Shown here: positions 1-64,000 of the stretch, in pieces
Layout: every line of letters begins with the position of its first letter
Position numbering within the stretch: the first letter of the stretch is position 1
Assembly (NCBI GenBank): GCA_025093555.1
Contig: JAIWNF010000069.1
Coordinates: 1 to 64,000, forward strand
Direction: 5' to 3'
From: Circinella umbellata
Taxonomy: Eukaryota > Mucoromycota > Mucoromycetes > Mucorales > Lichtheimiaceae
Length of the DNA: 64,000 nt
Notes under the pieces: model-generated
Databases searched by the model: none
What the model was told of the DNA's origin: nothing
What the model saw: only the letters and a program-made list of their open reading frames with translations
Made by a program: the position numbers and the translations under genes

Positions 1-879
1 TTGTAATCGGTGGTTGAATGGTTTTCATCTGTATCTGTATTTCATGTAGAGTTCCAACAAAACTTGCTGTGCTGATGATTATTTGATAGTCGACGATATT
101 TTGTATTGTGATGGTAAAGGTTGTTGATCCAGCAGGTATTGTATTGCAATAATAATTATGGGTACTATGCTCTGGTTGTTTTTCGGGTTCAAAACGTAGT
201 GGTTTTTCAGCTGGGGATGAAGTTTTCCATGGTAATATATTGATCGATTAATTGGAACTATTAAATCTTCTTTAGTCCAAATTTCCAAAATCTTGACTCC
301 TGGTCGTGGCATTACAATCAAGGATTGTTGTACTGGTATTCCTTCGTGTAGCATGAATAAATCTTGGTCATTTGTGGCTCCTTGTCGTCGTAATTGCACG
401 TATCTATATGGATCATAATCGTATCCGTATATTTCTGCTATTTCATCATCATCTAATTCTTCTTCTTGTTCTCCCGTTCTTGTATGATAAATATCCATAT
501 AGTCTCCAAGATATATATTGTATGGTAGTTCGATTGGATCGGGACAAGGATTATCGATTTTTATTTCAACTTGTGTTTGGCCTGTAATATTGGTGATGTT
601 TCTTGATAATCGTACGGTTGATACAATGCTGGGTATGGGTAAAACTGTAATTCTTGAGAATTTGTATGCGGTAATTCGCCTGTCAGGTAAGTGGTTTCAT
701 TTCCGGTCAAAGGTATTGATTCTCCAGTATAGACATGATAACATGATGTTCCATTTGGTGCGGTCCATTCTTCTAGTTGTAGTGGATATTTTATTCGATC
801 ATCTTTTAAATAAAATTCGGTTGGTTGTTGATTTTCAATAATATCATCTTCTTCGGATGTAGAATCAGTGTAATCACTT
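1..879 (-). pseudogene. Retrotransposon region downstream of the protease (partial, frameshifted)
   Basis: Continuation of the retroelement polyprotein past the protease. An acidic stretch lies near 880-950. Readable segments follow around 500-850 and then an open stretch at 498-79 (residues such as GYDYDPYRYVQLRRQG). In Ty3/gypsy elements this is where the linker to reverse transcriptase would lie. No reverse transcriptase motif is visible before the window ends, so RT, RNase H, integrase and the second LTR, if present, lie beyond the left edge. Reading continues in different frames, which suggests a decayed copy. Function is assigned only from position. Confidence 0.5.
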
Positions 880-2039
880 TCAATGATGTGTAATCTTCGG
901 TATCATCGGTTGTTTCTTCGTCTGTTTCTTCAGTATCTCCATCTGCTTCTGAGGAATCTGTTTTATTGGTCTTGCGGTTTTAATTCCTTGTATTTGTCGA
1001 TTTGGTATTTTATATGGTAACAGTCTTGAGTGCTGAAATGATACACATGTTACTTGGTTATGATATTTCAATGTGATAGTAGAGGTTCCAAAGTCTATTA
1101 TGGCTCTTGTTTTGTCCATCCAGTTGTTTCCAAGAATTAAATGTACAGGGCTGTCTGTCAATACTTCAATGTAATGGGGATTTTAACAAAATTTCCTATT
1201 TGGATTTCGACATCTTTGATAATTCCTTGTGATGCTTGTATTGCGCCGTTTCCTAAGGTAAATCGTGTTGATGACGATTTTTGTATTTCCATTTCTAAGT
1301 CATCCATTAAGGTTCTTGATATACAACTTTTTGCGGCTCCGGTATCATAAAGGCAAGTTACTGGTTTTCCTTGTATATGTACAGTCGAGTATGCTGCTGT
1401 CGGGTCTAGTTTATCGTCGATATCTTTTATATTCAAAGAAGGTTCTATCTTTCTTCGTGTTGATGTGAATGCATGTAATTCTCTCCGTAATTTTGGACTG
1501 AGCTTGATGAGATCTTGTATTTTTATTTGTGCGGTAATATTTGCAACATCTTGAACTATGTCATATTCGATTTCTGGTTTCATCCTTGGTTTACGCCTTA
1601 ATGGTCTCGGTCGTTGTTCAGCTGGTCCTTTTCCTTTGTTACGTTGGTCTGGATTATTTTCTTTTGTTGAGTAACTATTTGACGGCTGTTCTAACATTGT
1701 TGTATCTTCATTTATTGTTGTTTGTATAGTTGGTAATGTTTGGTGATAATCAGCTGGTGTTATACTGCTTTGTTGTTGATCTTCTATTGGAGGTGGTTGT
1801 ATTGCTGAAATAACTTGTGGAGTTTGTTGTTGATTTTTATTTTGTTGAATAGAAGCTGGTGGTTGTGGATCAAAATTTTCCTTCGTGATTGGTTCTTCAA
1901 ATCGAATCTTGCGTTGCTTTCTTTTATTTGAGCCTTGTGTGTTGCTTGCAACTGTTTTATTGACTGCAGTTCCAGAGCGTAAAGACATTGTTCGTCGTTT
2001 TTGTTGATTGTCTTCTTCTCGTGATCTTTTTTGCGCCAT
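880..2039 (-). pseudogene. Retrotransposon aspartic protease (frameshifted)
   Basis: Retropepsin-type protease of an LTR retrotransposon. After a basic, Q/T-rich N-terminal region, the motif CLYDTGAAKSCIS supplies the catalytic DTGA (about 1360-1330). The second conserved motif, LILGNNWMD, is seen at about 1135-1105 but in another frame; the frame change is at about 1160-1175. Retropepsins cleave the element's own polyprotein as a homodimer. The shift between the two motifs predicts a truncated, probably inactive product unless it is a sequencing error or programmed frameshift, for which I see no specific signal. Confidence 0.75.
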
Positions 2040-3515
2040 GTATAATTCATGTTGGGTAGGTTGTTTCTTTTTGTTGTTTTTATATGTTGTATAGTGATTC
2101 TTTGGATAATAATAATCATCTTCGTCTTCATTATAATATAAATCGTGATAAACGGATTTGTGTGGTGTATTGAGGGCTTCGAGCTGACCGCTTCTTACAA
2201 CTCGCCCTTGTAGTTTTTTGCCGATTGAGTTTCATCATGATCTTGATAATAATTATCATTCCAATAAGGGTCGTCGAAGTAATAATCGTCGTTGTAATAA
2301 TGTCGTAATAATATTCATCAGGTCGATCTTCTAAGTATGCGAAATTGTCGTAATTCTTGTTATCGTTTCTTAATCCTTGATTTCCTTTTACTGGTGGAAT
2401 AGTATTGGCATTTTTCTGATAATTATTTTGATTGTGATGTTGAGTAGCGTCGTAATGATGTTGTTGAAAAGTTTGTCGTTTATCTGATTGTTGATAAGCT
2501 TGTCGATTTTGTTGATAATTATCATTATTGTTGTTATATGATGGTCGTTCTTGATTATACTGATTTTCTTGATTTCGTTGGAATTCTGGTCGATTTTGAT
2601 AATTATTGTATCTCTGTCGGTTTCCATTATTATAATACGATTGACGATTTTGCTGTTGTGGTTGACGGTAATTGTTTCTTGGTGGATAAGTCCTTTGTCG
2701 ATTATAGTTATCGTTTTGATAGTTTGTGGTTCTGATTTGAGATCCCATTGTTCGAAAAGCGTCGGCAACAGTTAATCCTTGTTGTAACAAATCTTCAAAA
2801 GTTTGTTCTACATAACGGTCGTCATCTGGATAGTCTTGGTTTCCCATATTCTCCATGGTATTTAATGGTGTATATTTCTTGCGTCTATTTATTGGATTTC
2901 TTGATGCCTTGTCTTCTAATTCAGCATTCCAATATCCTTCTGCTTTTCGTAATACATCTTTATGTGACATAACGCACATACGCATGCAATGCTTTCGAAT
3001 TTCGGGTAATAATCCAGTCTTGAATCGGGATTCAATATGTTCTTCGTCTTTAATATCAGCTTCATGTGCAGCTTGTCTTAATCTTCCAAGATATGAACGA
3101 GGACTTTCATTATATCTTTGATTTATGGTATTGAAGCGTTCTCTGTATCGTTGAAGATCATATTCTGTAACATAATTTCTTTCTAGTAAGTCCATTGCTG
3201 CTGTTACGGTTGGTGGGGTACTTTCTTCATCTCGTAATTCTTGTAAATATGGTAAATTTCGGTGACATAATAAGTCAATGCAGGTCCTTGTAATACGCCT
3301 TGTAATATTTCTAATCGTCGTGATTCTGTTTGTGCGCCAGTAATTAAAATATAAGAAGTGAACTCTCTTCTGAACATGCGGAAATTTTCATGCTCATAAC
3401 CTCTGAAGGTTAACTCTGGTGGTGGTAGAGCAAATCTAGTGCGGTCGTCCAACACAGTTAGTTCGTTATGCACTTGACGTCTATTGATGTTTGCGCCAGG
3501 TAAATAGTTTTCCAT
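2040..3515 (-). pseudogene. Retrotransposon gag (frameshifted)
   Basis: Capsid-type gag of the same element, starting at the ATG at 3515 about 170 bp inside the PBS. The first segment (3515-3204) carries a capsid-like start with FRRE and ILQGVLQGPAL. Reading then moves to a second frame (about 3255-2131) with a retrotransposon-gag-like helical region (SPRSYLGRLRQAAHEADI, RFKTGLLPEIRKH, KAEGYWNAEL). A long Q/N/Y-rich tail follows, and I find no CCHC zinc knuckle in it. A further frame change occurs near 2240 before the protease begins. At least two frameshifts mark it as decayed. Confidence 0.75.
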
Positions 3516-3687
3516 CTTGTATATATTGTGTATTATGCGGTCTTGATATTTTTCGATTGTCTTGGTAATTTATTATTTTTCTTGTTAATTTACGTTTCGC
3601 CTTAGTAAATTTTAGTTGTCTTGGTAGTGTATAATTGTCTTGGTAATATGTTTCGTCTTGATTGTATGTGAGAGGATAACTATGCAA

Positions 3688-3705
3688 CCCCTGTAGTGAG
3701 CACCA
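3688..3705 (-). other. Retrotransposon primer-binding site
   Basis: On the minus strand the sequence TGGTGCTCACTACAGGGG lies a few bases inside the LTR end. It starts with TGG, as expected for the complement of a tRNA 3' CCA end. I cannot name the primer tRNA without a tRNA set for this organism. A second TGGTGCTCACTA copy lies inside the LTR at 3794-3805. Confidence 0.55.
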
Positions 3706-3711
3706 AATTCG

Positions 3712-4638
3712 TGTGTAGCCGGTGTGGATGTTTTTATATTGAATTTATAAGTAGATATATTTATTCAGCTACAACAGATGCTTATGTATTTTTATAGTGA
3801 GCACCAGTAATATTATCGTATATTACAACGTAATTGTTTATTAAGATTTCTCAAGTTCTTTTGAGATAATATATGTTAAGCGATAATGATTTTAATATAA
3901 TCAAATCTAGTACAGAGATATTATGTCTGTATGTATTGAGTCTTTATAATGTGAATTTAGTTGTTATCAAATTCAAATACTACGTTTAATATGTAGTCAA
4001 CAAATAAATATATAAAATAAGTAAGATAATGATCTTAAGCTAATCCCTTGGATAAATAAAATAATTAAAACAACCCAATATACGGTGTTGAGTGATCAAT
4101 AGAAAATAATTTTAAAATAAAGTCAAATTGACTGAATAACAGATTGATGATTTTTATTTGGTTTAAAAAAGTTGGGGTTTATATATCTTTTACAATTGTT
4201 CCGCAGTAACTTTCTAATGTTACGCAGTTAAATCCGCAGCAACTGTTTAATGTCGCGCAGTTATTACATGTGATTGTTTAATTAATTAATTGGGGGGATA
4301 TTTATATTAAGTTGTTGTACAATAGATTGATTCGTGTAAAAGGTAATAGAAATGAGAATATTCTTATATGAATAATTATTCTGAATATTCGTGTATAAAA
4401 ATAGAAAATAAGAAAAGTTGTTTATGTAAGGGTTACAGTGGTTTAGGGCTAAAGTTGTAAATAATTTAAATAATAAACTTTATTTATATTATTTATATAT
4501 ATATTATTATAGATGATAAAAAATTAAGAAATTTTTGTAATCATCAGATTTATGTTTAATCCTCATAATTAAATATAAAGTGTTAAAATGAGTTATTTTT
4601 CTCATAACTATACATAATAAACTATGATCTGCCACACA
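3712..4638 (-). repeat. Putative 5' LTR of the gypsy-type element
   Basis: The stretch begins with TGTGTAGC on the plus strand and ends with GCCACACA, giving imperfect inverted TG...CA ends of 8 bp. It abuts the PBS and gag, as a 5' LTR should for a minus-strand element. It is AT-rich, non-coding and about 927 bp. The outer end is inferred from the inverted ends only, because the partner LTR is outside the window. Confidence 0.5.
4200..4265. repeat. Two-copy 33-bp tandem repeat in the LTR
   Basis: Two adjacent 33-bp units, each starting TCCGCAG and containing TAATGTyrCGCAGTTA. This is the only GC-richer stretch of the LTR. Short tandem repeats of this kind are common in LTR U3 regions, where they often act as promoter elements; that role is inference here. 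Confidence 0.6.
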
Positions 4639-4720
4639 CTTGTTACCTTGACGACTCTACTATAACTATTTCTATATTACTTGTTGAGTGGATTTTGCCC
4701 AAAGCATCTATATAACATCA

Positions 4721-6443
4721 CTAAGTTTTTATCAAATTTAGATGATGGTTGAACATACTGATAGATTTAATGGATTGTAATTCTAATTCGCACCATGAGA
4801 ATGATACCAATTTACTCCTTTTTGCTGATGCAAGAAGGCCTGGAACAACATTTTCAATAAAGAATGAGCATTTATGGTTGTTTGTAATGGGATAATCGTC
4901 TTGGCATTGCATATGGAAATTACAGAGTACATATTTCATCGTATTGACCAAAATATCAGCTCCAAAGATTCAAGGGAAAATCAATAAATTCCATGTTATT
5001 TAATATCTCATAGATATCATCAAGCAAACCATACTTTTTCAAAGAGTAGTTTTCTCGTTGATTTTTCTTTTGTTCTTTATAATAAATTGCTGATGGACGA
5101 TAAACAGTTATAAGGTTACATGTTGCAAATTTAACATATTCTTTCAAGGATTCAGCATGTGACTTTGGAAGTTTCAGTTTGTGTGGGCTGTTGATGGTGC
5201 ATGAAGGTGTGTTGATGGTATATTGGTTTTTGCCATGTATCAGTGTCAACTGGTTCTATATATACATAGAGCAACAATTAATACCTCAATACTTGTAAGT
5301 TATTAAAATTTACAAAGTGCTTTTTTTATTTAATTTTTAAGAAGAAAAAAAAATTATTGAATCTGACAACCTGATTTTTAATGAAGGGTTTTGCAGAAGA
5401 TTCAACAAATAAATTTATTAAAGTTATTATATAAAACTATAATTATATAAAAATAATTATTAATAGATTATATATTATTAATTGCAAAAATAAAATTAAT
5501 TTCTTTTTTAAAACTGATATCGTTATATTATATTTTTATTTATTTTTATTTACTAATATTTATTAATATCAACATTGCTCATAAATCATATCACAAAAAT
5601 AGTCAGCATTACTATTTCTGAAGATACAAAAATAAAAGAGGTCATACTAGTAGATGTCTTGATTGGGTTAATTCATCAAAAGTTGGTAGTTCCTTATTAC
5701 AATCTTTACTTTCAGTAGCATGCTAAAAGTAAAGAGTGATTAGTAGCTAATTCAACCTTTCCTCTATCTTAAATAATGAATATCATAGAAATATATATAC
5801 CATTGATGGTGATTTTATATAGACATTTGAGTCACTGTTTTCATCTATCTTACTTAACACCCTCATACGTTTTTTCTTGAATAATAGTGATTATTAATAT
5901 ATAATTCATGCTACCACACTCCCCAAATGAACCACCCCACTTTCAAGAGCCTGTACTTACTGGTATTTCTGTTGTAGTATGGAATATTTTTTTTGATTAT
6001 TAATAGGGGCAGCATTAATGCTCGTACTTGGTCCATTGGTAATGTAGTGCGTGTTAACAGCTGCGTTGTCTTTAGAATGGGGTTGATTGATTTGGTCTTC
6101 TTTAATATCACTTTCTGATTTCTTGAGACATTTTAATGATTGTAAGTCCTGTGAATATATAATATAAAACAGAAATAGGCGTCAAGTAAGCAAACACATA
6201 GAAAAAAAAATAACAGAAGGAACTGAAATCTGGTTTTATTCATACAGAGATCTCTTGGATTAATAATTCAACCCTCTCAAAAGTGCTAATTCCGTTTTGT
6301 GTGCTCTTGAGTGTAGTAAGATCGTGTTTCATTATGGTACACAGTTCAGCAATCGTCAAATCATACGCCACATCATAGGCCTTTAAAGCATCGATTAAAG
6401 ACCATAATTTGATTGGAACACTTTGAAAGTATTCGAGAGTCAT
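4721..6443 (-). pseudogene. Unrecognised multicopy gene, copy A (probably disrupted)
   Basis: A gene model can be followed on the minus strand. Exon 1 is 6443-6246 (start MTLEYFQSVPIKLWSLID), exon 2 about 6148-5961, exon 3 about 5708-5648 and exon 4 from about 5255. Introns have GTATGA/GTAAGT donors and AG acceptors, and the reading phases agree across all junctions. Exon 4 encodes SHAESLKEYVKFATCNLI and LLDDIYEILNNMEF, then meets a stop near 4957. Reading resumes in another frame with KYVLCNFHMQCQDDYP and RSKLVSFSWCELELQSIKS to 4721. I do not recognise the family. Two more decayed copies lie at 11205-12170 and 12600-13700, so the stop probably marks a dead copy, although an extra intron is not excluded. 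Confidence 0.5.
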
Positions 6444-8816
6444 TGTAAAAAAAATTAAAATAGGATCACAGTTAAATGGAACAATAGCAAACAGTTTGAG
6501 ATTGATATATAAGTAAGGTGATTAACTAGACTTTTACGATACTGACTTGAGATGTTTTTTAACCCTCGACGGGTAATAATATTGCCACGAATGAGACCTC
6601 GAAATTCTGAAATACTAATAGAAATTTATTATAAAAAAAAAGGATATACACTATTATTTCTGCTATTTCCCCAGTAATTTCTACTAGAACCTAATTCTAT
6701 TTTTTTTATTAAAAATGGTGGATGGGGTTATAATTTTACTTCATTGCTATTCAATAAGAGTCTGGAATTATTTGAATCCTTTTATAGTATCTACATCTAA
6801 GTAATATTTGAAAATAGCTATCTTTCGAGTTTTATTGTTGTTCTTATACCTTTTTTTTTATTAAGTGAAAAAAAATAGAATAGTAAAAGTTAGGAGCTAC
6901 ATAAAATCCAGAGCATGAACCTTGTGTAACCATGAACCATCCGTTTTTATAGGTTACACACTGCTTATCCCTTTCTCGAAATATTGTCATTACTTAATAA
7001 AATATCATAATTTGAAGCGACAAATCTCAATGCAAAATTATTTTCTCTAAAACCTGTTCTGTAACATCTCTTCAGAATACCTACGTTAACATATATTACG
7101 GCTCAAAAAGTTCATAGCTGCATTTCTGACAATTTTTTGTCAATTCTTATTCCATCCTATATTTTGACAGTGTAAGTCAGGATGCACCTTAAGCAATATA
7201 TTATTTCATATATCTTAGCAAACATGACGGATCAATTTTTACCATTTTGTATCCCGTCTCAGCTGCAATGACTTGTTTCTTTTATCTTTCATAGTGGTAG
7301 GAATACGTAGCAAGTGATACTTTTATTATCAGTCTAGTATCATTTACTTTATGACAAATAAAAAATGTCTTAAAAAAGTTTAACATTTATTTTATGCACA
7401 TATTACTTTGCATGTTGAAGTTTTTTTTTTGTTCGGTCCAAGTTCATAGCCATTTTTGTTAATAAATAAATAGATGTGTATACACGTAGTTATGGATACG
7501 AACTTTTAAAACTTGTCGCTTAGATATGTAACTACTTTTTAAAGGATCAGTTTTTTTTATCTAATAATAGTAATGACAATGGGAAAGCCAAAATATATTT
7601 TATACAAATAATATATCATAACTGAATTTTTCTTATTCTCGTAATAATTAAGTTATGTATGAATAAAAACACTAAAAAAAGTGTCTTTACATATATATGA
7701 AGTATCAAAGAAAGTACGTACTTAATTTTAATATGTATATAATAACATGCTTTTATGTAATCGTTCTTTTGCAGATGAAACAAAAAAAAAGTAGCACTAC
7801 AGAGACACAACTTTTTGATTTTAGTTTTAATAATACTGCTTGTAAATGATAAGCTGTTGCTACCTATATAAATGTGTTTGTGTGTGGGAGGGAGAATTAA
7901 GCACTTATTAAAATGGTAAGATTATTGAGCTACTATAAGACAAAATGTCATTATTTGATTATTTTTAAATGAGACCTTTAATAAAAAAAAACACAATGAT
8001 GAACAATGTTTCTACGTATTGTTGTTGTGATATATTGAACAAAACTATATAGAGCTTTCAATTGGGCAGGGGGGATAAACATTGCTTTATAAAGAAATTG
8101 GAAATAGTTTAAAATCTTTAAATTTATTAATATGGAAGACCAGTGGACCTTCGCCTACTAGCCTGTGGTCGCTTCTTTGTGATTCGATTATATTTAAGAG
8201 CAATTGTATAAATATATATAAAATAAGGGGTAGATAATAAAACTGAAAAAACCCAGTATGGGAAAAGGTCAAATTAGAGAGAGCAAAGGCGGTTCGGTGT
8301 GCCTGAAGAGTAAAAGGAAAATTGAGAAAAAGAAGAAGAGTGTTGTATCCAACACATATTATTCACAAAGATAATTATTTGTCATTTTAATTATAAAAGT
8401 ACAACGTATCTTTAATTATGCTTTGCTGACATTTCGTGTATTTCCCTATTTGGACCATGATTTATAAGAACACAAAAGTCCGTCTTCTATAATGATAAAA
8501 GATAACAGCTGCGTAGATATACTATATCGTCAACCGCTTAAAGTCTAATCTGCTAATCTCAATACGTATCATTAATCTTATATTCATAATTCATGCGGCC
8601 ATGACAAATATAAATCTTACGTATACACATATCAGTATATCCCACTGATAATAAGATTCATATAAATAGAGATAATATTTTATTTTAATAAACTTCCAGT
8701 TCAATTATTGTGCTTTTGGGTCTCGCTCACTTTTTAATGTCTCTTTTATTTTATTAAATCTTTATTGATATAACAAGGACGAAAAAAACTGCAAAGGGAG
8801 TAATATTAAAAGTATT
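6444..8816. other. Gene-free AT-rich stretch
   Basis: No coding region, RNA gene or repeat that I can support. Poly-A/T runs are frequent. Short open stretches on both strands lack recognisable protein character. AATAAA-type sites near 8760-8775 could serve the LINE fragment that ends at 8817. Confidence 0.5.
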
Positions 8817-10070
8817 CTAGTTTAGATGTAGGGATTGTGAAGGCGAGGAGATGGGGATATCCATGGGCTCTTCTGGTATTGGTTCTTCCAAGTCAAAATC
8901 GCCATTTGGATGGCTCAAGTAGTCGATTTCACGTAAAACACGTGTGAGAGCGGGCCAGACCGTTTGCCATTTACCTAACGTTAGACCAGCTTCTGACCTT
9001 GGTAAATAATTGAGTATGTAGTCGAGTAGTTGCTGTTCTGGTAGTAATATTTAATATATCACCAAACGCACGCTTGAGGTCGTCAAGAAGGGTGATTAGG
9101 AGTGGACAAGTATTATAATGCTCTCTTTTAGCACCAATTTCATCACAGCGGCAGTTCTTGAGCAGGTACGATGGCAGCTAATGCATTCGCCATTTAACCA
9201 AACGATGACCGTCACGTGGAAAAGCTGCTGGCAAGTAAAGAATCGGGTCAATCATTCATTTTTGATATATACATTGTATTGTTTTCCGTTTTTCGCATGT
9301 ATCTTGAATTCTTTGTCTCGTTTTTGATTTATTGTTTTACTAAGGGGGTTGTTATCCTTTTTCAATTTGTTATAGAGTTGGTAGAATGGGTTGTTTAATG
9401 TGAGATGTTTCTATTGCTTATCACAGTTTTTCCCTTTGAGGAAAGACAATTCAATGGAGCGCGCCATAGTGCTAAGTGGTAAATCTGGAAGTCGTATAGT
9501 GAATTTCAACTGTAATATATGGGTTCTTGTTTGCATTGATGGTAGATCTGTTAATGCTAGAGGTACAATAGTTGGAAAAATTATGAGACGATTACAGTTA
9601 AGAGTCATTTTAATACAGCTTTTTGAGCATTATTAAGTTGTCTTTTTGTGTGGCAGAAAGTGCTGTAATGGCTAATCCAAATTCTAAGACTCGTCTAACA
9701 AACGTACAATATACTCGAATAGCGCGCCATAAACCAGCACCATATTGATGAATACCCATTTGTCGTAGTAGTTCCATGTTGCCGGTTGTTTTGGTGATTC
9801 GTTGGTTGACGAGTTGATCGGAATGAATGCCTTGATAATCAAAAGGGATACCAAGATATTAGAATTCTTGAACTTTGGGGATTGCTTTACCATAGAGTTG
9901 ATACGTGGTGAAGGTTGTGTGTGTAATAAATTCGTTGTGGTGGTTGGAGGTTCAATGATGAAATTGGAAATAAACCAGCCCGTTTCTTATTCGCACGTTT
10001 TAACAATTGATACCAAAAAAAAATCTGGTACCCCTTTGATGACAGTGAGACAATAATCTCACTTCAATTT
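8817..10070 (-). mobile_element. LINE (non-LTR retrotransposon) 3' fragment, decayed
   Basis: Broken reading frames on the minus strand give the C-terminal half of a LINE reverse transcriptase ORF. In order they are: [16 protein letters not shown] with [20 protein letters not shown] and [12 protein letters not shown] (about 9890-9680); ALTDLPSMQTRTHILQLKF (about 9560-9500); a Cys/His cluster CRCDEIGAKREHYNTCP (about 9150-9100); and a C-terminal tail ending at the TAG at 8817. The order and the final Cys/His motif match LINE ORF2 proteins. Several stops and frameshifts show it is dead, and the element is 5'-truncated. Confidence 0.75.
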
Positions 10071-10084
10071 TATTAGATAACAAC

Positions 10085-10510
10085 AGATAAAAACGTATTA
10101 GCAGCTAGTAGACCAAGATTGGAAGTTGACTCAATCATGTGGATGCGTATATCCAATAAGGAGCGCAGTAGATGTCTTAGGTGGAGGACAGGATGGCTTC
10201 CAGGCGGTAAACCGAAACCATGTATCAAATGCAACAATACTACCTATACCAAATCGCACGCCACTAATTGTTTAAACCTGGACTAACATCATAACCAAAG
10301 ACAAACGAACGATCCACTAACATCATTTTTCAAATAAATTACCAAGGTTTAAACCCACTTTTCTCAAGATTCGACGATCTGAAACAAACATGGCCCATTG
10401 TGTGCCAAATACTAGCCAAGTTAGATGCATGTCAACATCTCTCGATCCACAACCAGGTCAAGCATATATAAATTGGATCGATCCTCCACTCCCTGAGAAA
10501 GATTAGAAAA
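10085..10510 (+). mobile_element. Second LINE 3' fragment, opposite strand
   Basis: On the plus strand an open stretch reads RLEVDSIMWMRISNKERSR, LRWRTGWLPGG and then CIKCNNTTYTKSHATNC, ending in a stop. After a frame change it reads FDDLKQTWPIVCQILAKLDA. This is the extreme C-terminal part of a LINE ORF2 with its CxxC...HxxxC motif, related to but clearly different from the fragment at 8817-10070. The two lie head to head about 15 bp apart. Both are 5'-truncated and non-functional. Confidence 0.7.
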
Positions 10511-11204
10511 ATTTTATAACCCCTCAAGACCACATAAATAGATAAGTACGATATAATTCTCTCTTTTTTTGTTTTTTTAGAAACCCCTACGTATTCTCTT
10601 TACATATCTATACACAACAAGTTTACATAACCAGACACCTTATGAAATACTGTATCTCCTTTTTATGTATTTAGTTATTTATCCTTTAACCTTTTTCCTC
10701 GTCATACCAACAAAGTTTTTAAATATTCTTCTTTTAAATTCATGATCTGTCTCAATCAAGTATGTCCAACTGGACGTTGTGTTTAATGGGACTTTAAGAC
10801 AAATAAATTTACCGTACCCCGTTGATAGTCTCAGGCTTCTTAAAAAGTGAAATAATGATATTTTTTTTTTGTAGGGTTTTGTCAATATTTACTATACAAT
10901 AATTGAATACATAAATGGACTGGAAATCTTTTTTTAGCTTCAAGTCTATTGTTAACATGCTATATCACACCTATTCTTCAGTGACAAGTTTTCTTCTTTT
11001 TTTTGTTTTGTGTACAAGAAGAAAATTGATTGACCAAGATAGGTTTTTCGGAGGTTGCACACTCACTTCTTTTGCCAGAAAGGTTTTTTTTTTCAGTAGC
11101 AATGGAACCATTCATTTTTCTCCTCAAAAAAAATATCAATATTAACAGTATTAAAAAATCCATAAAAAAAATCTCAGATTTTTTAACAAAGCAAACAATC
11201 CGTA
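10511..11204. other. Gene-free stretch
   Basis: AT-rich with homopolymer runs. Open stretches on both strands at 10679-11200 show no family signature. Nothing further that I can support. Confidence 0.45.
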
Positions 11205-12170
11205 TTATGAATCTTTGAAATGGAATTCCAATATATTTATACCTATTAATGCCAAATATAGAACAAACAGATTCTTACTACTACTAGTACTACAACTTTT
11301 AAATATCCTTGGAACACCTTCTATTTTATAGTAACCCCATAAAACGTCGTGGCATTCAAAACAAAAAAAAAATGAGATCATGATCCAAACATACCGATAC
11401 GACCACGAGAATGATATACATGTGTTATTTTTTGCCAATGCCAGAAGGGCCCCAGAACACTATTTTTCAACAATGAAACGAAAGTTCATGGTTGGATAAT
11501 CATCTTGACATTGCATATGAAAGTTACAGTATACATATTTCCAATCGTATTGACCAAAATATCAAGCTCCTTTATTATGATTGCTAAATGCTCGTCTCCA
11601 ATGATTCATAAGAAAATCGACAAGTTCCATGTTATTCAATTACGTCATACATATCATCAAGCAAACTGTACTTTTGTTTTTAAAGAGAGTAGTTTTTTGT
11701 CGTTAGTTTTTCTTTTGCTCTTGATAACAATTTTGCTGTAGTACCATCCACAGTTATAAGGTTTACTTGTTGCGAATTTGACATATTCTTGTAAGGACTC
11801 GACATGTGGGCTATTCATGTTACGTGAAGGTGTGTTGGTACCCTATTGGTTTTTTTTCCCACGTATCAAAATGTTTACATGAATTATATCACAAAACTAG
11901 TCACTCATTACCATTATCCGAAATAATTCTGTTACTCATATAAAATTAAAATTAGATCATACCGGTACATGGCTTGACTGGGTTCATTCCTCAAAAACTG
12001 GTTCATTCCCTTATTTATAGTTCTTTTAGATTCAGTAGCACGCCAATTAAAAAAAATGAGAAGATGGATAAATAGTTAGTTCAAACCTTCCCTCCTTCCA
12101 TCTTAAAAATAACAAATATTATAGAAATATAGATACCATAGAGGATGATTTTATATCAATAAGAGGTTTC
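11205..12170 (-). pseudogene. Unrecognised multicopy gene, copy B (decayed)
   Basis: Homologous at DNA level to copy A (4721-6443) in the same orientation. The block around 11505-11560 reads YVYCNFHMQCQDDYP on the minus strand, matching copy A. Further matches are the region near 11700-11850 (TTGACATATTC-type stretch) and the segment at 11950-12160 that corresponds to exon 3 of copy A and its preceding intron. Many stops and frameshifts are present. Extension into 12180-12560 is possible but weak. Confidence 0.55.
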
Positions 12171-12599
12171 AATTTTTTTTTAAAATCTGCGTCTCAACAG
12201 AACACAGGTTTCATTTTTGTTATTTGATAACCCATAAATTCGCTTATCCTTGGATGATATAAAGTGGTTAATTCGTGCTTCCGGACAGATGTCTTTCTAA
12301 TACAAATCCAACACACACATTCCATAACGTTACTTTCTGGTGTTTTTGTTTCTTGTATGAAAATTGGTTTCTTAATGAGTCTAACATAGATCTAACATAG
12401 ACACAGGAATCTGATCCATTGATAAAACACGGTGGACACTAGGAAGCTGTGTATTTGATACAGGTTCGTCTCCCCCGTCAATTCCATTCATTTCTTGGGT
12501 GGGAATGAAATTATCAGGAGGCTAAAGCAAATCTGGTAGGTTCGTTTATACTATCATGAACAGCCTTCGTTTGTGATTGGGAGGGAGGGCAGACATGTT

Positions 12600-13700
12600 G
12601 TATATAAAGATTACAAAAGAATACATATTTCCAATCGTATCGATCCCATACATATCAAGCCCCTCCCAATGCCATTACTAAATGAGTCGTTTTTTTTTCC
12701 AAAGATTTAAAGGTAAAAATCGAGCATGGCGATTTTAAAAATTGTTTGAACTATCCCATATCATCATTCAGGACACGTAGACATCTATGTCACGCCATCA
12801 CAATTACCATTCCATATTTGGGGGGGCGAGAAGAAATTTCAGTGGCTCGTCCACAACCACCGATAACATAAGAATGATGGTTTTTTTTCCGTTCATGCAG
12901 ACCCCTGCGTGTTTCTTCATCACAATGCCTCTCCCTTTCCTCCTGAGAAAAAAACATTTTATCCAACACACCACTACTTTTCTTTTTTTTTTAGAAAAAA
13001 AAAAGAATAGTTTTTTGACGTTGGGTTGTTGATGATATGTTGTTGTTGTATCGTCCACCATAACAAAGGTTCACTTGTTGCCAATGTGACATATTCTTTT
13101 GAAAACTCGACGCGTGAGTTTGTTAACTTAGATTTATGTGGGTTATTGATAGTGCGAAAGCGTGTGTTGTTGATGACCTATTGGGGTTTTCCGCCATGGA
13201 TTCATGTTAACTGGTTCTATAGATACATAAATTATATAAATCACCGAAAAAAAAAAGAAACGAGTCAGTTATCTAACTATTCTATAAAATGATTCTGTTT
13301 TACCCAAGATTCAGAAAGCTATAATAAAATAGACCATTACCATTGGATTAGGTTCATTTATTATTATTAAACCAGTAACTTTAATATGTGAGGATCTCTA
13401 CCGGCTTAGTGAAATACTCGTTCAACGAGTACCAGTTGAACAATGACCAAAAAAAAAAAAGAATGACTGTATCAGACAAAAGATGGGTGGTACTTGGTCT
13501 TTCTTTTCTTGGGGGGGGGGGTTGCGTAACATGTTTAAAATGGAGAAAAGTTGATTGAATAATTAATAGTTAATTCAAAAAAAAACCCCCCATCCCCCTC
13601 AAACCATCTTAAATAACGAATTAGTATATATATATACCATTAACAGTGAGTGTTGTTTTGAATCGCTATTTGTTATTTTGATATTCTCCTCACGTTTTCA
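12600..13700 (-). pseudogene. Unrecognised multicopy gene, copy C (decayed)
   Basis: Third copy, directly beside copy B in the same orientation. Shared blocks include ACATATTTCCAATCGTAT near 12625, the stretch at 13060-13220 that ends in the GGTTCTATA(T/G)ATACAT motif also seen at 5250-5270, and 13560-13650 matching the intron region of copies A and B. Poly-A/T expansions and a poly-G run at 13511-13520 disrupt it further. No usable reading frame remains. Confidence 0.5.
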
Positions 13701-13933
13701 TTCTTGGAATACTAAGTCAACCAATATATACATGTCCCATGGGCAAAAGGTTTTATCTTTTTCTGGGGTTGAAACTTTTTACCAAAAAGGATATGAGACA
13801 TAAAATAAAAAAAAACCATCTGTCAACAGGCTTCATTCAAAAAAAAAAATGTGGGCTCCCCAAAAATAATGGGCTCATACGATTTTATTTTATATGTGTT
13901 TTGTGTGTTCCCCCCCTTCCTTTTCCCCAATTT

Positions 13934-13967
<34 letters not shown>

Positions 13968-14759
13968 TTATAAACGAAAAAAAAAAAGAAAGTGAGTTTG
14001 TTTATAACTATTTCATGCGAATATTTTTTAGAAAATAAAATAAAAATAGCGAATTGAAATGGTGTGACATTTGTACGACATGAAAGAAAAAAAAACCATC
14101 TTTGGGATGTCAAAAATGGGCCTTTCCTCTTTACCATTGATTTGAAAAACATCAAATATGTTCATAAGTCATTGAACGATTTATATGGAACAATACGTTT
14201 CCAAAACCTTTTTAAATATGTATCTAATATAAAAAAAAATTAGTATTCCTTATAAAGTTTTTTCATTTGTGCGAAAAATATCAAAAATGACGACGTTCTC
14301 TACAATAATAAGAACCCTTCATTGTTCAATCATGTTTCTTTGTGTTTCCCACTTTTAATTGGGATTATTTTCTTCTCCACACCTTTTTTTTTTTAATTGT
14401 GTTACAAGAAGTAATGGTCTCTCATCATACTCGATTAATATAACTTTTGAACTGGAATATAATATATGAACAGCCCAAAAAGAAAACCATCATTCATACG
14501 AGTATCTTTAATAAATTATGTATTTGAAATAGAAACCCCCTCGAGCCAAAATATATTTGGGAAATTTCGCACCCTAATATTTTAAAGCACAGAAAAGTTG
14601 GGGTAAAAATATTAGACTTTATATTTTTTTGTTCGCCCTTTTTTTTTGGGCTCTTCCTTCTTTTTTATTTATTTGAAAATAAAAACATACATTCTCATTT
14701 ACACACAGACACACACACACACACTTTCTTTTTTATAAATTAACATTGATTAGAAAACA
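13701..14759. other. Intergenic stretch with microsatellites
   Basis: No supportable gene. A TTC repeat of about ten units lies at about 13934-13963 and an AC repeat at about 14701-14724, just before the start of the hydrolase gene. The open stretch at 13739-14038 is mostly homopolymer and TTC-encoded Phe and is not a credible protein. Confidence 0.6.
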
Positions 14760-16170
14760 ATGATTATTGTATATTTTCTTTATTTTATTTTAATTGTGTC
14801 GATAATTACAGTTGGTTTATCAGCATTACTCTATATATACCAATGTGATATACTTTATGCAGGATTCTTTCCACCTGGTTCGAGATCTACAGTAAGTTAT
14901 TAATTTGGACAGGATGAGAAGAAGAAAGGAAGGGAGGAGGGGGGGTCGGGTTTTTGTTATTTAGGTATTTAGATATTAATATATATTATAATATAATTAT
15001 TAGGTAGCACGACCAGGACAATATGGTTTACCTGACAAAGAAGAAATATTTATTACAAAAGATGGAATACGACTACGAAGTTATGTATTGATTCAATATG
15101 GAGATAATGTTGCAATACAATCACCTACTGTATTATGGCTTCATGTAAATATATTATTTGATTATTATTATTATTATTATTATTATGATTTTTGCTTTAT
15201 AAAATATTCATTATTATTATTTATTATTATTATTTAGGCACATACGGGTAATATGGTAAAGTATCAATCCTTTTCTAATGATTGGATAAAATGGGAGGAG
15301 AGGATAAACGGTTTAATTTTTAAAGTAATATATATATATATATTAGGGTCATCGATTACCGATTGCTCAAGTATTATATAAACGACTTGGTTATAATGTA
15401 GTGATGTTATCTTATCGAGGGTAAGAAATAATAATAGTTGAATGACAGAGCTGTGGGTATTTATTATATGCTAAAAAACATTATATAAAAAAACAGATAT
15501 GGATTAAGTGAAGGCAATGCAACAGAAAAGGGATTACAAATTGATGCTCAGGTAAGCAAATCGGGATATGTGTGAAAAAAAAAAAGTTAAACCTCCCCAA
15601 ATTTTATTTGTTAATTAATCCTTGATCAAAAATGTAGACTGCACTTGATTATATTAAACGACATCCTATTTTAAAACATACCAAACTGATTGCTTATGGA
15701 CAATCCTTAGGAGGTGCTGTGGCTACACATCTTGTAGCAAGAAATGAAGATAAATTTGATGCTATGATTATTGAAAATACTTTTCTCAGTGTGGTAAATA
15801 CAAATGATTATGATTTATTTTTTGACAGCTTTCAAAACTAAAAAACTAACTATTAATTATTTATTATTAGCCATTATTAATTCCACATGTATTTCCACCT
15901 ATGAGACATCTTGTTTATTTATGTCATCAAAAATGGCGATCTTATAAAACCATTCAATTTATACGGCGGGTTCCGATATTATTTTTATCCAGTTTAAAAG
16001 ATGAATTAGTACCACCTTTTCATATGGCCAAATTACATAAAGCAGCAGAAACAAGTGGTGGAAAAGTATGGAGAGAGTTTGAAAATGGGACACATAATGA
16101 TACGTGTATGCAAGAAGGTTATTTTGAAGCCATTGGTGAATTTGTACGTGATTATGTATGGGTATCATAA
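14760..16170 (+). CDS. bem46: Bem46/ABHD13-family alpha/beta hydrolase
   Basis: Membrane-anchored serine hydrolase of the Bem46/ABHD13 family; the substrate is not known for the family. Seven exons: 14760-14891, 15004-15144, 15238-15255, 15347-15420, 15497-15551, 15638-15793 and 15871-16170. All have GT-AG introns and join in frame to 291 residues, close to the yeast homologue's length. Residues 1-30 form a hydrophobic N-terminal anchor, followed by the family's FFPPGSRS segment. The nucleophile elbow is GQSLGG (Ser163), the acid lies in SSLKDELVPP (Asp236) and the base in GTHND (His267), so the catalytic triad is complete. Exon 3 is only 18 nt (AHTGNM). The next gene starts about 550 bp downstream on the same strand. 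Confidence 0.92.
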
Positions 16171-16718
16171 TAATCTCTCTATTAAACAACCTACTTCTTT
16201 CTTCTTCTTTCAAATCTCATACCTATTTCATATCATTTTCTTTTTTGTACACCTACTTTTTTTTTTCTTTTTATATCAACAAAAACTCTCTCTCTCTCTC
16301 CCCTCATTCTTTTCAAACACATAATTCTTTTTCTTCTTTTTTTTTTTCTTTTCACTTAATGATAATAATAATTTCTCCAAATCATGTTCATATACACACA
16401 TAATTAAATTAATAATAACAATAATAATGAAAAGTTTCCAAATAAATGGGAACCTCTTTTTTTTTTTACCTTATAAAGAACCTGCCAAATATGCAAAACT
16501 ACTTTTTAAAAGTCAATTTTTTTGGGGTGATAGTTCAATTGAATTTTTTCCCCCCGATTTTAAGCTTTTTGAAAAAAAAAAAGATGTACCTTTTTTTCTA
16601 GATAAATCTATTTTTCCTTCCGCCTCTAACCCCCCACATTTCATATATAAATAGAGACTCTTCACTCAAAAAAAAACACCCCAATTCTTCTTCTTCCTCC
16701 CGTTACTACTTTTTGATT
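16171..16718. other. Intergenic region, promoter of the acetyltransferase gene
   Basis: Pyrimidine-rich after the hydrolase stop, with a short CT microsatellite near 16287-16302. A TATAAATA-like element at about 16644-16651 lies about 70 bp before the next start codon and could be its TATA box. No coding sequence supported. Confidence 0.45.
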
Positions 16719-17713
16719 ATGGCTTCTGCTTATGGAAAAATTCCAAAACCAATTTCTAATATTTCATTGGATACTATTTTACCCATTGATAAAACTTTAA
16801 AAAATGGGTCCAAAGCTGTTTTACAACGTGTCGATCCTAACAATGGAGATCTTGTAGATCATTTACGTTCATTATTTAATGGTGAATTAGAAAGAGGGTA
16901 CCTAAAATAATAATAAAAATAATGATAATTATTATAAAATTACTTTATTTATTTACCCAATTAATATATAATTCTAGTTCTACTTATCCACAAGAAGAAC
17001 CTTTAACTGAAGCTCAATTTGCTGATTACTTTTTAGCGTATGTACTAATTCTATTTATATATATATGAATAATTTGTAACAATAAAATTAATCTTTTTAT
17101 ACATAGATATGATGCATTTGTATTAACGAAAGAGGGTATCATTGAAAAAGATCAATCTTATGATTATAAAGATAAAGTTTTAGGTATGTTTTATATTAAA
17201 CCCAATTATCCTGGTCGTTGTTCTCATGTAAGTAATTCATTATTTGCTGTTATCTTCTTCCTTATCCAATATATATACACATCTAATTGAATTATAATAT
17301 TTTAGATTTGTAATGCTGGTTTCTTTACATCAACACATCATCGAGGTTATGGAGCCGGTGTTGCCATGGCAGAATCTTATATGAAATTAGCCCCTGCCCT
17401 TGGTTACAAAGCATCTGTATTTAATCTTGTTTTTGTAAATAATGAATCTTCTATACGAATTTGGCGTCGTCTTGGATTTCAAGAAGCAGGTCGAATTCCA
17501 AAAGCTGCAAGGTAACCCCCCCCTTCCTCAATAAACGTGTTAGATGTGAATATGTGGTTATAAATGTGTAAATGTTATTTCTCGGGTTAAAGTTTTCTTC
17601 TTCCATTTAACAAAAAAAAATGATTTATTATACGTAGATTAAAAAATAGTCCGAATGAACTTGTTGATGCTATCATTTTTTATTATGATTTCACAAAAGA
17701 AGAAGATAAATAA
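16719..17713 (+). CDS. MPR1: Mpr1-like GNAT N-acetyltransferase
   Basis: Cytosolic acetyl-CoA-dependent N-acetyltransferase. The closest family known to me is yeast Mpr1, which acetylates azetidine-2-carboxylate and a proline-pathway intermediate and protects against oxidative stress. Five exons (16719-16897, 16978-17037, 17107-17227, 17306-17511, 17638-17713) join in frame to 213 residues. Diagnostic sequence: LGMFYIKPNYPGRCSH, ICNAGFFTSTHHRGYGAG with the RGxGxG acetyl-CoA loop at residues 133-138, FNLVFVNNESS (about 159-169) and RIWRRLGFQEAGRIP. The first ATG in frame, at 16719, is used. The whole GNAT core is present and there are no breaks, so I consider it functional; substrate specificity is inference from similarity. 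Confidence 0.9.
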
Positions 17714-20249
17714 CGTAATTTAAATAATAATACTACTAGACTATCTACCCTTTTTGTTTTTTTTTTTGTAATAATAACATAGAACTATACACATATAATA
17801 ATAATCTTTCACTGTACTCAGAGTATGTATAAATTCTCCTCACCAAATAATAAATCATTTGATACGTAACGGAAAAAGATAAATCAATTTTGTTGTACGG
17901 TATATAACTTTATTGGTTTTTCTAGTACTATCTAACATTTAATAGCTGATTTGAATCAAGTTTTGAATAGGTTATCACAGGTAATTCTAATAGTAAATGA
18001 TCATTTTCTTCAGTTTTACTGTATATAATAACCAGCTTGAGATTTTGGATACTTTTTAGATTAAACAAACAATTATATCCCCATTGAAAAAATAAAATAA
18101 TCTATAGTGGTAATCGCTTTTTATAACATCTATGGAAAGGTATTAGGACACACTTCAAAAAAAAAACCAAGGGTTATAGTTTTCCCCTATATAACTTTTT
18201 GTTGGGAATGATGTTACACTAACAATAGGGACAAAAGATTTCCCGTCTTGTCAACCCACCCCCCCTTTTTTTTTGGAGATAACAGATATATTTCCTATGA
18301 TTTGACATATGTTTTTATTTCAATTTTTTGGTTGACACGACATTCATTTTGTGGACGTTGAAATTCATGATAATGGACTTATTATCAATTGGAATGAATT
18401 ATTACTTTGTGCCTTGATTATTAATTTATTTATTTTTTTGACTTGGTGATAATATACTATATATTATTATTGTCCGCATGGGTGAATAACATTTTTTATA
18501 ATTCTATTTGGCGCTAAATGAATAAAAAAAAACTGTGCTTGGTTACATTGCCCAAATATTTCAAGAGTTTTCTTTATTGAAACGTAGTAATTACAAACGG
18601 ATATAAACAATTTATTGTTTTATATATTTTTGGATTGGAACATTACACAAGAGAATATGAAAAATATTAAGTTATCAGAAGAAAAATCGCACAGATAATG
18701 GTTTATGCTAATAGGCAGTCATGAAGATCTTTCTACAAAAAAAAAAAAAAGCGTACCACTAAAGACATTTTAATCAAATAATCCAAGAGTATTTTCGAGT
18801 TTTTTGTGTATAATATTCGAACTAGTTGATGCTAATGAGCAGTAAAAATTGATACATCTTATATAATTTATTTCAGTAGAATGGATTCAATACGGTAGTG
18901 TAAAATTAATTAAAATGAATATTAAGTATTCATAAGAAGTTATCATATAAAAAAAACATCATATTAGGGGGTTTTTTTGAAGTCTGTAGTTTAGTTAATT
19001 AAAGCGTACTGTTAATATCACAAGAGGATTGGCTACGGGTGTTGGCGCTGTACCACTACAATTAAAAAACCACAAGAAAAAAAACTAGTACTTTTTTTTT
19101 TATCACCAAGTTTTCTACGAAAACGCATTTATCCACGATTTTCTTTCGGGTCACGACGTGTACGGTAAATTTGAGAAGGTGCTGGCTTACTTCCAAGAAA
19201 ACCTGCACCATGCAGGTGCAGCCGTGATGGTGCTGTTACCCACCTGCTCATATAATTAAATGTTTTAATTTACATAATATACTCGAAGTACCTTTTACTG
19301 CTACTATTGACCCCTATTTAATATGTACTAAACACGCTACCAAAAAAAGCACTACGCACAAGAACAACAATGCCATCAACAATACTGTGTTGGAATATAA
19401 TATGGCCTCAACTATGTGATGTACTCTGAAATATATCGACTCCAACTACCATCCAAATGAAGATTAAATCAATAGTAAAGATCCGATCCTGGAAGACTCT
19501 TCCTCAATTGGATACAGCCTGCTGAAGTGCCACCTCGTTTGCTTACACCGACAACTAAACAATATCAACTACTATCATGATAAATAAAAATATCAATAAC
19601 AGTATGGCTACCACATCACCTCATGAAGTAAGTTGACTTTAATTATATGTAGTGCCTCCCTTTTATACACCTACCATACCATATCAACAGAAAAAACCTC
19701 TAGAATCCTCTACGATGCCTTCTCTTTACTTTAGGTCTTCGGCTTTGTTTTTTCCATTAACTTTTTTTCCCTTATCGCTTTAAGGTTTTTATATTTCTTT
19801 GCCTGACACGATCGGACTCAAGCAGATTTGTACTATTTCGACGCAGTATTCATTCAGTCATTTTTTTTTACTCTATATTAAACTTTAATATACTATCTAT
19901 TGGCTAAGGTATTGTTGCGCCAAAAATAATACGACAAACGAATCCATCGTCCATAATATTGTAGATATCAAAATGGTATGATACTGTGGACATTAATATG
20001 TTGGACCCCAAAACACCCATTAATAATAAACATGCAAGCAGTCATCAATAAAGAAAAAAAAGTACGGTACGTATTATTATAATAAAAAATATTCAGAATA
20101 AACGGACAAATGATGAGGATATGTAGACATGACATGACAAAAGAGAGTGGATTAAATCAGTAGAAGAATAGTTCAATATTCAATAGGTTCGTGTGGGTAT
20201 AATGAGTATATATACATGATAAGCGAGAAAGGAGAGGATACGACACTAA
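17714..20249. other. Gene-poor intergenic region
   Basis: Contains an old relic of the inverted-repeat transposon (about 18690-19090, listed separately). Directly after it, at about 19098-19253, is a short open stretch on the plus strand reading FYENAFIHDFLSGHD and KFEKVLAYFQENLHHAG. It has a less AT-biased composition than its surroundings but no start codon and no family I recognise. The rest is AT-rich with no supportable feature. Confidence 0.45.
18690..19090 (+). mobile_element. Diverged relic of the 30.4-32.8 kb inverted-repeat transposon
   Basis: Collinear with the right arm of the element at 30437-32751. Shared segments include CATTTTAATCAAATAA, AGCAGTAAAAATTGATAC versus AACAGTAAAAATTTATAC, ATTCATAAGAAGTTAT, and AGAGGATTGGCTA followed by GCGCTGTACCACTACAATT. 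Divergence is substantial, so the family was active well before the copy at 30.4 kb inserted. No opposite arm was found here. Confidence 0.7.
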
Positions 20250-20493
20250 GGGCAACCCCAGCAGTGGTTGTAAAATACATTTTTTGTAAAATAGAACCCG
20301 CAATTCATCTCCAGCAGCGGTTGTAAACGGGGAGGCAAAATGGATCTGCTGGAAAAAAATTGACAATCGTTTGTAAATTGCATACACCCGCTCAGGGGAT
20401 GTAAAAAAAAATCCCCCTTCTTTTACTTAATTTTTTTTAGCTCCTCCAAATAGCAAAATAGAAACGATTATACCTCCACTGCTGGGGTTGCCC
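20250..20493. mobile_element. Harbinger-like MITE, 244 bp
   Basis: Perfect 18-bp terminal inverted repeats (GGGCAACCCCAGCAGTGG) flanked by the trinucleotide TAA at 20247-20249 and 20494-20496. A 3-bp TWA target duplication with GGG-initial ends is typical of PIF/Harbinger elements. An internal copy of the end (CCAGCAGCGGTTGTAAACG, near 20310) makes a subterminal repeat. It has no coding capacity and would depend on a transposase elsewhere. Confidence 0.85.
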
Positions 20494-20518
20494 TAATATG
20501 GAATTATGTTTGGCGGTG

Positions 20519-22770
20519 TTATTGTTCCAAATTTGAGGAGGACTTTTTTGACGGCATTTTCGGTGACGGGGGGCAAGGTAACATTTGGACGGGAGTGTTT
20601 ATAACGGGGTTATATGATGTACTTCGTATTGGTAATGGCTCATTTAATATATCTAGTGTTTGACATGCTAACTCTTTCACTTGCGACACCAATCCAAGTA
20701 AGTTTCCTAATTGACTCCCAAAAGTTTCGATTGTAGATGGAAAATAGTAAGCTGGAGTACGATTTATTTTGCATATATAAGTACTTGGATTCTCCATAAC
20801 CACGACACGAAGTTTCAGACCTAAACAAACAAAATTCAGCATGCACTTGCTAATAGACTAAAATATTTTTGCGCTTCAAAAAATGCAACTGATGTTTTTA
20901 TTTACCCATCATAACATAACCAATAACAGCTAGCCTTCTGCTCTTCTCGGGATGATTCCGGGCCAGTTGCCACAATTGATCTTTCATCATTTTTGGTACC
21001 TTTAAACCTAACTCCTTTAGTTCTTTCGTTCCAGCATCTCCACTATCTTTCTTCGCCACTTCCGAACAACCAATTTCACCATTAGAAACTTTAAATAATA
21101 AATCCGTTTTATGGCCATGATTTTTGCGCTGATTTGGGACGCGTTGTTCGTTTTTTCTTTCTGAGCTAGCTGTACTTCCCATCTCACCACTTCAACAAAA
21201 GTTAATGAATATTCTATTTACGCGCAGCACGTCTTCTAATTAAAAGCAAAAAAATTCAATTTACTTACGTTCGAACATCCACATTGGTATTGTCAAAGAT
21301 TGTGTCTACAAAGCTCCATACTCGTTGAATAATATCCGCTTCTGTTTGATCAGTGAGAGGGAAAAAATTGGCGTGGAAAAGTCTGATCGCGTTTTGAATT
21401 GAAGATTGTGCCCAATCCAAATCAAATTCTTCGTCAAAGTTATATAACCTCTTTCTAACCTGCTTTTCCAAATCTTCGATCGTTTTCTATTAAGCTCGTG
21501 TTAGTTACATATTGTTCTCTAATGGAACAATGATTGAAGAAACAGCACTCATACCAAGTTTATAAAGCTGTTTAGATATTCTAAAAGCTGCGAAGATATG
21601 GGTGGCAAGGGATGGGCTTCTTGATTGCAAATATCTGTAAGTTCGTTGACTGTAAATTGTTTACGAACATCTTCATCCGCTAAATCTAATATAAATCTAT
21701 GGCAAGAGCTATTGGATAGATAACAATTATTCATATAAGCACATTTTCATTTTTTTCCATTTGTACGATCATTTACTTACTGTTCATGCCGACGAGTCAA
21801 TCCAAAAGAGAATAGCGCCTCTTCAACAAACCTTCCTGAGCATAACTTCCATTTTTCTTCGTCCATCATATTCTCGTATGTTTGACCAATGCAAGCGCAT
21901 AACTTGAAATTTTCGCCAAAAAAGAGCTGGGAGTGAAAAAAAATTAGTAAGGCCAGCTTTTTTTTTTCCTTTTTTTTCTTTGCCATCCTTTTATATAAAT
22001 GTATAAATAAATAAATGAGAATATGGATTAAAGGTATAGTAGAAAAACTTTATGTGTGATTCAGAGAAGAAATAGTTTTATTTTTGGAGTTAGCAGATTA
22101 TTCAGTATAAAAGAAAAAAATAAGAAAAAAAAAAGAAAAAACAAAGGAAAAAAAAAGTTGGCCTTACTAATTTTTTTTCAGTCCCAGCGTTATGCAAAGA
22201 AAGCTGTCGATAAATTCATTGGTGATGAGGGGTATGCTTGAAGTACTTTTTGTAGCAGTGACGGTACTAGTGGTCGTCGCTGTATCAGCTTCATCACCGG
22301 ATTCCTTATGGTCACTTCGATTCGAAGTTGTTGCTGTACTTTCACGTTGCTGCTTTGTTATTTTCTAAATTTTATTTAGTTTCAAGTCTTCGTTTCTCTC
22401 TTTTTTTTTATATGCTGCGCATCGAATATTGATACTTACCGATAAAACTTCTAGCGCGACAACTTCCCCAATCTACATCCTTGATATTCATTTTTGGTCT
22501 TTCGTCTTTTGGTATTTTACTAAAGAATAATTCAAAAGCTTTGTTGAAACGACCTAACCAAACGCGTCTCAAGTCGTCCTTGTCCTGGTGGTAGGCCACT
22601 ATCACGTGTTTGTATTTTTCTATAAAGTCACTTAAAGACGGCTCGTCGGCATTTTCAAAATATGATGCAAATACTAAAGAAACATTATTAGTACATAGGG
22701 ATTTGTAATATCTGTATTCACAATTGTTTCAACGAAATTTACCGTCATAGTATTTCGGTTTAGAGGACAT
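20519..22770 (-). CDS. Mucoralean multicopy-family protein, function unknown (possibly disrupted)
   Basis: Spliced gene on the minus strand. Exon 1 is 22770-22743, exon 2 22673-22440 (VWLGRFNKAFELFF, SCRARSFI), and further exons lie around 22360-22190, 21926-21780, 21700-21550, 21490-21270 and 21185-20905; the last exon is 20827-20519. The C-terminal block reads TDLLFKVSNGEIGCSEVAKK, then LKVPKMMKDQL, VIGYVMMG|LKLRVVVMENPS and AYYFPSTIETF. I recall this arrangement (GCSEV ... PKMMK ... FFPST) as a large family of unknown function in Mucorales. Most junctions agree in phase. Two things suggest damage: the exon after 22440 meets an early stop in the expected frame, and a 263-bp inverted-repeat element lies at 21926-22188. 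Confidence 0.55.
21926..22188. mobile_element. 263-bp inverted-repeat insertion inside the multicopy-family gene
   Basis: Ends GCTGGGAGTGAAAA and TTTTCAGTCCCAGC form an imperfect terminal inverted repeat. It continues inward through AAATTAGTAAGGCC to poly-T/poly-A tracts, about 40 bp per arm. The interior is AT-rich and non-coding. No clear target duplication is visible. On the minus strand it carries a GTAAGG donor-like site (22167) and a CAG acceptor-like end (21927), so it might be spliced out, but the flanking phases do not match cleanly. Confidence 0.6.
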
Positions 22771-22806
22771 TGTCAAAAAGTAATAACCCCAGTTGCTAGC
22801 AATATA

Positions 22807-23137
22807 CTTATGTCCAGGCAGCTTAACTTTGAAGCCCCCCCCCCAATTGAAAGTTTGAAGTTTCAAGCCCAGAATTTTACTATAGGTGAGTGACGAAATC
22901 AAGTGATGAAGGTAAAAAGACAAATGCTTTCTGTTTTTTGATAATGCCGAGTCTACTTCTTTTCTTCATTATACATTAACTTAATTTTTTTTAAAGATGA
23001 TCAAAAATAAAAAAATAAAAAGGAAGAAAATAATTACCTCCATCACTTGATTTCGTCACTCACCTATAGTAAAATTCTGGGCTTGAAATTTCAAACTTTC
23101 AATGGGGGGCTTCAAAGTTAAGCTGCCTGGATATAAG
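22807..23137. mobile_element. Foldback/MITE element with about 100-bp arms
   Basis: Two nearly identical inverted arms (about 22807-22908 and 23038-23137) beginning CTTAT(G/A)TCCAGGCAGC and including CTATAGGTGAGTGACG on one arm with its complement on the other, separated by about 130 bp of AT-rich spacer. No coding capacity. It sits directly upstream of the start codon at 22770, so it may overlap that gene's promoter. I could not define a target duplication. Confidence 0.7.
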
Positions 23138-23568
23138 CAACCGAACCAATGTATCTTACCAAACCTGAATCTCCGAACCAGGCACTGAAGCAATTTATAA
23201 GGGCTGATCAGACAACATACAGCTTGCAGAAGTTGGTTTCTTATTTATTTTACAATTAAGAGGTTCTACCTGACTAATGCTTTAAGCTTCTCAGGGATCG
23301 AGACAAATAATGGTTAATGTGTAGCTTTTGTCATCTTATTCGCCTTAGTTCCTTCATAACGATCGCGATGTATTTCTTTCAAATCTGGAAAAGCATTTTT
23401 ACTAACTCATTCTCTTTTTTATAGTTTACTTTGTAGTTCAGATACCAGGACCAATCCAATTAACGGACTAATTGTTTACTAGTGTGGTGTGTTTATGATT
23501 CCAGGTTTGGGTTGAGAATAATTGTTTATTTAGTTTTACAAACAAGACTTCATAATCTGTCCTATTAA

Positions 23569-23820
23569 ATGGGACATTTGGTGTTTTCTTTGGACCGAGC
23601 TATTTCTCTTCATTCTGCCATTTTTTCTCTCTCCTTTCCCCACATCCAATCTCGCATTAGCAGCCACACTATTGTTGCTTGTATTCTTCATGGAATCTGG
23701 AGTGCTCATTGGCACTTCATTTTTGATGCAGTCCCCTTTGATAGGGATAGTATCCGTCATAACATTCATTACTTGCTATCTCAATCGCACTCATTACTTA
23801 CCTACGAGCCGCCATAATCC
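23569..23820 (+). mobile_element. Possible LINE C-terminal fragment
   Basis: An open stretch on the plus strand contains HTIVACILHGIWSAHWHFIF and DAVPF, which resembles the W-rich C-terminal end of Mucoralean LINE ORF2 proteins. The similarity is from memory of the pattern only, there is no Cys/His motif, and flanking sequence is not informative. Confidence 0.3.
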
Positions 23821-24499
23821 ATTTCACCATATCACATCAAAAAAAAAAACCTCAATAACACTGTATTCTGACTACTCTATCGATCGGTTCCCACTGGCAA
23901 GCCCAAGGTTGTCCAAGTATCGTCGTCCACTGTCCCTCTCCCGTTGTCTCTTTACGTTTCACTCTAAACATTGGCGCTAGCTCGCACTACTTTATCCTCT
24001 CCCATATTATTCTTCCTCCGTCCCTTATCTCAACTTAGTTACACCCCTCAAATTTCGACGTGTATTAAATAAAAAAAGACTCTTCAGTCTCCTACAAAAA
24101 AAAAACAAAAAAAGACTTCATAATAGTGTAATGACAAAAGTAATGAAGTTCAAGGATAGGATTTGGTTCATGTCCTTGGTTGTATTTAGTGTACTGTATA
24201 GTTCTGTTGAGTACCTGGAATAAAATTAGAATTAAGTAGTTGAACAATCAAATAATGAGTATAAAAAGGGTAGTCTCTTCTTTTCACACAAAATAACAAC
24301 TAGTTCACTCTTTTTCATTTTTGTTAATAAACTCTTTTCCCGACTATTGATCGGTTGGATTTGCTGGTTATAAAAACTGCCTTTTATTTTATTGAATAAG
24401 TTATTGATATAACTTTCCTTATTCCTTGAGTCTTTTATTCGGAATTTCTTATATTTTCTTTTTATTTTATTAATTACGATCCGAACGGGTCGTAACAAT
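23821..24499. other. Gene-free stretch
   Basis: Low-complexity pyrimidine-rich sequence followed by AT-rich DNA. The open stretch at 24232-24498 (minus) is Lys-rich and shows no family signature. Nothing else supportable. Confidence 0.4.
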
Positions 24500-25225
24500 A
24501 TATATAGGTATATATTGGTGATACCTAATTAAAACGTTTTGCTTATGGTGCATACATTGAAGTGTTTCGAGTTATGTTAAGGAGCTTCGTTATATGAAAT
24601 TAATATGGAATATGTTAAAATGATGGAATAAAGATATAATTAACTTAATAATTATGTGAAATGGCATGTGGAAGTTCTAATATTCATGAATTGTACTCTG
24701 AATCCACAAAAGAGACGTCTTAATAAAATTACTAAGTAAAAATCAAATGAAAGGATTTATTTATAGAGGATAATTTATTTAAAAAGACAAGACAAAGTTA
24801 AAGATAAAACTTAAAAATAAAGAGAAATAGGACTTAAGGTACGTACGTAAAAGAGAACTGAAGGAAAGAAATTTAAAAGTGGAAAAAGCTCGAGTATTTA
24901 TACTATTTGCTTTTGTAAAAATAATCAATAGCTTTTGTGAAAATAATCAATAGCTTTAGTAAAAGATTGCAATTGCTCTGGTAAAAAGTAGCAATTGCAA
25001 AAAGGTTCAAAGGTGGGATTCAATGAAATGCGTACAATGGATATTTATACTGTAACAAGATTTATGATAGAAACATATGACTATAATCGATACGTAATAA
25101 TAATGATAATAATAGAGACAGATATAATAATAATGTTATTTATAATGGGGATAATACTAATACTACCAACAATACGTATATATATTTAAAGAAATAGTGG
25201 GTACATAATGGTACGAGCGTTACAC
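24500..25225 (-). repeat. Possible solo LTR or LTR-like repeat
   Basis: On the minus strand the stretch begins TGTAACGCTCGTACC (about 25223) and ends near the hairpin-like sequence TTACGACCCG|TTCGGATCGTAA (24470-24497). Inside are four degenerate copies of a roughly 22-bp unit at about 24905-24996 (GCTTTTGTAAAAATAATCAA type), a TATAAATA element just beyond them and AATAAA-type sites. This organisation resembles an LTR with U3 repeats, TATA box and poly-A signal. No TSD or coding sequence was found, so the identity is uncertain. Confidence 0.3.
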
Positions 25226-25614
25226 TATATGATAATGTTGGATAAAGTATCTGTCATATGTTGTTTAATTATCCAATTACGTGGATATCTTAAATAACCA
25301 CCATTTATTAATTATAATTACCTACTTACATATTTTCTCTAAACATAATGAGCATTATATAATTAAGAGCCCTTGAATAGATAGTTTTATTTTAAGCAGT
25401 AAATCGAAAAACAAGATACATCATATTGCAGTATAAAATAAACTATTTTTATAGTAGCAATTTATGATTCACAATTTAGTAATGGTTTTAATAAGGTTGT
25501 TTTCAAGAAAAAAAATAAGTTATCATATATATAAGAGACAGTTCATTCTTCTCATTGTGTTTATCGAAGCCCCATGGTCGTGCCTTTCGTTCCTATCATA
25601 TGACTTCAACCCAA
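25226..25614. other. Gene-free stretch, 3' flank of the micro-exon gene
   Basis: AT-rich. It contains the presumed 3' untranslated region and terminator of the gene ending at 25615. No canonical AATAAA lies immediately downstream on the minus strand. No other feature supported. Confidence 0.4.
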
Positions 25615-28600
25615 TCACTGTGTACCCTGGTTTTGGTCGACACCTATGATTTTTACAAAGGATATTGTTAATATTTATTCTTCTTGTACGCAACATTTTA
25701 AAAAAAAATCGTTAACTTCTTTATAACTTACAAGCTATTTATAGTTGAAACAATTGGTTTTAGAGTAATAAATGTCATTTAGAATTTTTACAATAAATTC
25801 TGTTAGTACGTATTTGCTATTTTTTGTGGCATTACATATGAAAAATGTTAACTCGTACACTCCTTTATTTTGTAACTTACCAGCTATTAATAGTCAACAC
25901 ATTTGTTTTTAAAGTATTTGATATGATTTATAAATTTTTCAATGTATTCTATTATTAGTACGTACTTCTTCTTTTTTGTGACATTCTTATAACAAATGCT
26001 ACTAGCTCCACTCCTTTATTTTTATTTTATTTTTTGACTTACGATCTATTCATATTCATCGCATTTGGATTTCAAGTAATAAATGTCATTTATAATTTTT
26101 ACGTTATATTGCGTCAATATTCAATCTTTTTGTGCCATCATAGCAGAGGCTAACTTATACTTACTAACTATTGATATTCGCCACATTTGGTTAAAGTATT
26201 GGATATAATTTAAAATTTACAATGAATTCTGTTTGTATTAGCTCCTTTTTTACGGCATCAGGTATAAAAATGTTAACTTCACTCCATTTTTTTTAAAAAA
26301 AAACTTACGAACTATCAATAATCAACACATTGCGTTTTCAGGTATTGAATATCATTTATAATTTTTTGTTAGTATTTGTTCTTTTTTGTGTCATTTTGAT
26401 CAATATTAACCACACTTCTTTAATTTGTAACTTACTGCCTGTTTATAATGCACACGTTTGGTTTTAAAGTACGCAATAGATGTCATTTTTTAATTTTTAC
26501 GTTAAATTCTGTTAGTATTTGCTCTATTTCGTATTATTACATATACGAAGTGCTACGTCCTCTTGTTTATTTTGCAACTTACCAACTATTAATAGTTCAA
26601 ACAGTCGGTTTTAAAGTAAAGTGGATGTCGTATATAGTGTTTACAACGAATTCTGTTAGTAGCTGTTTTTTTTTTTGACAAAATTTAAACAAATGTGAGC
26701 GCCACTACTTACTGACTATTAGTACGTAACCCACATATTTAGTTTTCAACCAATGAATTTATATATAATATATACAATGGATTCGGTTAGTATTTCCTCT
26801 TTTTTGTGACATTATAAACAGGCTAGTTCCACTCTTTTATGTTTTAATCTACCATCTACTAATAGTCAACACATTTGGTTTTAAAGTAATAAATGCCATT
26901 TATCAGATTTAAAATTGATTTTGTTAGTGTTTGTTCTTTTCTGTAACATTTAAATTAACACTAACTCCACTCCCTTATTTTGTAGCTTACCATCTATATT
27001 AATAACCAACACATTTGGTTTTGAAGTAATGGATACGTATCATTCATAATTTTCAAAATGAATTCTGTTATTATTTTTTCTTACGTATTTCTGTGATTAT
27101 AAAAAGCGCTAATTTATTTGTAACTTACTTCCTATTATAAATCCATGAATTTGGTTTCAAAGTAATGAATGTCATTTAGGATTTTCACCATATTCGGTTA
27201 TTATTTGTTCTTTTATATGACATTTATAAATCAACGTTAAATAAGCTATTTTATATTGTAACTTACCACCTATTAATAATGCACACATTTGGTTTTAAAG
27301 TGATAAAAGATATCGATTATTATATTTACAATGACTTCTGTTAGTATTTCCTCTTTTCTGAAACAGTATAACAAACATTGACTCCATTCCTTTATTTTGT
27401 AACTTACAAACTATGAACAATCCACACATTTAGTTTAAAAAAATGGATGACATTTATAATTTTTACAGCGAATTTTGTTAGTATCATATTTGCTCTTTTT
27501 GGACATTTCTTGAGTATAAAAGAGAATTCCAGTCTCTTGTTTTTTGAACTTACTATCTATTAATATTCAATACATTGAGTTTCCAAGTCGTAAATGCCAT
27601 TTATAGTTTTTACAATGAATTCTGTTAGTATCTGTTTTTTTTTGGCGCGTGACTAAATGTTAATTTGACTACTTACTGACTATTTATAACCCACACATTA
27701 GGTTTTAAAGTATTGGGAATCATTTATAATGTTTACAATGAATTCTGTCAGCATTCTGTTTTTTTTTGAGGCATTAAAAAACAGGTTGATTCCACTTTTT
27801 CATTTTTCAACTTACCAGCTATTAAGAGTTAATATATTTGGGTTTTCAAGTAACGTAGACCATTTATAAAATATACAGTGATTAGTATTGATTCTTTTTT
27901 CTGTCGTTATTAAAAAAGGTGAATTCCACTACTTACGAACTATTAGTACGTATTCAACACATTTGGGTTTGAAGTATTGAATATGATTTATAATTTTTGC
28001 AATGAATTCTGTCAGTATTTGCTCTTTTTTGTGCCATTATGTATAAAACTGTTAACTACATCCTCTTATTTCCTTCGCTTACCGTCTAATAATATCCAAT
28101 ATTAATATCCAACACAATGGGTTTTAAGATAATACATGGTATATATAGTTTTTTTCAATGAATTCTGTTAGTAGTTGTTTTTTTTTTGACATTCAAACAA
28201 ACGTGAACTCTACTACTTACGAACTTTTAATAAGTATTCCACATGTTTTGTATAAGGTATTGGATATGATTTATAATTTTATAAAGTATTCTTTTAGTAT
28301 TTATGCTTCTTGCGGCATTAGAAAAAACGTTTTTATTGATAACTTACTAGCTGTTCAAAAGTCAACACATTTAGGTTTAAAGTAATGAATGCCATTTATA
28401 ATTTTTGAAATGAATTTTGTTAGTACTGGTCGTTCTTTCTGTAGTTATAAAAAGCTTTAACTCCACTACTTACGAACTATAAATATGTATTCAACATATT
28501 TGGTTTAAGGTAATGGATATGATTGATACGTAATTTTAAAAAGAATTCTATTAGTATTTGCTCTTTTTTGTGGCACTATGTACTATAAAAATGCTGTGAA

Positions 28601-29013
28601 ATCCACTCTCATATTTTTTAACTAACCCGGTACTAATATTCCACACGTTTGGTTTTCAAGTAATGGATGTCATTAATAGTATATACAATAATTAGTACGT
28701 ATTGTTTCTTTTTCCTGTAGTTATAAGACACGTGAACTCCACTACTTACCAGCTATTGATATGTATTCAACATATTTGGTTTTAAAGTAATGGATATCGT
28801 TGATAATTTTTAGAATGAATTACGTTAGTACTTGTTTTTATTTCTGTCATTACGTATATAAAGTGTTAACTTTAGTCGCTTATATTGTGACCTACGATTG
28901 TTCCCGGTAGCACTACCACCGGTTCCAGCGTTTTCAGATGTTTGGGCAATACTTGAGTATGCTGCGGAAAGGACCAAAATACAGGCGAATAAAAAAATAG
29001 TAGAATATTGCAT
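25615..29013 (-). CDS. Secreted chaplin-like protein encoded by 3-nt micro-exons (25 exons)
   Basis: Exon 1 (29013-28896) encodes signal peptide MQYSTIFLFACILVLSAA plus a short linker. It is followed by 23 micro-exons, all AG|NNN|GTAAGT-like: 28750-28752, 28627-28632 (6 nt), 28474-28476, 28348-28350, 28221-28223, 28083-28085, 27937-27939, 27816-27818, 27677-27679, 27554-27556, 27408-27410, 27267-27269, 27129-27131, 26991-26993, 26853-26855, 26713-26715, 26583-26585, 26436-26438, 26309-26311, 26165-26167, 26043-26045, 25881-25883, 25732-25734. The last exon is 25643-25615. The 219-nt join is open and ends in TGA: 72 residues. Residues 40-54 are PVPVPIHVPVNICGN and 55-64 DVIGILNPAC, with Cys52 and Cys64 spaced as in chaplins (hydrophobic, amyloid-forming surface proteins of Streptomyces). 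All 24 introns are phase 1. Seen: splice sites and join. Known: chaplin motif. Inferred: surface role. Transcripts are not available here. Confidence 0.85.
25735..28895 (-). repeat. Array of 23 homologous introns (115-160 bp units)
   Basis: The introns of the micro-exon gene are diverged copies of one another. On the minus strand the consensus runs: donor GTAAGT; an AAATAAAGGAGTGGAGTTAAC-like block; TGTCACAAAAAAGAGC; a TACTAACAGAATTCATTGTA block; ATAAATGACATCCATTACTT; AAAACCAAATGTGTTGA; acceptor CTATTAATAG. TACTAAC is the canonical branch-point sequence and lies about 68 nt before the acceptor in the intron at 25735-25880. A shorter class has donor GTAAGTAGTGGAG and lacks the AAAATAAAG block. 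The final intron (25644-25731) is shorter and only partly related. Apart from the 3-nt exons there is no coding potential. Confidence 0.85.
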
Positions 29014-29072
29014 AATGAAGTTTTATTGCTGAATAAAAAACGATACAGTTGATTTGACGGTAGAAAAGTTTC

Positions 29073-29132
29073 ACTTTATATTGCTTTTTTTTGGCTTTTA
29101 ATTAGTGTAGGGGGTTAAGGAGTATTTTTATA
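29073..29132 (-). promoter_or_regulatory. TATA-box candidates of the micro-exon gene
   Basis: Reading towards the start codon at 29013, TATAAAAATA lies at 29132-29123 and TATAAAGTGA at 29080-29071, about 110 and 60 bp upstream of the ATG. Either could position transcription. Assignment is by motif and distance only. Confidence 0.4.
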
Positions 29133-30428
29133 AGAACCAAACTTTCTTTTACTTGTGCAATGATAATGCACGTTATTCCTTAGTTTTTTGTTCTTTGTTT
29201 TACACCTTAAGTGATATCTTGCCAGAAGTATGAAACAAAAGTTCGGATCCTGATAATATTATATCATCTATGATTTATTCTATTTTATGGATTATCATTA
29301 ATTGTGAAATCATTTCTTTATCTATTTAACTTTTCTTTGTATAATCCCATTAACTGTAATGCAGTTGGGTATCCCCTTGTCTTGCCCCTTAATAAACGTT
29401 TCCTTTTTGGGGGTTCTGCTAACGCCAACTCGTATATTGAAACTGCCAAGGCCTCCATCAATTCAGCCCCCCATTCGTACTTATTTACCATCTCGGTTAG
29501 CGACTCTGGGTTTCCTTCTTCTACAATTTCTGAAAACGTACTCTAGCACAGATTACATAGTAACAGCTTATTCTAGATAGATATGACACTTTTTTAACAA
29601 CAGAAGAGATATATTTTCCTACATGGCGTGACCTTTAGCAACACATTTTCGTTTTCAAAATATTACTAGTCTCATATTCGCAAGCATTCTCATAGAATGT
29701 AATAAAGCTCTAATTACTTTAGCATTAATTTAGGGAGATCATTAATAATACTGTATTTGTAAGTCTTAGTTTTATTTTGTTAAAGAAAAGAAACTGATAA
29801 ACAAATAAAATACCCAGGATTCAAGTAAATAAATTTTGATGGTAAGTAATAAAATAAAAAAAAAATAAGTCTACTGCAAAATTAAAAATAAGTATAATGT
29901 ACTATGTGTACTATCAAAAAAAAAAAAAGGAAGTCTTTTATAAAAATAATAATATGGCATCCAGAATAGGTTTTGTCTTCTATTTTTCGGGTGTCTCCTA
30001 TCTTCACTACTCTTTTTGCCACATTGTTGACAGTCATTGTCAAATTTGCATTTAAAAGAACCTCGACACTGTTTTTGCTTTTAGCTCGAAATCAAAATCA
30101 CAAATATGGTAATAGATACTAAGCTTGTAAGGCTTCTTACTCGTCTATGATCGTATCTCCATCGGATATATATTTTCAGTACTGTTTCGAAACTTTGTCG
30201 ATAGTTTTCAATATTTATGTTAAAACTCCCCATTCACAGCAGATGTAACTACCATAGCAGCAGCAGCTTATATGTATTTCTAGAGGTATCCCTAAATCTC
30301 CTGTCTATAATGAGAGACATTGGTTGCAGCACATATTGATATGCTTTATTCGTACCGTGTTAAAAAAGTGAATAAAAATTAATGTAATTCCGAGTATATG
30401 CTGACTCAAAGAAAAGTATATATAAGGT
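29133..30428. other. Gene-poor intergenic region
   Basis: An open stretch at 29304-29580 (plus) contains GYPLVLPLNKRF, faintly like the reverse-transcriptase C-terminal region of LINEs, but frames are broken and I do not call it. The rest is AT-rich without supportable features. Confidence 0.4.
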
Positions 30429-30436
30429 ATAATAAA

Positions 30437-32751
30437 GGGTAGTGCTACCTGTGCGATTTTTTTTTCTTAGCGGTGCGATTTTTTTCTCGCGGGTTTTAAA
30501 TTGTAGTGGTACAGCGCAAACAGTCATAGCCAATCCTCTAGTGATATTACCAGTACGACTTCTCTTACTAAACATACTTCATTAAGACTCTATACATTTT
30601 TTTCCTCTAGGTATAATAACTTCTTATGAATGATATTCGTTTTGATTAATTCTACACTATTGAAACGAACCTACTAAAATTAATACGTAATATAGAATAT
30701 ACGTATAAATTTTTACTGTTCATTGATGATAACCTATCTACAGAAAGAAGATAATATTCTTGAATTTTTTGATTAAAATGGCTTTATTAGTGCGATTTTT
30801 CATTTTTTTTTAAAAAAAAAATTACAAGTGCTTATCCGTGCGATTTTTTTGTCTGGGCGTAAAATATGAAAAGAAGCTGTGCGATTTTTTTTCACTTCTA
30901 AATGGCATTGCTATCAGTTGATTTGATAATGTAAAATTAGTCCACTAAAATATAATATAAAGGTATGTCGATTATGACTAGTTATTAGCACTGACTTGCT
31001 CAATATTATTCACAAAAAAGAAGATAATACTCGGGTTATTTGATTAAAATGGCTTTATTGGTGCGATTTTTTTTTAGAAATGATCTCCATGACTACATTC
31101 GATTTAACTTAATATTTTACATATTTCTTATAGTGTAATGTTCCAAGCCAAAACCGTATAAAACAATAAGTTGACTATATCCATTTGTAAATTCATTTTA
31201 ATGGGAAAATAGTGGATATAGAGTTTTCCGTCTGAAGCCACGTGTGTCAAAGCGAGTCAAGAATCGTCTATTTTGGTGCTCAACAGAGGTGCAACTGTAT
31301 AAAAGCAGAGTCTGTCACTAGTCATTTATGCTATCTATTTTCGAATGTACATCACCAAACTTCATCTTATATGGGAAATGTGTAGCAAATTTTATATAAT
31401 TCTGGAGCATTAAACAGCACAACACTAATCAACAAAAATAGAAAATATCGTTTAAAAATGTTCTCATGGCTCATGGGCAGCATAACTCCTGGTACAGTAC
31501 TTCGAACTACATTTACCTGACCGTGGATTAAGTACGTGATGGGCATAAAGGTGGTCAGTAAATTAGGTAGGAACTTCTATAGTTATGTTGCTATGATAGT
31601 ACGTAATTGTGTCAATATCAAATAATAAATAGATACTGACTGGTGATACCTATTTACAGAAGGAGCAGGTTGTAAAACAAATGAAGGTCAGAACGTTTTG
31701 CTTTATTTCTTGTGGAACATTTGCCAGGAAATGTTGTTTCAAGAATGGATGAGCACGGTTCATTTTGTCGATCAGAAAATTCGAAAACATTTTTCTGATC
31801 ATATGTACGTATGCATGTCAATTAACAATACTTCAAATTAGAGGGACATCAAACTAATTATGTTTTTACTTTATGTGTCTCCTATCTACAATGATGCAAC
31901 TGTTTTCTGAAGTAGTTTGAAGAATACTCAATAAAATGTAGAAGATAATATTATTGATTGTTGCTATATTGAAACCATTGTATTACCGTTGATAAGATCG
32001 ACAAAATAATAATAAAATATCAAATATATATATGTTGTTAATAACATAATTCACGAACAGTGAGTTAGAAAAAAATAGCACGGATAACCCCTTTATTTTT
32101 TTTACGTATCTTAAAAAAAAAATCGCACCAATAAAGCCATTTTAATCAAATAACCCGAGTATTATCTTCTTTTTGTGAATAATATTGAGCAAGTCAGTGC
32201 TAATAACTAGTCATAATCGACATACCTTTATATTATATTTTAGTGGACTAATTTTACATTATCAAATCAACTGATAGCAATGCCATTTAGAAGTGAAAAA
32301 AAATCGCACAGCTTCTTTTCATATTTTACGCCCAGACAAAAAAATCGCACGGATAAGCACTTGTAATTTTTTTTTTAAAAAAAAATGAAAAATCGCACTA
32401 ATAAAGCCATTTTAATCAAAAAATTCAAGAATATTATCTTCTTTCTGTAGATAGGTTATCATCAATGAACAGTAAAAATTTATACGTATATTCTATATTA
32501 CGTATTAATTTTAGTAGGTTCGTTTCAATAGTGTAGAATTAATCAAAACGAATATCATTCATAAGAAGTTATTATACCTAGAGGAAAAAAATGTATAGAG
32601 TCTTAATGAAGTATGTTTAGTAAGAGAAGTCGTACTGGTAATATCACTAGAGGATTGGCTATGACTGTTTGCGCTGTACCACTACAATTTAAAACCCGCG
32701 AGAAAAAAATCGCACCGCTAAGAAAAAAAAATCGCACAGGTAGCACTACCC
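30437..32751. mobile_element. Non-autonomous DNA transposon with 641-bp terminal inverted repeats
   Basis: The element starts GGGTAGTGCTACCTGTGCGA and ends with its exact complement. It is flanked by the 8-bp direct repeat ATAATAAA (30429-30436 and 32752-32759), a clear target-site duplication. The arms (about 30437-31077 and 32110-32751) are almost identical; the only differences I noticed are in homopolymer lengths, which points to a recent insertion. Each arm carries six copies of GTGCGATTTTT (left arm 30451, 30473, 30790, 30838, 30879, 31061), possibly transposase-binding sites. The roughly 1-kb interior has no long reading frame, so it must be mobilised in trans. 8-bp duplications occur in hAT, P, Merlin and Zisupton-type families; which applies cannot be decided here. 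Confidence 0.9.
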
Positions 32752-32759
32752 ATAATAAA

Positions 32760-33679
32760 TAACTTAAATAACTAAGTATAAGAATAAGAGAATTTGATTA
32801 ATTTAATTTGCAACCTACAGAGTATGTAAATCAATCCCGACTGTAGGGCGAAATAGAAAATAAGGGCGAGTGAACTACATATTGTTTAAATAACTTTGGA
32901 AAATTAGAGATATATTTGAGGAAGAAAGATGTCTTATTTAAACTTCAAATTTCCATCTATCTGTTTCAAATTACTAATTGGCTGTAGTCCATTTTTACGT
33001 ATTACGCAGTAACTTCATGTGCTTGTCAAAATAACTTGTACGTGTGTCCTTTACTGGTTTGAATAGCATTTACGTGAACATACGTATAGCAATTATCCTA
33101 TCTACCTTTAACACCTGGTTCTTGTGGTCTGGATGGAACAGAATATTCATGGTAAATACGCACTTCTTTATTCTTCTAATAATTATAATAACGAATTATT
33201 ACTGATGTTAATAATTAATAAGGTGAATATTATATAATTAAAATAAGAAAGGAACAGAAAGGAGGAAGGAAAAAGAGGCAACAATATGACTGGTACTTTT
33301 ATAACTATCTTAACAGACGTTTTCGTCTGCTATGAAGACTAACGCCTAATTACGTAACTGTTTAACGAAAATGGATTATAGCATATAATTCAAACCTTGA
33401 AAAGGGTGAAGGAAAAAAAACTAATAACACTCTTGCTCATAAAACGTTCAGCGTCGCAACCTGTGTTAAAAAGTAGAAGTCGCACAAACAATATAACCTC
33501 TTTCATTATCTTTCTTTTCAGTTCTACGTATCCAGTGCAATTGTGTTAGCACATTCTCTATGTTCTTGTTTCTTCTCTTGCATTCTTCTTTATTTTCAGT
33601 TTTAAAGTCTAACCCATTATTACCTTATCTTCTGTTTACATATCATAAATCTATGTTTTGTTGGCTTTTGCTTCTTGTA
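32760..33679. other. Gene-free stretch
   Basis: AT-rich with no coding, repeat or RNA feature that I can support between the inverted-repeat transposon and the Tc1/mariner element. Confidence 0.45.
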
Positions 33680-35451
33680 CAGTGTTGGAAGTTAAATTTG
33701 GCCACCAAAAATGAAAATGAGCCGCTATTTGAAAATGGGCCAAAATTAAGTCAGCTATCGAAATTGAGCCATCTAAATTTGATATTGAGCCATATCAAAT
33801 GAATATGAGCTATCAGACAATAAAAATGAATATAATCAAAATGAAACGTAATAGTCTTTGTGCTTTATATTTATATGTATTTAAAAAATAATAACTATAT
33901 AATAAATGTATCTTTTATAATCCTTTTTCACCTGCCAAACAGCGGTCCCAAAAGGTTAATGAATGTTTGATCCAAGCTTGACAATCTTCACGGAAAATGT
34001 ATTCTGATGCCCTTTTAATGCGATTACTTAATTTAGTATTAAGTCTTACTGAAGCAGGATCTTTGTTAACCACATCTTTAAGTTTTAACCGAAATTCCTC
34101 AATAGGGTTCAAAAAAGGTGAGTATGGAGGGAGGTAAATAATCTCAAAACCACGTTCGGTAACCCAATTCTTAACATCAATTGTTTTGTGAATAGCAGCA
34201 TTATCCATAATAAGATATCGATATGGGAGATCATGGGCTTCAATATTGGTAAGTACTTGTTCAATAAATTCCATAAAATCACTATTAGTTGTCCTTTTTT
34301 AGATGCTGGATCATTGGCTTTTCTTTTTTTGTTTGTTGGTGCACAAGCCTCTCGTCTTGACAATGTGATGACACCATGCGCAGTAATAGCTTCTAATACA
34401 CTGATATTTGGTCCTTTTGTTTCCGTAGTAATTTTGCATGGTGATCCAACGTCAGACCAACCTTGAGATCGATGCATATTTCTATTGAACCTAGCCTCGT
34501 CAATGAAAATACATTCGGAAAAGAAGTTGATTCCAAGTGCTATCCATGATGATACAGATTCATACCGTTGTAATATATTTGTATCATCATCACGAGCAGG
34601 AAGTTGACGAACTGTGCGCTTGTAAGTAAGATGACATTTCTTGCGCATATGCTCATTAACAGCACGACTAGTAATATCCAAACCTTTGAAATGCTGACAA
34701 AGTAATTTGGTAACATCATTACAACTGATTGTTGGTTGTTCATGAATTTTTCAAAGATAAAAACTGTATGCTCATCAGTAAGCTTTGATTTAGCACCAGT
34801 CTTTTTAGATGAGCCTGGAAAATATCTTCACCATTGTTGTGTGCTTCGTTCCATTGATTAACATGCCGTTTAGCAGTTGAATAAGGCAAGGTAACTTTGC
34901 ATGCAGCAACACTAATTGACATCCCTTCAAACTCTTGTAATAAATTAATCATTTTTGCGACTTTAATATCATCCTTTGTATTGTATGACCCACGCGTCTG
35001 ACGTGAAGATGTACCATTACTATTAGTGGGTCCTTTGAGCGCTTTTTCTTTCTTTTTATTTTTCCTCATCCGTTTTCTGTCTGTAGTTGATCCCTGCAGC
35101 ACCCTCCCAGTCCATATAGTTTTGGAAAAGTACTATTCTCTCTTCAGGAGTGGTGTTATTAGCATCAGTAGTAATATTATCTGCCATAGTGATAATGAAT
35201 ATAAGATAAGTAGTGATAACAAAAAAAAAGTCCTTTCTTAAGATAAATCCACTACATATATATATATACATGTATTCGTATTTTTCTTGGCTCAAATTTG
35301 AAAATCAGTAGCTTAAATTTGCTTGGCATGGCTCAATTTTTGAGGTCGGTGGATCAATTCCATTCAAACAGCTCAATTTGGAAATTATGGCTCATTTTCA
35401 AAATTATGGCTCATTTATTTTTTACATGGCTAAATTTAACTTCCAATGCTG
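33680..35451 (-). mobile_element. Tc1/mariner-type transposon, 1.77 kb
   Basis: Terminal inverted repeats of 25 bp (left end CAGTGTTGGAAGTTAAATTT; right end the complement with three differences over 25 bp) are flanked on both sides by TA (33678-33679 and 35452-35453), the target duplication of this superfamily. Subterminal regions on both sides contain several short repeats of the type (A)TGAGCCAT and its complement ATGGCTCA. The element encloses a minus-strand transposase that is frameshifted. Confidence 0.88.
33915..35187 (-). pseudogene. Tc1/mariner (DDE_3) transposase, frameshifted
   Basis: Cut-and-paste transposase of the enclosing element. It starts at the ATG at 35187 (MADNITTDANNTTPEERIVL). 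An N-terminal helix-turn-helix region (MINLLQEFEGMSISVAA) is followed by the DDE domain: FIDEARFNRNM (first Asp), LIMDNAAIHK (second Asp) and YLPPYSPFLNPIEEF (Glu), with 34 residues between the second Asp and the Glu (DD34E). Reading changes frame at about 34800, near 34735 and at the A-run near 34290-34300, so no full-length protein can be made. All catalytic residues are still visible, so decay is fairly recent. Confidence 0.85.
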
Positions 35452-35453
35452 TA

Positions 35454-35998
35454 TACATTTTTATCTTCTAAACCATATTTTGTTTTCATACGTAACTATG
35501 TAAATGTAAGTATCATTTAGAGAGGTGGAGGGAGAGGTTTATCAGACTCAAAGGCTTTAGATAAGAGTTGTTTACTGAGTATCATACGTAGGTATTTCAC
35601 CACGAGGGTCTCACATGTAAGCTTAAGTATATACGTACGTCTGTATTTTTTCATTAGATTAAAGTAAAAAAAGTAAAGCTGATTGTTTATTTCGAGAGAT
35701 ACTTTTAAAGGACACTAGTAATAATAATAAAAAGAGAATGAGAGAAAAAGTAATATGGATTATGTCTGTGAGTTGTGTTGGGAACTAATATATATACATA
35801 TAAGAAATTGTCACGATGCCAATTTTATGGACTAGGAGAATAAGAATGGAGACTGAAATAGTGTAACGTATAAGTTAAAGACATTTTTATATTAACATAA
35901 TTACCTTTATTATTATTACCATTGTTATTAGTATCAGTATCAGTATCATTATTATCCTTATTCTTTACCAGTATTATCAAAAAACTAGAATATTAATA
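35454..35998. other. Gene-free stretch
   Basis: AT-rich, with a short interrupted ATT/AGT-type microsatellite at about 35900-35960. No coding feature supported. Confidence 0.45.
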
Positions 35999-36244
35999 TA
36001 GTTGAACCTTGAATATTCCTTTTTTGTAAGATACTCTGCCTTTGAACTCTTGTTTTTTTGCTTTTCATTTGCTCACTGTATTTTATAATTGTGTATATTA
36101 TTCTCATGAATCTTTATCCAAATATGGAGATACACAAAATGCTTGCTTTATTTTAATATATATCAAGTTTCGTTTGTTGCAAGTCTTCGGTTTTGCAACA
36201 AAAAATTAGGAAATCTCAGGTGTGCAAAAATCGGGGGTCGACTG
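35999..36244. mobile_element. Possible pogo/Fot1-like MITE
   Basis: The left end TAGTTGAACCTTGAATATT and the complement of the right end CAGTCGACCCCCGATTTTT are alignable inverted repeats (CAGTyGAmCC type), with TA on both outer sides (35997-35998, 36245-36246). This matches pogo/Fot1 elements, which have CAGT ends and TA duplications. The ends are diverged and there is no coding sequence, so confidence is limited. Confidence 0.4.
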
Positions 36245-36246
36245 TA

Positions 36247-37444
36247 ATGCTTTTTTAAAAGACTGTAGTTGAGCAACCAGTAGTATCTCTACAAAATATT
36301 CAAGACACATGAAACGTATATGTTGACCCTACCAAAAGATACCACAATTCTTAAGAAACATTTCAATTTCTAAACCATCCAAAACAATACGTCATTTTCT
36401 AATAACAATTATGACGCATGTTTATCTCGATAATTCACAAATTTATTTTTAACTCTTCCCCCCCACCCGTTCACCCAGATTTTTTTATTCCTAGAATCAC
36501 TCTCAACAGCATGCCCATACAGTTAGAATTTGACTTGCAAGTAGCACAAAAATCCTAGAAACTGATATAATAGGGAAAAGCAAATAACAGTGGGATGTTT
36601 GACTGTATAACCCTCAAGGTAATAATCAATTTCTTTCAATGTAAATTATACCTTGATTATATTATATCATTACCAAAGCATATTCATCAATAAATAATGA
36701 TTTTATGGTACATTTGATTTATGAAACCGTAATTCATTTAAACCCGACACCCACAATCTCTACCTATTTATCTTTCAAGTACTTATTTTGATCGTCTGTC
36801 CAAAAAAAATATACGTACGTATATTAGTCAAGAACTTTTATATATATACTTGCATCAACTAAATAATAATAAACTACACTAGCATTTCCCCAACACCATT
36901 TTTTTTTCATTGAATAGAATCATCTACACCCTTTTTTTTTGCCAAATTATATTCCTATCCCCAGATTAAACGATCCCCCACCTCGCACTTCTTATGTTAG
37001 CTACCTTTCGCCAAAAGTATCACGGTTTTCTTTCCTTTTTTTTTTATCTATTATTCGATAACTTTTTAACAATATCGAGTTTTGTAAACTGGAATAAAAT
37101 CACCTAAACTGAATATTTATTCATGTTTCAAATCGAATTATATCAAAAATTGTATCGAAGTTAAGTCTATCCAATATATAGGCAGCAATTCCGGGGGGAG
37201 TGAAGATGGAAATTGTGGGGGGTGCGAGAGAATATTTTCATAAACCGACGCACTCTAAATGAAAAGCTATTTCATTTTGCTTTAACCATAGAATATGAGA
37301 GAGGGGGGGGAACGGTTTTCTCTTAGCTTTTTTTTTAGTTGTTGCTATTATAGTTTCCCTTTACTCTCTTTCTTTCGTTTTTTTATTTTTTATCTTTTAT
37401 TTTTTACCTTATATATCCTTTTTTGACCTTTTTTTTTGTAAAAC
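36247..37444. other. Intergenic region upstream of the BEACH gene
   Basis: AT-rich with pyrimidine tracts towards the end, typical of the upstream region of the genes in this window. No coding feature supported. Confidence 0.4.
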
Positions 37445-50841
<13,397 letters not shown>

Positions 50842-51006
50842 AATAGATACACATGAACTCAATTTTAATAATAAAGCTTTATAATTGAATTATATGTATA
50901 TATATTTATTGGATCATCCATATAATCCCCCCCCCGCACACTAGTCATTCATTATACTATGTATGTTTACTTTATAATTTACAACAAAAGAAAATAGATA
51001 TCTTTT
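50842..51006. terminator. Convergent 3' ends of the BEACH gene and the gag-pro-like gene
   Basis: The two genes converge with only 165 bp between stop codons. AATAAAGC at about 50869-50876 is a plausible plus-strand poly-A signal for the BEACH gene. For the minus strand only AT-rich sequence is available. Confidence 0.45.
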
Positions 51007-52269
51007 TTATTCAAATGTATCAGCATAAAAAGGAGCATCATAACCCATAAAATGAATCATACTTTGTTTCACTTTAAAAAACGCACCAAAAAAGAAAAAG
51101 AAATCCGCACCAAGAATTAAATCGACTTGACCTCCATAAAGAGCAGGCATGACCTGAACCGTTAATTCGGATTCCATAGATGCACTGGTTGGATGTTGAA
51201 TAAGACACAAGACACTTCCAATCGCATCACTGACTTGTCCAAATTCAGTAGCAATATCACATGCATCGTCTCGATTTAATTTTAATTTTAAATCTTCTTG
51301 TAAAGCAACCGACATGGCAGAAGCACCCCATCTTTTCTTTGCTAATAAACAACGTCGTACACGTTGACCATTGATCGATAAATCAATAAAGGGTAAATTT
51401 ACATTTTTATGGGCAGAAGGTATTTTGTAACAGACACTTTTTTTATTTGCACCGGGTGGAATGATCAGTTTACCACGCTGTTGTGTGTGTGTTAAAAAGG
51501 AGGTTTCTTTTTCTTCTTGTTTTTTCTTTTTGGTATCCTGTTGTTGTTGTTGTTCTTTTTCTTTTTGATCAGATGATGATGATGATGCAGAAGAAGAAGA
51601 AGAAGCTTGTTGTTGTTCTTTGACTGTTGATGGAGTATCTTTTGTACCATTGTGAACCACAGGTATTTCTTTTTTATTTTGTTGATTTTCTTCTGTGGTT
51701 GTCTTTGATTTATTATTGGTTATTTTAATACTATCATTACTTTCTTTTTGTTGAGCACGGTGATCCGTCAATGATAAAGAGGAAGGTTTAAAATAACCGG
51801 ATGATAAGACTTTTTTAGCTTCTTTGGATGTAAACATAGGATCTTGATCCGATCTTTCTGCATTTAACAATACAGAATATTTAATCGCGTGATATTGAGC
51901 TACTTTAGCTGCCTCTTCCCAATCTTTGAACCGATATTCTTCGGGTTCAACTAAACGTTTCCAACGGGAATGTAAATGCATAACAAATAATATAATTAAT
52001 TCTTGGCTGGATAATGAAGATTTTTTTTTCACTTTGTTACGAAATTGAGTAATATAATGGATTAATTCTTGATAGAGTTGTGATTGTTCTTGAGCCATTT
52101 CGTGTTGTAATTTATTAGAAAGTGTTGTTGTTGTTGCTGTTGTTGTGGTATCCGTTGAAGTAGGTGCCGTTGTTGCATGGGTATTATTTTTATTAGTGTT
52201 GGAAGTGTTTGAATGTTTATTCGTGTCATTGGATTGTTTTTTTTCTTGTTTCTTTTTCGCGCTTGGCAT
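51007..52269 (-). CDS. Gag-protease-like protein with inactive retropepsin fold (domesticated candidate)
   Basis: Single-exon gene, 420 residues, ATG at 52269. The N-terminus is basic and T/N-rich (1-50). About residues 60-130 (ELIHYITQFRNKV ... ELIILFVMHLHSRW ... DWEEAAKVAQYHA) resemble the C-terminal capsid segment of retrotransposon gag. A long Q/S/K/E low-complexity linker follows. The last roughly 130 residues follow the retropepsin pattern: INGQRVRRCLLAKKRWGASAMS where a protease has ...LLDTGAS, then VDLILGADFF in place of ILGxDWL, then KVKQSMIHF. The DTG triad is absent, so I predict no protease activity. The frame is open, unlike the retroelement at 1-3515, and it sits between two conserved genes, which suggests a retained cellular gene. 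Its function is unknown. Confidence 0.8.
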   Translation of the reverse strand: MPSAKKKQEKKQSNDTNKHSNTSNTNKNNTHATTAPTSTDTTTTATTTTLSNKLQHEMAQEQSQLYQELIHYITQFRNKVKKKSSLSSQELIILFVMHLHSRWKRLVEPEEYRFKDWEEAAKVAQYHAIKYSVLLNAERSDQDPMFTSKEAKKVLSSGYFKPSSLSLTDHRAQQKESNDSIKITNNKSKTTTEENQQNKKEIPVVHNGTKDTPSTVKEQQQASSSSSASSSSSDQKEKEQQQQQDTKKKKQEEKETSFLTHTQQRGKLIIPPGANKKSVCYKIPSAHKNVNLPFIDLSINGQRVRRCLLAKKRWGASAMSVALQEDLKLKLNRDDACDIATEFGQVSDAIGSVLCLIQHPTSASMESELTVQVMPALYGGQVDLILGADFFFFFGAFFKVKQSMIHFMGYDAPFYADTFE

Positions 52270-52813
52270 ACTTCTTACGTGTATATATTATATGCTGTGT
52301 GTTAAAAAAAAGTGAGAGAGATAAAGAGGGGAGTACAATGATCTCGGAAATTCAAAAATAAAAAATATTGATTGTTATGAGTTATAAACAACTTTGATAC
52401 GAAAAGCTATAAGATGGGAACCTCAAATAATAACATTGGGTGAATATATATTTCTTTTTTATTAATAATATAAAAAAAAAATAAGAGAGATAGAGTAAGA
52501 AACAATGTGATTATTTTACAAGCTTTTTTTTTTTCTTTTTAAAGCTTTTTGAATTTAGGACTAAGATGGGAAAGGTGGGGAGGGGGGGGATAAGATATAA
52601 TATCAATATAGGGTAATTCATATAGTTTTTAAGCTAATGGTTAAAAGTTTCGTTCGTTATAAAGTGTGTGTATATATGTATAAAACGGGATGGAGATAAA
52701 CGTGTTGCTTTTTGCTTTTCATACAACTTTTTCTTAAAAAAAAAAAGTTTCTTTTTGCGGATGGGAGGGGGGTCAAAAAAAGGTGTTTTTAGTGGGAGGA
52801 GGGTTGAGGGTTT
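52270..52813. other. Intergenic region between gag-pro-like gene and clathrin 3' end
   Basis: Upstream region of the gag-pro-like gene and 3' flank of the clathrin gene, both on the minus strand. It is purine-rich with poly-A and poly-G runs. No separate feature supported. Confidence 0.45.
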
Positions 52814-55800
52814 TTAAAATCCAGTAAAGTGAGGTGTTTGCATGGTCATATGGGTAGCACCTGTGGGTGCGGCTGCTAACATTAATGGATTACCTAAACC
52901 CATGACAGGTTGCATGGATTGAGCATTATCTGATTCTTGTTCTTTCTTTTCAGCTTTTTGTTTTAATTCTTCAACATCTTTATCCAAGATAGAAATCTAA
53001 AAGAATAAAAAAGATCAATTATTAATATAACCTAATCATCGTTATTATTATATTTATATATATATATATACCTTGCTCGTTTGTTCATGAAGTAAATTAA
53101 TCATATAAGGCATTGAAAAATCACTTAATCCATGACGCCATGATAATTCCATCACAATATCAGGTCGCATCAAATCATAACATGTATATAACATGGCAGC
53201 AAAACATTCACGTCGACCAATTTCAATAAAGTAACCCAATAATTCTTCAGCTACTTCACGATCTTTGGATTCGGCAGCGGTGTCCATGGCATCCTTGAAT
53301 AAACGATCTTGTTTAGACAAAGCAATCGATTGGCGCCAACGACGGTTCTTTTTATATAAATGAGCAGCAATACGACGGAATTCCAACAATTCATGTTTTT
53401 CTAAACGTTGAGCAATTTCAATGGTATCAATATTATTATAATGATCAATGGAATCACGAAGTGAATCAAAATCTTCTTCTTCAATAAATAATTCGTTTAA
53501 TGCACTATTGACTGCCTTGTTGTTGAGGTGTTGTACAGATTGTAAATAGGAACGAATTAATGGAATATTGTCGGATTTTTCAAAGAGTTGAACGACACGT
53601 GTGTGATTAATACGTGGGACCATCGATGCTAATAAATCATTGAGTAACATGGGTTGTTCGTTCAAATAGAATCGTAATGCCTTGTAATATAATTCCACAT
53701 TGGATACTTTAACAATAATTTCCTTGAATGCAGAATGTTCCCATGAATCAGAAGCATGATCCATCATCGCTTGTACGGCATTATCAAATTCATCATAATG
53801 AACATACAAAAAGACAAGTTCACGCCATAAATGAGTATCATTACAAGCACGGATCACCTTGGGAATATTGATACGAGAAACAAATAATTTCAAATGTTCC
53901 ATCATTTTTTCAGGTGCATATTTGGAATAAAGAACTGCTAATTCGGTAAACATGCCCATATGAGCTCGTTCTAATCCAAGACCATCTTCCAATAATGTAA
54001 TCAATTGTTCAAAATAACCATTGTTTTCATATGTCTGAACGACTTGTTCTAATTCTTCGGCATGAACAATGATATGTAATCCACAAATCTTGGCTAAACG
54101 GAATTCTTGTTGTCCAATACAAACAGTATTTACTTCTTTCCATACTTTCGTACTATTGGCTTTACGAGCACAATCCACAGCACCTTGATAATCATTCAAA
54201 TGAACCAACGTCGTAGCCAAACTAGCATGATTGGAAATACTTGTATATAAAATCTTGGCAGCTTCAAGCATATGAGCTTGGAAACAACGATCACCTACTT
54301 GTTGCACTTCAGCAATATTGGGTGAACCAATAAACTCTTCCATATCGGTCAAACGATCCGTCTTGGCATAAGCAAACAAGAGTTCGGTTTCAATGTAAGG
54401 TTCACGTGATTGTTTACGAGCCAATTGAAGGAATCGAACCAAATCATCGTATTTACCATCCATTTCAGCATGACGTGTGACTTCCATATAATTAGAAGTA
54501 TCATTCGCACGAATATAAGAGTCTAAATAACTCCTTTGGTTAGTAAAAACTATCCCACTTCTTTTTAATAGAATCAATTCTTTTCTTTTCTTTTTTAATT
54601 TACCAATAGATTCCTTGATACGCATATTATCCAATTGAGCCTTAGCCAATTTACTCCATACATCCGATTGATCACACCGTTCAGCAAATTCATAAGCACG
54701 ATCCAGATCACCAATTTTATCAATCAAAACCATAACAGCATCTCCATTGACATTATATTTTTTAAAGATAGCAAAGGCTTCTTCGAATAAATTTTCACCA
54801 ATACATACTTCAGCAACATCAGGTGCATCAAAATTATCCAATTTAGAAACATAATCCATCACTTTAGTATGATCAGCCTAATTTGTTTTTTAAATAAAAA
54901 AAAAAGTTAGTCTATATATAAATATATAAAAGTAGGGCAAATCATTCATATATAGATGTTTTTTTTTACCTTGACAGCAGTAAAGATAAGTAAATTTTGA
55001 AGAGTTTTGTTATCATTGAAAGCGCTTTGTTCTAAAACAATACGTTCTAAAAGTTCAATTAATTCGTTGGGTAAATCAGCAGCCATAAATGCTTTAACGG
55101 TAAGTGAAACATCTTCAGGATCAGTACATTCAGGTAATGCAGTAGCGACAATCTATTATATACATATATGCTAATGGATCAGAAAACATATATATACACA
55201 TACACGCATATATATTTCTATATTACCTGATCAATGACTTCACGACGATTTTCATTATTTTCTTGTAAAACATATTGCCAAAGTGACAAATCACGACGAT
55301 GCACAAGATAGCGAGCTTGATGTTTAAACATGGCATTTTCACTGGTGATATGAATCAGTTCATAATCACATTGACCCTTTTCATAAGCAATATAAGCTAA
55401 ATAAGGATCACGCTTTTCACAGTATTTACCAATAATCCGTGGTTCGTAAAATTCATTCTCTTTTAAGAAAGGTTCAGGATTATTATTGGTATCAATATAA
55501 ATCTTGGCCAAAGCATTATACACTTGACGATCTTGACTGCCCTCGGTGACACGCATATTTAACCAGGGTAACAATAATTTGAGACGATTCCGTTGTTCTA
55601 CTTCTTCACATAATTTACCGACATCCAATTCACCTTTGACAGATAATAATAAACTCTTAATAATATCTTCATCACATCCAACATCCAATAATCCACCAAT
55701 GACTTCAGGTGTACGTGACGGATTTACTTTTTGAACATAGACTTCAATGAATTTTTGTAAATTGTTGTGATAAAGATAAAGAACCAAATCATGGACAAAA

Positions 55801-58800
55801 CCGAATCGATCACATACAATAATCAAGGGTAATTGATCAGAAAGTCGTGCTTCCTAAAAAAAAATAATATGATAAAATAAAAAAGGTTAATAAATTTTTG
55901 TTTGATCCAACCATTCGATCATTCTTATTACCTTGAGGAAATTCTTGACTTTTTCAGCATCATAATAGTTACTTTCACGACAAATACGTTCCGCTTCACG
56001 AACATTACCCGTACGACATGCAGCTTGAATATATTTGAAATGGACTAACGGATCTTGACTGACATTGACAATGGAACCCAAATAGTAGTACAAACCTAAT
56101 ATACATATATTTCATTCCACTTAGCTTTCACTTTCCCTTTTCTTAAATTACCCCAGATTCTCCCCTTATTTTATATTTTGATTATTACCTTCATTACTCT
56201 TGAAACCTTCAAGTAGATCAATTAAATTATGAGGTTGTAATTGTTCAGAATATTTAATAGCCACTTGAACAACGACTTGTAAATTTTGACGTAAATTCAA
56301 ATTTAACATTTCTTTGAGACAATCTAAAGTTTGATCGACTGAAAGTGTACCAAAGTAATTGACGAGCCATTCAGCATTCATTGTATGTGTATATGGAATG
56401 ACACGTTTAATATCATGAATATCTGTAAAATGTTCCAATGCCTATAAAATATAATACAATAAGTTATTCCCCCGTTATTATTATAAGTCCCCATGATTAT
56501 AAGTTATATAAAAACTTACGCGTTGATGTAATCCAGCTTTTTCACAAAGAGTACCAATAGCGACACGATCATAGTGTGTAAGCATACCAGTACCTAAAAT
56601 AGCATCCGCTACTTGAGGAGCATGAGTTAAATTCATTTCAAGAACACGTGTTTGTAATGCAGCATCTTCTTCTCGATTATTCTTTAAATAATCAAGTAAG
56701 AAAGAAGTTGCTTGTTGAAGCATATTTTGTGATAAAAGAACATCGACCACCTTAAAAAATAAACAAATAAAGTAAATAAACAAATAAAAATGCAGGTACA
56801 TTCTTTTTCCCCATAAATATAAATTCTCTTTTTTTTACCTTATCAGCTTCAATCAAAGGACCATTTTCATCATTAATCAAAGTATGAGCAAAATCAACCG
56901 TCTTGTCAGGATCACTACGTGCAATATTATATAACAAAGAAGAATAATCCGGTGTATAACCCACAGTCTTAGCATAAGCAACAATTTTTTCATATTGACG
57001 ATTTTCAGCAAAACAAAGAACGACTTTGTGAGGTACACTCGCACGTAAATAAACGGATAAAGCTAATTTCGAATCGAATTGGCGCACAAAATCACCTAAT
57101 TCTTCACTACATTCCAATTTATCTTCTTTAAGCCATCTTTCCAATAAAGGTTGACGATTTTGTTGTAAGACAGGTTTTGCCATTTCTAATGATTCATAAC
57201 GATTTAATCCTCCCTTTTCTAATAACAGACCCAAGTATTTTAAGATGGGTGATAATTGATTCGGTGCAGCTGGTAAATTTCTGAATCGTTCAATGGTATC
57301 GACTGTACGTAAAATTCCCTATATATATATATATAGATATTAAGAAGAGTAATGTTGTTTTAGTTTCTTTTACTTTGGATTCTATCTATATAAATATATA
57401 TATATTGAAAAAAAAACATACCCTTGGTGAATTGGCAGCCATCTTAGCAGCATCATCATAAGCACCAGAAGAAAATAATTGATTGAATCGACTCACACAT
57501 AAATCATCCGCACCAGCTAAACCAGCACGACCCGCCAATTTAAGAGCCAATTCCGTATTATTCAAATTATTAACGATATAAGGAACAATCGTATCTTCAT
57601 CCAAAGTGACTGATAAAACTTGACCCTTTTTATTGACACCAATGACACCTGAAGTAGATTCATGATCTGCCGTAACAAACATGGTATCCCCACTAATACG
57701 ATTCATAAAAAGACAAATACCGGTTTCAAGATCATAAATATGAATAAAACCCATTTTTGTAACCACATAAATGACACCATATTTAGCACCGACTTGCATA
57801 GATACAGGAAAATCTTGACTTGCTTCAGGTGGGAAAAATATTTCAACAGCTTTCTTTTGAAAAGGTGGATTGCCTTCAGAATGATCTACTTCAATGATTT
57901 GAAGCTAATAATAATAATAATATCATATCATGTGAGTCGTCTTTATAATGAACAAAAATCAAATGAGTATTCAGCAATTTATACCTTGGAATCACCTGTA
58001 GCTGTACGAACAGCAAAAGCGAATAATTTGGTTGGATGAGGAGCATCTTCCAATTGAATAGAAGCAAAAGCAGCAGCATGACCTTCAATAAATTGACTGA
58101 CACCACGATCTTTGGAATAAAGTTGCATCGATCCAACCACACGCCCTTGTTGAGCTGAAATACCGACAAGTACCATCCATTTTTCATCTTTTGAAACACG
58201 ATAATTAATAATTTGACAACCGGCTAAATTCGTATGTCGATCAAATACTTTGATGGGACCTGAAGTGCCTTCAATAGACCAATGATAAACAGCATTTTGA
58301 GTAACAAGACCAATTTTTTGTAAATCAATCCATTTCCAAAAAATAATATCTTCAGGCATTAAATGGGATTTGACTTTAGTTTTTGTTTCAAGATTAAAAA
58401 CTTGTAATTGACGACTTGCTAAATAAAAATGGAATCGTATTTGTTATTGAGTAAGGACGGATTTTTATTTATACTATGTATATATATATATATATACTAT
58501 TGTTTTTTTTACCTTTCAATGCCATAACTTTGGTTGTTGGATGCATAATGACAGAGTCTGCTGTGATGGGTCGTCGCATCATTTCATTATTATTGGCCAA
58601 GTCAATAATAACCACTTGGTTTGTACCATTGACTTGTTCACGTACACAAATAAAACGTTCCGACTCTAATGTAAGTGTACTAAAACCAATACTTGCTGCA
58701 TTGACTCCCAAGGATTGCAGCTATATATATAATAAATAAAATGCCGAGATGAGAACAAAAAAAAAAAAAGGTTGCCATTGATATATCATAATGAAAATTA

Positions 58801-58855
58801 AGGTTTTTTTTACCTGAGTATGCTCCTGAAACTTGATGGGGAGCTGTTCTGCCAT
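52814..58855 (-). CDS. CHC1: Clathrin heavy chain
   Basis: Triskelion-forming coat protein of clathrin-coated vesicles. It starts at 58855 with [14 protein letters not shown] and stops at 52814-52816 (...MQTPHFTGF). Thirteen exons by my reading: 58855-58814, 58720-58513, 58418-57985, 57904-57422, 57318-56839, 56750-56520, 56441-56189, 56095-55932, 55853-55227, 55152-54970, 54877-54604, 54522-53072, 52996-52814. The N-terminal seven-bladed propeller ([20 protein letters not shown] onward) is followed by the clathrin heavy-chain repeats (for example [20 protein letters not shown]) and a C-terminal trimerisation and tail region. The sequence reads through the 81-bp intron at 54603-54523 without a stop, but family alignment ([12 protein letters not shown]) and a TACTAAC branch site show that it is an intron. 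Confidence 0.95.
54523..54603 (-). other. Stop-free 81-bp intron in the clathrin gene
   Basis: Donor GTAAAT at 54603, branch site TACTAAC, acceptor TTATTTAG at 54523. The length is a multiple of three and no stop is present, so retention would insert 27 basic residues between KESIG and the conserved DSYI segment of the heavy-chain repeat. Other clathrins have no such insert, so removal is expected. Confidence 0.85.
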
Positions 58856-61081
58856 AGTAGAAGCGGGTTATATAAAGGACTCTTTTTTAATGTATATATG
58901 TTCGATTTCTTCCCGGGGGAGGGGTTTAATAAATTTGAGAAAAGATGAATTAAAAAGAAGAAAAGCTAAAATACGCGTTATTTTTAGTTCATTGGGACCC
59001 GAGCAACAACCCATAAAAAAAATGGAATGTCCAATTATATAAAAATTTATAAAAAGATGAAAAAAAAAAGAATGTTTTTCTGCTTTTCTTTATTTTCTTT
59101 AAAGGTTCTTTTTTTTCAGCTCACCTTTATATATTTCCTTGCCAAGAGAAGTAAAGGGGAAAAGGCTGGGTTGCTTTCCGCGCTCTTTTTTTATCTTATG
59201 GTTTTTTTACAACTCCTCGGGAAATCCATACAATGGAGAAGTCTCTGTCTCTCTCTTTTTGGAATAGTGTTCAAAAAAAAAGCGCAGTAGAAAATGTTTA
59301 TATACATAGTAAAACTAGGGATACTACATTCTCTGAAGAAAAGTGATATAATAGTTTCATCATAACAGATATTGCATACTGTAATTTTTCTACGTATATA
59401 TTTCATGTTTTTGTCAATAAGAAAAAATAAATAGATGAGGGGTTTCTTTGTTCACAAATTTACTTTGATATAACTATATGTCTTACAGTTATAGAGTGTG
59501 GATGTAAAAGTACAACACATCACCTTCAGAATATTCAGAGAAAACCCCCGTACTACAATCTTGTAGGAGCCATTGACAGACAAAGCCCCCAAAACTCTAG
59601 GTGTATATGTAATCTTCAAGAATGAGTACAAGACATAGTAAAAAAAAACGATGTGAAGGATATACACCTTCCTACCAAAGTCGTCGTGAAATTGTCGAGT
59701 TCAAATCCGCACAACTTGTATAATACAGATGAAGACCTCGTTCGAGAATGTGTGGAAAATTGAATCCTTTTTTATATAAGTAAAATAATTCATATGTTGG
59801 ACTTCGTTTCACTGTACTTTTATGTGATATAAAACGAATAGCACTCAAATAGTGATTTGTACTTATGAATACAGTTGAGATAAAAAAAAAACAATTGTCT
59901 AAGCGGCCTGTAGAAAAGATCAATGGAAAAGTCTGGCTGCCGAAGATAATACTAGTAAATTTTGCGGTTGGAGCAAAACACGCCACAATCCAACCATCTC
60001 GTTGGATCCCTCTGCTGTTACTTTTATTTATTATTATTAGCTGCTAGACTGAGGTTTTTATCTTTTGTTTTCATAACCGGTTGCGCATGGGATCGAGAAG
60101 GATCGAGACAGATGTCTAGTTGTTTCCATTCGTAATCAACGACCTTCAATGATGTTCGTTACGCTCCCTTTCTGCTTGTTTTACTATTATTATTATTATT
60201 CTTGTATACTCTGAAACACATTTTAAATTTGGAGAGAAAAGAGCGACGTTAAAAATAATACTAAATTATTTAAAAATGGAATTTTAAGAGCAAAAAATTA
60301 TATATGAATGCCCAACGAAAACAGCGATAGTAATATCAACCATTGGTTCCTCCCACGAGAGGTAAGGATGAACATCAACAAGAACGATAATGTAAACTGA
60401 AAAAAAAAAGATTCGCATGATAAACAATTATATATTTATACAGCAGCTGGATATAATTAATTTATAGTCACTGGAACAGAGGCTAGTTTACTAACCTGTT
60501 TTATTTTTTCAATTGTTTCGATATACATGATTATAATGTTGAAATTATAACATGATAATTACAAACAGAATAAAAAAAAATGAAATAGTATCGAAGAATC
60601 TTTGGTATCCAGGCTACAGTTCATTTTAGATACGCTAAGAATTTCTTACTACGTATTGATGTAAGATGTAACTTGGATATATCCATATACAAGATTTCCA
60701 AAAGAAGTTGACAATGGTGCTTTTAATTTTCATTAATGCTGAAAAATCCTGTCTATTTACCACAGACAGTAAAAATAATTTATTGTGTCCACTTTCAAAA
60801 AAGGCGTGACATGATAAAAACAAATAAACAGATGCTTTTTGCACCGAACAGTCCAAAAATATTTTTTGTGGCACCTTAATCCATGAGGCTATTTATTTGT
60901 GCCAGAATTTGCTGTATCTATGCAAGCATATTTCTTTTCTTCTTCTCTATGACCAGAACATAACTTTTTGAATCTGGCAAGTACTCCATAGCTTATTAAT
61001 ATATAGCATGAACAACTAATCGTGCTATAAACTGATCTTAACTACCTTCACCCTCAACGAACATCACCGAAAAATATTTTC
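58856..61081. other. Gene-poor region upstream of clathrin
   Basis: The first 200 bp are the clathrin promoter side. Open stretches on the minus strand at 59452-59667 and 59672-59986 contain readable peptide segments (RVLGALSVNGSYKIVVRGF) but have frame changes and no family I recognise; they may be remains of a decayed gene. Nothing else supportable. Confidence 0.35.
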
Positions 61082-61569
61082 ATGATGTTGACCACAACTC
61101 ATAGAGTCCCATGTGATCTACTGAAAGAATTATTGAGATTGATTGAAGTTGTCAATAATGAAAGCGGTTGGGGGTTATTCAAAGATATATACATAAAAAC
61201 GCTTGACTACATTATAATGAATACTGACAACGAGAGCCGCAGAAAGAGGGCCATGGATATCAAAATTACAGCAATAGACCAAGTATTAAAGCATTCCATC
61301 TTTTTGAAAATATGGACAGATAGCAACAGATTAAATAACGTACATGGTTCTTCATCTATTATACAGCTCACATGTTTGAATATGACAGAGGAACCTCTCC
61401 CCATTAATTTCATATTCGTTTTTATAACTTTCACATCTTCATTCATTTCACAGAAATTCAGAGAATGGAATAATTGACATAATAAAATCTCCACATTCTC
61501 ATTTATTTCACTTTCAATATGTAAAACCAAGGAGGTGGAAATCTCATGTAACGGGAGTACCATGTGCAC
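61082..61569. other. Overlapping unassigned open stretches on both strands
   Basis: The plus-strand frame at 61082-61477 (131 codons) and minus-strand frame at 61569-61207 (120 codons) overlap; neither has a recognised domain. A related, inverted and degraded sequence seems to recur near 62040-62130 (ATAACTTTCACATC and GAGGAACC motifs), which suggests repeat-derived DNA and not a gene. Confidence 0.3.
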
Positions 61570-62861
61570 TTATAGATATTATACTCATTGATTTTATTGT
61601 ATTACGTCATAGTCTTCAAAGATACTTGTATTCAGATAAGCAGTTTCTCCTCTAGGAAATATATATCAGGCAAAACGACACATTTTGAAGTTTAGTGCAT
61701 AACGCATGAAACTCGGGCAGATTTCGGCACTTTGAGTTTCCTGAAGATCCTTTTTTTTTTCTCCATGAACCTAACAGTTGCCTTAAACTTTTTTTACATA
61801 TTTTGGAGTTGAATTTGACCAATCATTCGATATTTTTAAGTTATTTTGTTCGTAACTATTATTTGACTAATAGTAAATAGTGGGAATTACATTGGTAAAA
61901 TGAAGGTGAAACGGATAATAGTGTTTACGTATTTATACTTTTCCTGAATAATATAATTTACATTATTATAAGTGGTATGTATGTGCGCATTATCTTTTTT
62001 CTATGAATCTGCCCTCAAAAGTAAATGATTAAATATCTAATCTCGATAACTTTCACATCCTCTTTATTTTCACACTAAAAATGGGAGATGTAAGTTTTTG
62101 AAATTTAACGGGGTTCCTCTGTATTCCTTATTAGAGTGTAGATATTCTATACGCCATACAAGAGTTTCAGTTTTAGCTTTCAATATGTCGTTTTTGTTTA
62201 ATATGCTTACATGAATGAATGTTTCTTTGTCATAACCAGCCTCAGTTGAAAATTAGGGTTACATTCTGAGTGGCACAAAAAAAACTTGTGTGCGATCCGA
62301 CAATTGCTTTCTTTCCCTTGATCGCACCATTACGAATGTCCAACAAGACAATAATGAGTCGAGAGATCTTGAACGATTTATGAATCAGGTCATAAATATT
62401 TTTAATTAAGCTATATAAACTTATAATAATCAAAACTTTGTTTTTTTGTGCCCTTGCCAAAGTAAAAAAAAAAAAAAAAAAACAATGGGATGAAGGGGGT
62501 CTGTGCTTTTTTCGGAGTTGGCTGTGAAACAGTGTGTGCTCATAATGCAAAGAAACATGCTTGTTACTTTCTTCATTACCATGGCAACCGTGCTCTTTTA
62601 CTTTTAAATCATCACTCTCTTCCATTTTTATTCACACAAGCTTATACTATACTTAGTAATCCTATCGCCCTGCACTGTACTTGAAATTAACTGAGCCAAT
62701 GAAAAGCTTGAAGAATAAAAAAATTTAAAGCGGTCACGTAAAAAAAAGGGGTGCACTAAAATCTTGGGAAGTACCCAAAAGTTATGGCACCCAAAAAACA
62801 GTTATAAAAGACGTTCATTTTTTCCCTTTTTTTCCCTCTTTTTTTTTTTTTTTCCTTAAAT
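61570..62861. other. Gene-free stretch
   Basis: AT-rich with poly-A runs at about 62465-62483. The minus-strand open stretch 62625-62242 is dominated by a poly-Phe run and gives no family signature. Nothing supportable. Confidence 0.4.
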
Positions 62862-62920
62862 AGGTTTCCTCCTTCGGGAGGAGGCCCGGCTTCAGCCCAG
62901 GGAATTAGTTGCAATCAGCT
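62862..62920. other. GC-rich hairpin element
   Basis: A locally GC-rich block stands out from its surroundings. CCTCCTTCGGGAGG at 62868-62881 is a perfect 5-bp stem with the very stable UUCG tetraloop when transcribed. It is followed by GGCCCGGCTTCAGCCCAGGG. It could be part of a structured RNA, a SINE-like repeat or a terminator. I cannot assign it. Confidence 0.35.
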
Positions 62921-64000
62921 TTTACCTAAAAGTTCAGGGTGAACTACACTCATGAATAGCACTCTGGTTAAGGGATGCACCAGATCAAGTAAAATAGCTT
63001 CGGTTATTTTATTTTGGTTTGGTTACCTCCTTAATTTGAAAGTGTGTTCTTGAGTGTACAATCCTATGGACATTTTAGTAAAATAGCTGTTTACAATCTA
63101 ATTGCCTGGGCTGAAGTGCGTTAGGATGATCGGAGTATCAGCTAGTTACTTAGTTAACACAATATAATAAATAAATGAATAAAATTTTTAATTTTTAATT
63201 TTTTGCTGGTGTAATAATGCGCGTGACATTATAAAAACACGCGTTTGAATTTTTTTTTTTACCTCCATTTTCTTTTTTTTATTTCCTTTTCACGAAATGC
63301 CATTTGTTTGAACTAATTATAAAAATATTACAGATCTCCATTATGTGAATTCGTGGTAGAATTTAAACATTTTCAGTTTCTTTTTGTAAAACTAAAGTGA
63401 ACAAGTCTGAAGCAAAATATATATATACTTGCCACTGGTGAGTGTTAGTAAAATGAGTGAATAATTTTTTTTTATTGTTTCCAAGATATTTTTTTTTGAA
63501 GGTCTTATGATCCACAACTAATCTTACATTTTATTCTATGGTGAATGACGGTATTATAATTCATAGAGTAATAATAGTATGTAACTTACCATTCTAATAT
63601 TTAACGAAAATAGTTTACTCTTTTATTTTTTGCTGACTACGTAATTATATCCAGATAACTATTATCATGTTTTATAGTTATTAAAGAATCTCATGAATAA
63701 AAAATGACATATCTAATATCCAATTTTGATTTTATATACCAATAATAATTAAAAAGGATATTCTTTATCAACTATACACATGATTATTCTTTATAGTTAT
63801 ATATTAATCCAAATATGGCAATAAATAACATGTTATTTACTTTAAAAAGGTAATTTGTTCAAAGATGGTCAATTTTCATTTTGTTTAAAACATATAAAAG
63901 AAAGAATGAGTATAATTTTTATTGAGATATAATATATTATAATATACATGATAATAATGATGATGATGGGATTATATATGTAATAATGATAATAATACAG
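62921..64000. other. Gene-free right end
   Basis: AT-rich DNA with short repeats such as ATAATGATAATAAT at the end. No coding or RNA gene that I can support. Confidence 0.45.

Follow-up and report, generated by a model that had tools for sequence, protein, structure and literature searches.

Architecture of the locus

The window, the whole 64,000-nucleotide stretch of Circinella umbellata DNA analysed here, carries on its minus strand, at 29013–25615, a predicted gene in which 22 triplets and one hexamer are each bounded by an AG acceptor and a GT donor. Joining exon 1, these micro-exons and a 29-nt last exon yields a single open frame of 72 codons. The 24 introns are 88–159 nt long, with a GT donor and an AG acceptor in 24/24, and codon 42 is the sole codon between codons 40 and 64 that is not split by an intron. 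The first-pass annotation had described the same 22 triplets, single hexamer, phase-1 exon 1 and 29-nt last piece; we found all of them at the coordinates listed below, reproduced the 72-codon frame and verified the splitting of codons 40–64 on the joined model. Two donors are unusual, namely GTTAGT after the hexamer and GTAGAT after 26853, and the first intron begins with GTAGGT. Contamination was ruled out, as the window of the array also contains a gene for the clathrin heavy chain and the remains of a retroelement. Exon coordinates follow the joined model.

29075..29080, minus: TATAAA 5' of exon 1; the 5' region around it is similar to those of paralogues, e.g. L024 (by eye, unscored)
28896..29013, minus: exon 1, coding, 118 nt, ending in phase 1; its N-terminus MQYSTIFLFACILVLSAAYSSIAQTSENAGTGGSATGNN resembles a signal peptide, and five array paralogues as well as one conventional gene have a related exon
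28750..28752, minus: micro-exon 1, CTG
28627..28632, minus: micro-exon 2, TACCGG, the sole hexamer, donor GTTAGT
28474..28476, minus: micro-exon 3, TTC
28348..28350, minus: micro-exon 4, CTA
28221..28223, minus: micro-exon 5, TTC
28083..28085, minus: micro-exon 6, ACG
27937..27939, minus: micro-exon 7, TTC
27816..27818, minus: micro-exon 8, CTG
27677..27679, minus: micro-exon 9, TCA
27554..27556, minus: micro-exon 10, ATA
27408..27410, minus: micro-exon 11, TTT
27267..27269, minus: micro-exon 12, GTG
27129..27131, minus: micro-exon 13, GAA
26991..26993, minus: micro-exon 14, ATG
26853..26855, minus: micro-exon 15, ATG, weak donor GTAGAT
26713..26715, minus: micro-exon 16, TCA
26583..26585, minus: micro-exon 17, TTG
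26436..26438, minus: micro-exon 18, GCA
26309..26311, minus: micro-exon 19, TTC
26165..26167, minus: micro-exon 20, TTA
26043..26045, minus: micro-exon 21, ATC
25881..25883, minus: micro-exon 22, CTG
25732..25734, minus: micro-exon 23, CTT
25615..25643, minus: last exon, coding part, 29 nt including the stop, VDQNQGTQ*; the sequence that follows is similar to 3' ends in four paralogous arrays (by eye)
25644..28895, minus: 24 related introns of 88–159 nt with the micro-exons between them; the donors are mostly GTAAGT, the branch points TACTAAC-like, and the acceptor is preceded by a stretch poor in AG (joined model and intron comparisons)

A family of array genes

Five further array genes, C147, C177b, C113, C191a and C191b, share a related first exon and the same intron family. 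Together the six arrays hold 110 micro-exons, 104 of 3 nt and six of 6 nt, and every exon 1 ends in phase 1; the longest run, in C177b, comprises 43 consecutive one-codon (3-nt) exons. A hydrophobic N-terminus is conserved in the six array genes and in L032, while the sister arrays encode products different from that of the window gene. Three of the 110 micro-exons, one in C191a and two in C191b, were placed by hand at acceptors lacking AG, and these copies may be decaying. Relic arrays lie at C101 and C153, the first exon of the latter looking frame-shifted by eye. Public annotation models the C177b gene (P0123) differently, joining its exon 1 to a stretch within an array intron. An amphipathic helix in the C177b product was considered and rejected, since 1,561 and 712 of 5,000 shuffles reach it.

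A search with the intron consensus gave 90 listed matches, all in the six arrays and the two relic loci; these counts are lower bounds, one missed relic unit having been recovered by a profile. Introner-like elements, that is, similar introns dispersed in unrelated genes, are not supported as a description of the family, the matches listed being confined to arrays and relics. In an alignment of 62 introns, no conserved RNA structure able to bring the acceptor near the branch point was predicted.

Splice signals and coding signature

The motif AGNNNGTAAGT occurs 19 times in the window, always inside the array, against a mean of 1.66 and a maximum of 5 in 100 shuffles. Genome-wide, ATAGNNNGTAAGT shows no excess (210 occurrences, against 212 for the reversed control), with the six arrays accounting for 80 of the 210. 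Across these arrays, 100 of 116 donors are exactly GTAAGT, and the distance from [TC]AG to GTAAG[TC], counted for 0 to 15 nt, is 3 in 92 cases, 6 in five, 15 in one and takes no other value. A splice-site search with free exon length, whose score was trained on 3-nt-spaced sites from these very loci, recovers 20 of the 23 window micro-exons, the exceptions being the hexamer and two triplets followed by GTAAGC; at a looser threshold, 21 are found, along with a false 8-nt exon that disrupts the frame. Given these misses and the unusual donors, two or three positions of the exon model do not follow from mechanical rules alone.

The acceptor side of the introns is strongly depleted in AG. In 92 of 115 introns, the stretch that starts 6 nt past the branch-point motif and runs to the acceptor contains 7 AG in total, where 215.8 are expected; this count excludes an AG often sitting directly after the motif and does not represent 92 independent events, because the introns are related copies. 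Over the same stretch the reverse dinucleotide GA is near expectation (199 vs 214.4), as is AG upstream (388 vs 418.6); other dinucleotides also depart from expectation, such as TG downstream (370 vs 185.5) and GA upstream (322 vs 416.8). Only 3 of the 110 micro-exons end in AG.

Base 2 of the triplets has a wobble-type composition in the six arrays (T 68, G 1, n=104). At the wobble base, T and G make up 61% and 3% in micro-exon codons, 53% and 6% in first exons, and 44% and 13% in ordinary open reading frames of the window. The predicted frame contains no stop in 116 codons and has a log-likelihood of −3.8 bits, against −57.8 and −133.2 for the other phases, although this codon likelihood is itself slightly negative and the +1 frame is likewise free of stops. 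Reordering the triplets alone left the frame stop-free in 3% of 2,000 trials.

The predicted product and its chaplin match

The first-pass annotation had recognised a chaplin motif with both cysteines and had named a chaplin profile search beforehand as a possible refutation. In that search, the joined product matches Pfam PF03777 (ChpA-C, chaplin) over residues 25–64 with 36.2 bits and an E-value of 5.4e-9, above the curated cut-off of 21, and both conserved cysteines are encoded, one in NICGN and one in NPAC. Against a profile of 120 ChpH-like proteins, whose species-named members are Streptomyces, the true micro-exon order scores 33.7 bits, whereas the best of 20,000 reorderings reaches 17.0. 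Read in its five other frames, the joined micro-exon region scores at or below −1.0 bits in three and gives no match in two. The earlier contention that such a join is unlikely to arise by chance is borne out by this margin over the reorderings and by the excess of AGNNNGTAAGT in the window. The NICGNDVIGILNPAC half alone scores 13.4 bits, against 12.0 for the best of 20,000 residue shuffles (19,819 scored), and a pairwise BLAST alignment to one chaplin extends over just 16 columns, of which 11 are identical.

Chaplins (PF03777, ChpA-H of Streptomyces) share with the window product a signal-peptide-like N-terminus and one hydrophobic domain, HVPVN-CGN ... VIG-LNPA ... C, with two cysteines; the Circinella gene differs in being fungal and in having one codon per exon. 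Compared with the ChpH query, the window product has two residues fewer after CGN and four fewer ahead of the final cysteine. Streptomyces chaplins are described as amyloid, with a surface-active coat function (PMC3079736, PMC5618241), and the window product would be a secreted chaplin homologue of actinobacterial origin, probably a surface-active amyloid coat peptide.

In the databases searched, the window product found no protein relative, no NCBIfam family and no solved structure. Patterns back-translated from it gave 192 matches in bacterial genomes, none confirmed as an encoded relative. A PF03777 search of the Circinella genome itself revealed no chaplin in ordinary exons, a null result that does not show absence, as 14 control genomes were equally silent. 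Among open-access papers listed for chaplin domains, no title or abstract opening names a fungal chaplin. Pfam assigned no family above cut-off to the four other array products scanned (C147, C177b, C113 and C191a) or to the conventional gene.

Relatedness of the introns

Intron pairs across the family differ on average by about 25–35%. In C147, introns 14 and 16 are 99% identical and introns 15 and 17 are 93% identical. C177b shows an intron diagonal with z 3.9 at an offset of 22 units, where exon identity is 39/63, compared with 0.356 on average for the remaining offsets. For the window gene, 12 of 23 introns have their nearest relative in their own gene (5.0 expected), while mean intron identity is 0.695 within the gene and 0.705 to C147. 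Clustering of introns within genes is thus seen by nearest neighbours and hidden in mean identities. Window introns 1–10 alternate between two subtypes, a pattern reached equally well by 4 of 252 splits, among which the true one counts twice; given this alternation, two-codon duplications may have built up the PVPVPIHVPV stretch.

The window array was not recognisable as a simple duplicate of another array, no clear matching diagonal being found (highest z 2.4 over many offsets). The gene pairs C147–C113 and C177b–C191a show diagonals with z 3.0–3.1.

Proposed explanation and alternatives

We propose, with a probability of roughly 0.87, that the window gene is protein-coding and belongs to a family whose products are small and probably secreted; almost all codons of the mature domain would each be a separate 3-nt exon, with all introns in phase 1. 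What the sequence itself shows is the architecture, an open frame, the match to chaplins, the exon 1 and intron family shared by six genes, the coding signature of the triplets and the duplicated intron-plus-codon blocks. A gene of consecutive one-codon exons with a chaplin-like domain, as first suggested for this locus, accordingly stands as its best reading, supported by the PF03777 match, the five sister genes, the spacing, the AG exclusion and the wobble composition.

Splicing would be real and would proceed through intron definition, because the exon side of the donors is an arbitrary coding triplet and the signals are intronic. Recognition would rely on GTAAGT, TACTAAC and an AG-poor run to the acceptor about 68 nt downstream. 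The introns would be removed successively, most simply 5' to 3', with each triplet joined to the growing exon so that the next GTAAGT comes to lie directly behind a long exon; such a step would resemble a ratchet point of recursive splicing, but with three nucleotides retained in each round. The arrays probably grow and shrink by tandem duplication or loss of intron-plus-codon units, always in frame.

That the locus is a degenerate satellite or a decayed gene, its splice-like spacing and open frame being leftovers with no present splicing, seems very improbable to us. The relics at C101 and C153, the latter with its seemingly frame-shifted first exon, and the three non-AG acceptors of the C191 copies fit such decay; the window gene, however, keeps GT and AG in all its introns and an open frame, and AG exclusion, wobble composition and phase persist across the family despite the divergence of the introns, where decay would erase them. 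Rather unlikely, but to be taken more seriously, is a spliced gene whose micro-exons are used in variable subsets, yielding a pool of peptide variants as in flatworm micro-exon genes, for which variation by exon skipping is the published reading according to PMC7653826. Donors and acceptors are near-uniform, and any subset of micro-exons stays in frame because each is one codon (the hexamers two) and all introns are in phase 1. Yet it is the complete join that matches the chaplin profile, which points to selection on the full chain.

Two further accounts concern the origin of the array. The chaplin resemblance could be convergent, an array growing codon by codon having drifted or been selected into a similar surface-active peptide. 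The alternating intron subtypes, the four sister products without a Pfam family and the lack of a fungal chaplin relative in the database searches point this way, but the Pfam E-value and the non-repetitive half NICGNDVIGILNPAC, which by itself beats its shuffles, though narrowly, make convergence improbable. Somewhat more credible than any of these, though short of probable, is serial insertion, in which an introner-like element advanced stepwise through a pre-existing chaplin exon, inserting each time 3 nt beyond the last intron. Stepwise insertion of this kind would keep the coding order and preserve homology to the bacterial protein; the phase of all introns equals that of the first, and the near-equal mean identities of the window introns within their gene and to C147 agree with it. 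Against it stand the unit duplications in C147 and C177b, the excess of window introns nearest to one in their own gene and, unlike dispersed introners, no intron copy in other genes among the matches listed.

Beyond the exon structure, a more far-reaching reading holds that the codon is the unit of both exon and gene evolution, with intron-plus-codon cassettes duplicated, lost and diversified, tens of introns spliced serially, and one array a captured bacterial chaplin whose sisters build unrelated secreted peptides on the same chassis; we give this wider proposal even odds. If true, it would push the limit of exon recognition, as the spliceosome must find dozens of consecutive 3-nt exons without exonic information, and would provide a natural substrate for asking whether introns are removed sequentially or simultaneously and how faithful splicing is. 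It would also offer a route for protein growth by single in-frame residues and place in a fungus a chaplin-type protein, a kind of water-repellent coat protein otherwise known from soil bacteria. Such genes elude ordinary annotation, as illustrated by the different second exon annotated for C177b and by a window product to which the database search found no similar protein.

Comparison with known systems

The first-pass annotation held that schistosome micro-exon genes use longer exons; this needs correction, as exons of 3–81 bp are described for them in PMC10526429, and the unusual feature is therefore the unbroken one-codon run, not the size of a single exon. No title or abstract opening among the open-access papers listed describes runs of single-codon exons. 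A micro-exon gene, as defined in PMC7653826, has at least seven exons, at least half of them micro-exons shorter than 70 nt and divisible by 3, in a run of at least four; by number, size and run of its predicted exons the window gene falls within this definition, with 25 exons including 23 consecutive micro-exons of 3 or 6 nt, and C177b has 43. Schistosome and tapeworm genes of this class, as portrayed in PMC10526429 and PMC7653826, encode secreted products with a conserved signal peptide and a variable mature part and contain in-frame micro-exon runs; the Circinella arrays would resemble them in these respects, their conserved hydrophobic N-terminus being a putative signal peptide. The Circinella genes differ in that they belong to a fungus, that one product is a chaplin, and that their predicted micro-exons are exactly one codon in 104/110 cases, with up to 43 running. 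Their introns are short (88–161 nt) and mutually related, whereas schistosome introns reach 5 kbp.

Recursive splicing and the single-nucleotide exon of Arabidopsis APC11 resemble the Circinella arrays in that the acceptor lies almost directly against the donor; this proximity makes simultaneous processing of the flanking introns unlikely, and successive removal is proposed in the accounts of PMC4674806 and PMC13149111. The predicted array geometry is compatible with recursive splicing. There is a single such site in APC11, and zero nucleotides are left at a ratchet point, whereas the arrays would have 23 to 43 in series, each leaving one codon in the mRNA. The dual-specific splice sites of polyubiquitin UBC, as reported in PMC10809524, likewise combine a tandem array with paired acceptor and donor signals at the unit borders, but there the repeat unit is a whole ubiquitin, and in Circinella it is an intron plus one codon.

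A predicted gene of single-codon exons

The gene on the minus strand of the window is composed of a first exon, a run of micro-exons separated by short introns, and a short last coding piece.

Predicted structure of the window gene (29013-25615, minus strand)
Start of the gene: first exon, 118 nt, coding
Within the gene: micro-exons, 22 of one triplet and one of 6 nt (a hexamer), each with an AG acceptor before it and a GT donor after it
End of the gene: last coding piece, 29 nt

The joined exons give MQYSTIFLFACILVLSAAYSSIAQTSENAGTGGSATGNNPVPVPIHVPVNICGNDVIGILNPACVDQNQGTQ, an open frame of 72 codons. The 24 introns range from 88 to 159 nt, and each of codons 40-64, except codon 42, has an intron after its first base. 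A recount agreed with the exons, codon number and split codons reported in the first-pass annotation. The window contains 19 copies of the motif AGNNNGTAAGT, all of them inside the array, compared with a mean of 1.66 and a maximum of 5 in 100 shuffles.

The proposal that the gene encodes a chaplin-like domain was supported by a profile search, in which the joined product matched Pfam ChpA-C (PF03777) with 36.2 bits (cut-off 21; E 5.4e-9). An NCBIfam scan of the product returned no match. Against a chaplin profile derived from 120 ChpH-like proteins, the true micro-exon order reached 33.7 bits; of 20,000 reorderings, 1,741 of which had internal stops that were scored as X, the top one reached 17.0. 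The predicted frame of the joined micro-exon region and last exon reached 30.0 bits, while among the other five frames of the micro-exon region three scored at most -1.0 bits and two gave no match. The margin was narrow for the second half of the product alone, at 13.4 bits versus 12.0 for the top shuffle (19,819 of 20,000 scored). Pairwise BLAST against one chaplin aligned only 16 columns, 11 of them identical. No relative was found among database proteins of 0.55-1.75 times the product's length that share three 5-residue words with it. Streptomyces chaplins are described as coat amyloids in PMC3079736 and PMC5618241.

A family of arrays in the genome

The 50.8-Mb genome (210 contigs) contains further arrays. 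The search for them left exon length free (1-20 nt) and imposed no frame rule; its splice-site matrices were trained on 3-nt-spaced sites of the same loci. Recovery of the window gene by this type of search was imperfect: the strict setting returned 20 of the 23 micro-exons, and the loose setting 21 together with one false 8-nt exon.

Array paralogues of the window gene
C177b: sister array on the same contig, ~103-109 kb; 43/43 micro-exons of 3 nt; product end ...LEDALGAIRAQIHEIKAQIRVSVGDQKTELRAHLHKIATQIRNALIEALRD
C147: 18/18 micro-exons of 3 nt, one GC donor; product ...RRDSGVQKNCGFCSGEGCKLKPA; 3' end not located
C113: nine micro-exons of 3 nt and two of 6 nt; product ...RSRLCNALQQHTILCH
C191a and C191b: neighbouring arrays; product ends short and cysteine-rich

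With its 43 successive 3-nt exons, the C177b gene (L019, C177:100000-109900; 2918 to ~9080, plus strand) is more extreme than the window gene. Of the 110 micro-exons in the final models of the six arrays, 104 measure 3 nt and 6 measure 6 nt; three (one in C191a, two in C191b) have no AG acceptor and were placed by hand. All first exons end in phase 1 and encode a variant of MKYSTIILFACxLVLSAA. The annotated C. umbellata protein P0123 includes the C177b first exon, which the public annotation joins to a different second exon lying inside an array intron. The motif ATAGNNNGTAAGT shows no genome-wide excess (210 occurrences versus 212 for its reversed control); 80 of the 210 fall in the six arrays.

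Splicing signals and coding signature

In the six arrays, [TC]AG and the following GTAAG[TC] lie 3 nt apart in 92 cases, 6 nt in five and 15 nt in one; no other spacing between 0 and 15 nt was seen. Of the 115 introns, 92 have a clear branch-point motif; from 6 nt past it to the acceptor, these contain 7 AG dinucleotides, where 215.8 would be expected. An AG immediately behind the motif occurs often and was excluded from the count. GA was near expectation in the same stretch (199 versus 214.4), as was AG upstream (388 versus 418.6). Other dinucleotides also deviated, as related intron copies would show (downstream TG, 370 versus 185.5; upstream GA, 322 versus 416.8). The branch point lies a median of 68 nt from the acceptor, and 24-27 nt in six introns. 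The exact donor GTAAGT is present at 100 of 116 sites, and AG terminates 3 of the 110 micro-exons, so splice-site recognition should be intronic. An intron-consensus search, which gives a lower bound, found at least 90 matches, all those listed lying within the arrays and two relic loci; one further relic unit, in C153, was missed and was found by profile.

The used frame of the triplets has no stops in 116 codons; the +1 frame also has none and the +2 frame has 10. Codon likelihood was best for the used frame (-3.8 bits, versus -57.8 and -133.2), and the wobble position (T 61%, G 3%) resembles that of first exons.

Growth of the arrays

Introns 14/16 and 15/17 of C147 are 99% and 93% identical, and on this similarity represent a two-unit duplication. 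In C177b, units match at a 22-unit offset (z 3.9), where 39/63 triplet positions agree, whereas other offsets average 0.356; this array carries a 22-codon internal repeat. C191b exceeds C191a by one hexamer unit, and their matching introns average 92% identity. Introns 1-10 of the window gene fall into two alternating subtypes (4 of 252 splits were equally good), and the nearest relative lies in the same gene for 12 of 23 introns (5.0 expected), while introns of the gene are on average about as similar to one another (identity 0.695) as to those of C147 (0.705). Judged from sequence, these unit comparisons show tandem gain of intron-plus-codon units for some of the arrays.

Some duplicated units carry different micro-exons: C147 (L018) units 15 and 17, with introns 93% identical, have TCA and CTG, and C191b (L023) units 2 and 3 have GCCGCG and GTAACC, the closest C191b intron pair being ~92% identical. 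Diversifying change of codons in these duplicated units is possible.

Proposed splicing mechanism and relation to known micro-exon genes

The authors of a study on Arabidopsis APC11, which has a 1-nt exon, argued that simultaneous splicing of the two introns beside this exon is unlikely, and proposed intron definition with recursive splicing (PMC4674806). Following this logic, we propose that array introns may be removed serially, most simply from 5' to 3'. Each ligation would leave one codon and bring the next GTAAGT beside the growing exon. Because skipping of a single codon preserves the frame, pools of product variants are possible.

By the criterion described in the Hymenolepis genome paper (PMC7653826), the predicted window-gene structure is a micro-exon gene. 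The arrays differ in that nearly all their micro-exons are single codons, up to 43 in succession; their introns are short and mutually related, and the host is a fungus. According to a 2024 paper, there was no earlier description of functional micro-exons in filamentous fungi (PMC11121469).

Relic arrays, related loci and other features of the window

In two relic arrays, L025 (C101) and L022 (C153), a first exon is present and the array behind it is interrupted; by eye, the L022 first exon appears frame-shifted. A conventional two-exon gene (L032, C8:39672-39755 and downstream, minus strand) has a related signal-peptide-like first exon, a phase-1 intron that gave no match to the model of array introns, and a cysteine-rich second (mature) exon; Circinella minor has relatives of it (P0121, P0122). 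A weak first-exon match (E 0.056) lies at L034 (C178:820900-820962, minus strand), with no array visible nearby.

Other features of the window
1161-2231, minus: retroelement remnant, gag-type aspartyl protease
20249-20494: small element bounded by terminal inverted repeats of 28 nt with 89% complementarity
22807-23137: fold-back element; arms 76 nt long at 96% complementarity and 34 nt long at 97%
40419-42857, plus: large ORF, armadillo-like and laminin-G-like domains
53054-58443, minus: clathrin heavy chain, in pieces (53054-54874 by Pfam Clathrin, the rest to 58443 by eye)

By eye, the clathrin introns are unlike array introns, and an end like that of the 20249-20494 element is present in the C101 relic locus.
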